DNA of 64,000 bases from the NCBI RefSeq assembly GCF_002903165.1, contig NZ_PPSK01000004.1, positions 248,001 through 312,000 on the forward strand, given 5' to 3'. The DNA is from Halopseudomonas oceani. GTDB taxonomy: Bacteria > Pseudomonadota > Gammaproteobacteria > Pseudomonadales > Pseudomonadaceae. Positions within the stretch are counted from its first letter, which is position 1, and the number at the start of each line of letters is the position of its first letter. Below the pieces are notes generated by a model that saw nothing but the letters and a program-made list of their open reading frames with translations, ran no database searches and was not told the DNA's origin. This document shows, piece after piece, positions 1 to 64,000 of this stretch. The position numbers and the translations under genes are program-made.

Positions 1-25
1 CTACAGCCTCAGCCCGCATTACGGG

Positions 26-61
26 CAATAAAAAACCGGGCCAAGGCCCGGTTTTTTATTG
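26..61. terminator. Bidirectional intrinsic terminator
   Basis: A perfect inverted repeat with 17-base arms and an AA loop: a run of A, then CCGGGCC-AA-GGCCCGG, then a run of T. It is flanked by A-tracts and T-tracts on both sides, so it can end transcription in either direction. It lies ten bases past the stop codon of the ammonium transporter gene on the minus strand. Confidence 0.9.
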
Positions 62-70
62 CCGAAGTCC

Positions 71-1279
71 TCAGTCCTCCGAGGTCGCTCCAATCTTGTG
101 GATCGACAGATCGGCTCCCTGATATTCCTCTTCATCGGTGAGGCGCAAACCGGCAACCGTCTTGATCACGCCGTAGACCAGCAGGCCACCGGCAAAGGCA
201 ACAACAACACCCGCCAACGAACCAATCAGTTGCGACAGGAAGCTAACCCCACCCAAACCACCCAGCGCCTGGGTGCCAAAGATGCCGGCCGCAAGGCCGC
301 CCCAGACGCCGCACAAACCGTGCAACGGCCAGACACCCAGGACGTCATCGATCTTGAAGCGGTTCTGGGTCAGGATAAAGGTCCAGACAAACAGGCCACC
401 AGCGACCGCACCGGTTGCCAACGCGCCCAGCGGGTGCATCAGGTCGGAGCCGGCGCAGACAGCGACCAGGCCGGCCAACGGACCGTTGTGAATAAAACCG
501 GGGTCAGCACGCCCCACCAGCAGCGCCACCAGGGTGCCACCAACCATCGCCATCAACGAGTTGACTGCCACCAGACCGCTGATCCCCTCCAGCGTCTGCG
601 CCGACATCACGTTGAAGCCGAACCAGCCAATGGTCAGAATCCATGCGCCCAGCGCCAGAAACGGAATATTGGAGGGCGGCATCGCGACGACGTGACCACC
701 GCGATAGCGCCCGTTACGCGCCCCCAGCAGCAATACCGCCCCCAGCGCAATCCAGCCACCAACAGCATGCACAACAACCGAGCCGGCAAAGTCATGGAAG
801 CCAGCACCAAACTGCGCTTCCAACCAGCCCTGGAAGCCAAAATTGCCATTCCAGACGATGCCTTCAAAGAACGGATACACCACGCCAACAATCAGCAACG
901 AGGCGCATAGCTGCGGCGCAAACTTGGCACGCTCGGCAATACCACCGGAGATGATCGCCGGAATGGCGGCGGCAAAGGTCATCAGAAAGAAGAACTTCAC
1001 CAGCGCATACCCGTTGTTTTGGGCCAAGGTTGCCGCATCGGAAAAGAAGGTTGCGCCATAGGCAATCCAGTAGCCGACGAAGAAATAGGCAAGGCACGAA
1101 ATTGCAAAATCACTAATGATCTTGGACAGTGCATTGACCTGGTTCTTTTGCCGAACCGTACCCACTTCTAGAAATGCAAAGCCGGCGTGCATGGCCAGAA
1201 CCATGATCGCGCCCATCAGAATGAACAGGGTGTTTGCACCGTGGATCAGGGTTTCCACGGCGCTGTTAAGGTTTTCCAT
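71..1279 (-). CDS. amt: Ammonium transporter (Amt/MEP family)
   Basis: Inner-membrane ammonium channel of 402 residues, the usual length for Amt proteins. Eleven or so hydrophobic segments are visible. The conserved pore residues are present: an aspartate in FHDFAG (about residue 163) and the two pore histidines in VVHAVGG (about 171) and WPLHGLCG (about 320). The C-terminal tail (LRLTDEEEYQGAD) matches the cytoplasmic tail that in AmtB contacts the PII protein GlnK. No glnK gene lies beside it in this window, although glnK-amtB is the common arrangement, so this may be a stand-alone or second amt gene. It is divergent from the EAL gene at 1677. A sigma-54-like element (1513-1528) and a Pho box (1560-1577) lie upstream on its strand. 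Confidence 0.96.
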   Translation of the reverse strand: MENLNSAVETLIHGANTLFILMGAIMVLAMHAGFAFLEVGTVRQKNQVNALSKIISDFAISCLAYFFVGYWIAYGATFFSDAATLAQNNGYALVKFFFLMTFAAAIPAIISGGIAERAKFAPQLCASLLIVGVVYPFFEGIVWNGNFGFQGWLEAQFGAGFHDFAGSVVVHAVGGWIALGAVLLLGARNGRYRGGHVVAMPPSNIPFLALGAWILTIGWFGFNVMSAQTLEGISGLVAVNSLMAMVGGTLVALLVGRADPGFIHNGPLAGLVAVCAGSDLMHPLGALATGAVAGGLFVWTFILTQNRFKIDDVLGVWPLHGLCGVWGGLAAGIFGTQALGGLGGVSFLSQLIGSLAGVVVAFAGGLLVYGVIKTVAGLRLTDEEEYQGADLSIHKIGATSED

Positions 1280-1512
1280 TCAAGCAGCCTCTATCAAATC
1301 AGAAAAATGCACCCGTTACGTGCGCAAAACCAAATATCGAACCAATCCAGTGCACATCGAATTTTCCGATGCAGATGGACCTGTCGAGCGCGCACGCCGA
1401 GCAATCTGAAATAATTTTTATTTTTCAAATAGTTGTATGCCATTTTCGACCAAGAACCGATAAAGTCAGCACCAAATTGATGCAACAGAAAAGACATAAC
1501 TCCCTGCAATAG

Positions 1513-1528
1513 TGCAATCGTCATACCA
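1513..1528 (-). promoter_or_regulatory. Sigma-54-like promoter for amt
   Basis: On the minus strand the sequence reads TGGTATGACGATTGCA. Compared with the consensus TGGCACG-N4-TTGCW it keeps the invariant -24 GG and -12 GC at correct spacing and differs at two positions of the -24 block. amt genes are classic NtrC/sigma-54 targets. It would give a leader of about 220 bases. A half-matching NtrC-like dyad lies just upstream at about 1541-1557. Confidence 0.45.
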
Positions 1529-1559
1529 AAAGCGCAGAATCATGCACTGAAAGCGCACA

Positions 1560-1577
1560 ATGACAGTGTTGTGACAG
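1560..1577 (-). promoter_or_regulatory. Pho box (PhoB operator), two perfect heptamers
   Basis: On the minus strand: CTGTCAC, four bases, CTGTCAT. This is the canonical two-repeat Pho box with 11-base phasing. It sits between amt (minus) and the EAL gene (plus), 50 bases upstream of the EAL gene's TATAAT. Its orientation points to amt, but it could act on either promoter. Confidence 0.65.
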
Positions 1578-1626
1578 CGAGAAGCTGGCCCGACATCCGT
1601 AAACCGGCTGTTACAGGTGGTTTGGC

Positions 1627-1632
1627 TATAAT
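1627..1632 (+). promoter_or_regulatory. -10 hexamer of EAL gene promoter
   Basis: A perfect TATAAT 45 bases before the GTG start of the EAL gene. No good -35 hexamer is found 16-18 bases upstream, which would fit an activator-dependent promoter, though a chance match cannot be excluded. Confidence 0.45.
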
Positions 1633-1676
1633 CTTGCATACCATCAGCGCTCGATGTCCCGACCCCGGAGAAGAAC

Positions 1677-2840
1677 GTGTTTACTGGACAGCCACTGCCC
1701 TACTTCCAACCCCTGATCGATACTGCAACAGGCCGTATCGCCGGCTACGAGGCGCTGGCACGCCTGCGCGACGATGAGGGCAACATCTGCAGTGCTGGTC
1801 CGCTGTTTACCGACCCTGAGGTCTCCCAAGCCGAGCTGCTGGAACTGGACCGCAGCATTCGTCGCCAGGCCCTTGAACGCTTTCGCGACACCCCCGAGGG
1901 GTTCCTCAGCCTGAACATCTCTCCCGCCTGGGTCAGTCAGTTGGAACCGGGCCAGCCGTTGCCTAGCCTGCAGCTACTGGAAGAGCTGGGGCTGCCAACC
2001 GATCAAATCGTCTTCGAGATCACCGAGCTGCAAGGCAGTATCGAGCAGCTGCGGGATGTGGTGCAGCGCTACCGCGCAGCAGGTATTCGCATTGCGATTG
2101 ATGACTTTGGTGCCGGTTACTCGATGCTTGATCGGGTGCTGGCTCTGGAACCGGATATCCTCAAGCTGGACATCCAGCTGTTCCGCCAGGCCGCGGCAGG
2201 CAACAGCAACAGCGGCGACTTTGTCCGTGCGCTTGCGCTGATGGCAGAAAAGAGCGGCTGCTGGATCATCGCCGAAGGGGTAGAGACTGAGCAGGAGCTG
2301 CACTTCGCGCTGGAATGCGGCGCCCGCTACGTGCAGGGTTATCTGTTTGGCCGCCCGGAAGAGAACTTTCTGCCCAGCGATGCCGTGCAGCAACAGTTTT
2401 CAACCATGCGCGACCACTACGTGCATGCCAAGTTGGCCGAGCGCGAGAAGTTGGCGGGCCTGCGAACGTCGCTGGCCGAGCTGTTCGCCGAGCTGCGCCT
2501 GTGGCTCAGTCGCGGCGCCCTGCCTGCACATCTGCCCAACCCGCGGAACTATCCCTGGCTGCTGCGCTGCTTCCTGTGCGATGCCGAAGGCACACAGATC
2601 TCACCCAACTTCGATTGGCGCGGTGACGCCTGGCACACCGACCCTCGCTACCTTGATCACAACTGGTCATGGCGGCCGTACTTCTATCAGATTCTCGCTG
2701 AAGCTGGCGAAGACAGCCGCGTGATCCTATCGAACCGCTACCGAGACGCCACGACCAACCAGTATTGCATGACCTCAGGGCTGTTCATCGATGACAGCCG
2801 CCACCTGCTGCTTGTCGACATCGACACGTCATTCCTCTGA
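1677..2840 (+). CDS. EAL-domain c-di-GMP phosphodiesterase with C-terminal sensory domain
   Basis: Predicted cytoplasmic phosphodiesterase of 387 residues that would degrade cyclic di-GMP. The EAL domain (about residues 5-240) keeps all signature residues: YEALAR (E25), SLNIS (N80), EITE (E114/E117), IDDFGAG (D142, D143), LKLD (K163), IAEGVE (E200) and VQGYLFGRP (Q220), so it is probably active. Residues 250-387 resemble the PAS-like YkuI C-terminal domain that follows EAL domains in YkuI-type proteins. No GGDEF domain, signal peptide or membrane segment is seen. The start is GTG at 1677, with GGAG seven bases upstream. A Pho box upstream recalls the PhoB-induced phosphodiesterase RapA of Pseudomonas fluorescens; orthology is not shown. 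Confidence 0.92.
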   Translation: MFTGQPLPYFQPLIDTATGRIAGYEALARLRDDEGNICSAGPLFTDPEVSQAELLELDRSIRRQALERFRDTPEGFLSLNISPAWVSQLEPGQPLPSLQLLEELGLPTDQIVFEITELQGSIEQLRDVVQRYRAAGIRIAIDDFGAGYSMLDRVLALEPDILKLDIQLFRQAAAGNSNSGDFVRALALMAEKSGCWIIAEGVETEQELHFALECGARYVQGYLFGRPEENFLPSDAVQQQFSTMRDHYVHAKLAEREKLAGLRTSLAELFAELRLWLSRGALPAHLPNPRNYPWLLRCFLCDAEGTQISPNFDWRGDAWHTDPRYLDHNWSWRPYFYQILAEAGEDSRVILSNRYRDATTNQYCMTSGLFIDDSRHLLLVDIDTSFL

Positions 2841-2847
2841 CCGCCGT

Positions 2848-4164
2848 TCACTGCCGCTCACGCGGCAGTGAAAGCACCACCAGAAGGCCGCCCTCAGGTG
2901 CCTGCTCCAGTCCGAGGGTTCCCTGATAGGCAGCGACAAGATCACGCACGATGGCCAGACCAAGGCCATGTCCCGGCGCTTGCTGGTCCAGCCGAGTGCC
3001 ACGCCCCAGCACCTGTTCACGTGCAGCGTCATCAATACCAGGGCCGTCATCAGCCACCTCCAGCCGCAGCTGTTCAGCATCCAGCTGCCAGCTCAGCCGT
3101 ACTCTGGAAGCCGCCCACTTGCAGGCGTTATCCAGCAGATTGCCCAACAGCTCAAGCATGTCCTCTCGATCAAATGGCCAACGCGCCTCTGAATCACCAT
3201 CAAGCGTTACCGTAGGTGTGCTCGGGTAAAGGCTGGCCAGCGTCTGCACCAGCGCGGGCAGGTCTGTAGCGGGGTCAAAGCGCTGACCGCGTGACTGATC
3301 CGGAGCCAACCGAGCACGCTGCAGACTGCGCTCCAGCTGGCCACGCATACTTTGAAGCTGCTGTTGAAGTTCCGCCAGTTGGTCCGCCGGCAGTCGCTCA
3401 GCGAGACTGTCGAGACGGCTCTCAATAACCGCCAGCGGGGTTTTCAGCGCATGACCAAGATCACCCGCACTATTGCGCGCACGTGTCAGCAACGCCTCGA
3501 TCTGTCGACCCAAATGGTTGATCTCAGCAACCAGCGGCTGTAATTCGTCCGGCACCTGCTCGGTCAATTGCAGTCGCTCGCCGCTGCGCCACTCGGCCAG
3601 CTCCTGCTGCACCCGCCGCAGTGGCAACAGCGAACGACGTAACAGCCATTGCTGCAGCAGTACCGCAAGCAGAATCACTGCCACCGCCAATCCGCTGATC
3701 CACCAGCTGGCCCGCCGGAACTCGCTGAGCAGCGGTTGGTAGTCGACGGCAACACTGATGGTCACCAGCTCACCCGCCTTGCGATACTGGCCAGACCAAA
3801 CCAAAAGCTGCTGGCCCTGCGGCCCCTGTAACAGCTCACCTTGCAGGCCGTCGCCGGATAGAGGCAAACGGTGATCCCAGAGTGAGCGGGAACGCCATTT
3901 CTCCCGCCCCTGCACCACGAAGTAGCGCCCGGAATAGGGCCTGCGGTAATCCGGGTCGACCTTATCCATGTCGAGATAAAGGCCGTCGCTGCCTTCCGTC
4001 AAGGCGGCCAGCAAGCTGTCGGTCTCGCGCTGCAGCAACAGTGTGATGTAGTTGCGCTGGGCCCGGTCATACAACCAGGCGCTGCCTTGCACAATCAGCA
4101 GCACACTGCATAGCAGCAGAGGCACCAGAGTTACCGCTAGCCGGCGACTGATTGACCGCATCAC
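2848..4164 (-). CDS. Two-component sensor histidine kinase (PhoQ/QseC-like architecture)
   Basis: Inner-membrane histidine kinase of 438 residues. A first membrane helix (about 10-30) and a second (about 153-172) bracket a periplasmic sensor of about 120 residues. A HAMP-like linker follows. The H-box is [12 protein letters not shown] (H238), the N-box [13 protein letters not shown], and the ATP-lid glycine motifs ADDGPGID and GHGLGLAIV are intact. The gene overlaps the response regulator gene by four bases (ATGA), so the two are translationally coupled. Together with the two PepSY genes upstream it forms one minus-strand operon. The stimulus is not evident; PepSY-linked systems of this type often sense divalent cations or cationic peptides, which here is only inference. 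Confidence 0.93.
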
Positions 4165-4829
4165 GCCACTCCGACCAGAACGTAGCCCTGGCCGCGGCGG
4201 GTTTCGATAGCCTCGCGCCCAAGCTTGCGACGCAGATGGTTTATCAACACTTCGATGACATTGGAATCGCGCTCGTCCTCATAGTCGTACAGGTGCTCTG
4301 CCATCCGCGTCTTGGACAGCACCTTGCCCGGATTTAGCATGAAGTAACGCAGCAGCTTGAACTCACTGGCCGACAGACTGATCGGTTCAGCTGTGCCCAA
4401 GGTCACCTGCTGGTGGGCTTCATCCAGCCGCAGACCAGCCGCACTCAGCAGCGCTTGTGGCTCACGACCGTGCGCACGACGCAGCAGAGCCTGCACCCGT
4501 AGCAGCAGCTCTTCGTTGTGAAACGGCTTGGTCAGGTAGTCATCCGCGCCAGCCTGCAGGCCCTCGACTCGCTCGGTCCAGCGGCTGCGCGCCGTCAGAA
4601 TCAGCACCGGCAGGGTGCTACCGGCAGCACGCCAACGGCGCAGCACCTCCAGGCCATCCAGGCCGGGCAGTCCCAGATCCAGAATGGCCAGGTCGTAAGG
4701 CTCCTGCTCACCCAGCAGCGCTGCATCGCGACCGTCTGTACGCCAATCCACCGCGTAACCCGCGCGCTTGAGCACCGTATTCAGGCTGTCTGCCAACGCG
4801 ACATTGTCCTCAACCAGCAGCAGCCGCAT
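4161..4829 (-). CDS. OmpR/PhoP-family response regulator
   Basis: DNA-binding response regulator of 222 residues. The receiver domain (1-115) has the acidic pair near residues 7-8 (VEDN), the phospho-acceptor D51 (AILDLGLPG) and the conserved lysine in YLTKPF (about 101). The C-terminal part (about 130-220) is a winged-helix domain of the OmpR type ([26 protein letters not shown], then [11 protein letters not shown], shown here as motifs). It is co-transcribed with the histidine kinase gene and lies three bases after the PepSY gene. It probably regulates this operon and outer-envelope genes elsewhere. Confidence 0.94.
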
Positions 4830-4832
4830 CAG

Positions 4833-5171
4833 TCAGTCGTCCTCTTCCACATCGAGCAGCTCTCCGCTGACCGCGTCATATTCCAGTTCCATGATCCGTC
4901 GATCACGGGTCACGACTTCCAGTTCATAGATAAAACGCCCGTCATCGAGTTCCAGTTCGGCCTCCAGAAAGTGGCCGGGAAATCGCATCAGGGCGTCTTC
5001 GATAAGTTGTGGCAGCGGCAGAATACGCCCCTGCTCTGTCAGCAACAGCACCTCGTCCTGACTGAGGTCCCGCGCTGCTGCCACAGCGGGCAGCAGCGCC
5101 AGAGAACTTAACAGCAGGGCTGACAGGAACGACCTGTCAGTCGTCGCGACGGTGTTCGAGCACGTCGCCAT
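4833..5171 (-). CDS. PepSY-domain periplasmic protein, downstream copy
   Basis: Small secreted PepSY-domain protein of about 112 residues. The mature part (ARDLSQDEVLLLTEQGRI then FLEAELELDDGRFIYELEVV) is a single PepSY unit ending in an acidic tail. The start is uncertain. I chose ATG 5171, which lies inside the end of the upstream PepSY gene (35-base overlap) and gives a long N-region followed by the hydrophobic core SALLLSSLALLPAVAAA. A CTG in the core would give a more ordinary signal peptide, but there is no ATG or GTG there. PepSY proteins next to two-component genes are thought to be accessory or inhibitory periplasmic modulators. Confidence 0.75.
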   Translation of the reverse strand: MATCSNTVATTDRSFLSALLLSSLALLPAVAAARDLSQDEVLLLTEQGRILPLPQLIEDALMRFPGHFLEAELELDDGRFIYELEVVTRDRRIMELEYDAVSGELLDVEEDD

Positions 5172-5448
5172 TGGACGCATCCAGGTCAATATCCCACTCC
5201 TGCCCTTCGGCATCGCGGATTTCGACTTCGTAGACATAACGGCCATAGTGCTTATCCAGATCGGTGTCAGTGATGGTACCCGGCTGTACCGACAACGCCT
5301 TTTCGTTCAGGCTTTCCAAGGATTGAATGGTACCCTGTTCTACCAGCGTACCGACTTCATCCATACGCACATCGTCATCAGCCAGCAGCGCAGAGCTGCC
5401 AAGAGCCAGGATGGCAGAACAGGACAGGGCGACAAGTTGTTTGTACAT
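5137..5448 (-). CDS. PepSY-domain periplasmic protein, first gene of the operon
   Basis: Secreted protein of 103 residues: a signal peptide (MYKQLVALSCSAILALGSSALLA, cleaved before DDD) and one PepSY domain (LVEQGTIQSLESL, then GRYVYEVEIRDAEGQEWDID). It is the promoter-proximal gene of the operon PepSY-PepSY-regulator-kinase. The two PepSY proteins are related but clearly diverged, consistent with an old tandem duplication. A GGAAA ribosome binding site precedes ATG 5448. Confidence 0.85.
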   Translation of the reverse strand: MYKQLVALSCSAILALGSSALLADDDVRMDEVGTLVEQGTIQSLESLNEKALSVQPGTITDTDLDKHYGRYVYEVEIRDAEGQEWDIDLDASNGDVLEHRRDD

Positions 5449-5546
5449 GTTGATTTCCTCCGTTGCGTTTAGACAGTTTCAGACTATAGCGTTGAGCTGA
5501 AACCAACCTTAAAATTGGTCGCGCACTCTAAGGGACTCTGTACCAC

Positions 5547-6626
5547 ATGACAGCTATTCATGTTTCTGCTCCGGCATTGACGCTCCGGGCAGGACACCGT
5601 GCCATCGAGCATATCCGCGCAAACGGCCTGCAGCCAGCAGACGTACACATGATTCCGGGCGCCGCCGGAGGCCCCAAGGCACTGGGTATTCAAGGGCTGG
5701 ATCTGGCGCTGTTTGGCGAATGGTTGCCCAGGGCGCCGCAACCACGCAGCCTGATCGGCGCGTCCATCGGCAGTTGGCGTTTTGCCAGCGCCTGCATGCC
5801 TGACCCGGTGCATACCCTGCGCCAGCTCGGCGAGCTGTATACCGCCATGCGCTTCCCCAAGGGTGTGACCATCCAGACCATCAGCGCCGCCTGCGGCGAG
5901 ATGATCGATGAGTTGCTGCAAGGTCAGTTCGAGGCCATCCTCAGCAACCCCAACTACCGTCTCAACATCGTTGTCGTAAAGAGTCTTGGCCTACTGCGTC
6001 ACGATTCCCGCGCCCGCCTCGCGCTTGGACTCGGCGGCGTGATCGGCGCCAACCTGCTGGGTCGCCGTCACCTTGGTCGCTTCTTCGAGCGGGTGATCCT
6101 GCACGACCCGCGGCAGTTGCCGGAGCTGGAAGAGTTGCATGACTTCACCAGCGCACATGTCGAGCTGACTCCCGATAACCTGCGCTCGGCGCTGCTGGCG
6201 TCCGGATCCATTCCAATGGTGATGGAAGCGGTGCGCGAGATTCCCGGTGCCGCGCCCGGTGTATACCGCGATGGAGGCCTGCTCGACTATCACCTCGACC
6301 TGCCTTACACCGCACCCGGCGTTATTCTCTATCCGCACTTCATCGATCGTGTGGTGCCCGGCTGGTTTGACAAGACCATTCCCTGGCGCAAGCACAACGC
6401 CCAGCAACTGCGAGACGTACTGCTGCTAGCGCCCTCACCCGAGTATCTGGAACGCCTGCCCCACCGCAAGCTGCCGGACCGCAAGGACTTCAACCGCTAC
6501 GTGTATGACAACGACGGCCGCGAGAAGTACTGGCGCAAGGCAATGAGCGAAAGCCAACGCATGGGCGAAGAGTTCCTCGAACTGGCCGATTCCGGACGCC
6601 TGATCGACCGACTCAAACCGCTGTGA
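5547..6626 (+). CDS. Patatin-like phospholipase family protein
   Basis: Predicted cytoplasmic serine lipid hydrolase of 359 residues with the patatin Ser-Asp dyad. The oxyanion-hole motif is PGAAGGPKALG (about 38-47), the nucleophile elbow is IGASIGSWR (GxSxG, S73), and the catalytic aspartate is in YRDGG (D242). No signal peptide is seen, so it is not a type V-secreted patatin. Its stop overlaps the GTG start of the methyltransferase gene by four bases. Substrate unknown. Confidence 0.88.
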   Translation: MTAIHVSAPALTLRAGHRAIEHIRANGLQPADVHMIPGAAGGPKALGIQGLDLALFGEWLPRAPQPRSLIGASIGSWRFASACMPDPVHTLRQLGELYTAMRFPKGVTIQTISAACGEMIDELLQGQFEAILSNPNYRLNIVVVKSLGLLRHDSRARLALGLGGVIGANLLGRRHLGRFFERVILHDPRQLPELEELHDFTSAHVELTPDNLRSALLASGSIPMVMEAVREIPGAAPGVYRDGGLLDYHLDLPYTAPGVILYPHFIDRVVPGWFDKTIPWRKHNAQQLRDVLLLAPSPEYLERLPHRKLPDRKDFNRYVYDNDGREKYWRKAMSESQRMGEEFLELADSGRLIDRLKPL

Positions 6627-7288
6627 GCCAACCGCACGAGGCTATGCCCTGCCCGCTCTGCGCGGCACCTGCTCACTGGCTGCTGGATGACCGAAAGCGC
6701 AGCTACTGGCAGTGTGAAAAGTGCCTGATGGTGCATGTACCAAAACGCTGGCAGCTGAGCGCCGAGCAGGAAAAGGCCGAGTACGACCGCCACGAGAATC
6801 ACCCCGACGATCCGGGCTACCGACGTTTTCTCTCCCGGCTGGCCGAGCCGCTACTGCAGCGTCTGCCAGCCGCCAGCAGTGGACTCGATTTCGGCTGCGG
6901 CCCAGGCCCCGCGCTGGCCGTGATGTTGCGCGAGCACGGCCATCAAGTTGCCCTGCACGATCTCTACTACCATCCCAACCCCGAGGCCCTGCGCCAGCAA
7001 TGGGATTTCATCACCGCAACCGAGGTAGTCGAGCATCTGGCCGCTCCGCGTGAGGTGCTTGAGCAGCTGTGGCAGTGCCTGAAACCAGGTGGCTGGCTCG
7101 GCCTGATGACCAAGCGGGTCAGCAACCCCGAGGCCTTCAGAACCTGGCACTACAAGAGCGACCCAACCCACATCAGTTTTTTCAGCGAACAGAGTTTCCG
7201 CTGGCTGGCGACGCGGTGGCAGGCAGAGCTGGAGGTGATCGGCGCGGATGTGGTGCTGCTACGTAAACCGATGCTCAACGCAGGCTGA
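6623..7288 (+). CDS. Class I SAM-dependent methyltransferase with N-terminal zinc ribbon
   Basis: Protein of 221 residues. The N-terminus has a CPLC...CEKC pair typical of a small zinc ribbon seen in some methyltransferases of this type. The Rossmann core starts with LDFGCGPG (motif I) and carries EVVEHL, then LKPGGWLGLMT. The target is unknown. The gene begins at GTG 6623, overlapping the patatin-like gene's stop, so the two are translationally coupled. Its 3' end overlaps the convergent CWC gene by 14 bases. Confidence 0.85.
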   Translation: MSQPHEAMPCPLCAAPAHWLLDDRKRSYWQCEKCLMVHVPKRWQLSAEQEKAEYDRHENHPDDPGYRRFLSRLAEPLLQRLPAASSGLDFGCGPGPALAVMLREHGHQVALHDLYYHPNPEALRQQWDFITATEVVEHLAAPREVLEQLWQCLKPGGWLGLMTKRVSNPEAFRTWHYKSDPTHISFFSEQSFRWLATRWQAELEVIGADVVLLRKPMLNAG

Positions 7289-7496
7289 AGCGCTCAGTAA
7301 ATCCCTGCGGGTCCGCCTGAAAGGCACGAATGCACGTCTGGCAGACGCACACGCGGTTGCGCAGCGCGGCCGGCACCAGTACCAACATGGCTTTAGGCAC
7401 CTGCAACGTAAAACACCAGCAGGCACCGCTGTCCGCTGTACAGGCGTTGCTACCGCCGCAGAATGGACACGCACCGGAGTTAGCGTTGCCCCTCAT
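7275..7496 (-). CDS. Cysteine-rich CWC family protein
   Basis: Small protein of 73 residues with the pattern CPFCGGSNAC, then CWC, then CVCQTC, which matches the cysteine-rich CWC family (presumed metal-binding; function unknown). The start is set at ATG 7496 because this overlaps the stop of the upstream protease gene (TAATG), a coupled arrangement. A longer open frame upstream would lie inside that gene. Confidence 0.75.
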   Translation of the reverse strand: MRGNANSGACPFCGGSNACTADSGACWCFTLQVPKAMLVLVPAALRNRVCVCQTCIRAFQADPQGFTERFSLR

Positions 7497-8110
7497 TAGC
7501 GAGCCACACCGTTGACCGGTCCGGTCGGGCTGGGGCAAAAGCACGCCGCGTTACGTGGCAGAGGCGCAGCCAGGTGGCAGGCGCCGATCGGCGTCGCACA
7601 AGCACTGGCCGGCAGATACGGAGTGAAATCAAAGGGTACTCCTGCACAACGGGCAACGGTCTGTGCGCGTTCAAGGCCGGATGGATAGTTGCCCTGCATC
7701 AGCGGCCCCTGACTGGCGAACTGGTGGATAGTACGATTCAGATCGGCGTACTCACGGGTCTGTGACAACGCTGCCGCTGCCCAACAGTCAGCTTCCAGCT
7801 CCTGCGCCCGGGTAGCCCAGAACTGCTGAGTCCGAAACCACATCCCCTGCGGCGTCACGTGGCCGCTGCGGTGGTGACCACACTCATGGGCCAAGGTAAA
7901 TACGCGGGACATCGTCCAGTTCGCCATAATGCCCGGATCGGCATAGATAACCGGCCCCTGAGCATCCATCGCCGCGGAAGCCATCTGTGGATTGGGCGTC
8001 ACAATGACGCGGATACCGCAAAAGGCATCCCAACCGGCAAACATCGCTTGCGCCTGCGCTCCGCCGGCGAGCAGAAAAAACAACACAATCCAGGCAAGTT
8101 TTCCAGCCAT
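7496..8110 (-). CDS. Secreted M48-like zinc metalloprotease
   Basis: Exported protein of 204 residues: signal peptide MAGKLAWIVLFFLLAGGAQAQA, then a zincin core with HECGHH (HExxH, residues 75-79) and the downstream glutamate helix QELEADCWAA that supplies the third zinc ligand in M48-type peptidases. The protein is much shorter than HtpX or BepA and has several cysteines in the C-terminal third, which suggests a disulfide-stabilised periplasmic protein. Its partner downstream is the CWC gene. The substrate is unknown. Confidence 0.75.
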   Translation of the reverse strand: MAGKLAWIVLFFLLAGGAQAQAMFAGWDAFCGIRVIVTPNPQMASAAMDAQGPVIYADPGIMANWTMSRVFTLAHECGHHRSGHVTPQGMWFRTQQFWATRAQELEADCWAAAALSQTREYADLNRTIHQFASQGPLMQGNYPSGLERAQTVARCAGVPFDFTPYLPASACATPIGACHLAAPLPRNAACFCPSPTGPVNGVAR

Positions 8111-8125
8111 CCCTGACGCCTCGAG

Positions 8126-8707
8126 TCAGCGAGCCAAGCGGCTCAACAGGTTGTTCTTCACCGCCGGCCATTCGCTGGCGATGATCGAGTAGACCACCGT
8201 ATCGCGAATCGACCCGTCAGCCAGAATCTGATGGCTGCGCAGCACGCCATCCTGTTTGGCCCCCAGACGCTCTATCGCGGCTCTTGATGCCTGATTGAAG
8301 AAATGCGTACGAAATTCGACTGCGATGGCCCCTGCGTTCTCGAACAGATGCCCCAATAAGAGTAGCTTGCTTTCGGTATTGATCGGGGTACGCCTAGCTG
8401 CATCGGCATACCAGGTGTAACCAATCAACGCGCGACGATTGACGGTATCGACATCATAGTAACGGGTACAACCCACAATCTCTCCACTGGCCAGACTCCG
8501 CACCGCATAGGCAAGATTGCCCTGCTCTGCGCCCAGCATCGCCCGCTCGACGTATTCAGGCATCGCAGCAGGCTCAGGCACGCTGGCATACCAGAGCTTC
8601 CAGCCCTCACCGTCGGTCACCGCCTGCTGCAGCGCAGCGGTATGCTCCCGCTGAAGGGGCTCAAGTAACACATGCTGACCCTGCAACGGGCCCGAAGGAA
8701 TAAACAT
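8126..8707 (-). CDS. GNAT family N-acetyltransferase (RimJ/RimL-like)
   Basis: Acetyl-CoA-dependent N-acetyltransferase of 193 residues. The fold is recognisable from LLEPLQREHTAAL at the N-terminus, EIVGCTRYYDVD and the strand-helix RRALIGYTWYADAARRTPINTE, then ASRAAIERLGAKQDGVLR, which is the RimJ/RimL pattern. Substrate unknown; many of this subgroup acetylate small molecules or protein N-termini. It lies 15 bases upstream of the protease gene on the same strand. Confidence 0.85.
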   Translation of the reverse strand: MFIPSGPLQGQHVLLEPLQREHTAALQQAVTDGEGWKLWYASVPEPAAMPEYVERAMLGAEQGNLAYAVRSLASGEIVGCTRYYDVDTVNRRALIGYTWYADAARRTPINTESKLLLLGHLFENAGAIAVEFRTHFFNQASRAAIERLGAKQDGVLRSHQILADGSIRDTVVYSIIASEWPAVKNNLLSRLAR

Positions 8708-8727
8708 GCAAACTCCCGAAAGACGGA

Positions 8728-9240
8728 TCAGCGGCTGCCGATAACCCGGCGAGCGCCCTTGAACGAGCGCTGCCAGAAAGAGGAATCCAGCTCATCGACC
8801 CGCACGACACCACCGGTGCTGGGCGCATGCAGGAAGCGCCCCTCGCCGATGTAGATGCCTGCATGGTTGACCCTGCCGCCGTTCATTGCAAACAACACCA
8901 GATCGCCCGGCGCCAGCGCATTCTCTGGCGGCCTGGAGACCTTCATGTTGTAGAGATCAGACGTCGTGCGCGGCAGGCTGACACCGGTTGCTTCGCGGTA
9001 GACGTACTGGATCAGGCCGCTGCAGTCGAAGCCGGTCGAAGGCGACGTGCCGCCCCAGCGGTAGGGCGTGCCAACCAGACTGAAGGCCTGAAATACCACA
9101 TCGTTGCGTGCCACTTCATCGCTGTCAGGCAGCGACTGAACCGGGGTTGGCAAGGAGACGCTGACCGGCGCCTTGGGCGCACTGGAGCACCCTGCCAATA
9201 ATGCAGCAACAAGCAATGTCAGCAGTCCAGCGAGCCGCAT
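8728..9240 (-). CDS. NlpC/P60 (C40) peptidoglycan hydrolase lipoprotein
   Basis: Lipoprotein of 170 residues with lipobox LLAGC (C18). The NlpC/P60 domain (about 47-165) carries the catalytic cysteine in FDCSGL (C73) and the histidines in NHAGIYIG (H126) and FLHAPS (H138). It is of MepS/Spr type and probably cleaves peptide crosslinks or tails in peptidoglycan while anchored to the outer membrane. The length is typical of the family. Confidence 0.93.
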   Translation of the reverse strand: MRLAGLLTLLVAALLAGCSSAPKAPVSVSLPTPVQSLPDSDEVARNDVVFQAFSLVGTPYRWGGTSPSTGFDCSGLIQYVYREATGVSLPRTTSDLYNMKVSRPPENALAPGDLVLFAMNGGRVNHAGIYIGEGRFLHAPSTGGVVRVDELDSSFWQRSFKGARRVIGSR

Positions 9241-9348
9241 CCGGCCACCTCCAGCACAGGGGTTCTGATCAAAAAATGCACCGGGAACGACCCGAGGTCA
9301 AGAATTTACTTTAACTTCATATGGCAAGCGATCAGCTTTTATGAAGAT

Positions 9349-10020
9349 TCAGTGATTTACTGTGAGCGCCAGCATCATTGATAACTGACACAGTGGCCTG
9401 CCGCTTTCAGAATGCCACTGGTTGAACGCCGCCTGTGCCGCGGCCTGATCCCGCTGACTGGTCGGCGCCTTGTCGATAATGCCCTGCGCCTTGAGCGCGG
9501 CAACCACGTCATCGGTGGCAACCCAGGTATCCTTGCCGACCATTCGCAGCAACCGCGGTGCCGACTGGCCGCCAAGCTGGGCGCCGCGCTTGGCCAGCAA
9601 CCGCCAGAGGCCAATGATGTCCTCAACCGGCCAATCGGCGATCAGGTTACCGACCGAGCCATACTCGGCGCGCAGATCGAGCACCAGTTGGGCATTGCGC
9701 GGCACACTCCGCAGCTTGCCCAAGTGACGGATGATCCGAGTATCAACCATCAAACGCTCAAGGTGCTCAGCACTCATCAGCACCACTTTTTCCGGATCGA
9801 AGCCGAAGAACACCTCTTCAAAAGCGGGCCATTTGGCATCGACCAGACTGTGCTTGAGGCCTGCCCGAAAGACACGCAAGGCGATCAGTGAAAGATAGCG
9901 GTCATCGCTGATCGCACGTAGCTGCTCGGCCGCCTTCGGCTGCGGCAAACGGGCTTCCAGTGCCTCGGCAGAACCAAAACGGTTGAGGCAATACTCGTGC
10001 AACCAGCGGTAATCCTGCAT
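9349..10020 (-). CDS. DNA-3-methyladenine glycosylase I family protein
   Basis: Protein of 223 residues related to Tag-type helix-hairpin-helix glycosylases (FEEVFFGFDPEKVVLMSAEHLERL, quoted in part, and RIIRHLGKLRSVPRNA). Such enzymes remove alkylated adenine from DNA. It starts 15 bases after ttcA and both are read on the minus strand, an arrangement I know from other pseudomonads. The zinc-snap cysteines of classical Tag are not obvious, so activity on 3-methyladenine is inferred from family only. Confidence 0.8.
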   Translation of the reverse strand: MQDYRWLHEYCLNRFGSAEALEARLPQPKAAEQLRAISDDRYLSLIALRVFRAGLKHSLVDAKWPAFEEVFFGFDPEKVVLMSAEHLERLMVDTRIIRHLGKLRSVPRNAQLVLDLRAEYGSVGNLIADWPVEDIIGLWRLLAKRGAQLGGQSAPRLLRMVGKDTWVATDDVVAALKAQGIIDKAPTSQRDQAAAQAAFNQWHSESGRPLCQLSMMLALTVNH

Positions 10021-10035
10021 CGGCTAATCCTGAAA

Positions 10036-10860
10036 TCAGAGGTTCATTACATTCAGGACGCGGGAAGCGGCCTGCTCGTCGATACGCAGGCCAGCAAAAT
10101 CAAAGAGCGCGGTGTCGGCTAGCTGCGACGGCTGGACATTCTTCAGGGCGCGAAAGATATTCTCAACCCGCCCCGGGTTAGCCTTCTCCCAGCCCTGCAG
10201 CATGTCCTTGACCACCTTGCGCTGCAGATTTTCCTGCGAGCCACACAGATTGCACGGAATGATCGGGAAGTTCTGCAGAGTCGCGTAGGACTCGATATCC
10301 GCTTCGTTGCAGTACGAGAGCGGGCGAATCACCACGTTGCGACCGTCGTCCGAGCGCAGCTTTGGCGGCATCGCCTTGAGATTGCCGCCAAAGAACATGT
10401 TGAGGAAGAAGGTCTCAACGATGTCGTCGCGGTGATGCCCGAGTGCCATCTTGGTCGCACCGATCTCGTCGGCGAAGGTGTAGAGGTTGCCACGGCGCAG
10501 GCGCGAGCATAGCGAACAGGTCGTCTTGCCCTCCGGAATCTTTTCCTTGACGATCGAATAGGTATCACGTTCGAGGATGTGATACGGCACGCCAATGCTG
10601 TCCAGATAGGCGGGCAGCACCTCTTCCGGAAAACCCGGCTGCTTCTGGTCCATGTTAACCGCCACCAGCTCGAACTTGATCGGCGCGACCTTCTGCAGGT
10701 ACAGCAGCATGTCGAGCATGGTGTAGCTGTCCTTGCCGCCGGACAGGCAGACCATCACCTTGTCGCCGTCCTCGATCATGTTGTAATCGGTCACTGCTTC
10801 GGCAGTCAGGCGACGCAGACGTTTCTGCAGTTTGTTCTGGTTGACGCTCAGGTGGCTCAT
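10036..10860 (-). CDS. ttcA: tRNA 2-thiocytidine(32) synthetase TtcA
   Basis: ATP-dependent thiolase of 274 residues that makes 2-thiocytidine at position 32 of some tRNAs using an iron-sulfur cluster. The PP-loop SGGKDS is at residues 40-45, the CxxC pair CSLC at 115-118, and a further cysteine pair is seen in PCNLCGSQ. The length and all key motifs are normal for TtcA. Start ATG 10860. Confidence 0.97.
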
Positions 10861-10912
10861 GGACGGGGTACCGGCTCGGCAAAAACGCGCATTCTACTGA
10901 AATCTGCTGTAC

Positions 10913-10957
10913 ATAAAAACAACAACCCCCGACAGCAGCGCTGACGGGGGTTGTTGC
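10913..10957 (-). terminator. Intrinsic terminator after the Yip1 gene
   Basis: Hairpin with arms AACAACCCCCG / GGGGGTTGTT around a loop containing GCGCTG, followed on the minus strand by TTTTTAT. It separates the Yip1-family gene from ttcA. Confidence 0.85.
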
Positions 10958-10979
10958 TGGCTCAGGCAGGCCGGATCGA

Positions 10980-11579
10980 TCAGCGCAAGTAGACAGGCCC
11001 TACGCCGAAGCCCCAGAAGATCACCGAGGTAGCGATCATGGCGACCAGCACCACGAGCCCAACCGCGAGTACGGAGCTTGAGAACAGAAATCCCTCATCA
11101 CTGGGGATCTCCATGAAAATGGGAATGCCCTGATACAGCAGATAGACCGTGTAGGAAATCGCAGCAGTCCCCACCAACATGCCCAGCCACAAACTCGGAT
11201 AGAGCGCGGCGAGACCGGCAACAAACAAAGGCGTAGCGGTGTAGGCCGCAAAGATCACACAGTCGTTGAAACTCGGGCTAGCATCATAGGTACGCGCCAT
11301 CCAGTGAATGAAGGCGCCCATCACGGCAACGCCAGCCAGCATCGCAACGTACGACAGTACCGTCAGTTGCAGCGCACTGGCCTGCGTCAGTTTGACGGCG
11401 TCTTCCGTACCGATCGCCCACCCCACCTGGGTGGTGCCGATATAGGCTGAGACGACCGGAATGGCGGCTAACACCAGCACGTGGGTAAGATACATGTGCC
11501 CAATGCTTTCGTCCTCGCCCTTGATTTCTTTCCACTCCTCGTCGGGATGAGTGAACAGCCCCACTACGTGATGGATCAT
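10980..11579 (-). CDS. Yip1-family inner-membrane protein
   Basis: Integral membrane protein of 199 residues with five hydrophobic helices (about 30-50, 67-95, 105-130, 135-150, 165-195) and the N-terminal motif LFTHPDEEWKEI common to bacterial Yip1-domain proteins. Function unknown. The gene stands alone between terminators. A 14-base palindrome, TTGACTATAGTCAA, sits about 85 bases upstream of its start. Confidence 0.8.
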   Translation of the reverse strand: MIHHVVGLFTHPDEEWKEIKGEDESIGHMYLTHVLVLAAIPVVSAYIGTTQVGWAIGTEDAVKLTQASALQLTVLSYVAMLAGVAVMGAFIHWMARTYDASPSFNDCVIFAAYTATPLFVAGLAALYPSLWLGMLVGTAAISYTVYLLYQGIPIFMEIPSDEGFLFSSSVLAVGLVVLVAMIATSVIFWGFGVGPVYLR

Positions 11580-11662
11580 GGTCTGACCTCCTAATTATTA
11601 TTCGCCTCCGCGCAGCATCCGCCGCCGGAGAGGGCGGGCGCGGGTCTTCCCCGGGCCCTGAC

Positions 11663-11676
11663 TTGACTATAGTCAA
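11663..11676. promoter_or_regulatory. 14-base perfect palindrome upstream of Yip1 gene
   Basis: TTGACTATAGTCAA, a perfect inverted repeat in the 141-base gap between the Yip1 gene and the DnaJ-domain gene. It contains -35-like (TTGACT) and -10-like (TATAGT) hexamers and could be an operator of a dimeric regulator. No regulator is assigned. Confidence 0.35.
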
Positions 11677-11720
11677 AAAGCGTTTGAAGTAAGCGGGTTT
11701 GCTTAGAGAGATTGGCGACT

Positions 11721-12332
11721 TCAGTTTTTGCCGTAATAGCGTTGCAGAATTAGCATCGCCTGATTGATCTCCTGCGCGCGAGCGGTACTGCCGCCGCGAT
11801 CAGGGTGGTGCTGACTGAGTAGCCGCCGGTACTGGCGTCGACACGCCGCAGCGTCAGCGCCCTCCTCGAGTTCAAGGACAGCCAGCGCGGCGCTGACCTC
11901 GGGTTCGGAAACGCTGACCCGGCCCCGCCAGAAGCTGTCAATCAGCCGCTCCACATCATCCCGGTTGGTATCGCGCCAGTGATCCCAGTCCAGGTAGTAG
12001 CGTCGCAGCGGATCATCGACCTGCAGCCCGGCCATACCCGGCAAGCGCGGTCGCAGCTGAATTTTCAATGCATGAATGTCCAGCGCCAGCCCCTGCTGAG
12101 CCACCTGATCGGCCAGCCGATAGAGCTGATGAAACAGCAGAAAGTGCAATCGAAAGAGCTGCAGCGGATCGCGCAGCGCGCCGGGTTCGGCAAACAGCGA
12201 CGCCGGAAACTCTGTCGCCAGCGCCTGCAGCAGCGCATATTCGCTCTGCCCGGCCGGATGAGCGTGCAGCAGCCGCAGCAACACATCATCAAAGTCCGCG
12301 GGTAAGAGCATGTCTGGGTGCAGTTCAATCAT
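11721..12332 (-). CDS. DnaJ-related protein with C-terminal J domain
   Basis: Protein of 203 residues. The N-terminal part (MIELHPDMLLPADFDDVLLR, then LFRLHFLLFHQLYRL) matches the DNAJ-related N-terminal domain, and the last 60 residues form a J domain with the HPD signature (SQHHPDRGG). It should stimulate an Hsp70 ATPase; the client is unknown. Start chosen at ATG 12332, where the family's N-terminus begins; a longer open frame to 12419 would run into the Pho-box array and is unlikely. Divergent from the lipoprotein gene at 12467. Confidence 0.85.
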   Translation of the reverse strand: MIELHPDMLLPADFDDVLLRLLHAHPAGQSEYALLQALATEFPASLFAEPGALRDPLQLFRLHFLLFHQLYRLADQVAQQGLALDIHALKIQLRPRLPGMAGLQVDDPLRRYYLDWDHWRDTNRDDVERLIDSFWRGRVSVSEPEVSAALAVLELEEGADAAACRRQYRRLLSQHHPDRGGSTARAQEINQAMLILQRYYGKN

Positions 12333-12373
12333 GGACCGAGTGTAACAGAGAGCCCTTTTCCGGCCGTTACTCG

Positions 12374-12435
12374 CTGTCATCACTTTGCCATCAGAACGAC
12401 AATCTCCTGTCATCGCCATTACGTATCAATGTCAT
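12374..12435 (+). promoter_or_regulatory. PhoB-type operator array, 11-base phased heptamers
   Basis: Heptamers related to CTGTCAT start at 12374 (CTGTCAT), 12385 (TTGCCAT), 12407 (CTGTCAT) and 12429 (ATGTCAT), all exact multiples of 11 bases apart; the phases at 12396 and 12418 are weak. A -10-like TATAAA follows at 12441-12446, at the spacing seen where PhoB replaces the -35 contact. The lipoprotein gene starts at 12467. Confidence 0.75.
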
Positions 12436-12466
12436 CTCCCTATAAACCAACAACAGGCAGTTGACG

Positions 12467-14317
12467 ATGAAGAAATGGATGATGGCAGCGACCAGCGCCG
12501 CCCTGCTGGCAACCCTGGCTGGCTGCAAGAGCAGCAGTGATAACAACGACGCGCCCGCGGTGGTGACCCCCGAGAGCATCACGTTGAGTTACCTGGGCCG
12601 CTACAGTGCAGGCATCTTTGGCCAGAGCGCAGCCGAAATCCCGGCCTTCGACCCGGTCAATCAGCGCATTTTCATCGTCAACGCGCAAAAAGGCGCCGTC
12701 GACGTGCTCGACGCTGCAGATCCAACCAACCCGGCCCTGCTGCAGGAGCTGAACGTCGAGGCCATCACCCAGGGTGCGGTGGTCAACAGCATCGCTTACA
12801 AAGGCGGCTATCTGGCGGTCGCCGTTGAAGCGCCAACCAAAACCGACAACGGCTGGGTCGCCTTGTTTGACGCCACCAGCCTGGAAATGCTCGGCTATGA
12901 ACAGGTCGGCGCCCAGCCGGACATGGTCGCCTTTACCCCGGATGGTCAGTACGTGCTGACCGCCAATGAAGGCGAACCGAACGATGACTACAGCGTTGAC
13001 CCTGTCGGCTCCATCAGCATTCTGAGTGTCTCCGACGAAGGGCTGGTTCAAGTTCGCACCGCCGACTTCAGCGCCTTTAATGCCCAGGTCGATGCCCTGC
13101 GCAGTGCCGGGGTCCGCATCTACGGTCCGAATGCCAGCGTCGAGCAGGATCTGGAGCCCGAATACATCGCGATCTCCAGTGACAGCAGTACAGCCTGGGT
13201 ATCACTGCAGGAAAACAACGCCCTGGCCAAGGTTGATATCGCGACGGCTACGGTCACCGACATCCTGCCACTGGGCTACAAAGACCATGGCCTGGAAGCA
13301 AACGGCCTGGACGTGAGTGACTCCGACGACGCCATCAATATTCAGAGCTGGCCAGGCGTGCTCGGCATGTATCAGCCCGACAGCATCGCTGCCTATGAGG
13401 TTGGCGGCGCAACCCTGCTCGTCACGGCCAACGAAGGCGACTCCCGCGCCTGGGGTGAAGATAACCAGGACTACTGGGACGGCGATGACAGCAAGGGCTT
13501 TGTCGAGGAGTTTCGCGTCAAGCATCTAGTTCACGCCAACGGTTTTGACCGTCGTGCTGGCGACGACCTGCCGCCGCAACTGCGCGCACTGGCCGCAGGC
13601 GCCCTGCTCAACCCGACCACCTTTGCCTACTGCGGTGCGACCGCCGCTGATCCGGGCGACTGCCGTGCCGATGAAAACCTCGGGCGCCTGACCGTGGCCT
13701 GGACCGACGGCTACCGTAAGGACGTCAACGGCAATCCGGTACTGTTTGATGCCGCAGGCAACGAAAACCTCGCGGGTGACCGCCTGATGTACGACAACCT
13801 GTACGCTTACGGTGCCCGTTCGTTCTCAATCCGTGACGCCGACGGCCAACTGGTCTGGGATTCCGCCGACAAGATTGAACAGTACTTCGCCAGCGCAGAA
13901 TGCATGCTCGGGGCCAACCGCGACATTCCCTGCACCGACTACTTCAATGCGACCCACGACGAAGGCGACACCTTCGACAACCGCAGCGATAACAAGGGGC
14001 CGGAACCGGAGGGCGTGACCGTCGGTAAGCTCGGCAACAAGACCTTCGCGTTCCTCGGTCTGGAGCGCGTCGGCGGCGTCATGGCCTGGGATATCACCGA
14101 CCCGGCTGCCCCGTTCCTGGTTGACTACCTGAACACCCGTGAAGACTGGACGACGGAAGATCCGTCCACCGTGCTGGCCAACGCGGGCGACCTCGGGCCG
14201 GAAGGTCTGGTGTTTATCCCGGCGGAAGATTCACCGAACGGTGAGGCACTGCTGGTGATCGGCAACGAAGTCAGCGGCACCACCGCGGTCTATCAGGTCA
14301 ATCAGGTTTTGAACTGA
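12467..14317 (+). CDS. Choice-of-anchor I domain lipoprotein, probably phosphate-starvation induced
   Basis: Secreted lipoprotein of 616 residues. The signal peptide ends in the lipobox ATLAGC, and the mature N-terminus CKSSSDNN is almost the same as that of the phytase-like lipoprotein at 23459. The rest has beta-propeller-like repeats (IPAFDPVNQRIFIVNAQKG, VAFTPDGQYVLTANEGEPND, LLVTANEGDSRAW) typical of the choice-of-anchor I / alkaline-phosphatase-associated propeller family. ATG 12467 is preferred to an in-frame TTG at 12461 because AGG lies at a proper distance. The PhoB-like array upstream suggests expression in low phosphate. The enzymatic activity is unknown. Confidence 0.82.
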   Translation: MKKWMMAATSAALLATLAGCKSSSDNNDAPAVVTPESITLSYLGRYSAGIFGQSAAEIPAFDPVNQRIFIVNAQKGAVDVLDAADPTNPALLQELNVEAITQGAVVNSIAYKGGYLAVAVEAPTKTDNGWVALFDATSLEMLGYEQVGAQPDMVAFTPDGQYVLTANEGEPNDDYSVDPVGSISILSVSDEGLVQVRTADFSAFNAQVDALRSAGVRIYGPNASVEQDLEPEYIAISSDSSTAWVSLQENNALAKVDIATATVTDILPLGYKDHGLEANGLDVSDSDDAINIQSWPGVLGMYQPDSIAAYEVGGATLLVTANEGDSRAWGEDNQDYWDGDDSKGFVEEFRVKHLVHANGFDRRAGDDLPPQLRALAAGALLNPTTFAYCGATAADPGDCRADENLGRLTVAWTDGYRKDVNGNPVLFDAAGNENLAGDRLMYDNLYAYGARSFSIRDADGQLVWDSADKIEQYFASAECMLGANRDIPCTDYFNATHDEGDTFDNRSDNKGPEPEGVTVGKLGNKTFAFLGLERVGGVMAWDITDPAAPFLVDYLNTREDWTTEDPSTVLANAGDLGPEGLVFIPAEDSPNGEALLVIGNEVSGTTAVYQVNQVLN

Positions 14318-14354
14318 GTAGGCAAGGCCGGAGCATTCTGGCCACCGCAACACA

Positions 14355-14385
14355 CCCTGCCGACCCGATATGCGGTCGGCAGGGC
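14355..14385. terminator. Hairpin between convergent genes
   Basis: An 11-base stem (CCCTGCCGACC / GGTCGGCAGGG) with an 8-base loop lies between the stops of the choice-of-anchor I gene (plus) and ggpPS (minus). There is no T-tract, so its role as a terminator is only likely from its location. Confidence 0.5.
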
Positions 14386-14390
14386 TGGCT

Positions 14391-16697
14391 TCAGGCCACC
14401 TCTCCTACTCCTTCCTGCAGCAGCAATTGGCCGTCCTGCCCCTGTCGCACCGCCTGCAGGAACTCATCACCCCAGCGACGAATATCGTTGTACTGCACCA
14501 CGCCGAACAATTCGCGCAACCGTGCCAGGCGTTCTGCCTTGCCCAGCGTCAGACCGATATAGAGGGTATCGCGCAGGTCATGCGGATCATGCGGATTGGT
14601 CAATAGCGCCCCATGCAGCTCCGCTGCCGCGCCAGCAAACTCCGACAACACCAGCACACCGCTGCCCTGACACAAGCCCTGGGTCGCAACGTACTCCTTG
14701 GCAACCAGGTTGAGGCCGTCACGCAGCGGCGTGATCCACATCACGTCGGCCATCAGGTAGTAGGCCACCAGATCCTCGAACGGCACCGCGCGGTAGAAGA
14801 ACTGCACCGGCGTCCAGCCAACTCGCGAAAAGCGCCCGTTGATACGACCAACCGCCTGCTCAATCTGGCTGATCAGCTCGTCGTAAATGGTCATCTCGCG
14901 GGCCGCTGGCACACAGATGGTAATCAGACTGACCTTGCCGACTAGCTCCGGGTGCGCCTCCAGCAACGCTTCAAAAGCCAGCAGCTTGGCGTAGGTACCC
15001 TTGGTGTAATCAAGCCGCTCAACCGACAACACAACGCGAATACCTTGCAACTGATCACGCAGCTCAGCGATCAGCTGTTGGCAGTGGTCGCTGTCGATCA
15101 CATTCTGCACCCGGCCAATGTCCAGCCCGACCGGATGGGCACCCAGACCAATCTGCCGACCATGCACGCTGATGCGGGAGGTCATGCGATCCAGCCCAAC
15201 CGCGCAACCATAGGTGAGATAACGCGGCGCACAGCCCCTCTCTTCCAGCACCTCCAGCGGTGCCACGCCACGGGCGACATCGACGAAGTTCTCCGCCTGA
15301 CGGGGAATGTGAAAACCGATGTAGTCACACTGCAGCAGGCTGCCGATGATCTCGCGCCGCCAGGGCAGCACGTTGAATACGTCGGCCGAGGGGAAGTAGG
15401 TGTGATGAAAAAAGGCGATATTCAGATCCGGGCGCAGCGGCCGCAGGAACGCCGGTACCATCCACAGGTTATAGTCATGCAGCCAGACCACGGCGCCCTC
15501 TGCCGCTTCCGCCGCCGTACGTTCGGCAAACAGGCGGTTGACCTTGAGGAATACCGCCCAGTCTTCCTCGCGGAACACCGCTCGTTCCCAGAAGGTGTGC
15601 AGCGTCGGCCAGAACGCTTCCTTGGAAAAGCGCTTGTAGAACACGTCCACATCGTCCTTGCTGAGCGCGACCCGCGCCGCCACCAGATTCGGGTAACGCT
15701 CGGCATCTACCTTGGTATGCACCTCGAAGGCCTCGCGCTGACGCGGGTCGTGAATCGACCAGGCCACCCAGGAGCCGGGCTGGTCGCCACCAAAAAAGCT
15801 CAGCAAGGTCGGCAGAATGCCATTGGGTGAGGTTGGCGGGCGGCGCACCAGCTTGCCATCCTCGATGACTTCTTCGTAGGGCAGACGGTGGTAGACCATC
15901 ACCAGGTCCGCCTTGCCCTTGATCTCCAGATCCCGCAGTTCGGAATCCACCCCCAGCGGGCCAAGAAAGCCGAAGTGTGAGACCGCTTCCAGAATCCCGC
16001 CGCAACCACTCAAGCGCGCATGCAGCACTTTGGCCCGGTCGGCGGTGGCTTCCAACAGCCCTTGCTCGGACTCGCCAACACACACGCCCATGAAGCCCTG
16101 CTCGTACATCGACAGATCATTCAGGGTGTCGCCGGCCACCAGTACCCGTTCCATCGACTCACCAAGGTGCTCGACCAGCCGGCGCAGGGTGCTGCCCTTG
16201 TTGACGCCCAGCGGCAGACAATCGAGATACATGCCCGCCGAGAACAGCAGATCGCAGCCCAAATCGGCCGCCGCCTGTCGGACCCGATCGGTCACCGCGC
16301 CCGGTTCACAGAACCAGGAGCAGCGCCGCTGCTGCGGCACCTCCTGGCGATCCAACCCGGGGAACATCGCCATCCGCTGCGCCACAACCTGCTCTCCCGG
16401 CCAGCGCTGCTCAATCTCACTCTGAACCGGATAGACCGGCTGCAGCGTTTCACCATCGACCACGGTCGCACCCACATCACAGATGATGTAGTCCGGCCGT
16501 GGAATGGCGGGATCAGAGAGCAATGGCACCACGACCTCCAGCCCTCGCCCGGTCACGAACACCAGAGTGATACCCGGGTGTGCGTTGATCAGTTGATACA
16601 GGCGCTGCCGGTTGTCCGGATCGCCTGCCAGAAAGGTTCCATCAAGGTCGGTTGCCAACATCATGGGCATCATCTCCATCTTGCTGCTCGGATTCAT
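14391..16697 (-). CDS. ggpPS: Bifunctional glucosylglycerol-phosphate synthase/phosphatase GgpPS
   Basis: Fusion enzyme of 768 residues that makes the compatible solute glucosylglycerol from ADP-glucose and glycerol-3-phosphate. Residues 1-250 are a HAD phosphatase (DLDGT at 17-21, then VLVAGDTLND). Residues 260-768 are a GT20 glycosyltransferase with WLHDYNLWMVPAFLR, FFHHTYFPSADVFNVLPWRR, GFHIPRQAENFVDV, LSVERLDYTKGT and DGLNLVAKEYVATQG. These blocks match cyanobacterial GgpS more closely than trehalose-6-phosphate synthase OtsA, as I recall the families, and the phosphatase-first fusion is the form described in halotolerant Pseudomonas and Stenotrophomonas. The 5' end overlaps the upstream MFS gene by 56 bases. 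A trehalose-phosphate synthase function is the main alternative. Confidence 0.88.
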   Translation of the reverse strand: MNPSSKMEMMPMMLATDLDGTFLAGDPDNRQRLYQLINAHPGITLVFVTGRGLEVVVPLLSDPAIPRPDYIICDVGATVVDGETLQPVYPVQSEIEQRWPGEQVVAQRMAMFPGLDRQEVPQQRRCSWFCEPGAVTDRVRQAAADLGCDLLFSAGMYLDCLPLGVNKGSTLRRLVEHLGESMERVLVAGDTLNDLSMYEQGFMGVCVGESEQGLLEATADRAKVLHARLSGCGGILEAVSHFGFLGPLGVDSELRDLEIKGKADLVMVYHRLPYEEVIEDGKLVRRPPTSPNGILPTLLSFFGGDQPGSWVAWSIHDPRQREAFEVHTKVDAERYPNLVAARVALSKDDVDVFYKRFSKEAFWPTLHTFWERAVFREEDWAVFLKVNRLFAERTAAEAAEGAVVWLHDYNLWMVPAFLRPLRPDLNIAFFHHTYFPSADVFNVLPWRREIIGSLLQCDYIGFHIPRQAENFVDVARGVAPLEVLEERGCAPRYLTYGCAVGLDRMTSRISVHGRQIGLGAHPVGLDIGRVQNVIDSDHCQQLIAELRDQLQGIRVVLSVERLDYTKGTYAKLLAFEALLEAHPELVGKVSLITICVPAAREMTIYDELISQIEQAVGRINGRFSRVGWTPVQFFYRAVPFEDLVAYYLMADVMWITPLRDGLNLVAKEYVATQGLCQGSGVLVLSEFAGAAAELHGALLTNPHDPHDLRDTLYIGLTLGKAERLARLRELFGVVQYNDIRRWGDEFLQAVRQGQDGQLLLQEGVGEVA

Positions 16698-17973
16698 CGC
16701 GGGCGACCTCCCGGCCGTCCACGGTTTGATTGCTGCCTGCTACCTCTTCACCACTTGCCTCTTCCAGCATCATTTCCAGTACCGCTGTCGACGTACGGAC
16801 CATCGGCACCTGATGCGCCGCGCCATCAACGATGCGATCGTCGCCCTGGCGTAGCTGGCGCAAGGCATAGACGGCAATCAGCGAGAACATCAGGGCAAAG
16901 AACAAGGGCAGCGCCTGCGCCGCCGTGATGCCCATCAGGGCGCCAGCCAGCGCAGGCCCAACGGCCGCGCCAAGACCATGCAGCATCAGCAGCGCGGCGT
17001 TGCCTGAAAGAATATCTTCCTGGTGTAAATGATCGATCAGATGGGCCACCACCGCCGGGTAGACCGAAAAGGATCCGGCGCCGAAGATCGCCGCACCGAC
17101 CAGCAGCCACAGTCCGAACGGACCAAGCAGCGCCATCAGCACCCCGCCCACCGCCGCTACGCTGGCGATAACCGCCAGCGCCCGACGTCGGTCGATGCTG
17201 TCGGACAGCCGTCCCATCGGCCACTGGGCCAGCGCCCCGGCAAGGATGACCAGCGAAACAAACCCGGCAATCTGCGCGGTGTCCATCTCCATGCGCGCGG
17301 CATAGACCGCCCCCAGGCCCCAGAACCCGCCCATACCGAGACCGGATAACACCGCGCCAGCGCAGGCCACCGGCGCGGCCTGCCAGAGGCGCTTGAGCGA
17401 TAACGGTGGATTGTCCTGAATCAGCGGTTGCGAAAGCCGGGTCGCCGAAACGGGCATCACCGCCAGCACGATAAAGGTCGCCGCTACCGCAAACAGGGTA
17501 AAGGTCAGCGGGCTGTCCCAGTTCAGCATCTGCTGGGCCAGCGCCAGCGCACCAAGGTTGACCGCCATGTAGCAGGCAAACACCTGCCCGCGGCGCTCCG
17601 GCGGAGCCTGGGTATTCAGCCAGCTTTCGATCACAGTGTAGATACCCACCAACGCGACACCGGTTATCACCCGCAGCAGCAACCAGAGGCCGGGTTGAAT
17701 CCACAGCAGGTGAATCAGTACGCAGGCCGCTTCGGCGGCAGCGAGAAAGGTAAATGCACGCACATGCCCCATGCGCCGAATCAGCCGCGGACATAGCCAG
17801 GTGCCGAGAATGAACCCGGCGAAATAGGCTGAGCCGAGCAGGCCCAGAGTCTGATCACTGAATTGCTCGGCACTCCCCCGCAAGGCCAGCAGGGTGTTGA
17901 GCAGTCCGGTACCCAGCAGCAGCAACGCTATGCCGCAGAGCAGTGCCGCAATGGGCAACAAAAGCCTGATCAT
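16642..17973 (-). CDS. MFS transporter (YcaD-like)
   Basis: Inner-membrane transporter of 443 residues with about 12 membrane helices, most similar in pattern to the YcaD-type MFS family (GSAYFAGFILGTWLCPRLIRRMGHVRAF, motif quoted in part: the GxLxD/R-like loop, and ESWLNTQAPPERRGQVFA). A hydrophilic tail of about 65 residues rich in D and E follows the last helix. ATG 17973 is chosen over an upstream TTG. It overlaps ggpPS by 56 bases, so both are probably one transcript. Substrate unknown; a role in osmolyte movement would be a guess from location. Confidence 0.87.
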   Translation of the reverse strand: MIRLLLPIAALLCGIALLLLGTGLLNTLLALRGSAEQFSDQTLGLLGSAYFAGFILGTWLCPRLIRRMGHVRAFTFLAAAEAACVLIHLLWIQPGLWLLLRVITGVALVGIYTVIESWLNTQAPPERRGQVFACYMAVNLGALALAQQMLNWDSPLTFTLFAVAATFIVLAVMPVSATRLSQPLIQDNPPLSLKRLWQAAPVACAGAVLSGLGMGGFWGLGAVYAARMEMDTAQIAGFVSLVILAGALAQWPMGRLSDSIDRRRALAVIASVAAVGGVLMALLGPFGLWLLVGAAIFGAGSFSVYPAVVAHLIDHLHQEDILSGNAALLMLHGLGAAVGPALAGALMGITAAQALPLFFALMFSLIAVYALRQLRQGDDRIVDGAAHQVPMVRTSTAVLEMMLEEASGEEVAGSNQTVDGREVARDESEQQDGDDAHDVGNRP

Positions 17974-18195
17974 GGAGCCGCGTCTCCCAAATGGTGGATC
18001 GGTTCCAGGCAGGGTATGTGGGTGCAAATAGGGGTCTTTCTGACCCGCGGATATTTATATTCAGCTGTAAACACCCTACCCCAATCCGCCCCCGATGACC
18101 AGCGCCGGGCTCAGGGTGATATTCGCCGGTTTGCGCGCCCGGACCATCGGGTTACACTCGTCGAAAGGTTCACCCGTTGAGACCCAGAGTTCCCT

Positions 18196-18489
18196 ATGGC
18201 CACACTGAAAGATAACGTTCGCACACTCTGCACCCCGCTGCTGACGCCGTTGGAAAAGGGTGATGCGCCCTTTCACTACGCACCCAAGAGCCGCCTGATT
18301 CTGGTCATCATGTGCACGCTGTTCCTGACGATCGCCATCGGCCTGGCGGTGCTGCTGCCCTCCGGCAGCGATCCGTTCTTCATGCTTCCGGTCGCCGTGT
18401 TCGGCCTGATCGGTCTACTCGGGCTGCTGATCGCCTGGGTGGGTACTGATCGTGCCGTGTCCCGCCTGTGGAACAGCCGGCAAGGTTGA
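18196..18489 (+). CDS. Small two-helix membrane protein of unknown function
   Basis: Protein of 97 residues with two hydrophobic helices (about 33-53 and 62-83) and a basic C-terminus (DRAVSRLWNSRQG). I do not recognise a family. It begins an apparent operon with a flavodoxin-fold protein (5-base gap) and an SprT-like protein (4-base gap). ATG 18196 is preceded by a GAG-containing site. Confidence 0.65.
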   Translation: MATLKDNVRTLCTPLLTPLEKGDAPFHYAPKSRLILVIMCTLFLTIAIGLAVLLPSGSDPFFMLPVAVFGLIGLLGLLIAWVGTDRAVSRLWNSRQG

Positions 18490-18494
18490 GTGCC

Positions 18495-18962
18495 ATGAGT
18501 CGCAAGCAGCTACTGATCGTCGCCCACGCGCCCTCGCCTAATACCCGACGACTGGCTGAAGCGGCGCTGCGCGGTGCCAGCCATGCCGATATCGAGCAGG
18601 TGGACGCGCGCTGGGTACCGCCGCTTGAGGCGCAACCTGACGACGTGCTGGCAGCCGATGCCATCCTGCTCGGCACCACGGAAAACCTCGGCTACATGAG
18701 CGGCGCGCTCAAGGATTTCTTCGACCGCTGCTACTATCCGGTGCTGGAGGAGAAACAGGGACTGCCGTGCGCGCTATATATCCGCGCCGGGATGGATGGC
18801 ACCGGCACGCGCCGCGCCGTCGAATCGATCGTGACCGGGCTGCGCTGGAACTGGGTACAGCAACCCCTGACCCTGCGCGGCGACTGGCAGGAGAAATTTG
18901 AGCAACAGGTGGAAGAACTGGGGCTGTATCTGGCTGCCGGTCTCGACAACGGGGTGTTCTGA
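18495..18962 (+). CDS. Flavodoxin-fold NAD(P)H-dependent oxidoreductase
   Basis: Protein of 155 residues with a flavodoxin-like fold: first strand KQLLIVAHAPSPNTRRLAEA (phosphate-binding loop for FMN), LLGTTENLGYMSGALKDFFDRCYY, and ALYIRAGMDGTGTRRAVESI. It resembles NADPH-dependent FMN reductase or WrbA-like small flavoproteins. Electron acceptor unknown. Start ATG 18495; an upstream in-frame ATG at 18468 lies inside the previous gene and lacks a ribosome binding site. Confidence 0.8.
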   Translation: MSRKQLLIVAHAPSPNTRRLAEAALRGASHADIEQVDARWVPPLEAQPDDVLAADAILLGTTENLGYMSGALKDFFDRCYYPVLEEKQGLPCALYIRAGMDGTGTRRAVESIVTGLRWNWVQQPLTLRGDWQEKFEQQVEELGLYLAAGLDNGVF

Positions 18963-18966
18963 GTCG

Positions 18967-19455
18967 ATGGACCGTCTGATCGCCCGCACCGACGAGTGCT
19001 ACCAGTTGGCCGAGCAGCACTTTCGCCGCCGTTTTCCGCGCCCAGACATTGAACTGGACTTGCGTGGTCAGCGCGCTGGCGTCGCCTATCTGGATCGCAA
19101 CCTGCTGCGCTTTAACGGCCGCATGTACCGCGAAAACCAGGAGCACTTTCTACAGCACACCGTGGCCCACGAGGTCGCGCACCTGATTGCCCATCAACTG
19201 TATGGCCACCGCATTCGCCCGCACGGACGCGAGTGGCAGGGCTTGATGACCAGCCTGTTTGGCCTGCCGGCCAATCGCTGCCACAACTACGCGGTGCCCA
19301 GCCGCCGCGTCACCCGCTATCTGTATCGCTGCGCCTGCCCGGACCCGATGCCGTTTACCGCCCAGCGTCACGCCCGGGTGGCTCGCGGGTCGCGCTATCT
19401 GTGCCGCCGCTGCGGCAGCCAGCTGCACTTCACCGGCAGTCGTCAGCAGGGATAG
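18967..19455 (+). CDS. SprT-like zinc metalloprotease
   Basis: Protein of 162 residues with the SprT domain: HTVAHEVAHLIAHQLYG (HExxH) in the first half, GREWQGLMTSLFG, and a C-terminal zinc ribbon (YRCACP, then YLCRRCGSQL). Bacterial SprT is a homologue of the DNA-protein crosslink protease SPRTN, but its bacterial role is not settled. Four bases separate it from the flavoprotein gene. Its last 26 bases overlap the convergent methyltransferase-like gene. Confidence 0.85.
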   Translation: MDRLIARTDECYQLAEQHFRRRFPRPDIELDLRGQRAGVAYLDRNLLRFNGRMYRENQEHFLQHTVAHEVAHLIAHQLYGHRIRPHGREWQGLMTSLFGLPANRCHNYAVPSRRVTRYLYRCACPDPMPFTAQRHARVARGSRYLCRRCGSQLHFTGSRQQG

Positions 19456-20266
19456 CGTCTTCGGCCCTGCGCAGCACTTCCACATAGGGGCGCAGGCTAT
19501 AACCGAGCTGTTGCTCCAGGCTGTCTGCCCATCGGCGCATTGCCGCTTGATCCAACGGCAATTCGCCGGCAGCAGGAATGAACAGAATGATGTTGCCCTC
19601 TTCCACTTCAGCCTGCAGATAGCGATCACCAAACAGCTTTTGCAGACGCTCTGCGGCATACGGTTTACCGGTGTGCCCTAGCTGCCACTGATTGACCACC
19701 ATCAGGCCGCCCGGACGCAGTGCCTGGTGGCACTGTTCGAGAAAATCCATACGCAGCTGCAGCGCAGTAATCCCCCCTTCCATGTAAAGATCCAGCAGCA
19801 CCAGATCGGCACTGGCCTGTTCATGCGGGACAACGTTTTCGGCGCTATCGATCAGTACCTCAAGCCGTGGGTCGTCAGGCAGACCAAACCAGCGCCGCGC
19901 CACCTCGACCACTCCTGGGCGCAGCTCCACGGCAGTAACCCGCCGGGGTTGCAGGTGGGCAAGCACCGCACTGACCAGCGACCCGCCGCCCAAACCGAGC
20001 GCCAGCGCCCGGTCGATGTCTTCGAGCCAGAATCCGGCCAACAACATGGCACGGGTATAGTCGTACTCCAGCCAGGCCGGGTCATCGATCAAGCCGCAAC
20101 TTTGCTCAGTCGCTTCACCGAAATAGAGATACCGCAACTCACCCATCTCGCTCACCCTGATCAGGCCGAAATCATCCCGCAGGCGCGCGATTTCGCACTC
20201 CTGCTCGCCTGCCAAACGGCCACTGAACCATGCGCCGATCTGCTTGAAGCTGTCCAGAATCCCCAT
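19430..20266 (-). CDS. Spermidine synthase-like methyltransferase-fold protein
   Basis: Protein of 278 residues with the Rossmann core of the SpeE-like group: ALALGLGGGSLVSAVLAHL (motif I), VTAVELRPGVVEVARRWFGL and DLVLLDLYMEGG. The aspartates needed for polyamine synthase activity are not clearly conserved, and such SpeE-like proteins in pseudomonads are of unknown activity. It stands alone, convergent with the SprT-like gene. Confidence 0.78.
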   Translation of the reverse strand: MGILDSFKQIGAWFSGRLAGEQECEIARLRDDFGLIRVSEMGELRYLYFGEATEQSCGLIDDPAWLEYDYTRAMLLAGFWLEDIDRALALGLGGGSLVSAVLAHLQPRRVTAVELRPGVVEVARRWFGLPDDPRLEVLIDSAENVVPHEQASADLVLLDLYMEGGITALQLRMDFLEQCHQALRPGGLMVVNQWQLGHTGKPYAAERLQKLFGDRYLQAEVEEGNIILFIPAAGELPLDQAAMRRWADSLEQQLGYSLRPYVEVLRRAEDAIPADDCR

Positions 20267-20470
20267 TGCTCGCCACTTCGCCCCTGTTGTCTGACGCTGT
20301 CACTATAGACGGCGCGCACAGTAGCAGTTTTGCTTCAGGTCTCGCGATTTTTTCCTCGTTCCTGCCGCCGAAAGCCGCGCCCACGCATTGAGCCCAATGC
20401 CGAAGAGCGCCTAAAATCACGGCGCGGACCGCGCCTTGCCAACCATCCACCCCCTCTCAGGTACACCACC

Positions 20471-22312
20471 ATGCATGAACCGGGCAGCATCCTGCAGGTT
20501 GTAGTTGTGCTCCTGCTGGCCACTGTGATTGCCGTACCACTGGCCAAGCGACTGCGACTCGGCGCGGTGATCGGCTACCTGGCCGCGGGCGTGGTCATCG
20601 GGCCCGGCGCACTTGACCTGATTGCCCACCCCGAAGACATGAGCCATGTGTCTGAACTGGGTGTCGTACTGCTGCTGTTCATCATCGGTCTTGAGCTGTC
20701 GCCCAAGCGGCTCTGGGTCATGCGCCGCGCAGTCTTTGGTACCGGGCTGGCACAGGTATTGATCTGTGCCAGCGTCATGGGGCTACTGGCCTGGCTGGTG
20801 TTTGAACAGGCCTTCAAAACCGCACTGATTCTCGGCCTTGGCCTGGCTCTATCCTCCACTGCCTTTGGCTTGCAGCTGCTGGCCGAACGCCGCGAGCTGA
20901 ACACACCGCACGGCCGGCAGGCCTTTGCGGTTTTGCTGTTTCAGGATATTGCCGCTATTCCACTGATCGCGCTGATTCCCTTGCTGGGTGATCAGGCTAG
21001 CGGCGCAGGCGACGGTAGTGCCCTGCTGCAAACGGGCAAGGTGCTGGGCAGCATCGCAGTCATCGTCATCGGCGGCCGCTATCTGCTGCGCCCCCTGTTT
21101 CGAGTGGTAGCTCGCACCGGGCTACAGGAAGTATCGACCGCCACCGCGTTGCTGGTGGTGATCGGCACCGCCTGGCTGATGGACCGGGTGGGCGTTTCCA
21201 TGGCACTGGGAGCCTTTCTGGCTGGCCTGCTGTTGGCCGACTCGGAATACCGGCACGAGCTGGAATCGCAGATTGAGCCGTTCAAGGGCTTGCTGCTGGG
21301 CCTGTTTTTCATCACCGTCGGTATGCAGGCGGACCTCTCGTTGCTGGCCAGTAGCGGCGCCCAGGTGGCACTGCTGACCGGCATGATCATCGGTTTGAAG
21401 CTGCCGCTGATCTACCTTGTTGGCAGCCAGATTGCCCAGCTCGACAAGAGCAGTGCGCTGCGTCTTGGACTGATTCTCGCGGCTGGCGGCGAATTCGCCT
21501 TCGTGGTCTTTCAGCTCGCGGCCGAGCATCAACTGCTGAGCCCGCCCCTGCACGGTATGCTGGTGCTGGCAATCACTCTGTCGATGGCCGCAACACCGCT
21601 GCTGATTCTGGGCCTGTCATTGCTAATCAAGCCATCCGCCGCCCCTCGGAAACCGGTTCCCCCCGAGTATGAGCAGATCGAATCGAACAGCCCGCGGGTG
21701 GTGATCTCCGGCATGGGCCGCATGGGCCAGGTCATCGCCCGTATGATGCGCGCCCAGCGGGTACCCTACGTGGCGCTCGATACCTCGGTCGACAGCATCG
21801 ACATGTCACGCAGTCTCAGCGCTGACATGCCGATCTTTTACGGCGACCCGCTGCGACCGGATATTCTCCGTGCCGCCCAGGTCGACAAGGCGCAGTTCTT
21901 TATCATCACCAGCAGCGATCCCGAGATTACGCTGCGCACGGCAGAGACCGTGCGTCGTCTCTACCCGAACATTACCATCATCGCCAGGGCCCGGAACCGC
22001 CAGCACGTGCATAAGCTGATCGACCTTGGCGTGCTGGCGGTGCGGGAAACCTTCCATTCCAGCCTGGAAATGAGCCGCCAGATTCTGACCGGCATGGGCC
22101 TAAGCCCTGAGCAGGCAGACTCGCGCATCGCCCGCTTCCGTCGCCATGATGAAAGCGTGCTGGCAGCTCAGCATAAAGTTTACGACGACGCCGCCGCGGT
22201 CATGCAAACCGCGCGGCAATCCCGCGCCGAGCTGGAAACCCTGTTCGATTCTGACCGTATTGAAGTCAACAGTGTGCAGGACGCTGTCGCACGCGGAGCA
22301 GAGGCTCCGTGA
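20471..22312 (+). CDS. CPA2-type monovalent cation:proton antiporter (KefB/KefC-like)
   Basis: Inner-membrane transporter of 613 residues. Twelve or so membrane helices (1-390) include GVVIGPGAL and LFFITVGMQADLSLL typical of CPA2 antiporters. A cytoplasmic TrkA-N/RCK nucleotide-binding domain follows (about 415-540; VVISGMGRMGQVIARMM, then YGDPLRPDILRAAQV). It probably exports potassium or sodium in exchange for protons under NAD(H) or glutathione-adduct control. ATG 20471 matches the family N-terminus; the frame is open further upstream but that part is not hydrophobic and looks untranslated. Confidence 0.92.
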   Translation: MHEPGSILQVVVVLLLATVIAVPLAKRLRLGAVIGYLAAGVVIGPGALDLIAHPEDMSHVSELGVVLLLFIIGLELSPKRLWVMRRAVFGTGLAQVLICASVMGLLAWLVFEQAFKTALILGLGLALSSTAFGLQLLAERRELNTPHGRQAFAVLLFQDIAAIPLIALIPLLGDQASGAGDGSALLQTGKVLGSIAVIVIGGRYLLRPLFRVVARTGLQEVSTATALLVVIGTAWLMDRVGVSMALGAFLAGLLLADSEYRHELESQIEPFKGLLLGLFFITVGMQADLSLLASSGAQVALLTGMIIGLKLPLIYLVGSQIAQLDKSSALRLGLILAAGGEFAFVVFQLAAEHQLLSPPLHGMLVLAITLSMAATPLLILGLSLLIKPSAAPRKPVPPEYEQIESNSPRVVISGMGRMGQVIARMMRAQRVPYVALDTSVDSIDMSRSLSADMPIFYGDPLRPDILRAAQVDKAQFFIITSSDPEITLRTAETVRRLYPNITIIARARNRQHVHKLIDLGVLAVRETFHSSLEMSRQILTGMGLSPEQADSRIARFRRHDESVLAAQHKVYDDAAAVMQTARQSRAELETLFDSDRIEVNSVQDAVARGAEAP

Positions 22313-22384
22313 CCGGCCGACAGTCCGGTCTGTTATCGGAACGCGATAGCCCCTAGAATGCGCGGCTAACTCAGGAGCAATTAC

Positions 22385-23236
22385 ATGGCCGACATCGGGC
22401 GATTCAACAAACTGCAGATCATCAAGCAGGCCGGCTTCGGGCTGTACCTGGACGGCGGTGAAGACGGCGAGATCCTGCTGCCCAACCGCTACGTACCGAA
22501 GGACCAGCCCACCGAGGTCGGCGACTGGCTGCGGGTGTTTGTCTACTTCGACAGCGAGGATCGCATCATTGCGACTACCGTCCGCCCGCGGGCACAGGTC
22601 GGCGAGTTCGCCAACCTCAAGGTGGTTGCCCGCAACCAGGTCGGCCTGTTCCTCGACTGGGGCCTGCCCAAGGATGTGTTGCTGCCCTTCGCCGAGCTGA
22701 AGAAGCCGCTGGAAGAAGGCCAGTACTGCGTCGCCTACCTGTACCTCGACAAGCACACCAGCCGCGTGCTCGCGACCACCCGGCTCGATCGCTACCTGGA
22801 CAAAACCCCGGCCCGCTACAAGGTCGGCGACGCGGTCAACCTGTTGCTGGTCGAGCGCACGGACCTGGGCTACAAGGCCATTATCAACAGCGAGCACTGG
22901 GGCCTACTGCACCGCAACGAAGCGTTCAGACCGGTCAGGCTGGGCCGCAAAGAGCAAGGCTACATTCGCGAGATTCGCCCGGACGGCAAGATCAACCTCA
23001 GCCTGCAACCGGTTGGTGGCCAGGCAGCAGACCTGCTCCAGCAACAGATTCTCGAACGCCTGCACGCCAATGACGGCCAGCTCGCGCTGAGCGACCGCAG
23101 CAGCCCTGAAGCCATCAGCGACGCTTTCAGCGTCAGCAAGAGCAACTTCAAGAAGGCCATTGGCGGCCTGCTGAAAAAGGGCCTGATTTTGATCCACCCT
23201 GACCGTATCGAACTGTCCAGGGGCGACGAAGACTGA
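22385..23236 (+). CDS. CvfB/YitL-family S1-like RNA-binding protein
   Basis: Protein of 283 residues with three S1-type OB-fold units and a C-terminal winged helix (SPEAISDAFSVSKSNFKKAI), the architecture of CvfB from Staphylococcus and YitL from Bacillus. Family members bind RNA; the bacterial role is incompletely known. Ribosome binding site AGGAG is eight bases before ATG 22385. A strong hairpin follows ten bases after the stop. Confidence 0.9.
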   Translation: MADIGRFNKLQIIKQAGFGLYLDGGEDGEILLPNRYVPKDQPTEVGDWLRVFVYFDSEDRIIATTVRPRAQVGEFANLKVVARNQVGLFLDWGLPKDVLLPFAELKKPLEEGQYCVAYLYLDKHTSRVLATTRLDRYLDKTPARYKVGDAVNLLLVERTDLGYKAIINSEHWGLLHRNEAFRPVRLGRKEQGYIREIRPDGKINLSLQPVGGQAADLLQQQILERLHANDGQLALSDRSSPEAISDAFSVSKSNFKKAIGGLLKKGLILIHPDRIELSRGDED

Positions 23237-23246
23237 CCCTCGGATT

Positions 23247-23268
23247 CTGCCCTGCACACGCAGGGCAG
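23247..23268 (+). terminator. Hairpin after cvfB-like gene
   Basis: Perfect 9-base stem CTGCCCTGC / GCAGGGCAG with loop ACAC, ten bases after the stop codon. No T-tract follows, so it could be a factor-dependent terminator or an mRNA-stabilising hairpin. The rest of the gap to 23458 shows nothing else I can support. Confidence 0.5.
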
Positions 23269-23458
23269 GTCACCTGCCCCGTCCCCATCAACAACTTCCC
23301 AGCCCCTGCTCTGACACCATCCAGCCCTTCCGCCGATCTCAACACCCTACAAACGGTCACCATTCCTTCGTGGTCCTGTCACGTTGACTCGCTAGTCTCG
23401 CGCTCTCCGCGCACGGCAGCCGCGCGCGACTGACCACTCCCGATACAAGGATGAACTG

Positions 23459-24907
23459 ATGACCAACTGGAAAACGCTATCAGCGGTGCTGCTTGGCAGC
23501 GCCATGCTCACCGCCTGCAAATCATCCAGCGACAACAACGAACCGGCAGTAACACCGCAACAAGAGCTCGCCGCGCGGCTAGCGGCGTTCCCGCAGGAGG
23601 GCGTTGAGCTGCCCTTCAGCGTACTGCGCGATGACCTGATCGACGGCAAGACCATGGCTCCGTTCGAGGTGCGTAACGGTGGCTACGGCTCGGCCATGAC
23701 TGCGCACCCGAGCAACCTGGGTGAGTTTTACGCCATGACCGACCGCGGCCCCAACGCGGACTTTGTGGGTGGCGCGTACGGCTCTGGCAAGTCATTCCCG
23801 GTCGCCGATTACACACCGCGCATCGGTCACTTCCGTATCACTGCCAACGGCGGTGTCGAGCAGTTGGCAACCATCCTGCTCAAACGCCCGGACGGCACCC
23901 TGATCACAGGCCTGCCCAACACCTCGGCGCTGGGCGGCACTGGTGAAACGCCCTACAACCCGGATGGCACGCCGATTGTGGTTGACCCCACGCAGCCCTA
24001 CGATGCCGCGACCAACCCGATCAAGCTCGACGACTACGGCCTCGATGGCGAAGGGCTGGTGGCACTGCGCGACGGCAGCTTCTGGGCCAGTGACGAATAC
24101 GGCCCACACATGGTTCACTTCGATGCCGAAGGCCGCGAAATCGACCGCATCAACCCGTTTACGGCAGATACGCGCACCCGCATCAACCTGCCGGCAGAGT
24201 ATGCCTATCGCCGCGCCAACCGCGGCATGGAAGGTCTTGCGATCACCCCGGACGAAAAGACCCTGGTCGGCCTGATGCAGTCCACCATGGATCTGCCAAC
24301 CAAGGCCGTGCGCGCGCAGACCATCACCCGCATTGTCACGGTGAATCTTGAGACCGGCGAGATCGGCCAGTATCTGTATCAGCAAGAGAAAGCCGCCAAC
24401 TCAAACTCGGAAATGGTCGGCCTCAGCAATACCGACTTTCTGGTGCTCGAGCGCGATGGCAGTTTCCTCTACGGTGGACCTAAGGGTGCTGCTGGCGTCA
24501 CCCCGAATGCGCAGAAACAGGTATACCGCATCGATCTGTCCACCGGCACCAACCTGGAAACTGTCACGCTGCAGGCCGGCATGGTGCAGGACCCGGATCT
24601 GGGGCTGACCATCAACGGCAAGACGCTGGAACAAGTCGTCCTCGATGGCGGCTGGGACGCCCTGGCCACTGTCGGTATCTACCCGGTAAACAAGACCCTG
24701 CTATTGGACATGGTTGTCGAAGCCAACTACCCGCACGACAAGATGGAAGGCCTGTGGCGCATTGATGAAGGTCATCTGGGTATTCTCAACGACGATGACT
24801 TTGCCACCTGGTCCACCGGCGGTGTGCTGGAGCAGAAGATGCTGGATGCAGCGACCATAGATGCAGGTCGTCTGTACATTCGTGAAGCGGATCTGTCGGT
24901 CGATTGA
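23459..24907 (+). CDS. Esterase-like activity of phytase family lipoprotein
   Basis: Secreted lipoprotein of 482 residues. The signal peptide ends in the lipobox SAMLTAC and the mature protein starts CKSSSDNN. The body fits the phytase-like propeller family (DDYGLDGEGLVALRDGSFWASDEYGPHM, quoted in two motifs: GLDGEGL and WASDEYGP; RGMEGLAITPDEKTLVGLMQS as RGMEGLAI; HDKMEGLWRID). These proteins are thought to be phosphoesterases or related hydrolases acting outside the inner membrane. It shares its lipoprotein N-terminus with the PhoB-box gene at 12467. A CTGTCAC heptamer at 23376 is only a weak hint of PhoB control. Confidence 0.85.
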   Translation: MTNWKTLSAVLLGSAMLTACKSSSDNNEPAVTPQQELAARLAAFPQEGVELPFSVLRDDLIDGKTMAPFEVRNGGYGSAMTAHPSNLGEFYAMTDRGPNADFVGGAYGSGKSFPVADYTPRIGHFRITANGGVEQLATILLKRPDGTLITGLPNTSALGGTGETPYNPDGTPIVVDPTQPYDAATNPIKLDDYGLDGEGLVALRDGSFWASDEYGPHMVHFDAEGREIDRINPFTADTRTRINLPAEYAYRRANRGMEGLAITPDEKTLVGLMQSTMDLPTKAVRAQTITRIVTVNLETGEIGQYLYQQEKAANSNSEMVGLSNTDFLVLERDGSFLYGGPKGAAGVTPNAQKQVYRIDLSTGTNLETVTLQAGMVQDPDLGLTINGKTLEQVVLDGGWDALATVGIYPVNKTLLLDMVVEANYPHDKMEGLWRIDEGHLGILNDDDFATWSTGGVLEQKMLDAATIDAGRLYIREADLSVD

Positions 24908-24930
24908 ACCACGGATTTGATATGTACACA

Positions 24931-24958
24931 GGACAGCGGCCTGCCCGGCCGCCTGTCC
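24931..24958. terminator. Hairpin between convergent genes
   Basis: GGACAG-CGGCC, 5-base loop, GGCCG-C-CTGTCC: an 11-base stem with a one-base bulge between the phytase-like gene and the AraC gene. No T-tract. Confidence 0.45.
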
Positions 24959-24977
24959 TGGTGCAGCGCTAACGCAT

Positions 24978-25787
24978 TCAAGCCGCCTGATGGAACGCCC
25001 GGTACTGCCCCGGCGTCAGCGCCGTGCGCAGCTTGAAGTGGCGCTGAAAATGCGCCTGATCGGCAAACCCAAGATCCAGCGCCAGATGGTTGAGGCTCAC
25101 CGGTTCGGCCCGTAACCGCGCCCGCGCCTGCTTGATTCGTTCATCCAGCTGGAAGGCATGGGGTGCCTGCCCGTACAGACGCTTGAAACCGCGAATCAGT
25201 TGATAACGGTTGAGCTCCGCCGCCTCGGCCAGTTCATCAAGCTGCAGGTTGCAACCAAGCCGATCCATGATCAGCTCCCTCGCCCGCAGCAGCCCGTTCT
25301 GGTGTAGGGTATTCGCGTTTTCCTGCGGGTAAGCAAACAGGGGCTGCAACAGCTCGATCAGTCGCCCTTCTGCCTCCAAAGCACCATCACTGCGCTGCAA
25401 GCTGGCAAATAATTCATCAAACTCGGCACGCGCGGTGGCGCTACAAACATCTGGAAAGCAGCGATAGTCAGCGCTGCCGCCGAACGCCTCGCGCTGCAGC
25501 GCGCCCAGCCAGTTGGCATCAACAAACAACATCCGATACGACCATTTGCCTGCCGCCGGATTACAGGAATGCACCTCACCCGGATTAACCGTCACCATAC
25601 TGCCGACGCCAATGCGTTCAAGGCGTTGACGGTTACGATATGCCGTATGGCCATGGTCAATGACGCCGAAGGAAAACTCATCGTGAGTATGGGCCTGATA
25701 ACAGGCGCTGGAGCGGCTGGCCTGCCGCAGCTCAATCAGCGGCAGCGCCGGGCTACGCTGGAGAAACTGCTCTTGCAACATGCTCAC
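24978..25787 (-). CDS. AraC-family regulator with N-terminal cupin domain
   Basis: Regulator of 269 residues. The N-terminal AraC-type ligand-binding cupin (about 15-145) contains HTHDEFSFGVIDHG and VNPGEVHSC, and the C-terminal double helix-turn-helix (about 165-265) contains LDELAEAAELNRYQLIRGFKR and LALDLGFADQAHFQRHFKL. It sits 10 bases downstream of the LysE-type exporter gene on the same strand, a frequent pairing in which the regulator controls the amino-acid exporter. Effector unknown. Confidence 0.9.
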   Translation of the reverse strand: MSMLQEQFLQRSPALPLIELRQASRSSACYQAHTHDEFSFGVIDHGHTAYRNRQRLERIGVGSMVTVNPGEVHSCNPAAGKWSYRMLFVDANWLGALQREAFGGSADYRCFPDVCSATARAEFDELFASLQRSDGALEAEGRLIELLQPLFAYPQENANTLHQNGLLRARELIMDRLGCNLQLDELAEAAELNRYQLIRGFKRLYGQAPHAFQLDERIKQARARLRAEPVSLNHLALDLGFADQAHFQRHFKLRTALTPGQYRAFHQAA

Positions 25788-25797
25788 CTCAAACCGG

Positions 25798-26388
25798 TTA
25801 CGGCAACAGAATCAGCACCACACTAAGGATCAGCAGCAATGCCATCAACAGATTGAATACTCGCATTGCCCGCGCACCCGGTAAACGCCCACCAAGCAGA
25901 TGCCCTAACAGCGCCCAGCAGCCGACCCCGAACAGGCAGACAAACAGTGACAGGATACAGAAGATCGCCAGCGGCTGCGCCTGGTTGCTGACGAACATGC
26001 TCAGGCCCGACAACGAAAACAACCAGGCCTTGGGGTTTAGCCACTGCGCCAGCGCACCCGCCCAGAAGCCCGGCACCGTGACATCTGCCATCCTCGGCAG
26101 CCCCGGTTCAGCACGGGCAATACGCCAAGCCAGATACAACAGGTACACCGCGCCGACCCAGGCCAGCCCCTGCAGCACCGCCGGGCTCTGCGCCAGGCTG
26201 CCGAGCAAGCCAAGCCCCAACAGCAATACCATCAGCGCGTAGCCAAGCGACGCACCCAGCACATAAGGCATGGCGCGCAGCATGCCGGCGCGCGCCGCGC
26301 TGCTGACCGTCACCACACAAACCGGGCCCGGCGCAACGGAGCCCACCAGAGTAAAGGCCAACATCGATAACCACAGCGACAGCATCAT
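25798..26388 (-). CDS. LysE/RhtB-family amino-acid exporter
   Basis: Inner-membrane protein of 196 residues with six hydrophobic helices and the LysE-family signature GSVAPGPVCVVTVSSAARAG (residues 16-35) plus WLNPKAWLF. It likely exports an amino acid or related metabolite. It is the first gene of a two-gene unit with the AraC regulator. Confidence 0.9.
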   Translation of the reverse strand: MMLSLWLSMLAFTLVGSVAPGPVCVVTVSSAARAGMLRAMPYVLGASLGYALMVLLLGLGLLGSLAQSPAVLQGLAWVGAVYLLYLAWRIARAEPGLPRMADVTVPGFWAGALAQWLNPKAWLFSLSGLSMFVSNQAQPLAIFCILSLFVCLFGVGCWALLGHLLGGRLPGARAMRVFNLLMALLLILSVVLILLP

Positions 26389-26460
26389 GCACCCTCATTA
26401 CGTCAATCGGGGCATGCTGCGGCAAATAGCCGGATGTGTATTGAAGGAAATTGCGCGTAC

Positions 26461-26512
26461 AAAAAAGGCGCCTTACGGCACCCTTTTTGCCAGGTCGGGC
26501 CAAGGCCCGACC
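26461..26512 (-). terminator. Double-hairpin terminator after DUF6351 gene
   Basis: Read on the minus strand, a perfect 9-base hairpin (GGTCGGGCC / GGCCCGACC, 26493-26512) is followed by a second, imperfect hairpin that ends in six T (26461-26487). It lies 12 bases after the stop of the DUF6351 gene. Confidence 0.85.
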
Positions 26513-26523
26513 GCCACATCACC

Positions 26524-28890
26524 TCAACTGTCCGGCCGCCCCTGATCAGGCTGACTGTAGTCGCATACGCCCTGCGGGAAGATGGCATTGAGTTGCGCCA
26601 CCTCATCGGTATCAGGGACCCAGCTGCCATAAGTACCGTCAACCAACGCTGTACTGAGCGGCTTCAGCGCGCACTTGAAGACGCTGCCCTCAATCGGGCC
26701 ACCGGCCTGCATGCGCGACGTCGTGTACGTCGGGAACTGCTGGGTGCAGGTCCCGGCCGGCTGCTCATTGATGATGCCATCCCAGACGCTGTCACCTTGG
26801 GCGATCAGGCTGCCATCGGTATTGAAGCAGCTGTCAACGGCGGTTGCCGGTCGATTCTCACCGATACTCAGTTCCGGGTTCTCGCGGATGTTGGTCAGCC
26901 ACTGATCCAGCACCTCCAGCGCCATCCAGGTCTGATCAAAGTTGCGCTGCGGGCGCGGACGGGAAGGGTCTGAAGTATCAGTCGGTCTAGTGTCGGTAAA
27001 CCAGATCACCTGATTATCAGCATTCCCCATGCGATTGATGATGCGCTGACGCGAAGAGAAGGACTGATGACTGTTATGCATATCCAGCACTTCCTCCAGG
27101 TAATGCCGCCAGTCGATCACCGGGATATTGAGCTGACCATCGAACACAATGCCCTGCTCATACGCAGCATTCATCGCCAGCGGGTCACCCTCGGTGCGCG
27201 GAGCCGGCGTCGTGCCATCAGCGCTCAGGTTCATGTTGCGACTGCTCCACGGATCGAAGTTAGCCGCCGTATTTGGCGGCAGAAACGGTGAGCCCTCCTG
27301 CACCATCTCGCTTGGCTGCTTCCAGCCACCAATCAGGGTATTGAGACGCAGGAACTCGGCAGGAGTGATCTGCCCCTTGCGCAGTGGCTCCAAACCGTAC
27401 TGCACACCGACGTTGTCAAACAGCGTGCGCGGCTCACCCTGCTCGTCAACGCCATAGACGTTGCGCAGGTCATCGAAGTGCGTCCAGTGCACATCAGCCA
27501 TGATTTCCGGCGGCTGCATCTGATCCTGATAGGGAGCCTGGCCAAAGTGCGGATTCATGGTCAGCGGCGTCAGCCCGCGCCAGGCCGGGATGCACTCGGT
27601 CGAGCCCGGCGCACTGGCGAAGCCTAGCTGCGTCTTGGTGTCATAAAGCGGATCAGGGTAGTCATCCGTCGCGTTCAGCCCCACCAGCAGGCTGCGGTTC
27701 TCCGTGGTCTGCCAGCGCGTGTTGGTACGGTCGGTCGCGTCCATGTAGTACTCGAGCAACTCGCAGTCGCCCACGTGAATGGTCTGGGTCACCATATCCG
27801 GATAAGAGTACTGCGGCACCCCAGCGTCAATCAGACCCGGATGATTCTGCGAGTAGACATATTGCTGGATCGCACCACCCGAGCCACCAATAGCGACCGT
27901 GTATTCGGGCACGCCGAAGCGTTTGACAAAGTGCTCCTTGGTCATCAGTGCGGTCTCACCGCCCACCTGCAGGTTGTAATGCGTATCGGCACGCGTGCCG
28001 GTCGAGTAAATCACCGCGTAGCCCAGCCCCAGAACCTCCGGGGTTAGCGCATCATCACTCATCCGGCCCTGGCTGTGGCCGATACCAACACCACCTTCGA
28101 AGTGATACAGCAAGCGGCCATTCCACAGGTCGGTGCTAGCGGCATCATCGGCGTCGCTCCGATCAGCCAGGGTCGCAAAGCTGTAGATGAAACGGTTCAA
28201 CGTGCCAACTTCACGGCGCACGACGAAGTCAACCGTACGGCCATCGGTAAGCGTGGTCGTTGCCATATCCGCCGGACGGCTGCGGTCCTCCGGCAACGGC
28301 GCGTAATCGCCTTCGGTGTTCATATACAGAAACTCAACCTTCGGCTCGATGGTGCAGTCGCGGCTATAACCAACCACTGTTTCGCCTTCATAGACCGGGT
28401 ACCCACCTTCCTGGTTATCAACCAGCGGTTGAACTCCGACCTGCTGTACCACACTGCAGACGAAGGGGTATTGCTGCGGTCCGGAAAATACCGGACCGGT
28501 CTCGGGGTAAGCCGTCAGCGTCATACTGTAGAGCTGACCATGCTTGCTGTGGTGCAGCTCCAGGCGGTTCTCGCCCAACGTGAGACCTTCAACCAGAACT
28601 TCCAGTCGACCGTTACGCTCAACCATCCGGCTGGGCTCGATCTCGGTGTCGTTTAGCCATAGCTCCAGGTTATCGAGCTCGGCATCAACCAGTGCAAGAT
28701 CACCTTCGATAGTAATCAGAACGTCGTCACCGGTGACCTGATCAACCGCGCTGGACAGCACGCCGAGCGACAGATCAGGACGGCTTGTGTCATTGGAGTC
28801 AGAGCCGCCGCCGCTGCTCAAACAACCAGACAGGGCTAACGTCAATAAACTGAGTGAAAAGATGGGTGCAAGTGTACGCAGATGTGCCAT
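26524..28890 (-). CDS. DUF6351 family lipoprotein, predicted alpha/beta hydrolase
   Basis: Large exported lipoprotein of 788 residues. The signal peptide ends with lipobox LALSGC, followed by a serine/glycine/aspartate-rich linker (LSSGGGSDSND). The body contains a nucleophile elbow, AIGGSGGAIQQY (GxSxG, about residue 345), and an HNSHQS motif near residue 615, and fits the uncharacterised DUF6351 family. Many cysteines in the C-terminal third suggest disulfides. The substrate is unknown; esters or amides of hydrophobic compounds are possible. A MocR-like motif pair (ATCTGTAT) lies upstream, next to the MocR gene at 29012, which suggests control by that regulator. Confidence 0.82.
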   Translation of the reverse strand: MAHLRTLAPIFSLSLLTLALSGCLSSGGGSDSNDTSRPDLSLGVLSSAVDQVTGDDVLITIEGDLALVDAELDNLELWLNDTEIEPSRMVERNGRLEVLVEGLTLGENRLELHHSKHGQLYSMTLTAYPETGPVFSGPQQYPFVCSVVQQVGVQPLVDNQEGGYPVYEGETVVGYSRDCTIEPKVEFLYMNTEGDYAPLPEDRSRPADMATTTLTDGRTVDFVVRREVGTLNRFIYSFATLADRSDADDAASTDLWNGRLLYHFEGGVGIGHSQGRMSDDALTPEVLGLGYAVIYSTGTRADTHYNLQVGGETALMTKEHFVKRFGVPEYTVAIGGSGGAIQQYVYSQNHPGLIDAGVPQYSYPDMVTQTIHVGDCELLEYYMDATDRTNTRWQTTENRSLLVGLNATDDYPDPLYDTKTQLGFASAPGSTECIPAWRGLTPLTMNPHFGQAPYQDQMQPPEIMADVHWTHFDDLRNVYGVDEQGEPRTLFDNVGVQYGLEPLRKGQITPAEFLRLNTLIGGWKQPSEMVQEGSPFLPPNTAANFDPWSSRNMNLSADGTTPAPRTEGDPLAMNAAYEQGIVFDGQLNIPVIDWRHYLEEVLDMHNSHQSFSSRQRIINRMGNADNQVIWFTDTRPTDTSDPSRPRPQRNFDQTWMALEVLDQWLTNIRENPELSIGENRPATAVDSCFNTDGSLIAQGDSVWDGIINEQPAGTCTQQFPTYTTSRMQAGGPIEGSVFKCALKPLSTALVDGTYGSWVPDTDEVAQLNAIFPQGVCDYSQPDQGRPDS

Positions 28891-28972
28891 GGATCATCCC
28901 TCTCCGACAATGGGCTTTTTGTTGTTGATATAGCGCGCCCCATCCTAGGGCAGCCCGGTTTGTCGCAAACAG

Positions 28973-29003
28973 GTACAGATCTGTCAATCCCACTGATACA
29001 GAT
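28973..29003 (-). promoter_or_regulatory. Putative MocR operator: TACAGAT direct repeats
   Basis: TACAGAT occurs at 28974-28980 and 28997-29003, 23 bases apart (ATCTGTA on the minus strand), with a TTGACA hexamer on the minus strand between them (28982-28987). It lies in the 121-base gap between the MocR gene and the DUF6351 gene, both on the minus strand. The same ATCTGTAT core flanks the second MocR gene at 44876-44961. Confidence 0.5.
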
Positions 29004-29011
29004 GTTGCCAC

Positions 29012-30433
29012 TCACTGCAATTCAGCCGCGAGCCCCCCCAGCCGCCGGATCTTTTCTCGAACCTCAGGCGTCAGGGCGCTGCCGACGTTCAGACGCATGA
29101 AGTCAACATGCCGCGGGCCGACCGAAAACACACTACCGGGAAAGATATGAATGCCGTCATCGAGCGCCTGCTGGAACAGTTTGCGCGAATCCCGGTGCTC
29201 GGGCAGCCTCACCCAGAGCACGCATCCGCCTTCCGGCGGGTGTACCCAGGTGCCCGGCGGAAAGGCCTGTCGCACCAGTTCCAGCGCCTCGCCAACCTGC
29301 CGGTGAAGCGCCGCCCGGAGCTGGACCAGATGCTGGGCATATCCGCCGCTCTCGAGGAAGCGCGCCATGACCAGTTGCGGACCGGCAGCTGTGGTAATAC
29401 TACTGATCTGCTTGAGTTCGCGCAGCCGGTCGTGAAAGCGACCGCCTGCGACCCAACCCAGTCGCAGACCTGGCATCAGTGATTTGGAAAAGGAGTTGCA
29501 GTAGATCACCATCCCGCTGTGATCAAACGCCTTGGCCGGCGGCGTGTCGCCACCGTAGGCCGTGTCGCCCCAAATATCATTCTCGATCAGAGGCACCTGA
29601 TATTGGCTGGACAGTTGCACAAGCCGCCGCTTGCGCTCAGTGGACATGACATATCCCAGCGGATTCTGCACATTGCAGGACACAATGCAGGCCTTGACCT
29701 GCCCGCGCCTGAAGGCCTGCTCCAGCGAGTAAAGGCAAATGCCGTCGCGGTAATGGGTCGGCACCTCAAGCGCCCTGCGCCCCAGCACTTCCAGAGCCAG
29801 CAGGCTGCCGTAATAGGTTGGCGACTCTACCGCGACCACGTCACCTGGCCGGGTCACGGCGCGCAGAGCCAGTTCAATCGCTTCCATGCAGCCGTTGGTG
29901 ACCAGGATATCGTTGTCGGCGATTGCCACTTCGTGCCCCATACTCCGCAACGCCAACTGGCGGGTCAGTAACGGCAGGCCATTGGGGTGACTATAGTCCC
30001 ATAGGGTTCGAGTGTGACGCCGGCTGGCATCGCGCCACAACCGCATGACTTTCTCCACCGGCATCAGACTGGCATCCGGCAAGGCAATCCCCAGGTGCAG
30101 TGCCTGTGACAGTGCATAGGGCTCCATGTAGTGGAGAATCTCGTCGCTGAGCGACACCTCGACCGGCAACACCGGGAAATGGCTCAGATTGGCGCTCAGG
30201 CCTATCGCGGGCAGTTGCTCACGGACATAGGCCCCGGAGCGTTCCCGCACTTCGATGTAGCCATCCATCTCCAACTTGTGCAGCGACTGAATGGTGGTAT
30301 TGACACTGACGCCGAAGGTCTTACTCAGCACCCGCACCGATGGCAGGCGTTCGCCCGGCGCAAAGCCGCCCCGGCGGATGCGGGCAGCCAGCTGTTCGCA
30401 CAGGGTTTCATACAAAAATAGCTCTTGAGCCAT
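29012..30433 (-). CDS. MocR-type PLP-dependent transcriptional regulator
   Basis: Regulator of 473 residues. The N-terminal GntR winged helix (about 1-70; YETLCEQLAARIRRGGFAPGERLPSVR, motifs PGERLPSVR and VSVNTTIQSLHKLE) is fused to an aminotransferase class I fold (about 105-470) with the PLP-lysine region YCNSFSKSLMPGLRLGW. MocR proteins use PLP and an amine ligand to control nearby genes. Divergent from RidA-MFS (start 30627) and upstream of the DUF6351 gene. Confidence 0.92.
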   Translation of the reverse strand: MAQELFLYETLCEQLAARIRRGGFAPGERLPSVRVLSKTFGVSVNTTIQSLHKLEMDGYIEVRERSGAYVREQLPAIGLSANLSHFPVLPVEVSLSDEILHYMEPYALSQALHLGIALPDASLMPVEKVMRLWRDASRRHTRTLWDYSHPNGLPLLTRQLALRSMGHEVAIADNDILVTNGCMEAIELALRAVTRPGDVVAVESPTYYGSLLALEVLGRRALEVPTHYRDGICLYSLEQAFRRGQVKACIVSCNVQNPLGYVMSTERKRRLVQLSSQYQVPLIENDIWGDTAYGGDTPPAKAFDHSGMVIYCNSFSKSLMPGLRLGWVAGGRFHDRLRELKQISSITTAAGPQLVMARFLESGGYAQHLVQLRAALHRQVGEALELVRQAFPPGTWVHPPEGGCVLWVRLPEHRDSRKLFQQALDDGIHIFPGSVFSVGPRHVDFMRLNVGSALTPEVREKIRRLGGLAAELQ

Positions 30434-30553
30434 GGCATTCCTTGCCCCACAGCGGAGATAGCTGCGATCGCGTGTGTTCTTGTAAGTATGCGGCGAGTGT
30501 AACCAGCCAGCTGCGCAGCTGCAAAGCAGACAGCCGATTGCAGTATACCGCGC

Positions 30554-30584
30554 TTGACATCAAGTCAACCTGAGGTTTTACAGT
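30554..30584 (+). promoter_or_regulatory. SoxR-like (MerR-family) promoter of RidA-MFS operon
   Basis: TTGACA (30554-30559) and TACAGT (30579-30584) are separated by 19 bases, the long spacer of MerR-family promoters. The spacer holds CATCAAGTCAACCTGAGG (30558-30575), which matches 15 of 18 positions of the SoxR box CCTCAAGTTAACTTGAGG. No soxR gene is in the window. Confidence 0.6.
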
Positions 30585-30626
30585 GCGCCGGTCTCCTCCA
30601 CTGATGCTCTCCAAGGAATCTCTGCC

Positions 30627-31070
30627 ATGCCGCAAACGCGCACCATGCCTCGCCTACAGGCGATCAATCCGATCGGTCTGTACGACCCCTCAGCCAATGG
30701 TTATTCACACCTGATGCTGGCACCAGCCAACGCGCGCTGGCTGTTCGTTGCTGGTCAAGGGGGCGAAGACGTCAATGGTACGTTGTCAGACGACTTTGCC
30801 GAGCAACTGCAGCAATGTCTGGACAACCTACAGCGGGCACTGACGGCCGGCGGTGCCCGTTTTGCTCAGATCGCCAAGCTGACAGTGCTGGTGGTTGACC
30901 ACAGCGAAGCCAGATTGGCGTTGATCAGTGAAGCCCTGGCCAGTGCGGCGGGCGCTGATATGGCCCCGGCCTGCACCCTGATCCCGGTGCCGCGACTGGC
31001 ACTGGATGGCATGCTGATCGAGATCGACGCCACCGCTTGCCTGCCGGCAAGCCCGGAGCAGGCCGCATGA
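30627..31070 (+). CDS. RidA family protein
   Basis: Protein of 147 residues of the RidA/YjgF/UK114 family (FVAGQGGEDVNGTL, FAEQLQQCLDNLQRALTAGG, LIPVPRLALDGMLIEIDATA). RidA hydrolyses reactive enamine/imine intermediates; this is a divergent member and the arginine usual in the C-terminal IEIxA block is not obvious, so activity is uncertain. AAGGAA precedes ATG 30627. Its stop overlaps the start of the MFS gene (ATGA). Confidence 0.88.
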   Translation: MPQTRTMPRLQAINPIGLYDPSANGYSHLMLAPANARWLFVAGQGGEDVNGTLSDDFAEQLQQCLDNLQRALTAGGARFAQIAKLTVLVVDHSEARLALISEALASAAGADMAPACTLIPVPRLALDGMLIEIDATACLPASPEQAA

Positions 31071-32305
31071 GCACTAGGGCAAACGCCAGCGAAAACGGCT
31101 ACCTCTCGACCGCAACCCTCTTGATGATGGCCACCGCCACCGGCCTGTGCGCAGGCGCCAACTACTTCAATCAGCCGCTGCTCTCCTCAATGGCCCATGC
31201 ACTGAATATCAGTGAGGAGATGGCCGCTACAACCGTGACGCTATCCCAGGTAGCCTACGCCCTTGGCCTGCTGTTTCTGGTGCCGCTGGGCGACAAACTG
31301 GAGCAGCGCGCACTGGCCGTCGGCCTGATGTTATTGGCTGCCAGCGGGCTGGCGATCAGTGGCTGGGGTGGCAGCTTTTCGCTGTTGGTTGTCGGCACGC
31401 TGATCACTGGCGTGTTCTCGGTTGCCGCGCAAACGCTGGTGCCGATGGCCGCCAACCTGTCTGACCCGCTGCGCAGCGGGCGCGCGGTCGGCCTGGTAAT
31501 GAGCGGTCTGCTGGCCGGGATTCTGTTGGCGCGAACGGCTGCCGGTTTGCTGTCGGAGATCGGCGGCTGGGAGACGGTGTATCAGGTCAGCGCGGTGCTG
31601 ATGGTGCTGCTGGCCGGCGCTTTGTTGCGGGTGCTGCCGCAGGCGCGCAATCCCGCCCCTCAGAGCTACGGCGCGACGATGCGCTCGCTGCTCAAGCTGG
31701 CAGCCGAACACCCACGCCTACGCACCCGCTCCGTACTCGGCGGCCTGGTCTTTGGTTCGGTCAGTGCCCTGTTCTCGACTATGGCGCTGCTGCTCTCCGC
31801 GCCGCCGTTCGGCCTGAGCGATAGTCAGATCGGCCTGATCGGGTTGATTGGCGTGGCCGGCGTTGTCACAGCGAGCCTGGCCGGGCGCTTGTCTGATCGC
31901 GGGCTAGGCCAACCTGTCACCCTGATTGCCATCGGCATATTGCTGCTTGGCTGGATAGGTCTGTATCTCGGCAGCGGTAGTCTGCTGACCTTTCTGCTCG
32001 CGCTGCTGGTACTCGATGTTGCCCTGCCCGCCGTGCATATCAGCAACCAGAGCGTGATTTACAAGCTGGCGCCGCAAGCGCGGGCGCGCGTCAACGCCGT
32101 GTATATGACCTGCTACTTTATCGGAGCGTCCAGCGGCTCGGCACTGGGCGTTAGTGCCTGGAGCCACGCCGGATGGGCCGGCACCTGCGCGGTCGGCGTC
32201 GGCTTCGGAGTAGTTGCACAGGCAGTGCTGGCATGGGACCAGAGCCTCAAGCGAGCAGACTCAGCGCAACAGACTGAACAGCAATGCCAGCCCCAACCCC
32301 AGTGA
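31067..32305 (+). CDS. MFS exporter coupled to RidA, putative SoxR target
   Basis: Inner-membrane transporter of 412 residues with 12 hydrophobic helices; LVPLGDKLEQRALAVGLMLL fits the MFS motif A loop, and the pattern is that of drug/metabolite efflux members (YnfM/PA3718-like in shape; orthology not tested). ATG 31067 overlaps the RidA stop codon. The SoxR-like promoter in front of the operon suggests a role in efflux of redox-active compounds; in P. aeruginosa the small SoxR regulon includes an MFS gene. The 3' end overlaps the convergent phosphatase-kinase gene by 45 bases. Confidence 0.87.
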   Translation: MSTRANASENGYLSTATLLMMATATGLCAGANYFNQPLLSSMAHALNISEEMAATTVTLSQVAYALGLLFLVPLGDKLEQRALAVGLMLLAASGLAISGWGGSFSLLVVGTLITGVFSVAAQTLVPMAANLSDPLRSGRAVGLVMSGLLAGILLARTAAGLLSEIGGWETVYQVSAVLMVLLAGALLRVLPQARNPAPQSYGATMRSLLKLAAEHPRLRTRSVLGGLVFGSVSALFSTMALLLSAPPFGLSDSQIGLIGLIGVAGVVTASLAGRLSDRGLGQPVTLIAIGILLLGWIGLYLGSGSLLTFLLALLVLDVALPAVHISNQSVIYKLAPQARARVNAVYMTCYFIGASSGSALGVSAWSHAGWAGTCAVGVGFGVVAQAVLAWDQSLKRADSAQQTEQQCQPQPQ

Positions 32306-34048
32306 GGTGAGCTGCCAGAACAGCACCGGGTTGCGCTCCAGCAGGGGAGCGCGTCCCACAGCAAGCATGGCAGCGCTGGGCTGACGCAGTTCGAAGACCA
32401 ATTCCGAGAGGTCGTCAAAACGCTTGTACGGGTCCAGGCTCAGGGCACGGCGTAACACCGGGTCAAGCCAGGCTGGCAGGCTGCGCTGGGGCCCCAGCAC
32501 CGAGCGGTAACGCAGCCGATGCTGCGCGGCGCGGCTTTGCGCACGAGCCAGTTCAGCACCATAGGGCAGTCCACCGCAAAGCAGTTGATAGGCAATGACA
32601 GCCAGTGAAAACTGGTCGGAGCGCACACTACCCTGCTCGCCCAGAAAATATTCCGGTGCGCTGTATTGGGCGGTGCCGAGACGCTCACACGGGTGCTGCA
32701 CACCAGCCTCCAGCAGACCGGCAACCCGCACCGCGCCAAAGTCGATCAGCCGCACACAGCCATTGGGGTCGATCATCACATTCGCCGGACGCAGATCCTG
32801 ATGCAGCATCTCTAGCCGGTGAAAGGCGCGCAGCCCGCGGGCAATTTGCTCGACAATGTCGCGCACCCGCTCCAGCGGTGGTTGCGGATTGTCGCGCATC
32901 CACTGGGCCAAGGTCTGGCCTTCGATGTATTCGCACAGGCAATAGAGGCAGGTGCGCGGTCGGCCCGCCAACGCCGCTTTCATCACATGGGGACTGTCGA
33001 TGCGCCGGGCAATCCATTCCTCGGTCAGCAGCCGCTCCAGCTGGGCGCGATCATGCTGCTGCTCGACCGACAGCGCCTTGAGTACTAGTTGGGTACCGCT
33101 GACCTGCTCCTGCACCAGATAGACATGACTGCGGGCGCTGACGTGCAACTGACGGATCACCCGCAGGCCATCGATCACCTTGCCCGGTTCCAGCACCGGT
33201 GGCAGCGGCAGATCGGCAAACTGGCGGTGCAGTTCCGCCGCCTGCCCATTAGGCAAGCTGTCGATACGCAGCAATTGCACAGTCAGGTTATCGTCGCTGC
33301 CGTTGGCCAGCGCTTCGGCTACCAGCGCATCGGCGGCCTGCTGCAGGTCACCGTTACAGGCCTCGACCAACTCACTTACCCGCGCCGGGTCGATGAACTC
33401 GTAGACCCCGTCAGTCGCCATGAGCAACACTTCATCCGGCTCCAGCGCCAGTGTCTGATAGTCGATATCCACCCCGTCACTGATACCCAGCGCCCGGGTC
33501 AGCTGACTCTGCTCGCCGAGCCAGACGCGGTGATCGACCGTGAGCTGTTCGAGGCTGCGCCGGTGAACCCGATAGATGCGTGCGTCGCCGACATGAAACA
33601 GGTGCGCGGTGGTCGACTTGATTACCAGCGCGCTGAAAGTGCAGACATAGCCGCGGTCACGGTCATAGCGATACTGGCTACGCCTGCCTTGCGCATGCAG
33701 CCATGAATTGAGCGCACTAATCACCCGCTCGCCGGCCTGCTTTACCGACCAGGGGTCTGCGGTGCAATAGTAATCCTGCACAAATCCATTGACCGCGGCC
33801 TGCGCTGCTTCCTGGCTGACCGCACTGGAGCTGATCCCGTCGGCCAGCGCCAGCACTGCGCCCTTGGCGGCCAATTGCGGCCCGTCAGGAATCCGCGCTG
33901 CACAATGATCCTGATTGACCGCCTTGCGGCCAGCGCGGGAGCACTGCCCCAGCGTCAACCGCAACGTTGTCACCACCGGGCCGGCACGATCTGCAATCGA
34001 CTCTCGCAACACCGCTTCAGAGCGCGCGGGTCGGTGCGGTGCGGACAT
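32261..34048 (-). CDS. PP2C phosphatase - Ser/Thr kinase fusion of the nitrite operon
   Basis: Protein of 595 residues with two opposed catalytic domains. Residues 28-265 are a PP2C-type phosphatase (VNQDH, LADGISSS, FHVGDARIYRV, LLMATDGVYEF, GSDDNLTVQ: all metal-binding aspartates visible). Residues 285-560 are a Hanks-type kinase (VLKAL, HQDLRPANVM catalytic loop, LIDFGAVR). A single C-terminal helix (about 573-593) would anchor it in the inner membrane. A serine/threonine kinase gene beside nirBD is also known in P. aeruginosa (PA1782). It overlaps the transporter gene by 32 bases, and may tune nitrite uptake or reduction; the target is unknown. Confidence 0.92.
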   Translation of the reverse strand: MSAPHRPARSEAVLRESIADRAGPVVTTLRLTLGQCSRAGRKAVNQDHCAARIPDGPQLAAKGAVLALADGISSSAVSQEAAQAAVNGFVQDYYCTADPWSVKQAGERVISALNSWLHAQGRRSQYRYDRDRGYVCTFSALVIKSTTAHLFHVGDARIYRVHRRSLEQLTVDHRVWLGEQSQLTRALGISDGVDIDYQTLALEPDEVLLMATDGVYEFIDPARVSELVEACNGDLQQAADALVAEALANGSDDNLTVQLLRIDSLPNGQAAELHRQFADLPLPPVLEPGKVIDGLRVIRQLHVSARSHVYLVQEQVSGTQLVLKALSVEQQHDRAQLERLLTEEWIARRIDSPHVMKAALAGRPRTCLYCLCEYIEGQTLAQWMRDNPQPPLERVRDIVEQIARGLRAFHRLEMLHQDLRPANVMIDPNGCVRLIDFGAVRVAGLLEAGVQHPCERLGTAQYSAPEYFLGEQGSVRSDQFSLAVIAYQLLCGGLPYGAELARAQSRAAQHRLRYRSVLGPQRSLPAWLDPVLRRALSLDPYKRFDDLSELVFELRQPSAAMLAVGRAPLLERNPVLFWQLTSLGLGLALLFSLLR

Positions 34049-34826
34049 GGGTCGTGTACAGGGTCAGACCGGTAAACGCCAGGCCACCCACCAGGTTGCC
34101 CAGCGCCGTGGGGATTTCGTTCCAGATCATGTAATCCATCACCGAGAAATCGCCGCCCATGATCATCGCCGACGGGAACAGGAACATGTTCACCACCGAG
34201 TGCTCAAAGCCCATGAAAAAGAACAGCATGATTGGCATCCACATGGCGATAACCTTGCCGCTGACCGACGTCGAGATCATTGCGCCAACCACGCCCATCG
34301 ATACCATCCAGTTGCACAACATGCCGCGAATGAAAATGGTCAGCCAGCCGGCCAGACCGTACTCGGCATAGCCCAAGGTGCGCGCTTCCCCGATGTGCGA
34401 GATCTTTTCACCAATCGGCCCTGGTTCGGTAGAAAAACCCATGGTGAAGACAAACGCCATCATCAATGCCACGGTCAACGCTCCGGCAAAGTTGCCGACA
34501 AACACCAGCCCCCAGTTGCGTAGTACGCCATTGACCGTCACGCCCGGTCGCTTGTCCAGCAACGCCAGCGGCGCCAGGACAAACACCCCCGTGAGCAGGT
34601 CGAAGCCCATCAGATAGAGCATCACAAAGCCGACCGGGAACAGCATGGCGCCCACTAGCGGCGATCCGGTCTGCACCGTGATGGTGACAGCAAACACCGC
34701 CGCCAGGGCCAGAATCGCCCCGGCCATATACGCGCGGATCAGGGTATCGCGGGTCGACATGAAGATTTTCGACTCGCCGGAGTCGACCATCTTGGTCACG
34801 AACTCATTTGGGATCAGGTAGGACAT
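34017..34826 (-). CDS. nirC: Formate/nitrite transporter family protein (NirC-like)
   Basis: Inner-membrane channel of 269 residues with six membrane helices, FNT family (NWGLVFVGNFAGALTVALMM, GMLCNWMVSMGVVGA, FMGFEHSVVNMFLFPSAMI with the central histidine of the pore in GFEHSVVNM). Location after nirD supports nitrite as the substrate. 43 bases follow nirD; the 3' end overlaps the phosphatase-kinase gene by 32 bases. Confidence 0.92.
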   Translation of the reverse strand: MSYLIPNEFVTKMVDSGESKIFMSTRDTLIRAYMAGAILALAAVFAVTITVQTGSPLVGAMLFPVGFVMLYLMGFDLLTGVFVLAPLALLDKRPGVTVNGVLRNWGLVFVGNFAGALTVALMMAFVFTMGFSTEPGPIGEKISHIGEARTLGYAEYGLAGWLTIFIRGMLCNWMVSMGVVGAMISTSVSGKVIAMWMPIMLFFFMGFEHSVVNMFLFPSAMIMGGDFSVMDYMIWNEIPTALGNLVGGLAFTGLTLYTTHVRTAPTRAL

Positions 34827-34869
34827 GATTCAACTCTCCAGTTGGTAAAACGCAGTTTGGCCGACGGCT

Positions 34870-35232
34870 TCAGACCGCCAACCCAATCTCGACCCGGTCA
34901 CCGTGCAGGCGGGCGGGCCACACTTGCAGTCGCTGGTCGGGGTATTCGATGCACTGGCCATCGGTCAGACGGAAGTGCTGCTTGTACAGCGGCGAAGCAA
35001 TCACCAGCTCACCCTTGAGCTGACCGACGATGCCTCGGCCGATCACGTTGGCGCCGGATTTGGGGTCACGGTTGGCAATGGCAAACAGCTGGTTCTCGCT
35101 CGGCAAGTGGAACAGCGCTACCTGCTCACCATCGAGCCAGGCCACCACGCCTGAGTTGGTAACCAGGTCGTCACGGGCGCACAGCGGGCGCCACTGCAGA
35201 GCGGTTTGCGAAGATGTGCTGGAACGGGTCAT
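34870..35232 (-). CDS. nirD: Nitrite reductase (NADH) small subunit NirD
   Basis: Small subunit of 120 residues with a Rieske-like fold lacking the iron-sulfur ligands, as normal for NirD (CARDDLVTNSGVVAWLDGEQVALFHLP as motifs VAWLDGEQVALFHL; DPKSGANVIGRGIVG; LTDGQCIEYPD). It forms the assimilatory reductase with NirB. Its ATG overlaps the nirB stop codon by four bases. Confidence 0.95.
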   Translation of the reverse strand: MTRSSTSSQTALQWRPLCARDDLVTNSGVVAWLDGEQVALFHLPSENQLFAIANRDPKSGANVIGRGIVGQLKGELVIASPLYKQHFRLTDGQCIEYPDQRLQVWPARLHGDRVEIGLAV

Positions 35233-37790
35233 TGCGCGGCCTCCTCGGCAACGGGAATCAGGTGCAGTTCGGAAGCCTTGACCGGGCGACGCTGGCCGCG
35301 CTCCCTGACGAAGTGAATATCCGGATCATTACGCTCGTCGTTGACGAAGGTGCGGAAGCGCTTGAGTTTCTCCGGATCACTGATGGCGTTTGCCCACTCA
35401 CACTCGTAGCGGTCAACCACCAGTTGCATCTGGCTCTCCAGCTCGGCGCCGAGGCCCAGGCTGTCGTTGATGACCACGTCCTGCAGGTACTCCAGGCCGC
35501 CTTCCAGGCTCTCGCGCCAGACCGAGGTACGTTGCAGGCGATCCGCCGTGCGCACGTAGAACATCAGGAAACGGTCGATGTACTTGATCAGCGTCGCGTC
35601 GTCGAGGTCGGTCGCGAACAGTTCGGCGTGGCGCGGACGCATGCCGCCGTTGCCAGCCACGTAGAGGTTCCAGCCCTTCTCGGTAGCGATCACGCCCACA
35701 TCTTTGCTCTGCGCCTCGGCGCATTCGCGGGTGCAACCGGACACGGCGAACTTGATCTTGTGCGGTGAACGCAGGCCCTTGTAGCGGTCTTCCAGAGTCA
35801 GCGCCATACCTACGCTGTCCTGCACACCGTAGCGGCACCAGGTGCTGCCGACACAGGACTTCACCGTACGCAGCGACTTGCCGTAGGCGTGACCGGTCTC
35901 GAAGCCCGCTTCGATCAGCTCACCCCAGATGTCCGGCAGCTGGTGCAGTTCGGCGCCAAACAGGTCGATACGCTGACCGCCGGTGATCTTGGTGTAGAGG
36001 TCATATTTCTTGGCAACCTGCCCCAGCACGATCAACTTCTCCGGCGTGATCTCCCCCCCGGCGATGCGCGGCACAATCGAGTAGGTGCCATTCTTCTGCA
36101 TGTTGGCCATGAAGGTGTCGTTGGTGTCCTGCAGCGGAATCAGGCCCGGATTGGTGATCGGCTGGTTCCAGCAGGACGCGAGAATCGACCCCACTGCCGG
36201 CTTGCAGATATCGCAGCCGTGATGACCACGACCGTGCTTGCTCAGCAGTTCTTCAAAACTCTCGATGCTCTCTACACGAACGATGCCGTAGAGCTCCTGA
36301 CGGGTGTGCGCGAAGTGCTCGCACAGGCTCTTGTCGACTTCGACGCCGCGAGCCGACAGTTCGTGCTCAAACACCTGCTTGAGCAGTGCCGCGCAACCAC
36401 CGCAACCGGTCGCCGCCTTGGTGTTGGCCTTGAGTTCACCCAGATCGGTACAGCCGGCATCGACCTGACAGCACACCGCGCCCTTGCTGACGTTGTGGCA
36501 GGAACAGATGGTCGCGGTATCGGGCAGCGCATCGGCACCCAGCGTCGGAACGCCCTCGCCCACCGGCAGAATCAAGCTGGCCGGATCGGCCGGTAGTTTG
36601 ATGCCGTTCAGGGCGTACTGCAGCAGAGTGTCGTAGTAGCTGTTGTCGCCAACCAGCACCGCACCGATCACCCGCTTGCCATCGGCCGAAACCACCAGAC
36701 GGCGATAGCTGTTGGTCACATCGTCGATATAGCGGTAACTGCGCGCCCCTTCGGTAGCGCCGTGGGCGTCGCCGATGGAGCCGACGTCGACGCCCAGCAG
36801 TTTCAGCTTGGTCGACATGTCCGCGCCGGAAAACGCCTCGTGCGGACGCCCCACCAGACTGGCTGCCAGATTGCGCGCCATGCTGTACCCCGGCGCAACC
36901 AGACCGAATACCCGGCCTTGCCAGGACGCACATTCGCCGATGGCGAAGATGGCCCGGTCATTGGTGCAGAAGCCGTCGTCGATCACCACCCCGCCCCGCT
37001 CGGCAACGGCCAACCCGGCAGAGCGCGCCAGGGTGTCCTGCGGACGAATACCGGCAGAAAACACGATCAGGTCGGTTTCCAGTGACTCGCCGTCAGCGAA
37101 GTTCATGCGGTAGGCATAGTCGTCACCAGCGACGATCTCGCTGGTCGCGCGAGACAAATGCACGCCAACGCCAAGCGCTTCAATCCGTGCTTTCAACGCG
37201 GCACCGCCGTCGTCATCCAGCTGCACCGGCATCAGCCGTGGCGCGAACTCGACCACATGCGCTTCCAGCCCCAGCGACGTGAGCGCGTTGGCGGCTTCCA
37301 GCCCGAGCAGGCCGCCACCGACCACAACGCCCCGGCGCGCACCGCTCGCCGCCGCACGAATCGCATCCAGATCATCCAACGTGCGGTAAACCAGTCGTGA
37401 GTTACCCTCAGCGCCCGGAATCGGCGGCACAAAGGGGTAGGAGCCGGTGGCCAGAATCAGTTTGTCATAGGCGATGCGGCCGTTGGCGGTGACCACCTCT
37501 TGCTGCGCGCGGTCGATCTCGAGCACCGCTTCATGCAAATGTGCCTGCACGCCGTGCTCGCTGTAATAGTCCGCAGCGCAGAGCGCCAGCGACTCGGCAT
37601 CACGCCCACCGAAGTACTCCGACAGATGGACACGGTCATACGCCCGCTGGCGCTCTTCGCCGAACACGTGCACCTGATAATGGGCAAGTGCACCCTGCTC
37701 GACGAGCTGCTCGATGCAATGGTGTCCCACCATGCCATTGCCGATGATGATCAGCGTTTCTTTCTTGATTGGGGCAACGAACGCATTCAT
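35229..37790 (-). CDS. nirB: Nitrite reductase (NADH) large subunit NirB
   Basis: Cytoplasmic assimilatory nitrite reductase of 853 residues, reducing nitrite to ammonium with NADH. In order: FAD and NADH binding domain (IIGNGMVGHHCIE at 15-27; LGVDVGSIGDAHG), a [2Fe-2S] BFD-like unit (CSCHN, then CGGCAALL), and the sulfite-reductase-like siroheme/[4Fe-4S] domain (SCVGSTWCRYG, then SGCTRECAEAQ). Length is normal. Transcription is likely from the sigma-54 promoter at 37969-37984 through a leader with a terminator. No nitrate reductase gene follows in this window. Confidence 0.97.
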   Translation of the reverse strand: MNAFVAPIKKETLIIIGNGMVGHHCIEQLVEQGALAHYQVHVFGEERQRAYDRVHLSEYFGGRDAESLALCAADYYSEHGVQAHLHEAVLEIDRAQQEVVTANGRIAYDKLILATGSYPFVPPIPGAEGNSRLVYRTLDDLDAIRAAASGARRGVVVGGGLLGLEAANALTSLGLEAHVVEFAPRLMPVQLDDDGGAALKARIEALGVGVHLSRATSEIVAGDDYAYRMNFADGESLETDLIVFSAGIRPQDTLARSAGLAVAERGGVVIDDGFCTNDRAIFAIGECASWQGRVFGLVAPGYSMARNLAASLVGRPHEAFSGADMSTKLKLLGVDVGSIGDAHGATEGARSYRYIDDVTNSYRRLVVSADGKRVIGAVLVGDNSYYDTLLQYALNGIKLPADPASLILPVGEGVPTLGADALPDTATICSCHNVSKGAVCCQVDAGCTDLGELKANTKAATGCGGCAALLKQVFEHELSARGVEVDKSLCEHFAHTRQELYGIVRVESIESFEELLSKHGRGHHGCDICKPAVGSILASCWNQPITNPGLIPLQDTNDTFMANMQKNGTYSIVPRIAGGEITPEKLIVLGQVAKKYDLYTKITGGQRIDLFGAELHQLPDIWGELIEAGFETGHAYGKSLRTVKSCVGSTWCRYGVQDSVGMALTLEDRYKGLRSPHKIKFAVSGCTRECAEAQSKDVGVIATEKGWNLYVAGNGGMRPRHAELFATDLDDATLIKYIDRFLMFYVRTADRLQRTSVWRESLEGGLEYLQDVVINDSLGLGAELESQMQLVVDRYECEWANAISDPEKLKRFRTFVNDERNDPDIHFVRERGQRRPVKASELHLIPVAEEAAQ

Positions 37791-37830
37791 GGCCTGTCCT
37801 CAGTCACGGGTCCGCGGTTACGCAGACAAC

Positions 37831-37870
37831 AAAAAAGGCGCCTGCAACTGTCTCCAGTTGCAGGCGCCTT
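37831..37870 (-). promoter_or_regulatory. Intrinsic terminator in the nirB leader (attenuator)
   Basis: A perfect 16-base stem (AAGGCGCCTGCAACTG and its complement) with a GAGA loop on the minus-strand RNA, followed by TTTTTTG, lies 40 bases before the nirB ATG and downstream of the only good promoter. It would stop nirB transcription unless antiterminated. An upstream GCAGGCG in the leader (37917-37923) can pair with the 5' arm (37860-37866) as an alternative structure. Confidence 0.8.
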
Positions 37871-37968
37871 TGCCTTTGATTCTCAGATTGTGCTGCTCGG
37901 ATCTGACGCTGTTTAACGCCTGCCCGAGCAATAAGCCTGGCTGTCATAGCTGGCTGTAAAACCCCGCA

Positions 37969-37984
37969 AGCAACCGCCGTGCCA
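37969..37984 (-). promoter_or_regulatory. Consensus sigma-54 promoter of nirB operon
   Basis: Minus strand TGGCACGGCGGTTGCT matches the consensus TGGCACG-N4-TTGCW at every specified base. Start of transcription would be near 37958, giving a leader of about 168 bases. A dyad resembling an NtrC site (TGCGTT-N5-GGTGCT on the minus strand) lies at 38003-38019. Confidence 0.85.
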
Positions 37985-38040
37985 CATCCTGAATCCGCGC
38001 CAAGCACCTATGTAACGCACTGATATTTTTAATATTTAAA

Positions 38041-38286
38041 CGAACATCTAGCGTCGTCTTGAACTATATCCGTTGCCTCTGCACGAACCAGTGCGGTGCA
38101 GTCCACTGCCACAGCGTCCGCAATGGTGCACTCAACGCTCCTCTCTTCTCGCCCGTTTGGGTGCTTGTTCAGCGCACAGCGGTGCCTAACATGCACGAGG
38201 CACAACAACAAAATGTCTCCTTTTGTTTCAATACGGAATTACGCCTTACTGGAGACGGCTCAGCACAACAACAAGAAGGAACGTAC
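38041..38286. other. Intergenic stretch upstream of SGNH hydrolase gene
   Basis: Together with the nirB leader this makes a gene-free gap of almost 500 bases. Between 38041 and 38286 the frame of the SGNH gene is open back to 38059, but there is no ribosome binding site or signal-like sequence there. I see no clear promoter, repeat or RNA gene in this part. Confidence 0.4.
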
Positions 38287-38952
38287 ATGCACACTCTGTT
38301 CAAACGCGGCCTGGCCGCACTCGCCCTTAGCGCCCTGTTCAACATTCCCGCAATGGCCAGCAATCCCGGCATCAGCCAACCGGACACTATGATTCTCGGC
38401 GATTCGATCTTTGCCCTGTCTGGAGACATTCACGAGAACCTGGAAGCCGAGCTGGACGAAAACATCGATACCTACGCCCGCTCCGGCTGCCAGCTGACCG
38501 GCGGTAACATCCTCTGTTCACGCCTCTACTCGGTTGAAAACCAGTATGCGCGGGCCGACAAGAGTGGCATTCGCACGGTGATCTTCAACGGCGGCGGTAA
38601 CGACATTCAGCTCAACAGCTGCCGTCCCTCGCTGAGCGCCTGCATGCCGTTGCTCAACGATCTGGAAAACCGCATCGCTGCGCTGGTGCAGAAGATGCGT
38701 AATGACGGCATCGAAGAGATCATCTTTCTGGGGTACTACAACGCCGTTGGCAGTGCCGAAGACCTGCACGATATCAACAACTACAGCATGAACTACAAAG
38801 CCGCCGCCTACCCCGGCATGGGCGTGAAATTTGTTGATGTACGCGCTGACTTTGCCGGCCGCGAGGCGTATTACATCACCCGCGATGGCATCCACCCGAC
38901 CGCTGCAGGCTCGCGCGTGCTGGCCGACAAGATCCTGCAAGCGCTGGATTGA
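38287..38952 (+). CDS. Secreted SGNH/GDSL-type hydrolase
   Basis: Exported protein of 221 residues: signal peptide MHTLFKRGLAALALSALFNIPAMA, then SGNH blocks MILGDSIFA (nucleophile serine), NGGGND (oxyanion N) and DGIHPTAAGS (Asp-His of the triad). Two cysteine pairs in the middle may form disulfides. Likely an extracytoplasmic esterase or lipase with unknown substrate. ATG 38287 is preceded by AAGGAA. Confidence 0.87.
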   Translation: MHTLFKRGLAALALSALFNIPAMASNPGISQPDTMILGDSIFALSGDIHENLEAELDENIDTYARSGCQLTGGNILCSRLYSVENQYARADKSGIRTVIFNGGGNDIQLNSCRPSLSACMPLLNDLENRIAALVQKMRNDGIEEIIFLGYYNAVGSAEDLHDINNYSMNYKAAAYPGMGVKFVDVRADFAGREAYYITRDGIHPTAAGSRVLADKILQALD

Positions 38953-38975
38953 TGTTTCGGGAGGGCCGGGGCGCC

Positions 38976-38995
38976 GGACACGACCTGTCGTGTTC
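38976..38995. repeat. Short inverted repeat after SGNH gene
   Basis: GGACACGAC / GTCGTGTTC forms a 9-base hairpin with one G-T pair, about 25 bases after the SGNH stop. It shares the GGACACG core with the larger palindrome 28 bases further on. Confidence 0.5.
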
Positions 38996-39006
38996 CTACT
39001 GCGCCT

Positions 39007-39055
39007 GGGTCTCCTTTCAAACGCGGACACGGCATGCCGTGTCCGCTTGAGACCC
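39007..39055. repeat. Long palindrome (REP-like or terminator)
   Basis: A perfect 24-base palindrome (39023-39046, half-site GCGGACACGGCA) is nested in an outer inverted repeat (GGGTCTC and GAGACCC). There is no T-tract. It lies between two plus-strand genes and may be an extragenic palindromic element or a terminator/processing hairpin. Confidence 0.6.
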
Positions 39056-39113
39056 GCCGCCTTGGCGCTCATAATGCTCGGCCCGCCCTCCTTGTTAATC
39101 TGCAGGCCTTCGC

Positions 39114-40967
39114 ATGTTCCGCTGGTTCGAAAACCGTCTTGATCCGTTTCCCCTTGAAGAGCTGAGCGAGCCCCCGCGCAAGCTGCTGCCTTTCTGCCTG
39201 CACTTCACCCGCGGCGCCTGGCCCTACATCATCATCGCCTCGGTCCTGATGGCCGGTATCGCCATCACCGAAGTGTGGCTGTTCGGTTTTCTCGGCAATA
39301 TCGTTGACTGGCTGTCGGCGCAGACACGCGAAACCTTTCTGCAGAACGAGGGCTGGAAGCTGGCCGGCATGGCGTTCATTGTGCTGGTCGCACTGCCGAC
39401 GCTGATCTTCTTCAACAGCCTGACCACCCATCAAACGCTGATGGGTAACTACCCGATGCGCATTCGCTGGCTGGTGCACCGCTACCTGCTCAAACAATCG
39501 ATGGCGTTCTATCAGGATGAGTTCGCCGGCCGAATTGCCACCAAGCTGATGCAAACAGCACTGGCCGTGCGTGAGTGCGTGATCAAGCTGATCGATGTCC
39601 TGAATTACATCGCCGTCTACTTCATCGGCACGCTGGTACTGGTCGGCATGGCCGACTGGCGTCTGACCCTGCCGATGCTGGCCTGGCTGGCCGGCTACAT
39701 CCTGTTGATGCGCCACTACATTCCGATATTGGGTCAGGTCGCCAGCGTACAGGCCGACGCCCGCTCGGTAATGACCGGGCGGATTGTCGACAGCTACACT
39801 AATATTCAGACCGTCAAGCTGTTCTCCCACGCCCGGCGCGAGTCCGATTATGCGCGCGAGGGCATGAACGAATTCATGGTCACCGTGTACAAGCAGATGC
39901 GGCTGGTCACGACCCTCTACACCCTGCTGTACATCCTCAACGCGCTGTTGCTGCTGGGTGTGGCCGGAACGGCACTGTGGCTATGGGTGCAGGGCACCAT
40001 CAGCGTCGGCGCTGTCGCTGTCGCGGTGGGCTTGGTACTGCGTCTATGGGGCATGTCGCAGTGGATCATGTGGGAGTTATCGGCGCTGTTCGAAAACATC
40101 GGCACCGTGCAGGACGGCATCAACTCGATTTCGCGGCCCCAGGTGGTCAACGACCTATCGGCTGCCCAGCCGCTGCGCGTAACGCAGGGTGACATCCGCT
40201 TTGAGGCCGTGGAGTTTCACTACGGCAAGGGTGGCGGCGTGATGGATCACCTCAACCTGCATATCCGACCCGGCGAGAAGATCGGCCTGGTCGGCCGCTC
40301 CGGTGCCGGTAAATCGACCCTGGTCAACCTGCTGCTGCGCTTCTATGACGTTGAGGCCGGGCGCATCATGATCGATGGTCAGAACATCGCCGAGGTCCAG
40401 CAGGACAGCCTGCGTGAACACATCGGTATGGTCACCCAGGATACCTCGCTGCTGCACCGTTCGGTGCGCGACAACATCCTCTACGGTCGCCCTGATGCGG
40501 ATGAGCAAATGATGCTTAACGCCGCTCGTAACGCCGAGGCAGATCAGTTCATCGCCGGCCTGGAGGACGCCAAAGGTCGCTTCGGCTTCGACGCCCACGT
40601 CGGTGAGCGCGGCGTCAAGCTGTCCGGTGGCCAGCGCCAGCGCATCGCCATTGCCCGGGTCATGCTCAAGGATGCGCCGATCCTGATTCTCGATGAGGCT
40701 ACCTCGGCGCTAGACTCGGACGTCGAAGCGGCCATCCAGGAAAACCTGAACCGGCTGATGGACGGCAAGACCGTCATCGCCATCGCCCACCGCCTGTCGA
40801 CCATCGCGCAGATGGATCGGCTGGTGGTCATGGAGCAGGGCAAGATCATCGAGCAGGGCTCCCACGCCGAGCTGATCGCTCACGACGGTGTCTACGCCCG
40901 CCTCTGGGCACGGCAGTCTGGTGGGTTTATTGGTGAGGAGCTGGAGGAAGCTAGCGAGCCGGTCTAA
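39114..40967 (+). CDS. ABC transporter, fused permease and ATPase
   Basis: Half-transporter of 617 residues, exporter type. A six-helix membrane domain (about 40-330) is followed by an ATPase (about 355-600) with Walker A GRSGAGKST, Q-loop MVTQDTSLLHRS, signature LSGGQRQRIAIARV, Walker B ILILDEATSALD and the switch histidine IAHRLSTIA. It would work as a homodimer. The substrate (lipid, peptide or drug) cannot be told. Single-gene unit. Confidence 0.94.
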   Translation: MFRWFENRLDPFPLEELSEPPRKLLPFCLHFTRGAWPYIIIASVLMAGIAITEVWLFGFLGNIVDWLSAQTRETFLQNEGWKLAGMAFIVLVALPTLIFFNSLTTHQTLMGNYPMRIRWLVHRYLLKQSMAFYQDEFAGRIATKLMQTALAVRECVIKLIDVLNYIAVYFIGTLVLVGMADWRLTLPMLAWLAGYILLMRHYIPILGQVASVQADARSVMTGRIVDSYTNIQTVKLFSHARRESDYAREGMNEFMVTVYKQMRLVTTLYTLLYILNALLLLGVAGTALWLWVQGTISVGAVAVAVGLVLRLWGMSQWIMWELSALFENIGTVQDGINSISRPQVVNDLSAAQPLRVTQGDIRFEAVEFHYGKGGGVMDHLNLHIRPGEKIGLVGRSGAGKSTLVNLLLRFYDVEAGRIMIDGQNIAEVQQDSLREHIGMVTQDTSLLHRSVRDNILYGRPDADEQMMLNAARNAEADQFIAGLEDAKGRFGFDAHVGERGVKLSGGQRQRIAIARVMLKDAPILILDEATSALDSDVEAAIQENLNRLMDGKTVIAIAHRLSTIAQMDRLVVMEQGKIIEQGSHAELIAHDGVYARLWARQSGGFIGEELEEASEPV

Positions 40968-41051
40968 CCGCCGTTTGATTAAAAACAGTCCGTCTGAAGT
41001 CCGCTCACCGCTTCAGAGCTTGCTTATCCGCCGTCATCAAACCAGTTGATG

Positions 41052-41069
41052 CCGCCCGCACGGGCGGCA
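41052..41069. terminator. Hairpin after ABC transporter gene
   Basis: GCCGCCCG-CA-CGGGCGGC, an 8-base GC-rich perfect stem 84 bases after the stop, without a T-tract. A -10-like TAGAAT for the next gene follows at about 41079. Confidence 0.4.
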
Positions 41070-41115
41070 ATCTGGGTCTAGAATCGGAGCAAAACAACAA
41101 CAAGGAAGATCGCAG

Positions 41116-42732
41116 ATGACGTTTCCCATGCGGGCACTTGCCCTCGCCGGGCTGTTCAGCTTGGCTCCCCTGGCCCTCGCCACCAGTTATTCCAACCCTG
41201 AAGTTATCGTCGCCTCCTCGCCGTTCAAGGGCGTTCACGGCCTAGCCGTCGACAAGCAGGGACGCCTGCTCGCCGGCAGCGTGGTTGGTAACAGCATCTA
41301 CCAGGTAGACATCGACAACGGCAGCGTCAGTACCCTGATCGGTCCAGACGACGGCCAGGCCGACGACATAGCCATTGGCCCGAACGGTGAAATGGCCTGG
41401 ACCGGCTTCTACTCCGGCCGCGTGCTGTATAGGGAAAACGATGACGCCCCGATTCAGGTGCTGGCGACCGATCTGCCCGGCATCAACTCACTGGACTTCA
41501 ACGATAAAACCGGTGCGCTCTATGCCAGCCAGGTATTTCTCGGCGATGCGCTTTGGGAGATCGACCGCAACGGCCAGCAACCGCCACGGCTGATCGCCAA
41601 GGAAATGGGCGGCTTCAACGGCTTTGAGGTCGGTGCCGATGGCTGGCTGTATGGCCCGCTCTGGTTCAAGGGGCAGGTGGTGCGCATCAACCCCGCCGAT
41701 GGCGAAATCAAGGTCATCTCCAGCGAGTTCAAGACGCCGGCTGCCGCCAACTTCGATTCCAAGGGGAACCTTTACGCCATCGACACCTTCAGCGGCCAAC
41801 TCAAGCTCATTGATCAGAGCAACGGGCAAGCCCGAGTCGTCGCCCAGCTGGACAGCGCTTTGGACAATCTGGCACTGGACGCGCAGGACAACATCTACGT
41901 CTCCAATATGGCCAACAACCGCATCACCCGGGTCAACCCGCAGACCGGCGAAGCCCGGCAGATTGTCGGCGGCGAGCTGGCCGTCCCGGCGGGGCTGACT
42001 CTGAGTGAAGACGGCAAGACCCTGTATATCGCAGACGTCTTCTCGCTACGCGCCGTCGACACCGCCAGCGGCAAGGTGACTGACCTGCGCCGCGCCCACG
42101 GTTCAGACGCCGAGTACCCAATCAACGTCGGCCTCGGCCGTGAGCGGCTGCTGGTTACCAGCTTCTCGACCGGTACCCTGCAACTGATCAGCCGCAGCGA
42201 CAACAGCACGCTGGCGATGGTGCATCATCTCAACGCCCCGTCGGCGGCCGTTGAGCTGGATGACGGCAGCATCCTGGTCAGCGAGATGGGAACCGGCAAG
42301 CTGCTGCGCCTCTCTGGCACGGACCTGAGCGATCGCAACGACGTCCTGACCGGCCTGCAGGGGCCTGTACAAATGATTCGCGCCGGCGACGGCATGGTCT
42401 ACCTGACGCAAATGAGCGGCACCCTGAGCCGCTTCAATCCAGCCACTAGCGAACTGAGCAGTATTGCCGAAGGCTTGCGCCTGCCGGAAGGACTTGCCCA
42501 GCTGCCCGACGGCCGCCTGCTGGTGGCTGAGCCGAGCGCCCAGCGCCTGCTGATTATCGACCCAGAGACCGGCCAATCCGAGGTGGCGGCCGAGCACCTG
42601 CCGTTTGGCCTCAAGCCGGGCCCGGGTATGCCGCCAACCGGTATCCCCACAGCGTTGGCAGTCGATGCGGAGGGCCACGTGTACTTCGCCTCTGACATCG
42701 ACAATGGCCTCTACCGGCTCACCCCGCAATAG
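41116..42732 (+). CDS. Secreted SMP-30/NHL-type beta-propeller protein
   Basis: Exported protein of 538 residues with a signal peptide (MTFPMRALALAGLFSLAPLALA) and about ten repeated propeller-type blades (GLAVDKQGRLLAGS, DIAIGPNGEMAWTG, NLALDAQDNIYVSNMANNRITRVN, GLAQLPDGRLLVAEP, ALAVDAEGHVYFASDIDNGLYRL, shown as short motifs). It belongs to the SMP-30/gluconolactonase/NHL repeat superfamily; length suggests two propellers. Hydrolase function is possible but not shown. Confidence 0.82.
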   Translation: MTFPMRALALAGLFSLAPLALATSYSNPEVIVASSPFKGVHGLAVDKQGRLLAGSVVGNSIYQVDIDNGSVSTLIGPDDGQADDIAIGPNGEMAWTGFYSGRVLYRENDDAPIQVLATDLPGINSLDFNDKTGALYASQVFLGDALWEIDRNGQQPPRLIAKEMGGFNGFEVGADGWLYGPLWFKGQVVRINPADGEIKVISSEFKTPAAANFDSKGNLYAIDTFSGQLKLIDQSNGQARVVAQLDSALDNLALDAQDNIYVSNMANNRITRVNPQTGEARQIVGGELAVPAGLTLSEDGKTLYIADVFSLRAVDTASGKVTDLRRAHGSDAEYPINVGLGRERLLVTSFSTGTLQLISRSDNSTLAMVHHLNAPSAAVELDDGSILVSEMGTGKLLRLSGTDLSDRNDVLTGLQGPVQMIRAGDGMVYLTQMSGTLSRFNPATSELSSIAEGLRLPEGLAQLPDGRLLVAEPSAQRLLIIDPETGQSEVAAEHLPFGLKPGPGMPPTGIPTALAVDAEGHVYFASDIDNGLYRLTPQ

Positions 42733-42736
42733 CCGC

Positions 42737-42769
42737 TGCGGGTCGGTTCTGCCCTTGAGCCGACCCGCA
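42737..42769 (+). terminator. Hairpin after SMP-30-like gene
   Basis: TGCGGGTCGG / CCGACCCGCA, a 10-base stem with a 13-base loop, four bases after the stop codon. Followed by CCAACAACCC, no T-tract. Confidence 0.5.
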
Positions 42770-42879
42770 CCAACAACCCAAACGAGCCAGTTCCTGTTTG
42801 ATGCAATGGAATTTTCTATCGCATCTTGTGGTCATTCGATTAGTGCATATTGAAATGGCTGCAAACAGGAGACATCCCG

Positions 42880-43404
42880 ATGCCTTCAACGATCAAGACG
42901 CTGTTCGTATCAACCCTTATCACCGCCGCCGCAACCACAACACCGGCCGCGCTGGCTGACACCCCCCGTAATCTCGGCTGGATCGAGCAGGGGGTGATCG
43001 AACCGGCAGACATGACCGTCAAGTTCAAACTCGACACCGGCGCCCTCACCTCGTCCATGCACGCCGAAGACATCGAACGCTTCGAGCGCGATGGTGAGCA
43101 GTGGGTTCGCTTCAAGGTGGCGCTGGAAGACGTGAAGTCGGAGGACGTCGTCAGTGAAATCTTCGAACGTCCGCTGGAGCGGGACCTGCGCGTTCGCGGC
43201 GCCGGCGGCTCGGAAGAACGCCCGGTGGTGCGGATGGATGTCTGCATCGCCGGCGAGCGATTGAATGAAGAGTTTTCGCTGCGCGACCGCAGCAACATGC
43301 ACTATCCGGTGCTGCTCGGCCGTCGCACACTGGACCGTCTGGGTAACGTCGACAGCTCACGCACGTTTACCGCCGAACCCAATTGCGTCTCCAGCAACGC
43401 CTGA
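42880..43404 (+). CDS. Exported retropepsin-like (putative ATP-dependent zinc protease family) protein
   Basis: Protein of 174 residues with signal peptide (MPSTIKTLFVSTLITAAATTTPAALA) and a retropepsin-like fold of the family named ATP-dependent zinc protease: GWIEQGVIEPADMTVKFKLDTGALTSSMHA contains the LDTGA aspartyl motif, and VLLGRRTLDRLGNVD the hydrophobic-glycine partner. Cytoplasmic relatives act with RimK; this exported form is of unknown role. AGGAGA precedes ATG 42880. Confidence 0.82.
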   Translation: MPSTIKTLFVSTLITAAATTTPAALADTPRNLGWIEQGVIEPADMTVKFKLDTGALTSSMHAEDIERFERDGEQWVRFKVALEDVKSEDVVSEIFERPLERDLRVRGAGGSEERPVVRMDVCIAGERLNEEFSLRDRSNMHYPVLLGRRTLDRLGNVDSSRTFTAEPNCVSSNA

Positions 43405-43412
43405 CCGAAAAG

Positions 43413-43439
43413 CAGCGGGCCTCACTCCGAGGCCTGCTG
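43413..43439. terminator. Bidirectional hairpin between convergent genes
   Basis: CAGCGGGCCTC / GAGGCCTGCTG: an 11-base stem with one G-T pair and a 5-base loop. It overlaps the last codons of the MocR gene and lies just after the retropepsin-like gene. Confidence 0.55.
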
Positions 43440-44846
43440 TTCTCCTCGCATCGCAACAATTTCATCGGCCATCCGCTCCAGCCCGGCGTAGAGTTCGGCA
43501 TCGGCTCGGGTGATATTAATCCGCAGACAGTCACGATACTTACCTGAGGCCGAAAACAGCACACCGGGTGCAACCTGAACGCCGCGCAGACGCAACCTTT
43601 CGTTCAAGCGCACGCAATCCAACCCCTTCAGCTCTATCCACAACACGAAGCCGCCTTGCGGGCGGCTGACGGCACAGTCAGCCGGCAACAGTGCATGAAT
43701 CCAGCCCAGAATCCGGTCAAGGTTGCGCTGGTAAGTGCGTACGACCTGGCGCAGATGGCGTTCGTAATAGCCTTGTTCGACAAACTCGGCGACGGCCAGC
43801 TGCGGCACCGTGGCCGTTGCCCCCGTCGAGACATATTTCATGTGCAGGGCCTGGTCCCGGTGGCGACCGGGGGCAATCCAGCCCAGTCGCAACGACGGTA
43901 TCAGGGTCTTTGAGAAGCCGCTGCAGAGCAGCACTCGGCCATCGTCATCCCACGACTTGATCGTTCTCGGCCGCGGCGCAGTATAGGCCAGGTCACCGTA
44001 GACATCGTCTTCAACGATGGCCACATCAAAGCGCTGAGCCAATGCCACCAACGCCCGCTTGCGGGCATCAGGCATGGTGTAGCCGAGCGGATTGTTGTGC
44101 GTAGGTGTCACCTGGATCGCCTTGATTGGCCACTGCTCGAGCGCCAGTTCAAGCGCCTCCAGGCTGATACCGGTTTGCGGGTCGGTCGGCAACTCCAGCG
44201 CTTTGAGTCCGCATGCCTTAAGCGTCTGCATACTGCCGTAGAAGCTGGGGGAGTCAACGGCAACTACATCACCGGGCCTGGTGAGCGTGCGGATGGCTAT
44301 CGACAGGGCCTCCTGGCAGCCAGAGGTGATCACGATGTCATCCTCGTGCAGCACCGTGCCCGAAGCGCCAGCCAAGCGGGCCAGCTGCCGGCGCAACAGC
44401 GGACTGCCCAGCAGCGAGTCGTAATTGTCCTGCTCGGAGCTGGGCCGCTGGTACAGTCGTGACAGCCCCCTGCGCAGGGCCTTGAGCGTGTCAGCGGTCG
44501 TATCCGGCGAGCCGCCACCGAGCAGCAGGCAACCCTGCTCCTGCGCCTCATTGACCAGGGCCAGCACCTGATCCCACTGCGATACTTCCAGCGGCTGCTG
44601 CGCCGGGCGGCTCACTGCCGGTAGCGTACCGGGGCGGTTGCGCGCCAACGCAAAATACCCAGATTTTGGACGAGCAGCTACCCACCCCGCCGCCTCAAGC
44701 TCCGCGTAGGCGGTCTGTACTGTCGATACACTGACCGCAAACTCCGTACACAGATCACGAATCGACGGCAGACGGTCACCCGGCTGATAAAACCCGTGCT
44801 CAAGCCGCCGACGCAGCGCTTGGGCAACCTGTTCATAGCGCTTCAC
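43422..44846 (-). CDS. MocR-type PLP-dependent transcriptional regulator, second copy
   Basis: Regulator of 474 residues: GntR winged helix (about 1-70; YEQVAQALRRRLEHGFYQPGDRLPSIRDL as motif PGDRLPSIRDL; VSVSTVQTAYAELEAAGW) and aminotransferase domain with LCSGFSKTLIPSLRLGW around the PLP lysine. Start is GTG 44846, six bases after GGAGGGG; the longer open frame lacks a site. Divergent from the DUF1127 gene, with repeated ATCTGTAT motifs between them that are probably its operator. Effector unknown. Confidence 0.92.
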   Translation of the reverse strand: MKRYEQVAQALRRRLEHGFYQPGDRLPSIRDLCTEFAVSVSTVQTAYAELEAAGWVAARPKSGYFALARNRPGTLPAVSRPAQQPLEVSQWDQVLALVNEAQEQGCLLLGGGSPDTTADTLKALRRGLSRLYQRPSSEQDNYDSLLGSPLLRRQLARLAGASGTVLHEDDIVITSGCQEALSIAIRTLTRPGDVVAVDSPSFYGSMQTLKACGLKALELPTDPQTGISLEALELALEQWPIKAIQVTPTHNNPLGYTMPDARKRALVALAQRFDVAIVEDDVYGDLAYTAPRPRTIKSWDDDGRVLLCSGFSKTLIPSLRLGWIAPGRHRDQALHMKYVSTGATATVPQLAVAEFVEQGYYERHLRQVVRTYQRNLDRILGWIHALLPADCAVSRPQGGFVLWIELKGLDCVRLNERLRLRGVQVAPGVLFSASGKYRDCLRINITRADAELYAGLERMADEIVAMRGEQQASE

Positions 44847-44875
44847 TACAGCCCCTCCAAAACTCGACAAAACCA

Positions 44876-44961
44876 ATACAGATAAACTTGAAAAAGGCAA
44901 TACAGCGCGCGCAGGCGCCACATCTGTATCGACAAAAAGATTAAATCTACATCTGTATCGA
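44876..44961. promoter_or_regulatory. Putative MocR operator: ACATCTGTATCGA direct repeats
   Basis: The 13-mer ACATCTGTATCGA occurs twice without mismatch (44920-44932 and 44949-44961), 29 bases apart, and an inverted copy of the core (ATACAGAT) lies at 44876-44883. The set fills the gap between the divergent MocR and DUF1127 genes. Confidence 0.65.
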
Positions 44962-45011
44962 TTTTACTGCCAGCGCCAATATAGGTCATCGCACCTTTCG
45001 GAGAGTTGACC

Positions 45012-45221
45012 ATGACCACAGGATTGCTTCAGCAACTGCGGACTGCACTGCGCCGCCGGCGCACCTGCCGCCAGCTGTTGCGGCTGGACGATCGCATGCT
45101 GGCGGATGTCGGTCAGAGCCGCGCCGAACTCGAGCACGAGTTAACGCGCCCGCTGCTGACATTGCGACGCAACCGCAGCGCAAAATGCCGTACTGCCCCT
45201 TACCATAAACGGTTGAATTGA
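45012..45221 (+). CDS. DUF1127 domain small protein
   Basis: Protein of 69 residues with the DUF1127 core LLRLDDRMLADVGQSRAELEHEL, a short basic helix pair found in YjiS-like proteins. Some DUF1127 proteins bind RNA and affect small-RNA turnover or phosphate/carbon metabolism in Agrobacterium and Rhodobacter. GGAGAG precedes ATG 45012. Probably regulated by the divergent MocR gene, a common pairing. Confidence 0.85.
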   Translation: MTTGLLQQLRTALRRRRTCRQLLRLDDRMLADVGQSRAELEHELTRPLLTLRRNRSAKCRTAPYHKRLN

Positions 45222-45257
45222 GTAGGCTCCACGCTTTCACCAAGCCGGGCCGCCGAT

Positions 45258-46073
45258 ATGCAAGACACTCCCAACTCCGATCTCAGCAGTCGCTATGAAC
45301 TAGCCTGCCAACTGGCGCGTGAGGCAGCACAGCGAGGGCTTCGGCTATACCGTCAGCGCGATTTGCTGGCAGTCGAGCACAAGGGCGGCTTCAGCCAGGA
45401 TGTCGTCAGTGCTGCCGACCGCGAGCTGGAAATGTTCATCCGTGCCGAACTGATGAAGGCGTTCCCCGCCGATGGGTTTGTCGGCGAGGAGACTGGCGCA
45501 GAGCGACTGGATGCGCGCTGCGTCTGGGTCATCGACCCAATCGACGGCACCGCCTGCTTCCTGCATGGCCTGCACAACTGGTGTGTCTCCATTGGCCTGC
45601 TGGTCGATGGCGTGCCCTGCATAGGGGCGGTCGCCGATCCCAACCACGACGAACTGTTCCATGGCGGTCGCGGCTTCGGCGCCTGGGTCAACGATCAACC
45701 GCTGAGGGTGAGTGAAGCGCAGGACCTGCGCGCAGGCCTACTTGGCGTCGGTACCTTCTACGCCGAGGGCAAGCAGCATTTCATGCCGTTTCTGGGCAGA
45801 CTACTGGATGCGGGCGGGATGTTCCTGCGCAACGGCTCTGGTGCGCTGATGACGGCCTATGTGGCAGCGGGACGACTACTCGGCTACTACGAGACCTGCC
45901 TGAAAAGCTGGGACTGCGTCGCCGGCCTGGCGCTGCTGGCCGAGTCCGGCGGACGCAGTAACAACTTCCTGCGCGGTGATGGGCTGCTCAACGGCAACCC
46001 CTACCTGGTCGCCTGCCCCGGTGTCTATGATCAGGTTGCCGCGATGATCGGGCCGTCGCTGGACGCAGACTAG
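45258..46073 (+). CDS. Inositol monophosphatase family protein
   Basis: Magnesium-dependent phosphatase fold of 271 residues with the family motifs FVGEETG, WVIDPIDGTACFLHGL and the C-terminal LKSWDCVAGLALLAESGG. The metal-binding Glu, Asp, Asp and distal Asp are present, so it is probably active. Substrate may be an inositol phosphate, another sugar phosphate or 3'-phosphoadenosine compounds. Lies 36 bases after DUF1127 on the same strand. Confidence 0.92.
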   Translation: MQDTPNSDLSSRYELACQLAREAAQRGLRLYRQRDLLAVEHKGGFSQDVVSAADRELEMFIRAELMKAFPADGFVGEETGAERLDARCVWVIDPIDGTACFLHGLHNWCVSIGLLVDGVPCIGAVADPNHDELFHGGRGFGAWVNDQPLRVSEAQDLRAGLLGVGTFYAEGKQHFMPFLGRLLDAGGMFLRNGSGALMTAYVAAGRLLGYYETCLKSWDCVAGLALLAESGGRSNNFLRGDGLLNGNPYLVACPGVYDQVAAMIGPSLDAD

Positions 46074-46077
46074 ACCG

Positions 46078-47166
46078 TCAAGTGAGCAGGTCAGCCTGTG
46101 CAGGGTCAACCTCTCCCGACACCGCTTGCTCCACCCGGTTACGGCCTTGCGCCTTGCCACGATAAAGCGCCCGATCGGCACGAGCAATCGCGCTACTGAA
46201 GCTCTCCTGCTCATCCAACTGGCTGATGCCGACACACAGGGTGACCTGCAAACCAGGCTGCAGATCACTCCAGTCAAGCGCTTGTACCGCAGCACGAATG
46301 CGCTCTGCGGCTGCAACAGCCTGGATTGGGTCGGTTTCCGGCATGACCAACAGAAACTCTTCCCCGCCCCAGCGACCGACGAAATCCTGTTCTCTCCCCT
46401 GGGTATGCAGCAGCTCAGCCACCCGCTCCAGAACCCGATCACCCAACTCATGACCGTGCTGATCGTTGATCTCCTTGAAATGATCAAGATCCATGAGCAT
46501 CAGGCTCAGATTGCCGGGTTCGCGATGCTCACGGGCCAGCAACTTTTCGGTCAGCGCGACCATATGGCGACGGTTGAACAGGCCCGTCAGCGGGTCGGTG
46601 GTCGCCATGCGCGCCAGCCGGCGGTGCGCGCGGGTGACCGTTACCACGTAGTACATGGTCAGGTAGGCGAACATCAGGAAGACGACAGTGAAATTGAAGA
46701 TGTTCACGTACAGCAACGCTTTGGGCGCTATCGGTTGCAGCGGCTCTACAAACCACATCAACACATACATGCCGACGTAATAGGCCCACAGGCAGATTGC
46801 GAAAATCCAGGCGCTGCGTCGGTGCATGCTGGCAAACAACGCGGGGATGAACATCAACAGGAAGTAATGGAAGCCGCTGTCCCAGCCAATCAGCAGGGTA
46901 CCCAGCGCAGCATGCACCAGTACCTCAATCCGAATCAGCATGACGGCCAGGTAGTTACGACGTCGGCGGAATGCCTGATAGGCGTAGACATACATGGCTA
47001 CGCTGATGACGTTAACCCAGGCAAGAATCGGTGATCCGAGCCAGAGAAAAATCAGGAAAAAGCAAATGTCGACCGCTCCGGCCAACTGGCAACAGCGCAT
47101 AGACAGATCCCAGAACTCGGGACGCTGCTCACTGCGGTGAATATCCGCCTTATTCTTATCTGGCAT
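46078..47166 (-). CDS. Membrane diguanylate cyclase (GGDEF)
   Basis: Protein of 362 residues with about six hydrophobic helices (about 25-180) of a membrane sensor and a C-terminal GGDEF domain (about 185-345) carrying the active signature GGEEF in VGRWGGEEFLLVMP, plus DPLTGLFNRRHM and LMLMDLDHFKEIND. It should make c-di-GMP. An RxxD inhibitory site is not evident upstream of GGEEF. Convergent with the inositol-phosphatase gene. Confidence 0.93.
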   Translation of the reverse strand: MPDKNKADIHRSEQRPEFWDLSMRCCQLAGAVDICFFLIFLWLGSPILAWVNVISVAMYVYAYQAFRRRRNYLAVMLIRIEVLVHAALGTLLIGWDSGFHYFLLMFIPALFASMHRRSAWIFAICLWAYYVGMYVLMWFVEPLQPIAPKALLYVNIFNFTVVFLMFAYLTMYYVVTVTRAHRRLARMATTDPLTGLFNRRHMVALTEKLLAREHREPGNLSLMLMDLDHFKEINDQHGHELGDRVLERVAELLHTQGREQDFVGRWGGEEFLLVMPETDPIQAVAAAERIRAAVQALDWSDLQPGLQVTLCVGISQLDEQESFSSAIARADRALYRGKAQGRNRVEQAVSGEVDPAQADLLT

Positions 47167-47317
47167 GCCTGGTTGTTCTCTCCTGAACCCGCTGACGTGA
47201 TGGAAATGACAACTGACGCAAGGGCGCTGCTCCCTGGGCCCTGGCTAACACCAAGCTCTCATCGTGCGATCAGGCCCCCTATATCGGCAACCATGCGAAT
47301 AAGATTAGCATTTGCTC

Positions 47318-47351
47318 CAAAAACGAAACAGGCCGCCCGAAGGCGGCCTGT
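47318..47351 (-). terminator. Intrinsic terminator after mmsA-like gene
   Basis: CAGGCCGCC / GGCGGCCTG, a 9-base stem followed on the minus strand by TTTCGTTTTT. It lies 15 bases past the stop codon of the dehydrogenase gene. Confidence 0.9.
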
Positions 47352-47365
47352 GGACGAACGGTCAA

Positions 47366-48862
47366 TCAGCCATTACTGGGGAAGGCAAACTGCGCAGCCT
47401 CATGGCTCGCGCGCTTGGGCCAGCGCTGGGTAACGGCCTTACGGCGGGTGTAAAAACGTACTCCGTCAGGGCCATAGGCATGCAGGTCACCAAACAGCGA
47501 TCGCTTCCAGCCGCCAAAGCTGTGGTAGGCAACCGGCACCGGCAGCGGCACGTTGACGCCAACCATGCCGACTTCGATCTCGTCGCAGAACAGCCGCGCG
47601 GATTCTCCGTCACGGGTAAAGATGCAGGTACCGTTACCGTATTCGTGCTCATTGATCAGTTGCATGGCCTCTTCCAGGCTGTTCACCCGCACCACACACA
47701 GCACCGGGCCAAAGATCTCTTCCTGATAGATGCGCATCTCCGGAGTCACGCGGTCAAACAGGCAGCCACCAAGGAAGAAGCCCTGCTCGTGGCCGTCGAT
47801 GCTCAGCCCGCGACCATCAACCACCAGCTCGGCACCGGCTTTAAGGCCATCTTCAACATAGCCGGTGACCTTGTCCAGATGCTGACCGGTAACCAGCGGT
47901 CCCATATCCAGACCGCAGGTGGTGCCTGGACCGACCTTCAGTGCCTTGATCTGCGGTACCAGTTTCTCGACCAGTGCATCGGCAATCTGATCACCCACAC
48001 AAACCGCCACTGAAATCGCCATGCAGCGCTCGCCACACGAACCGTAGGCCGCGCCCATCAGTGCATTGACGGCGTTGTCCAAGTCAGCGTCGGGCATCAG
48101 TACGGCGTGATTCTTGGCACCGCCGAGCGCCTGCACGCGCTTACCGCGCTTGGTGCCTTCAGCGTAGATATATTCGGCAATCGGAGTCGAGCCAACAAAG
48201 CTCAGCGCCTTGACCTCGGGCGCGGCAATCAGCGCATCGACTGCCTGCTTGTCGCCATGAACGACGTTCAGCACGCCCTTGGGCAGACCGGCCTGATGCA
48301 ACAGTTCAGCGATGAACAGCGTTGAGCTCGGATCACGCTCGGACGGCTTGAGGATGAAGCAGTTGCCGCAGACGATGGCCAGCGGGTACATCCACAGCGG
48401 CACCATGGCCGGGAAGTTGAACGGGGTGATGCCGGCAACCACGCCAACCGGCTGAAAGTCGCTCCAGGCATCGATATCCGGACCGACGTTGCGGCTGTAT
48501 TCGCCCTTGAGAACTTCCGGGGCGGCGCAGGCGTATTCAACGTTTTCAATACCGCGCTTGAGTTCGCCGATGGCATCCTCAATGGTTTTGCCATGCTCGG
48601 CACTGATCATCTCGGCGATGGCGTTTTCATTCTCTTCCAGCAACTGCTTGAAGCGGAACATGATCTGCGCACGCTTGGCCGCCGGAGTACGGCGCCAGGC
48701 AGGGAATGCAGTTTTGGCCGAGTCGATGGCCTGCTGGATGACGGCATCATCTGCCAGCGGTACCTGACCACTGACCGCGCCGGTGGACGGGTTGAACACA
48801 TCGGCGCTGCGGCCAGTACCAGCCACCGGATGGCCGTCAATCAAGTGGGTAACGTTGGTCAT
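47366..48862 (-). CDS. mmsA: CoA-acylating methylmalonate/malonate-semialdehyde dehydrogenase
   Basis: Aldehyde dehydrogenase of 498 residues, MmsA type. Visible are FNFPAMVPLWMYPLAIVCGN, KPSERDPSSTL, FVGSTPIAEYIYAEGTKRGK (NAD site), and the catalytic cysteine in SCGERCMAISVAV. It converts malonate semialdehyde (from beta-alanine) or methylmalonate semialdehyde to acetyl- or propionyl-CoA. Its partner upstream is the beta-alanine transaminase gene, so a BauC-like role in beta-alanine catabolism is likely. The start ATG is 54 bases after the transaminase gene's stop. Confidence 0.94.
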   Translation of the reverse strand: MTNVTHLIDGHPVAGTGRSADVFNPSTGAVSGQVPLADDAVIQQAIDSAKTAFPAWRRTPAAKRAQIMFRFKQLLEENENAIAEMISAEHGKTIEDAIGELKRGIENVEYACAAPEVLKGEYSRNVGPDIDAWSDFQPVGVVAGITPFNFPAMVPLWMYPLAIVCGNCFILKPSERDPSSTLFIAELLHQAGLPKGVLNVVHGDKQAVDALIAAPEVKALSFVGSTPIAEYIYAEGTKRGKRVQALGGAKNHAVLMPDADLDNAVNALMGAAYGSCGERCMAISVAVCVGDQIADALVEKLVPQIKALKVGPGTTCGLDMGPLVTGQHLDKVTGYVEDGLKAGAELVVDGRGLSIDGHEQGFFLGGCLFDRVTPEMRIYQEEIFGPVLCVVRVNSLEEAMQLINEHEYGNGTCIFTRDGESARLFCDEIEVGMVGVNVPLPVPVAYHSFGGWKRSLFGDLHAYGPDGVRFYTRRKAVTQRWPKRASHEAAQFAFPSNG

Positions 48863-48916
48863 AATTTGCTCCTGAGAAACATGGCGCTGCCCACGGCGCA
48901 GGCAGCCGTAAAATGA

Positions 48917-50257
48917 TCAGTCCAGCGTGTTCAACACACTGCCCACGGCATCAAACAGACGATCCAGATCCTCTGGCCGCGCATTGAAGGTTGGCCCGAA
49001 CTGCAGAGTATCGCCCCCAAAGCGCACATAAAAGCCTGCTTTCCACAGCGCCATGCCAGCTTCGAAGGGGCGAATGGTCGGATCGGTGCCGCGCGGCGCC
49101 AGCTGAATCGCGCCCGCCAGACCGCAGTTACGAATGTCCAATACGTGACTCGCGCCCTGCAGGCCATGCAATGTACGCTCGAAGTGTGGTGCCAGCTCGG
49201 CAGCCTGTTGCACCAGAGCGTCGTCTTCGAGCAGCTTCAGCGTCGCCAGCCCGGCAGCGCAGGCCACCGGATGCGCCGAATAGGTGTAGCCGTGACCGAA
49301 CTCGACCGCGTGCTCCGGGGCATTCTGCTGCATGAAGGTGTTGTAGATCTCGCTGGTTGCAACCACCGCCCCCATTGGAATGGCACCGTTGGTGATCTGC
49401 TTGGCCAGGTTCATGATGTCCGGGGTGACGCCAAAGTACTCGGCGCCGGTCCAGCAGCCAAGGCGACCAAAACCGGTGATGACCTCGTCAAAAATCAGCA
49501 GAATGTCATGCTGATCGCAAATTTCGCGCAGACGCTGCAGGTAGCCCTTGGGCGGTACGATGGCACCTGCCGAGCCTGACATCGGCTCGACGATGACCGC
49601 CGCGATATTGGAGGCGTCATGCAGCTCGATCAGCTTGAGCATCTCGTTTGCCAGCTCGACACCGCCGGTCTCGGCCATTCCGCGGGTAAACGCCATGCCC
49701 GGTTGCAGGGTGTGCGGCAGATGATCGGCTTCCATCAACTGGCCGAACATCTTGCGGTTGCCGCCAATACCGCCAAGGCTGGTGCCGGCGATGTTGACGC
49801 CATGATAGCCACGGGCGCGACCAATCATCCGCGCCTTGTTCGGCTGACCTTTCAGGCGCCAGTAGGCACGCGCCATCTTCACCGCCGTGTCGGCACACTC
49901 GGAGCCGGAGTTGGTAAAGAACACGTGGTTCAGATCACCCGGCAGCTTGGCAGCGATCTGCTCGGCCAGCTGGAACGACATCGGGTGGCCGAACTGGAAG
50001 CCGGGCGAGTAATCCATCGTCCCCAACTGCTGGGCTACCGCCTGCTGGATCTCGCTGCGCGAGTGTCCGGCACCGCAGGTCCAGAGCCCCGACAAGCTGT
50101 CGTATACCTGCCGTCCATCTGCGTCGGTCAACCAACTGCCCTTCGCCGCAACGATCAGGCGCGGGTCACGATGGAAGTTGCGGTTAGCTGAAAATGGCAT
50201 CCAGTGCGCATCCAGCTTGAGCTGGCTGGCGAGCTGTTGTGTGCTGTGATCCTGCAT
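48917..50257 (-). CDS. bauA: Beta-alanine:pyruvate transaminase (class III omega-transaminase)
   Basis: PLP-dependent aminotransferase of 446 residues closely fitting the BauA/omega-amino-acid:pyruvate group (HWMPFSANRNFHRDPRLI, SGLWTCGAGHSR, NSGSECADTAVKMARAYW, RARGYHGVNIAGTSLGGIGGN, IFDEVITGFGRLGCW, then the PLP lysine in NLAKQITNGAIPMGA). It moves the amino group of beta-alanine to pyruvate, giving malonate semialdehyde for the next enzyme. Divergent from the LysR gene at 50386, with a perfect dyad between them. Confidence 0.93.
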   Translation of the reverse strand: MQDHSTQQLASQLKLDAHWMPFSANRNFHRDPRLIVAAKGSWLTDADGRQVYDSLSGLWTCGAGHSRSEIQQAVAQQLGTMDYSPGFQFGHPMSFQLAEQIAAKLPGDLNHVFFTNSGSECADTAVKMARAYWRLKGQPNKARMIGRARGYHGVNIAGTSLGGIGGNRKMFGQLMEADHLPHTLQPGMAFTRGMAETGGVELANEMLKLIELHDASNIAAVIVEPMSGSAGAIVPPKGYLQRLREICDQHDILLIFDEVITGFGRLGCWTGAEYFGVTPDIMNLAKQITNGAIPMGAVVATSEIYNTFMQQNAPEHAVEFGHGYTYSAHPVACAAGLATLKLLEDDALVQQAAELAPHFERTLHGLQGASHVLDIRNCGLAGAIQLAPRGTDPTIRPFEAGMALWKAGFYVRFGGDTLQFGPTFNARPEDLDRLFDAVGSVLNTLD

Positions 50258-50332
50258 GCAGTTGCCTCACGGGAAATCGGCGAAGGGCGCGTCTGCGCCG
50301 GTGTTTTCAATGGACATACGTTGCCACAGCAA

Positions 50333-50364
50333 AAGGTATGATAAAACATGACTTTTCATACCTT
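50333..50364. promoter_or_regulatory. Perfect dyad between bauA and LysR gene (likely LysR operator)
   Basis: AAGGTATGA, 14 bases, TCATACCTT: perfect 9-base inverted repeat located 22 bases upstream of the LysR gene start and 76 bases upstream of bauA. The placement between divergent genes fits the main binding site of the LysR protein. Confidence 0.7.
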
Positions 50365-50385
50365 CAGTTTCGGAATGACTAAACA

Positions 50386-51315
50386 ATGAAATCCCGTCGC
50401 CCTGCCCCGCTTGCCCAACTATCAGATATTGATCTGCGCCTGCTGCGGGTGTTCCGCACCGTTGTCGAATGTGGCGGCTTTTCGGTCGCCGAAAGTGTGC
50501 TGGGCATCGGTCGCTCGGCGATCAGCCAGCAGATGAGCGACCTGGAGCAACGCCTGGGCCTGCGCCTGTGCCAGCGCGGGCGCGCCGGCTTTGCCATGAC
50601 CGAGGACGGCCGCGAGGTCTATCAGGCTGCACTGCAATTGTTCTCGGCAGTGGAAAATTTCCGTACCGAGGTCAACGGTCTGCACCAGCACCTGCGCGGC
50701 GAACTGAACATTGGCCTCACCGACAATCTGGTCACCATGCCGCACATGCGGGTTACTGACGCGCTCGCACGCCTGAAGACGCGCGGCCCGGACGTGCGCA
50801 TACAAATCAGTATGTCTGCGCCCGGTCAGGTCGAACAGGGCGTACTGGATGGTCGTCTCCACGTTGGCGTGATTCCGCAGGTCGGGGCGCTGTCCGGGCT
50901 TGAGTATCAACCGCTCTACAGCGAACGCGCCGAACTCTACTGCGCCGTTGGCCACCCCCTGTTCGAGCTGGAAGACAGCCAGCTGACACTGGAAGCACTG
51001 CGCCAGCACGACGCCATTTCGCCCAGCTTTCGTGTACCAGCGGAGGTTCAGGAGCAGTTCCAGGCGCTGCGCTGCACCGCCACCGCTTCGGATCGCGAGG
51101 GCATCGCGTTCCTGCTGCTGACCGGGCATTACATCGGCTACCTGCCGGACCACTATGCAGCCCAATGGGTTGCAAGCGGCCGCATGCGCGCACTTGATCC
51201 CGCTCGCTATCACTACGATCTGGTGCTGTCCGCGGTTACGCGCAAAGGCAGACGCCCTCACCTGGTGCTGGAGAGCTTCCTCGAGGCGCTCGCCGGCGAA
51301 GCTATCCCTACCTGA
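50386..51315 (+). CDS. LysR-family regulator (BauR-like by context)
   Basis: Regulator of 309 residues with N-terminal winged helix (LRVFRTVVECGGFSVAESVLGIGRSAISQQM, motif as SAISQQMSDLEQRLGLRLCQRGRAGF) and a periplasmic-binding-type effector domain. Divergent from bauA, and probably responds to beta-alanine or its transamination product. ATG 50386 is 21 bases downstream of the dyad. Confidence 0.9.
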   Translation: MKSRRPAPLAQLSDIDLRLLRVFRTVVECGGFSVAESVLGIGRSAISQQMSDLEQRLGLRLCQRGRAGFAMTEDGREVYQAALQLFSAVENFRTEVNGLHQHLRGELNIGLTDNLVTMPHMRVTDALARLKTRGPDVRIQISMSAPGQVEQGVLDGRLHVGVIPQVGALSGLEYQPLYSERAELYCAVGHPLFELEDSQLTLEALRQHDAISPSFRVPAEVQEQFQALRCTATASDREGIAFLLLTGHYIGYLPDHYAAQWVASGRMRALDPARYHYDLVLSAVTRKGRRPHLVLESFLEALAGEAIPT

Positions 51316-51368
51316 CCTCTCCGCCGACGGGAAAAAAGGCTTGACTCTTTTTAGATGATAAACGACAT

Positions 51369-51382
51369 TTAATTTAAATTAA
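51369..51382. promoter_or_regulatory. AT-only palindrome upstream of hydrolase gene
   Basis: TTAATTTAAATTAA, a perfect 14-base palindrome 27 bases before the start of the alpha/beta hydrolase gene, downstream of TTGACT (51341). It could be an operator or just an AT-rich promoter region. Confidence 0.3.
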
Positions 51383-51408
51383 TACCGTCATATAAAAGGA
51401 GCACCGCC

Positions 51409-52227
51409 ATGAGCAGTCCACACGTTAGCGCCGCCCCCTCCTCTGCGCTTGATAGCGCCTGCCGCGCGTTCAGCGTGCCGCAACGCATTCAGCCGAGCAG
51501 TCTGGAACGCTCGGTTCTTGCACAGGCACAACACAGCACCTTCCCCTATGTCGACGGTGACATCTCGGTCTGGAGTCTTGGCCTCGGCCCCCGCGTACTG
51601 CTGGTGCATGGCTGGGACAGTCGCGGCTCGCATCTGGCAGCCTTCGTCGAGCCGCTGCTGCGCGCTGGATTTGCTGTCACACTGTTTGATCTACCCGCGC
51701 ATGGCGACTCAGGCGGCAACCTGAGCAGCCCGGTGCACGCTGGCCGCGCACTGGCCGCACTAGCGGAACACCTTGGCGCTATTCACAGCGTGATCGCCCA
51801 CTCGCTGGGGTCTGCCGCAAGCCTCTGGGCCTTCGCTCATGGACTGAAGGTCAGCGCCAGCGTTCACCTCTCCGGCCCCTCCTCGCTCAGCCCGATGCTT
51901 CAACTACAGGCACTGGGGCATGGCCTCACCCTTGAAGAACAGGGCGAATTCAGCCGTTGGGTCGAGCAGCATATCGGCATCCCGCCAGCAGAGATGGATC
52001 TGCCAGCACTCAAGCACGGGCTGCAGCACCCGGCACTGATCATGCACGATCCGTCTGACCGGGTTGTGCCATTCGCGGCTTCCGCAGACCTGCACCGCCA
52101 CTGGACAGGCTCCGAACTGATCGAACTGGATGGTCTAGGCCACCGCCGAATCCTGACCGACCCTCAGGTGATTGCGCGCAGCTGCGCGCTGTTGAGCGGC
52201 ACCCACAAAGCCGGAATACAGCCATGA
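51409..52227 (+). CDS. Alpha/beta hydrolase
   Basis: Cytoplasmic serine hydrolase of 272 residues with LLVHGWDSRGSH (oxyanion region), the nucleophile elbow VIAHSLGSAAS (GxSxG-like, HSLGS), an aspartate in MHDPSDRVVP and a histidine in DGLGHRRIL. Substrate unknown. AGGAGC precedes ATG 51409. Its stop overlaps the start of the MFS gene (ATGA), which suggests joint expression. Confidence 0.88.
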   Translation: MSSPHVSAAPSSALDSACRAFSVPQRIQPSSLERSVLAQAQHSTFPYVDGDISVWSLGLGPRVLLVHGWDSRGSHLAAFVEPLLRAGFAVTLFDLPAHGDSGGNLSSPVHAGRALAALAEHLGAIHSVIAHSLGSAASLWAFAHGLKVSASVHLSGPSSLSPMLQLQALGHGLTLEEQGEFSRWVEQHIGIPPAEMDLPALKHGLQHPALIMHDPSDRVVPFAASADLHRHWTGSELIELDGLGHRRILTDPQVIARSCALLSGTHKAGIQP

Positions 52228-53408
52228 GCACCTCTACTCGGACGCTCCTGCTGTTATCCGGGCTGGCGGCCGTCGGCACGCTGTCAACAACGATCATTCT
52301 GCCGTCGCTCCCGGCCATGGCTGTCTCGCTGAATGCCGCCCCGGCCGACATGGCGCTTACGTTGAGCAGCTTTTTTCTGGTGTTTGCTGTCGGACAACTG
52401 CTGGTAGGGCCGCTTTCCGACCGCTACGGTCGTCGGCCGTTGATTCTCGGTGGTCTGACGCTGTTTGTACTTGGCAGTCTGCTTGGCGCCGGCGCATCCG
52501 ATCTGAACAGCATGGTTGCTGCCAGGGTCATCCAGGCCGCCGGTGTTTGTGCTGCCTCGGTGCTGGCCCGCGCCATTGCCCGCGATCTGTATGACGGCCA
52601 GGCGCTGGCCAAAGCACTGGCCTTCATCATGGTAGCCATGGCAGCCGCGCCAGGATTCTCACCGCTGCTGGGCAGCCTGATCGACAGTCAGCTCGGTTGG
52701 CGAGCCAGTTTTCTGCTGGTCGCCGGCGTCGGTGCCGCGCTGGCGGCAGGTTACCTTCTAGCTATGGCTGAGTCCCACGCGCCTTCTGCCCGCTTGAAGC
52801 TCTCCGTGGGCGTGATCAGCAAAGGCTACCTGCAGCTGTTGGGTGACCGCCGCTTTGCACTTCCAGCCCTGGCCGTCAGCCTGGTGATTGGCGGGCTCTA
52901 TGCCTTCTTCGCCTCGGCACCAGTTATCATGATCCGCGGCATGGGCTACAGCGGCATTCAGCTCGGTCTGTTCTTTGCTGCAACGGTGTTCGTCGTGTTC
53001 AGCGCGGGGATGCTTGCGCCGAAACTGGCACAGCGCTGGGGTGCCGTTCAGGTGGCACTGGCCGGCGGCGCAGTGGCGCTGGTCGGTGGCATCCTGCAAG
53101 TGCTGTTCTACCAGAATCAGGATCTAATCCTGTTCAGCCTTGCAATCTGCCTGTTTCTGGCAGGCATGGGCGTCATCAACCCGCTGGGCACCGCCGTTAC
53201 CTTACAGCCCTTTGGCGAACAGGCCGGCCTGGCATCCTCGCTACTCGGCTTCCTGCAGATGGCAATCGCAGCGATAGGCACCGGACTGGTCAGCGCCATC
53301 GCCCTGCCACCGGCACTGACACTCGGACTGCTGCTCAGCGCTACAGCTTTCTGCTCACTGGCAGGGTTCTTTTTGTACCCATCAAATACCCTACGACAGC
53401 CCGCCTGA
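52224..53408 (+). CDS. MFS exporter (Bcr/CflA-like)
   Basis: Inner-membrane transporter of 394 residues with 12 hydrophobic helices; GQLLVGPLSDRYGRRPLILGG is the MFS motif A and ARAIARDLYDG the motif typical of Bcr/CflA drug exporters. It is translationally coupled to the alpha/beta hydrolase gene. Substrate unknown. Confidence 0.92.
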   Translation: MSTSTRTLLLLSGLAAVGTLSTTIILPSLPAMAVSLNAAPADMALTLSSFFLVFAVGQLLVGPLSDRYGRRPLILGGLTLFVLGSLLGAGASDLNSMVAARVIQAAGVCAASVLARAIARDLYDGQALAKALAFIMVAMAAAPGFSPLLGSLIDSQLGWRASFLLVAGVGAALAAGYLLAMAESHAPSARLKLSVGVISKGYLQLLGDRRFALPALAVSLVIGGLYAFFASAPVIMIRGMGYSGIQLGLFFAATVFVVFSAGMLAPKLAQRWGAVQVALAGGAVALVGGILQVLFYQNQDLILFSLAICLFLAGMGVINPLGTAVTLQPFGEQAGLASSLLGFLQMAIAAIGTGLVSAIALPPALTLGLLLSATAFCSLAGFFLYPSNTLRQPA

Positions 53409-53501
53409 AAGGCGACACGCCACACAGGAGACGCCGCCATCATTCGACGGCGGCTTTTAGCACACAGTACGACCACCTCCGGGCCGCCAGCAACGCTAGA
53501 A

Positions 53502-54569
53502 TTAGTTGCGAAGCTGATCTGCGGCGGCAAGCAGCGCCTGCGCAGTGGCCTCCCAACCCAGGCAGCCATCCGTGATGGAAACACCGTAACGCAGCTCGCC
53601 AGACAGCGCCTGACAGCCATCGAACAGGTGACTTTCCAGCATCACACCACGCAGGCTGGTGTCGCCCGCGACGCGCTGAGCAACCACATCGGCCAGCACC
53701 TCAGGCTGACGCAACGGGTCTTTACCGCTATTGGCGTGACTGCAATCCACCACCAGTGCCGCCGGCATGCCCAGTCGCTCAAGCTCTGCGCGCACCTTGG
53801 CAACGGCATCGGCCTGGTAGTTCGGGCCGCTGCGACCACCACGCAGCACGATGTGAGTATCGGGATTGCCGACGGTTTCGACCAGCGCCGGACGACCGTG
53901 CATATCCATGCCGAAATGCTGGTGCCGATGCCGAGCCGAACGCATGGCGTCGCAAGCGACCGTCATACTGCCATCTGTGCCGTTCTTGAAGCCGACTGGC
54001 AGGTGCAAGCCGCTGACCAGCTCACGGTGGATCTGCGATTCACTGGTACGCGCTCCGATGCAGCCCCAGCTCAACAGATCGTCAAGGTAACTCGCCGCCA
54101 ACGGTTGCAGCAGCTCGGTCGCAATCGGCAAACCCAATTCACTGATCGCCAGCATGGTGCGGCGCGACAGCGCCAGACCGGCGGCCAGGTCGCTGCTGCC
54201 ATCCAGCTGCGGATCGTACAGCATGCCCTTCCAGCCGACCGTGGTGCGCGGTTTTTCGACGTAGGCTCGCATTACCAGCAACAGCCGATCCGCAACACGG
54301 GCCTGCAACTCGGCGAGCCGCTCAGCGTATTCGATTGCCGCATCAGGGTCGTGCAGGGAACAGGGGCCGGTGATCACCAGCAGGCGGTCATCCTTGCCTT
54401 CGAGAATGTCTCGGATGGCCTGGCGGTGCGCCTCAATGGCGTCAGCCTGACCCTGGCTCAACGGCAGGCGCTCGCGTAGCTGCGCTGGCGTCGGCAGAGT
54501 GTGGGTACGGCGGTTGGCGCTTTGCGTGGTCGGGGCTGCGCTGGCAAGTGCAGTTACGGTGGCGGTCAT
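53502..54569 (-). CDS. 3-deoxy-7-phosphoheptulonate (DAHP) synthase, class I
   Basis: First enzyme of the shikimate pathway, condensing phosphoenolpyruvate with erythrose-4-phosphate; 355 residues. Motifs: VITGPCSLHDPDAAIEYAERL (as GPCSLHD), RAYVEKPRTTVGWKG, GARTSESQIHRE, GFKNGTDG, and VDCSHANSGKD. It belongs to the AroF/AroG/AroH type with feedback by an aromatic amino acid; which one cannot be told from the sequence. Ribosome binding site AAGGAA precedes ATG 54569. Upstream lie a leader peptide rich in aromatic codons and a terminator, which indicate attenuation. Confidence 0.95.
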   Translation of the reverse strand: MTATVTALASAAPTTQSANRRTHTLPTPAQLRERLPLSQGQADAIEAHRQAIRDILEGKDDRLLVITGPCSLHDPDAAIEYAERLAELQARVADRLLLVMRAYVEKPRTTVGWKGMLYDPQLDGSSDLAAGLALSRRTMLAISELGLPIATELLQPLAASYLDDLLSWGCIGARTSESQIHRELVSGLHLPVGFKNGTDGSMTVACDAMRSARHRHQHFGMDMHGRPALVETVGNPDTHIVLRGGRSGPNYQADAVAKVRAELERLGMPAALVVDCSHANSGKDPLRQPEVLADVVAQRVAGDTSLRGVMLESHLFDGCQALSGELRYGVSITDGCLGWEATAQALLAAADQLRN

Positions 54570-54609
54570 CTTTTGCTTCCTTAGCCGGGGCGGTCTTGCC
54601 GCCGCGGCG

Positions 54610-54711
54610 CTATCTGGGTGTTCGATCGATTAAATGTCGTGCAGTCAGTGAGCCAGTGCAAAATCGCCAGCTGCGGTAAGAGCGCGGGTTGTAAGTGCGT
54701 TGTGCGTACAT
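54610..54711 (-). other. Short open frame with aromatic codons, between terminator and DAHP synthase
   Basis: ATG 54711 is preceded by GGAATCGGC. The 33-codon frame begins MYAQRTYNPRSYRSWRF, with three Tyr, one Trp and one Phe in the first 17 codons. It lies after the terminator, so it cannot serve a simple attenuator upstream; it may be a second upstream open frame or chance. Confidence 0.3.
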
Positions 54712-54740
54712 GCCGATTCCTCAAATATGCAAAACCCAAT

Positions 54741-54774
54741 AAAAAAACCCCGATCGGGGAGCCGACCGGGGTTT
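54741..54774 (-). terminator. Strand-specific leader terminator of DAHP synthase
   Basis: Stem of 13 pairs (AAACCCCGGTCGG / CCGATCGGGGTTT) followed by seven T on the minus strand. One pair is G-U in minus-strand RNA but would be an A-C mismatch in plus-strand RNA, so the hairpin is better in the minus direction. Confidence 0.85.
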
Positions 54775-54807
54775 CTTGATTCTCTGGTGGCGACCCGTCA
54801 ATTCAGG

Positions 54808-54828
54808 GCGCCTGTGGGTATCAGGCGC
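54808..54828 (-). promoter_or_regulatory. Pause-type hairpin at end of leader peptide
   Basis: GCGCCTG / CAGGCGC, a perfect 7-base stem with a 7-base loop, covering the last codons and stop of the leader peptide. This is the position of the 1:2 hairpin in amino-acid attenuators. A GACGGGT downstream (54793-54799) can pair in part with the terminator's 5' arm. Confidence 0.6.
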
Positions 54829-54937
54829 GCCTTTGGCTAAACCAATACCCAAAATAAAAGTAACCAACCGCCGCACGCGCAGCAACGACAGCACGCGAGG
54901 CGCTGGCGATAGGGAGCGGTGCAGAACAAAGTGTCAT
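54821..54937 (-). CDS. Aromatic leader peptide of DAHP synthase (attenuator peptide)
   Basis: A 38-residue peptide starting MTLCSAPLPIAS and ending GYFYFGYWFSQRRA: seven aromatic residues in an eight-residue stretch (codons 26-33; Tyr, Phe and Trp). AAAGG lies 10 bases upstream of ATG 54937. An overlapping ATG five bases further up opens only two codons. Ribosome stalling on these codons when charged aromatic tRNAs are scarce would cover the first arm of the pause hairpin (54828 onward) and favour read-through of the terminator at 54741-54774. No other role is likely for such a peptide. Confidence 0.85.
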   Translation of the reverse strand: MTLCSAPLPIASASRAVVAARAAVGYFYFGYWFSQRRA

Positions 54938-55000
54938 GGCATGGTTACCTTTAAACATTGAGTCGACTCTAACGGATCAGTTGCGCTGCGCGCAACCCCC

Positions 55001-56332
55001 TCAGCGGCGCTTCGGCGGGGCCAGACCATCCGACGACGTGACCACCTGGCCCACTGGCGGTCGCGACGGACGCTTGCCAGCCCTAGGCTTCTTCGACTTT
55101 GGTGCTGCCTTCTTGCCATCCTTTTTGCCGTCTTTCTTTTTCTTGCTGCCGACCGGCTTGCCGGATGCCTTGACCTTCTTCGGTCCCTTGAAACTGCCAG
55201 GCACTTCAGCCAGCAAGCGACGCTCGAACTGACGGCGCAGGTAACGTTCGATGCTCGACATCAAATTCCACTCGTGCGGGCAAACCAGCGAAATCGCCAG
55301 GCCTTCGGCACCCGCACGACCGGTACGACCAACTCGGTGCAGGTAGTCGTCGCCGCTGCGCGGCATGTCAAAGTTGACCACCCGATCCAGCTCAACGATA
55401 TCCAGACCGCGAGCAGCAACATCAGTCGCGACCAGAATACCGTTGGCACCCTGTTTGAAGCGCTCGACAGCCATGTAGCGATCTTTCTGATCCTTCTCGC
55501 CATGCAGCACGTACACGCGCAGATCCAGCGCACGCAGCACACCATTGATGCGATCCGCCATCACCCGGGTGTTGGTGAAGACAATGGTTTTGCCCTCCCC
55601 CTGGTTCAGCATCAGCCATTTGAGCATGGCTTCCTTATGGGGATTGTCATCCGCGGGAATGACTTGCTGGGTAATGCTTGGGGTGTCATCACGAACCGAA
55701 TTCAGCGCAAGAATCTGCGGCTCGGTCAGAACCGAATCGATCATCCGCTGCAGCCCTCGATTGCCTTTGGTCGCCGAGAACAGCATGGTCTGCCGCTGGT
55801 CCGGGCAGGCTGCAGCGAGCTTGCCAACATCCTCGGCGAAGCCCATGTCGAGCATCCGGTCCGCCTCATCAAGCACCAATGTCTGCACACTGCTCAATTC
55901 AAGATTGCCGGCAGTCAACTGCTCCAGCGCCCGGCCCGGTGTTGCCACGACGATATCCGGATTCTTGCGCAGGCGCGCAGCCTGCACGCGGAAATCCTCA
56001 CCACCAGTGACCTGCTCAGCCTTGATGAACGTGAACTTTGCCAATGCGGCAATATCCTTCGACACCTGACGAGCCAGTTCGCGGGTCGGAACCAGAATCA
56101 GCCCCCGCGGGGCCAGCGGCTTGCTGTCGTCGGCGAGCAGTCGCTGCAGCATCGGCAGTACGAACGCAGCAGTCTTGCCGCTGCCCGTCTGAGCGATAAC
56201 GTAAAGGTCCTTACCTTCGATCGCGGGCGGGATAGCTGCCGCCTGTACATCGGTGGGTTGCTGGAAGGAAAGCTCGGCGAGCGCCTTGAGTACGCGCTCG
56301 TGCAGATCAAATTGGCTGAACAATGAAGTCAC
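55001..56332 (-). CDS. DEAD-box ATP-dependent RNA helicase
   Basis: RNA helicase of about 443 residues. Motifs in order: Q-motif region FQQPTDVQ, AQTGSGKT (I), PTRELA (Ia), TPGR, DEADRMLD (II), SAT (III), VLHGEKDQKDR, VATDVAARGLD (V) and HRVGRTGRAG (VI). The C-terminal 75 residues are a low-complexity basic tail (KKKKDGKKDGKKAAPK...), typical of RNA-binding extensions in RhlE-like proteins. GTG 56332 is chosen because the core starts just after it; the ribosome binding site is weak and TTG 56323 is an alternative. Confidence 0.9.
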   Translation of the reverse strand: MTSLFSQFDLHERVLKALAELSFQQPTDVQAAAIPPAIEGKDLYVIAQTGSGKTAAFVLPMLQRLLADDSKPLAPRGLILVPTRELARQVSKDIAALAKFTFIKAEQVTGGEDFRVQAARLRKNPDIVVATPGRALEQLTAGNLELSSVQTLVLDEADRMLDMGFAEDVGKLAAACPDQRQTMLFSATKGNRGLQRMIDSVLTEPQILALNSVRDDTPSITQQVIPADDNPHKEAMLKWLMLNQGEGKTIVFTNTRVMADRINGVLRALDLRVYVLHGEKDQKDRYMAVERFKQGANGILVATDVAARGLDIVELDRVVNFDMPRSGDDYLHRVGRTGRAGAEGLAISLVCPHEWNLMSSIERYLRRQFERRLLAEVPGSFKGPKKVKASGKPVGSKKKKDGKKDGKKAAPKSKKPRAGKRPSRPPVGQVVTSSDGLAPPKRR

Positions 56333-56407
56333 TCTGGAGTTCGGAAGGAAACAAAGCGCAAGTTTAGCAGAGTGGAGCCGTCTCCTCGCCGTCGGGGCCG
56401 CGCAACG

Positions 56408-56441
56408 CATAAAAAAAGGGGATATCCGAAGATATCCCCTC
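56408..56441 (-). terminator. Intrinsic terminator after first DUF1329 gene
   Basis: GGGGATATC / GATATCCCC, a 9-base stem with loop TTCG on the minus strand, followed by seven T. It lies 30 bases after the DUF1329 stop. Confidence 0.92.
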
Positions 56442-56471
56442 AAACCCAAACATCTAAAGCAGCATCAGAAC

Positions 56472-57842
56472 TTAGCGGATACCCGAAGCACGCAGGGCAG
56501 CCGGTGTGAACTGATTGTAGGTCGGCACATAGTCAAGGTCCGGAGCAGAAACCTCTTCGGTGTACATACCCAGTGCGATGTAACGACCTGCCAGCAGGTC
56601 ATACAGCGTTTCCAGCGCATAACCCGGAATCTGGTAGTCGTAGTTGAAGGACATGTGACCTTCACCCACGCGCCACAGCGTGCCACGACCGTCGTAATGA
56701 TCCGCCAGCGTGATCATCCAGGAGTCTTCGTCCACAAAGAAGTTACGCTGAGCGTAGATGTGACGCTGACCTTCCTTGACGTTGCCCTGTACTTCCCACA
56801 CGCGGTGCAGCTCGAAACGGGTGTAGTCCGGGTTGACGTGACCAGCCTGCAGAACGTCGGCGTACTGAACACCACGCTGGGTCAGCTTGCCACTGTTGTA
56901 CGGAATGAAGACTTCCTTCTTGCCAACCAGCTTCCAGTTATAACGGTCAGGTGCACCGTTATACATCGCGAAGTTGTCGGAAGTACGCATACCGTCGGAG
57001 GCGGTACCCGGGCCGTCGTAGGCAACCTGCGGAGCACGACGTACACGGCGCTGACCAGCGTTGTATACCCATGCCATACGGGGCTCTTTCAGCTGATCCA
57101 GGCTATCGTGTACCAGCAGTACGTTACCTGCCAGACGCGCCGGAGCGTTTACACGCTGCTTGAAGAACAGCAGGGTGTTCGGCATGGTCGACTCGTCGAC
57201 GTCAGCCATTTGCTGCGGGTAGCCTACTTCTTCTTCCAGCTTGATCAGGGTGAACGACCCGTTGGTCTGCGGCATGGCCTGCATGTACCAGCGGTGGGCG
57301 TTCAGACGATAGCGGGTGTTGTGGTTCCAGATAACCTCTGCACCGGACTTCGGAATCGGGAACGCGAAGGTACCGTGACTGAAGTTGGAGATACCGTCAC
57401 CGCCGTTAACCAGCTTGGCCTGACCGGCCGAAGCCTTGACCTGATCGTAAACGTCCTGCGGGTAGCCTACCGAACGGTGGGTTACATAAACCGGCATGCG
57501 GAAGGTTTCCGGATAACGCTCGAACATGGCGATCTGACCAGGAGTCAGATTGTCACGGTACTGCTGATAGTTCTGAGCAGTGATCACGAACTCCGGCTGC
57601 TCACCCTCATAGGGGCTTTCATAAAAGTTATCTTCGAGGCGCTTACCAGCATCTCTCGGCAGGCCACCAGTCCATTCCGGAATGGTACCGGCGGCGTTAC
57701 CGGCCTTCTCCGCACCGATTGGTGTCAGGGAAGCACCCAGCTGATCGATTTCAGCCTGGGTCAGAGTTTGCGCCATTACAGAGGATGCCATCAGGCTCAG
57801 AGCCAGACCACCGACACCCATCAGAGTTTGTTGCATACGCAT
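56472..57842 (-). CDS. DUF1329 domain protein, copy A
   Basis: Exported protein of 456 residues with signal peptide MRMQQTLMGVGGLALSLMASSVMA and a DUF1329 body. DUF1329 has a LolB-like fold in structural predictions and is usually encoded next to a DUF1302 outer-membrane protein; the pair is linked to handling of lipids, sterols or other hydrophobic compounds, but the function is not established. Notable motifs: WNHNTRYRLNAHRWYMQAMPQTNG, QRRVRRAPQVAYDGPGTASDGMR, FFVDEDSW (partial). The copy at 61256 is highly similar. The gene follows DUF1302 copy A by 29 bases. Confidence 0.85.
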   Translation of the reverse strand: MRMQQTLMGVGGLALSLMASSVMAQTLTQAEIDQLGASLTPIGAEKAGNAAGTIPEWTGGLPRDAGKRLEDNFYESPYEGEQPEFVITAQNYQQYRDNLTPGQIAMFERYPETFRMPVYVTHRSVGYPQDVYDQVKASAGQAKLVNGGDGISNFSHGTFAFPIPKSGAEVIWNHNTRYRLNAHRWYMQAMPQTNGSFTLIKLEEEVGYPQQMADVDESTMPNTLLFFKQRVNAPARLAGNVLLVHDSLDQLKEPRMAWVYNAGQRRVRRAPQVAYDGPGTASDGMRTSDNFAMYNGAPDRYNWKLVGKKEVFIPYNSGKLTQRGVQYADVLQAGHVNPDYTRFELHRVWEVQGNVKEGQRHIYAQRNFFVDEDSWMITLADHYDGRGTLWRVGEGHMSFNYDYQIPGYALETLYDLLAGRYIALGMYTEEVSAPDLDYVPTYNQFTPAALRASGIR

Positions 57843-57871
57843 ATTGTTATTTCTCCTTATGGCCTGTCTGA

Positions 57872-59701
57872 TCAGAAGCTTACGCTGAAGCTGACGGCCG
57901 CAAAGTCGCGGTCAACGGCGGTGTTGTACTTGCCGTCGAAGAAGTTGGTGTAGCTAATGCTGGCGTTGTACTTGTTCGCGTAGTCTGCATCGAGACCGAT
58001 GCTCACAGACTTGGCACCTTCAGTGAAGTTGGGGCCGTAACCGTCAACGTCATGCGACCAGGCCAGAGTCGGGCTCAAGTTAATGCCGGCAATCACGTTG
58101 CTGTAATCCAGCTTCGCACGAACACGGTAACCCCAAGACCAATCAGTGTAGAAACCGTCGTTTTCACACCAGCTGTTCTGATAACCCTCGGATGCATCGT
58201 TACCCGCTTGGGAGGAGCAGGTGCCATCGGCGTACGGGCTCTGCCCAAACAGTGAGTCACGACCGTATCTGGTGTCACCAGCATCATTGCCGATTCCACC
58301 GATGTAGTTGACACCAGCCTCACCTACCAGCGCCAGGCGGCTAGCGCCCAAGACACGCTCAATGAACCTAATCGCAGTAACCTGCGCTTGATAAAACTCT
58401 TTCCGGTCGTAACCTTGAATGTAGTCCTGCGCACCATATACAACGCCGCGATGGATGTTGTCAGAGTTCAACAGGGCAGTACGGCTCATGTCACCGGTGT
58501 TGATCTGCATCGGCATATTCGGACGGTAGCTAAACTCACCACCAAGGGATGTGCCTGCAACAGAGGTCTGGAAACTTACCCCGTACAGACGAATATCCTC
58601 GGGATACTCAAAGAAATACCCAGCACCGCCCAGAGCCCCGTCCAAACCTTGGACAATACCGGCCGGACCTTCCCCTGAAAGAACCCCGCCAAAGGTGTTA
58701 CTGTAAATCGGGGTACGACTATGGTAGTTCATGGCGTAAAAGCCAAACTCGGAATCATTCAGCTCAGGCACGAACCAGCGCAGAGCGACACCAAATTGCC
58801 CTTCATCCTTGGCTTCGCGGTCCTTTTCTGATCGCACGATATAGTCAGCAAGAGCTGCCTGCCCAAAACCACCGGTACCGAGTGCAGGGTCGCCTTGAGG
58901 AAGGTCTGGACCAGAGGCAACCAAACGGTCTGTACACCCGGTCGCCAAAGTATCAGCACCGAAGAAGGTACCGCAGTTATCAATTGCGTAAGGGTGCCAC
59001 TTCAACTGATAAAAGGCTTCCAGACTCAAGTTTTCGGTCAAGCCCTGGGAGATATACAGCATCTCGACCGGCAGCAGACCTTCCTTGATCTCGGCACCCG
59101 GACGACGGAAAGCAGCCACGTCGATCGGGTTGATGGAGTTGATGGAGTTACCGATAAAGGTGGACTCACCCCAGCTAACTACCTGGCGGCCCAGACGGAC
59201 GTTACCTGGATTGTTGCCAATAAAGTAGTTGTGATACACGAAGGCGTCGAGCAGCGCTACACCAGCGCCCTTAACCAGCGGCGGACGGCCGGAGTCGTCG
59301 ATGTCATAAAATTCCTGACTACCGTCTTTGGTCTCAAAGTCGTACCAGTACTTGCCGCGAACAAAGGCGCCAGAGTCTCCATAGCGCAGCTCGAGATCAT
59401 GCACGCCACGGAAGATCTTGGAGAAAATATCGCCCTTCTCATAGTTCAGTCGACCATCGTCGGAGGTGCGAGCAACAGCTTTGCCACCTTGGGGCTTGCC
59501 ATCAACAGAAGTGGCGTTATGAATAAAGCGCTTGTCAGCATCAGCCGTAGAAACGCTCATACCAATGGAGATCTGCGAGTCCAGTTGGCCCTGAACGTCA
59601 CCAATATTGAAGTTAACTGCCCCAGCCGATCCAGAGAAACTGGCCAAGCCGATTGCCAGCGGCAACGCGGCAAGAGACCAAGCATGCATTTTTTTTGTCA
59701 T
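57872..59701 (-). CDS. DUF1302 outer-membrane beta-barrel protein, copy A
   Basis: Outer-membrane protein of 609 residues: signal peptide (MTKKMHAWSLAALPLAIGLASFSGSAGA), then a long barrel with alternating beta pattern, ending in FSVSF, a C-terminal phenylalanine as required for BAM recognition. DUF1302 family; a porin-like or lipid-binding role is suspected. It is the first gene of the pair and is divergent from the AraC-type regulator at 59964; a direct repeat of TTTGGCCGA lies between them. Copy B (62652 onward) differs mostly in extracellular-loop-like stretches. Confidence 0.85.
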   Translation of the reverse strand: MTKKMHAWSLAALPLAIGLASFSGSAGAVNFNIGDVQGQLDSQISIGMSVSTADADKRFIHNATSVDGKPQGGKAVARTSDDGRLNYEKGDIFSKIFRGVHDLELRYGDSGAFVRGKYWYDFETKDGSQEFYDIDDSGRPPLVKGAGVALLDAFVYHNYFIGNNPGNVRLGRQVVSWGESTFIGNSINSINPIDVAAFRRPGAEIKEGLLPVEMLYISQGLTENLSLEAFYQLKWHPYAIDNCGTFFGADTLATGCTDRLVASGPDLPQGDPALGTGGFGQAALADYIVRSEKDREAKDEGQFGVALRWFVPELNDSEFGFYAMNYHSRTPIYSNTFGGVLSGEGPAGIVQGLDGALGGAGYFFEYPEDIRLYGVSFQTSVAGTSLGGEFSYRPNMPMQINTGDMSRTALLNSDNIHRGVVYGAQDYIQGYDRKEFYQAQVTAIRFIERVLGASRLALVGEAGVNYIGGIGNDAGDTRYGRDSLFGQSPYADGTCSSQAGNDASEGYQNSWCENDGFYTDWSWGYRVRAKLDYSNVIAGINLSPTLAWSHDVDGYGPNFTEGAKSVSIGLDADYANKYNASISYTNFFDGKYNTAVDRDFAAVSFSVSF

Positions 59702-59791
59702 TGTGCTGCTCCGTTAGATTTGAATCATGGGTTCGAGACGACGCAAGCCGTCTAGCACCGGAACCAAGTCTGTCACGAGATCAGAGCGCGA

Positions 59792-59829
59792 TTTGGCCGA
59801 TTCGGACGAGTTTTTTGGCCGAAAGGGAC
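59792..59829. promoter_or_regulatory. Direct repeat, likely AraC-type operator
   Basis: TTTGGCCGATTCGGAC (59792-59807) and TTTGGCCGAAAGGGAC (59814-59829) match at 13 of 16 positions and start 22 bases apart, two helical turns. AraC-family proteins bind such direct repeats. It lies between the divergent DUF1302 gene (start 59701) and the AraC gene (start 59964). Confidence 0.6.
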
Positions 59830-59963
59830 ATTCACGCTCTGAATACCCTTGATCCAAAGCCCGCAATTATCCGTTGCATAATTTTGCACAATGGGTGTTT
59901 GTGTTTTATTGTTAACGCCACTTGCAGTCGATCAAAATAATAAAACAAAGGCGTCTTAAGCCA

Positions 59964-61007
59964 ATGACTTCACAGAACCATGCTCTTTCTTCAGAGCGCG
60001 TGCACGAGCGCTGCTTCTGGGCGCAGGGGATAGCCCAGGGACTTGAGCTATACGGCAAGAGCGTCCGCGATTTACCGTCGGACCTGCGCCAGCATTGCAA
60101 GCTGACAGACCTTAGTCAGACCCACGTCAGTCAGAGCGACATGAATCGCCTCTGGAACGCCGCAGCCAAGCTCTCTCAGGATGAGTGCTTCGGATTGCGT
60201 ATGGGCCGCCATTATCAATCCAACACACTGTCACTGCTCGGCCTCGCGGCCGCATCGAGCGAAACGCTGGGTGACGCGATACAGCGCCTGATTCGATTCA
60301 TGCCTGTTTTCAGCAGCCAGGTCCAGCTGTATTCAGTTGAAGACGACCAATACCTGACCCTCTACTTTCAGCCCCGTGGAAACCCGCACCCATTGCACAT
60401 GGAAGCGGTAATGAGCCAGTGCAACAAGATCTGGGAAGGACTGGGCATTGGCAAAGCCTCTCTGATGCTTGAAAGCCGACTGACAAGCGAACACGAGCGC
60501 AATCGCGATCTATGTGAAACCCTGCTTGGCAGTCGAGTGCGCCTGGGGGCCAAGCGAATGTCGTTCCGCCTCAATCGGGGCCTGCTACGCACTTCCTTGC
60601 CCAGCGCCGATGCCTTTCTGCGCAAACGCCTGGACGCCTCTCTGGAAGACATGCTCAGCGACCTGCCCAATCTGGACTTCGCCGAACAGGTCAAGCAGCG
60701 CATCCGCGTACTGGTATCCGAGCGTGAAGTGTCCGAAGAGCTGGTTGCCACTCCTTTTAACATGAGCCCGCGACACCTGCGCCGCAAGCTGAGTGAAACC
60801 CGTACCACCTATGAAAAGCTGCTGGATGAAGTGCGCATGGAGCTGGCGATCCGCCTTATAAAGGAAGGGAAGCTCAATCTCGGACGCATTGCCTTCGAGC
60901 TGGGCTTTCTCGACCCAAGCAGCTTCACCCGCGCATTCCGCCGCTGGACTGGCATGAGCCCAACCAGCTTCCGCAGTCAGGCCAATCAGACCGCGATACC
61001 CTCCTGA
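59964..61007 (+). CDS. AraC-family regulator with arabinose-binding-like N-terminal domain
   Basis: Regulator of 347 residues. The N-terminal part (about 20-210) resembles the Arabinose_bd (PF12625) ligand domain of AraC regulators linked to lipid and hydrocarbon catabolism (RLWNAAAKLSQDECFGLRMGRHYQ as DECFGLRMG), and the C-terminal part (about 250-345) is an AraC helix-turn-helix (MSPRHLRRKLSETRTTYEKLLDEVR, IAFELGFLDPSSFTRAFRRWTGMSPTSFR as LGFLDPSSFTRAF). It lies between the two DUF1302/DUF1329 pairs and probably controls at least the divergent pair A. ATG 59964 is chosen over a TTG at 59922. Confidence 0.9.
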   Translation: MTSQNHALSSERVHERCFWAQGIAQGLELYGKSVRDLPSDLRQHCKLTDLSQTHVSQSDMNRLWNAAAKLSQDECFGLRMGRHYQSNTLSLLGLAAASSETLGDAIQRLIRFMPVFSSQVQLYSVEDDQYLTLYFQPRGNPHPLHMEAVMSQCNKIWEGLGIGKASLMLESRLTSEHERNRDLCETLLGSRVRLGAKRMSFRLNRGLLRTSLPSADAFLRKRLDASLEDMLSDLPNLDFAEQVKQRIRVLVSEREVSEELVATPFNMSPRHLRRKLSETRTTYEKLLDEVRMELAIRLIKEGKLNLGRIAFELGFLDPSSFTRAFRRWTGMSPTSFRSQANQTAIPS

Positions 61008-61204
61008 GCGACCCGGGGCAAAGACATCATGTCAGCGCCCCATCCTTCCGACGCCGCCGTTGGCGCAACCGCCCAAAGCAAATCCTTGAGCACCCACACC
61101 AGAGACAAGGCCCAATGCGGCCCATGAGCACGATCAGTGTTCCTCAGCAACGTGCCCCTTTGCGAATGGCAGGATGGCCGCCAGCAAAGTACAGGGCCCG
61201 AAGA
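61008..61204. other. Gap between AraC gene and DUF1329 copy B
   Basis: About 200 bases with GC content like the neighbours and no credible gene, promoter or repeat that I can support, except the terminator that follows. Confidence 0.4.
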
Positions 61205-61234
61205 CAAAAAAAGGGAGCCTTTCGGCTCCCTTCT
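61205..61234 (-). terminator. Intrinsic terminator after second DUF1329 gene
   Basis: GGGAGCC / GGCTCCC with loop GAAA on the minus strand, followed by seven T. It can also act for the convergent AraC gene, where a TTCTTTC tract follows. Confidence 0.9.
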
Positions 61235-61255
61235 TTCTACTGCGACCAGCTTGAC

Positions 61256-62626
61256 TCAGCGAACACCGGAAGCACGTAGTGCGGCCGGAGTGAACTGGGT
61301 ATAGCTCGGGTCGAAGTCATACTGCGGCGCAGAGTTTTCTTCGGTGTACATACCCAGAGCAATGTAACGACCTGCCAGCAGGTCATACAGTGTCTCGATG
61401 GCGTAACCCGGGATCTTCTGCTGATAGTTGAAGCCAAGGTGACCTTCACCTACACGCCACAGGGTGCCGCGACCGTCGTAATGGTCAGCCAGGCTGATCA
61501 TCCAGGAGTCTTCGTCAACGAAGAAATTACGCTGGGCGTAAATGTGACGTTGACCTTCCTTCACGTTGCCCTGAACTTCCCAAACGCGATGCAGCTCAAA
61601 GCGGGTGTAGTCGGGGTTGATGTGACCAGCTTGCAGCACATCAGCGTATTGAACGCCCGGTACGGTCAGCTTGCCGCTGTTGTACGGAATGTAGATCTCT
61701 TTCTTGCCAACCAGCGTCCAGTTGTAACGGTCAGGCGCACCGTTATACATGGAGAAGTTGTCAGAAGTACGCATCCCGTCAGAAGCGGTACCTGGACCGT
61801 CGTAGGCAACCTGAGGTGCACGACGAACGCGACGCTGACCGGCGTTGTAGACCCAAGCCATACGCGGCTCTTTCAGCTGATCGAGACTATCGTGTACCAG
61901 CAGGACGTTACCCGCCAAACGCGCAGGCGCACTTACGCGCTGCTTGAAGAACAGCAGGGTGTTCGGCATGGAGGAGGCGTCCACATCCGACATCTGCTCG
62001 GGGTAACCCACTTCTTCTTCCATCTTGATCAGAGTGAACGAACCGTTGGTCTGCGGCATGGCCTGCATGTACCAACGGTGGACGTTCAGGCGATAACGGG
62101 TGTTGTGGTTCCACACTACCTCAGCACCGGACTTCGGAATCGGGAAAGCAAATGAGCCGTGTGCGAAGTTGGAAATACCGTCGCCGCCATTGACCAGCTT
62201 GGCCTGACCGGCAGTTGCCTTGACCTGATCATAGACAGACTGCGGGAAGCCCACAGAACGCTGGGTCTGGTAGATCGGCATGCGGAAGGTTTCCGGATAA
62301 CGCTCGAACAAAGCGATTTGGCCCGGAGTCAGGTTAGCCTTGTACTGCTCCAGGTTCTGAGCAGTGATCACGAACTCCGGCTGGTCGTCCTTATAAGGAC
62401 TTTCCAAGAAGTTGTTCGGCAGGGACTGGCCCGCGTCGGTCGGCAAGCCACCGGTCCAGGCCGGAATGGTGCCAGACGCATTGCCAGCCTTCTCTGCGCC
62501 GATCGGCGTTAGAGAAGTACCCAGCTGATCGATTTCAGCCTGGGTCAGAGTTTGCGCCATTACAGAGGATGCCATCAGGCTCAGAGCCAGACCACCAGTA
62601 CCCATCAGAGTTTGTTGCATACGCAT
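61256..62626 (-). CDS. DUF1329 domain protein, copy B
   Basis: Exported protein of 456 residues, the same length as copy A (56472-57842) and nearly the same sequence throughout. The signal peptide region and first mature residues are especially alike, with a 78-base block identical at the DNA level (62519-62596 versus 57735-57812). Differences cluster at residues 50-100 (TDAGQSLPNNFLESPYKDD) and at the C-terminal part (ENSAPQYDFDPSYTQF). As in copy A, it follows a DUF1302 gene, here by 25 bases. Same caveats on function. Confidence 0.85.
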   Translation of the reverse strand: MRMQQTLMGTGGLALSLMASSVMAQTLTQAEIDQLGTSLTPIGAEKAGNASGTIPAWTGGLPTDAGQSLPNNFLESPYKDDQPEFVITAQNLEQYKANLTPGQIALFERYPETFRMPIYQTQRSVGFPQSVYDQVKATAGQAKLVNGGDGISNFAHGSFAFPIPKSGAEVVWNHNTRYRLNVHRWYMQAMPQTNGSFTLIKMEEEVGYPEQMSDVDASSMPNTLLFFKQRVSAPARLAGNVLLVHDSLDQLKEPRMAWVYNAGQRRVRRAPQVAYDGPGTASDGMRTSDNFSMYNGAPDRYNWTLVGKKEIYIPYNSGKLTVPGVQYADVLQAGHINPDYTRFELHRVWEVQGNVKEGQRHIYAQRNFFVDEDSWMISLADHYDGRGTLWRVGEGHLGFNYQQKIPGYAIETLYDLLAGRYIALGMYTEENSAPQYDFDPSYTQFTPAALRASGVR

Positions 62627-62651
62627 AATTGTTGTTCTCCTGTGGTCAGTC

Positions 62652-64000
62652 TTAGAAGCTTACGCTGAAGCTGACTGACGCAAAGTCACGGTCAACGGCG
62701 GTGTTGTACTTGCCGTCGAAGAAGTCGGTGTAGCTGATGCTGGCGTTGTACTTGTTGCCGTAGTCAGCATTCAGACCAACGCTGATTGCCTTGGCGTCTT
62801 CAGTGAAGTTCGGGCCGTAGCCTTCCACGTCGTGCGACCAGGACAGGTTCGGGCTCAGGTTGATACCGGCAATGACGTTGCTGTAATCCAGCGTCGCACG
62901 GATGCGGTAGCCAGAAGACCAGGAAGTGTAGAAACCGTCGTTCTCACACCAACTATTCCGATACTTCGAGGTCGAAGTTTGAGCAGAAGCACACTGCCCC
63001 GCAACCACACCAGCAGGAAGAGAACCTTCATCTCCGTTGTAAGGACTTTGTCCGAACAGCGAGTCACGACCAAACTTAACATCTCCGAGACCACCGATGT
63101 AGTTCACGCCGGCCTCACCAACCAGTGAAAGACGGCTAGCACCCAGCACGCGATCAAAGAACTGAATGACACTAACTTGTGCCTGCCAGAATTCCTTGCG
63201 CTCATAACCCTGAATGTAGGATCCGAGGGCAGCGCCGTTGTAGTCGCGGTGGGTGTTATCAGCGCCAAGCTGCAGTGCAGTACGGCTCATGTCACCGGTA
63301 TTGATCTGCATCGGCATGTTCGGGCGGTAACTGATTTCACCACCGACGGAGGCTCCAGCAACGGAAGTCTGGAAGCTCACGCCATACAGACGGATATCTT
63401 CTGGGTACTCGAAAAAGTAGCCAGCAGGACCAACCACACCATCGATACCGGGGACACCGCTGGCCCCTGGCACAGCACCGCCACCAGCGATGTTCGAATA
63501 GATGGGAGTGCGGCTATGGTAGTTCATTGCATAGAAGCCAAACTCCGAATCGTTCAGCTCCGGCACAAACCAGCGGAATGCCACACCAAACTGCCCTTCG
63601 TCTTTTGCTTCCTGGTCCTTTTTAGCGCGCACGATGTAGCGGCTAAGCCCCGGGTTATATGGCCAACCAGTGCTCAGGTTAGGATTACCCTGCTCCCAGT
63701 CAACGCCATTAACAACCAAGCGGTCTACACAGCCTTTTGCCAGGGTATCTGAACCAAAAAATGTACCGCAGTTGTCCAGAACGGTCGGAGCCCACTTAAG
63801 CTGATAGAAGGCTTCCACGCTCAGATTTTCGGTCAGGCCCTGAGAGAGGTAAAGCATTTCAACGGGCAGCAGACCTTCTTTCAGCTCAGCACCCGGGCGC
63901 CGCAGAGCAGCCACGTCAATCGGATTGATGGAGTTGATGGAGTTCTGAATGAAGGTAGACTCACCCCAGCTGACAACCTGGCGACCAAGACGAACGTTAC
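62652..64000 (-). CDS. DUF1302 outer-membrane beta-barrel protein, copy B (5' end beyond window)
   Basis: The coding frame continues to the last base of the window and lacks a start here, so the N-terminus and signal peptide are outside. The visible 449 residues match copy A along most of their length, including INSINPIDVAALRRPGAELKEGLLPVEMLY, and end in FSVSF. Loop stretches differ strongly (for example SQTSTSKYRNSWCENDGF versus DASEGYQNSWCENDGF), which may change ligand preference. An internal GTG at 63914 is not the true start. Confidence 0.85.
   Translation of the reverse strand, partial: NVRLGRQVVSWGESTFIQNSINSINPIDVAALRRPGAELKEGLLPVEMLYLSQGLTENLSVEAFYQLKWAPTVLDNCGTFFGSDTLAKGCVDRLVVNGVDWEQGNPNLSTGWPYNPGLSRYIVRAKKDQEAKDEGQFGVAFRWFVPELNDSEFGFYAMNYHSRTPIYSNIAGGGAVPGASGVPGIDGVVGPAGYFFEYPEDIRLYGVSFQTSVAGASVGGEISYRPNMPMQINTGDMSRTALQLGADNTHRDYNGAALGSYIQGYERKEFWQAQVSVIQFFDRVLGASRLSLVGEAGVNYIGGLGDVKFGRDSLFGQSPYNGDEGSLPAGVVAGQCASAQTSTSKYRNSWCENDGFYTSWSSGYRIRATLDYSNVIAGINLSPNLSWSHDVEGYGPNFTEDAKAISVGLNADYGNKYNASISYTDFFDGKYNTAVDRDFASVSFSVSF

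Follow-up and report, generated by a model that had tools for sequence, protein, structure and literature searches.

The class I DAHP synthase gene of Halopseudomonas oceani very probably stands behind a ribosome-mediated transcription attenuator. We favor this reading because a translatable Tyr/Phe/Trp leader, alternative helices and a terminator are kept together before the same enzyme. An earlier, sequence-only reading of the window (the whole 64 kb stretch of DNA analysed) had proposed translation-coupled attenuation before DAHP synthase, and the conserved run, the helices and the linkage to the enzyme lend support to that proposal.

The aromatic leader, P15 and the enzyme gene

54821-54937, minus strand: ORF1, aromatic leader peptide, 38 codons including the stop (by translation; start common to close relatives)
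54839-54862, minus strand: aromatic control codons YFYFGYWF, 7 aromatic codons in 8
54747-54863, minus strand: full-length match to Rfam RF00627 (P15), 94.9 bits against a gathering score of 70
53502-54569, minus strand: class I DAHP synthase gene, over the NF009395 and TIGR00034 cut-offs, the gene putatively controlled

On the minus strand, the leader is flanked by an RNA helicase gene ending at 55001 and by the DAHP synthase gene starting at 54569. Two genes upstream, at 56475-57842 (minus), a 456-residue protein is encoded for which NCBIfam gives no match at E up to 0.001. ORF1 opens with an ATG at 54937, 3' of an AAAGG, encodes MTLCSAPLPIASASRAVVAARAAVGYFYFGYWFSQRRA with the C-terminal end GYFYFGYWFSQRRA, and stops at 54823-54821. 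The 38-codon frame, its Shine-Dalgarno-like AAAGG and the seven Tyr/Phe/Trp codons in eight are all present as first described. An alternative in-frame start at 54958 would give 45 codons; the shorter frame is preferred because close relatives (L004, L005, L009 and L014) share its start together with the AAAGG. No promoter-like sigma-70 sequence is found at 54560-55060 by a simple scan, and the ORF1 peptide matches no NCBIfam or Pfam family over cut-off. Chance is ruled out as the origin of the run, which is the sole stretch with at least six aromatic codons in eight across all six frames of the 64 kb window; 60 dinucleotide shuffles of the window yield a mean of 0.017 stretches with six aromatic codons in eight and none with seven.

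P15 is the only family of Rfam 15 above its gathering score in the window, and the match spans model positions 1-119 of 119. The RF00627 model extends from the aromatic codons into the terminator and therefore omits the opening part of the leader ORF. Since it covers the run through to the terminator, P15 would best be read as the terminated leader of the DAHP synthase gene. The passages available from open-licence PubMed Central literature contain no description of P15 as a leader-peptide attenuator. PA2843 was considered as the Pseudomonas aeruginosa gene behind P15 and dropped, as it is a type II enzyme according to the available text of PMC6435475.

P15 is found over cut-off in 30 of 37 genomes of the window's genus, 239 of 298 genomes of its family, 21 of 390 genomes of the order and 2 of 369 genomes of the class, both of the latter from the window's own family. 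At E up to 0.001 the order-level count rises to 42 of 390 (16 from the window's family, 15 from one further family of the order, f43, 10 from the Halomonadaceae and 1 from f16) and the class-level count to 7 of 369. The distribution searches give zero matches in 14 control genomes. The Halomonadaceae loci tested score under the RF00627 gathering score; a pattern for the Halomonadaceae form matches 86 stretches in 84,980 named genomes, from Halomonas, Vreelandella, Chromohalobacter, Billgrantia, Salinicola and relatives, genera that we take to be Halomonadaceae. One genome of the window's family (G246) carries two equal-score P15 matches on two contigs (C5:6347-6466 and C15:41343-41462).

The same leader precedes the same enzyme in the window's family, the Halomonadaceae and f43. 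The start of the DAHP synthase gene follows the leader in 89 of 90 fetched loci of the window's family (the exception, L016, is at a contig end), in 19 of 20 fetched order-level loci (the exception is L133, of f16) and in 78 of the 86 pattern loci, the other 8 matches lying no more than about 600 nt from where the available sequence ends. The sequence-only reading had named a lack of conservation as the outcome that would speak against it; comparison of related genomes shows both the aromatic run and the hairpins to be conserved, with the enzyme behind them in 89/90 and 19/20 loci. In the class sample, two genomes of a further family (f207) have YFYGYWFS or SGYWFI before the enzyme. Three weak P15 matches (L133, L223 and L224) are judged to be unrelated, and no DAHP synthase is found beside them.

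Of 54 genomes of the window's family lacking P15 in the sample, 16 were examined. Ten have only a paralog of 48-51% identity, one has a 48-51% paralog and a 60% fragment, and one has none. The remaining four, from the window's genus, carry a diverged enzyme (54-57% identity) behind a different leader, WAWFGFGFYYR. No complete close ortholog without P15 occurs among these 16. In the four WAWFGFGFYYR genomes (L095, L096, L097 and L098), which have their own terminator just 5' of the gene and lack the core of the second reading frame described below, enzyme and attenuator have apparently been replaced together.

Further comparisons rest on a set of 190 loci, comprising 87 from the window's family, 11 from f43 and 92 from the Halomonadaceae (three-part values below follow this order). 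Loci were anchored on the enzyme start plus a Y/F-W-F/Y codon motif, or on the Halomonadaceae pattern; counts of the enzyme (window's family and f43) and of YWF in this set are not independent, because the anchor demands them. L001, L002, L093, L094, L133 and L016 (where the contig ends before the enzyme) were skipped or not anchored, L091 and L092 were dropped for terminator score and L149 and L157 as too short, and L221-L224 lie outside the set. An earlier, stricter rule for the T run lost 28 loci and was relaxed. Some Halomonadaceae genomes are present twice (for example, as L126 and L154). Unique sequences were used for the helices X and Y and the ORF2 count described below, for folding without a ribosome, and for part of the work on free RNA and on the d/e swap; duplicates were retained in the U-ending codon shares, the ribosome walk, the counts of starts and Shine-Dalgarno sequences, and the count of free-RNA folds.

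Every P15 locus translated has an uninterrupted leader ORF that includes the aromatic run. In the first 60 P15 loci, which were found by the RNA model and not by the peptide, the last 18 residues of the frame hold 5-8 aromatics. The five codons before the Y/F-W-F/Y anchor contain a mean of 3.2, 2.8 and 2.3 further aromatics, and an in-frame start with a Shine-Dalgarno-like sequence, by our own rule, is present in 87/87, 9/11 and 63/92 loci; the N-terminal part of ORF1 varies among loci. Within the run, U is the third base of 87%, 62% and 92% of the Tyr and Phe codons (190 loci), compared with 18%, 8% and 34% in the enzyme gene.

These data bear on the view that P15 is a free-standing, trans-acting sRNA whose place before the enzyme gene is incidental. 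Rfam types P15 as Gene, and the available portion of Livny et al. 2006 (PMC2375449) includes it among the sRNAs reported there; furthermore, being a terminated leader would not preclude a role in trans, which the accessible text of PMC7298713 claims for Sinorhizobium rnTrpL/peTrpL. Against this, the start of the Rfam model falls within a conserved open reading frame, the element travels with the enzyme gene, and it has the mutually exclusive antiterminator pairings described below. We consider an incidental, trans-acting P15 very unlikely.

Alternative helices and the moving ribosome

54841-54851, minus strand: segment a, partner of 54826-54815 when terminated (folding)
54815-54832, minus strand: segment b, including the ORF1 stop; partner of a, or of c when antiterminated (folding)
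54804-54814, minus strand: segment c, partner of b or d (folding)
54786-54797, minus strand: segment d, partner of c, or of the upper terminator (54767-54755) as antiterminator (folding)
54741-54777, minus strand: segments e and f, intrinsic terminator with seven T (folding and sequence)

The computed fold of the leader RNA is better than all 200 dinucleotide shuffles (z -3.72) and includes the pause-type hairpin over the ORF1 stop noted earlier. The terminator hairpin (54777-54742) has 16 pairs and a loop of 4, with seven T reaching 54741, and begins 43 nt after the stop; the sequence-only reading was right about the seven T and close in its spacing of about 45, while its 13 pairs fall short. 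The hairpin is present in the 190 loci, and L091 and L092 are under threshold. The full-length leader folds as a:b, c:d and e:f. When only the RNA that a ribosome stalled at the Trp codon would expose is folded, as far as the terminator loop, b:c and d:e form in 81/87, 11/11 and 92/92 loci (at least six pairs in each helix, by our own rule). Folding thus bears out the exclusive pairings expected of the leader, with six segments instead of the 1:2, 2:3 and 3:4 scheme first envisaged, and supports a predicted his-like attenuator in which a:b, c:d and e:f (terminator) compete with b:c and d:e (antiterminator).

Both alternative helix sets are kept across the three families. In the Halomonadaceae, d:e mostly pairs GGGUUGCC with GGCAACCC, or GGUUGCC with GGUAACC, and b:c co-varies, pairing GGUGUGCC with GGCACACC in 57 of 92 loci and GGCGUGCC with GGCACGCC in 17 of 92. 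The d:e helix is formed by GUGCUGCC and GGCAGCAC in L134, and by GGGACGCC and GGUAUCCC in 3 of the 11 f43 loci. Helix statistics were obtained from two alignments of our own choosing, one of 14 sequences from the window's family plus 8 from f43 and one of 13 Halomonadaceae; 37 references were prepared, of which L134 (very diverged) and L154 were left unaligned. The 13 Halomonadaceae show 94.9% paired cells for b:c and d:e, with changes on both sides at 5 pairs (shuffle mean 1.5 pairs, 0 of 500 as high; slid versions attain at most 47.5% pairing and 1 such pair). The other 22 sequences are 82.7% paired (shuffles 81.1, slid versions at most 49.8), and both-side changes occur at only 2 pairs, which we count against the attenuator: the shuffle mean is 1.5, 234 of 500 shuffles are as high, and the version slid by 2 gives 5. 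For the terminated set, these 22 sequences are 87.3% paired, with 26 both-side cells versus 13.2 in shuffles, and the Halomonadaceae are 85.4% paired, with 12 versus 5.3; the Halomonadaceae version slid by 1 has 13 both-side cells at 67.3% pairing.

Compensatory changes for b:c and d:e are therefore clear in the Halomonadaceae and weak in the window's family. A swap of d and e segments, scored by duplex energy, has an effect of about 1 kcal/mol in f43 and the Halomonadaceae; between loci of the window's family swapped partners pair no worse than their own (-13.40 own, -13.31 swapped), which also counts against the attenuator. Together, these statistics indicate that both forms are kept, the antiterminator being less well proven in the window's own family.

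The response to ribosome position was modeled by moving a ribosome codon by codon, with 12 nt covered from the A site, and computing the probability of the antiterminator. For the window's family (25 of 87 loci) the mean is 0.74 before W-5 (five codons before the Trp codon, W), rises to 0.96-0.97 while the A site lies between W-5 and W, and then falls to 0.86 (W+1), 0.46 (W+3) and 0.36 (W+7). For f43 (11 of 11 loci) the values are 0.92-1.00 between W-5 and W+1, dropping to 0.43-0.60 from W+3. In both averages the peak positions coincide with the aromatic codons. Two results count against the attenuator: the window's own leader stays at 0.82-0.96 even after the run, and the Halomonadaceae (25 of 92 loci) at 0.69-0.89 from W+2. 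With no ribosome and the 3' arm of the terminator not yet made, the antiterminator is again favored on average, with means of 0.72, 0.64 and 0.92 (179 unique loci), which we likewise count against the attenuator. Equilibrium folding would then account for the "on" state and not fully for the "off" state, so the order of folding and the release of the ribosome must presumably matter.

From the anatomy, which is visible in the sequence, we infer stalling, read-through and the origin of P15 as the terminated product. Poor charging of any one aromatic tRNA would stall the ribosome in the run, where it would cover segment a. With a covered, b:c would form and d would take the upper part of the terminator; the resulting d:e would let RNA polymerase read through into the enzyme gene. 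When all aromatic tRNAs are charged, the ribosome would advance, leaving b covered or re-paired, so that c:d and the terminator e:f could form and transcription would end. The short RNA released would be what was catalogued as sRNA P15, and the enzyme would be controlled by the charging of the Tyr, Phe and Trp tRNAs.

A peptide that arrests its own ribosome, through a GYWFS end that binds free aromatic amino acid or product and not for want of charged tRNA, appears highly improbable. Conservation of the end (F/Y)GYWFS is tighter than the number of aromatics alone would require, yet part of that tightness arises because a:b and the P15 fold constrain the same letters; moreover, the residues preceding GYWFS vary, and the bias toward U-ending codons points to decoding. 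A riboswitch or other direct ligand sensor to which the reading frame is secondary, as proposed for P15 in the accessible part of a 2008 paper from synteny with a Listeria TPP riboswitch locus (PMC2527527), is scarcely credible given that no Rfam riboswitch or T-box family exceeds its gathering score in the window, no strong riboswitch match lies near the leader even at E up to 10, and the frame, start signal and aromatic run are conserved.

A second short reading frame

54610-54711, minus strand: ORF2, second conserved short ORF, MYAQRTYNPRSYRSWRFCTGSLTARHLIDRTPR, with GAGGA at 54722-54718
54658-54669, minus strand: ORF2 core UGG-CGA-UUU-UGC (W R F C) (sequence)
54584-54608, minus strand: G+C-rich hairpin from the ORF2 stop to the enzyme start (sequence; similar ones by eye in some relatives)

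Between the terminator and the DAHP synthase gene lies a second frame, ORF2, which the sequence-only reading had missed, as it had the P15 match. Frames of 24-66 codons that start with ATG behind a Shine-Dalgarno-like sequence and encode three or more aromatics, Trp among them, are found in 168 of 171 unique regions (86/87 in the window's family, 6/7 in f43 and 76/77 in the Halomonadaceae, with 4 f43 and 3 Halomonadaceae loci excluded for length), and in 0.3%, 0% and 1.4% of shuffles. By these criteria ORF2 is absent in L084, L117 and L208. Its synonymous sites evolve the faster, with a dN/dS of 0.52 for 25 pairs of the window's family and 0.53 for 28 Halomonadaceae pairs, values to which RNA structure may contribute. 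The Arg codon of the core is CGA in 76/78 unique cases of the window's family and 76/76 of the Halomonadaceae, compared with 89 of 1901 and 78 of 1833 Arg codons of the enzyme genes. The Phe codon is UUU in 77/79 and 76/76 unique cases. We also weighed programmed frameshifting at CGA-UUU, and put it aside on visual inspection only. In Vreelandella maris (L203) the run before the core is lengthened to GYGYGYGYGWRFS, so the number of Tyr codons differs between close relatives. In V. lionensis (L208) the frame picked is without the WRFS core, unlike its relatives, and may reflect a shifted frame or loss.

Two helices follow the ORF2 core at fixed spacing in 69 unique Halomonadaceae sequences and 22 from the window's family, the latter admitted only if they contain GCCGCCUCCG(A/U). 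Helix X (CGGUCGG with CCGACCG) is 96% paired and helix Y (GCCACC with GGUGGC) 99%, figures that this choice of loci favors within the window's family. Both-side changes number 7 and 5 cells, whereas shuffles give 1.6 and 0.8, none of 500 reaching the observed value for either helix. Slid versions are at most 58% and 53% paired; a slide of +3 gives 24 both-side cells for each at 46% and 52% pairing. X and Y interlock, as a pseudoknot or as two exclusive hairpins, and CACCUCC, which resembles the 3' end of 16S rRNA, is located between them. By eye, its CUCCG is complementary to a CGGAG before many halomonad enzyme genes.

Present in the read-through RNA, ORF2 probably adds a further layer of control. 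The window's genus has a short ORF2 with no recognised X or Y, and the fold of the window's ORF2 region is no better than chance, with 160 of 200 shuffles doing as well (z +0.82); for these reasons we put forward translational control by ORF2 as a hypothesis. Two aromatic sensors in series, P15 acting by transcription termination and ORF2 as a translational attenuator of a new kind, are a tentative possibility. The slow UGG-CGA-UUU core of an aromatic ORF2 peptide would lie just 5' of the interlocking helices (H-type pseudoknot or exclusive hairpins), these would hold the anti-Shine-Dalgarno mimic CACCUCC, and a ribosome held at the core would decide whether the ribosome binding site of the enzyme is open. 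The ORF2 peptide has no NCBIfam or Pfam family over cut-off (one Pfam line at E 0.26, 12.3 bits against 31), no Rfam family covers the element in the five loci tested, and an ORF2 with a CGA-UUU core and interlocking helices is absent from Pfam, NCBIfam, Rfam and the literature searched.

Both leaders have a Trp codon followed by UUUAGC or a near form (UGG-UUU-AGC in ORF1, UGG-CGA-UUU-AGC in ORF2). This shared pattern hints that one leader was duplicated into the other; the second may descend from a duplicate of the first.

Related leaders and biological meaning

In Escherichia coli, the his operon leader has six segments, its antiterminator b:c and d:e opposing a:b, c:d and e:f; the enterobacterial pheA and trp leaders serve one amino acid each and have fewer segments. 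The P15 leader has the layout of his, which differs in its histidine run; the Rfam His_leader model reaches just 20.4 bits in the window, on the other strand, against a cut-off of 49. As is proposed here, the ribosome stalls at codons for the product of the pathway in the pheA and trp leaders, according to the available text of PMC11802643. The nearest functional parallel appears to be the aroR leader of aroF in Corynebacterium glutamicum, where leader-peptide attenuation of a DAHP synthase also relies on aromatic codons (PMC11802643, PMC4046766). In the parts of these sources available, the aroR run is described as Phe-Tyr-Phe only, with no Trp, and the organism is of another phylum; we regard the likeness as one of function. 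A tyr-tRNA attenuator of aroF is listed, with reference to E. coli, in the accessible portion of a Shewanella study (PMC2659441). Two short ORFs within one leader are likewise reported in the available text on Salmonella mgtCBR (PMC3641672), a likeness of layout; the signals and the gene differ. RF00627 itself is the same element as that studied here, the difference lying in its Rfam type of Gene (sRNA).

The kind of attenuator is therefore of the textbook sort; what is new is a leader for three amino acids, the link to an sRNA name, the six segments and the conserved second ORF. If the attenuator reading is true, a catalogued sRNA of no assigned role gains a function. Likewise, a regulator would be assigned to an entry enzyme of aromatic biosynthesis in pseudomonads and halomonads. 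A Tyr/Phe/Trp leader suits an enzyme that supplies all three aromatic pathways, and it raises the question of how three charging signals are integrated by a single ribosome.
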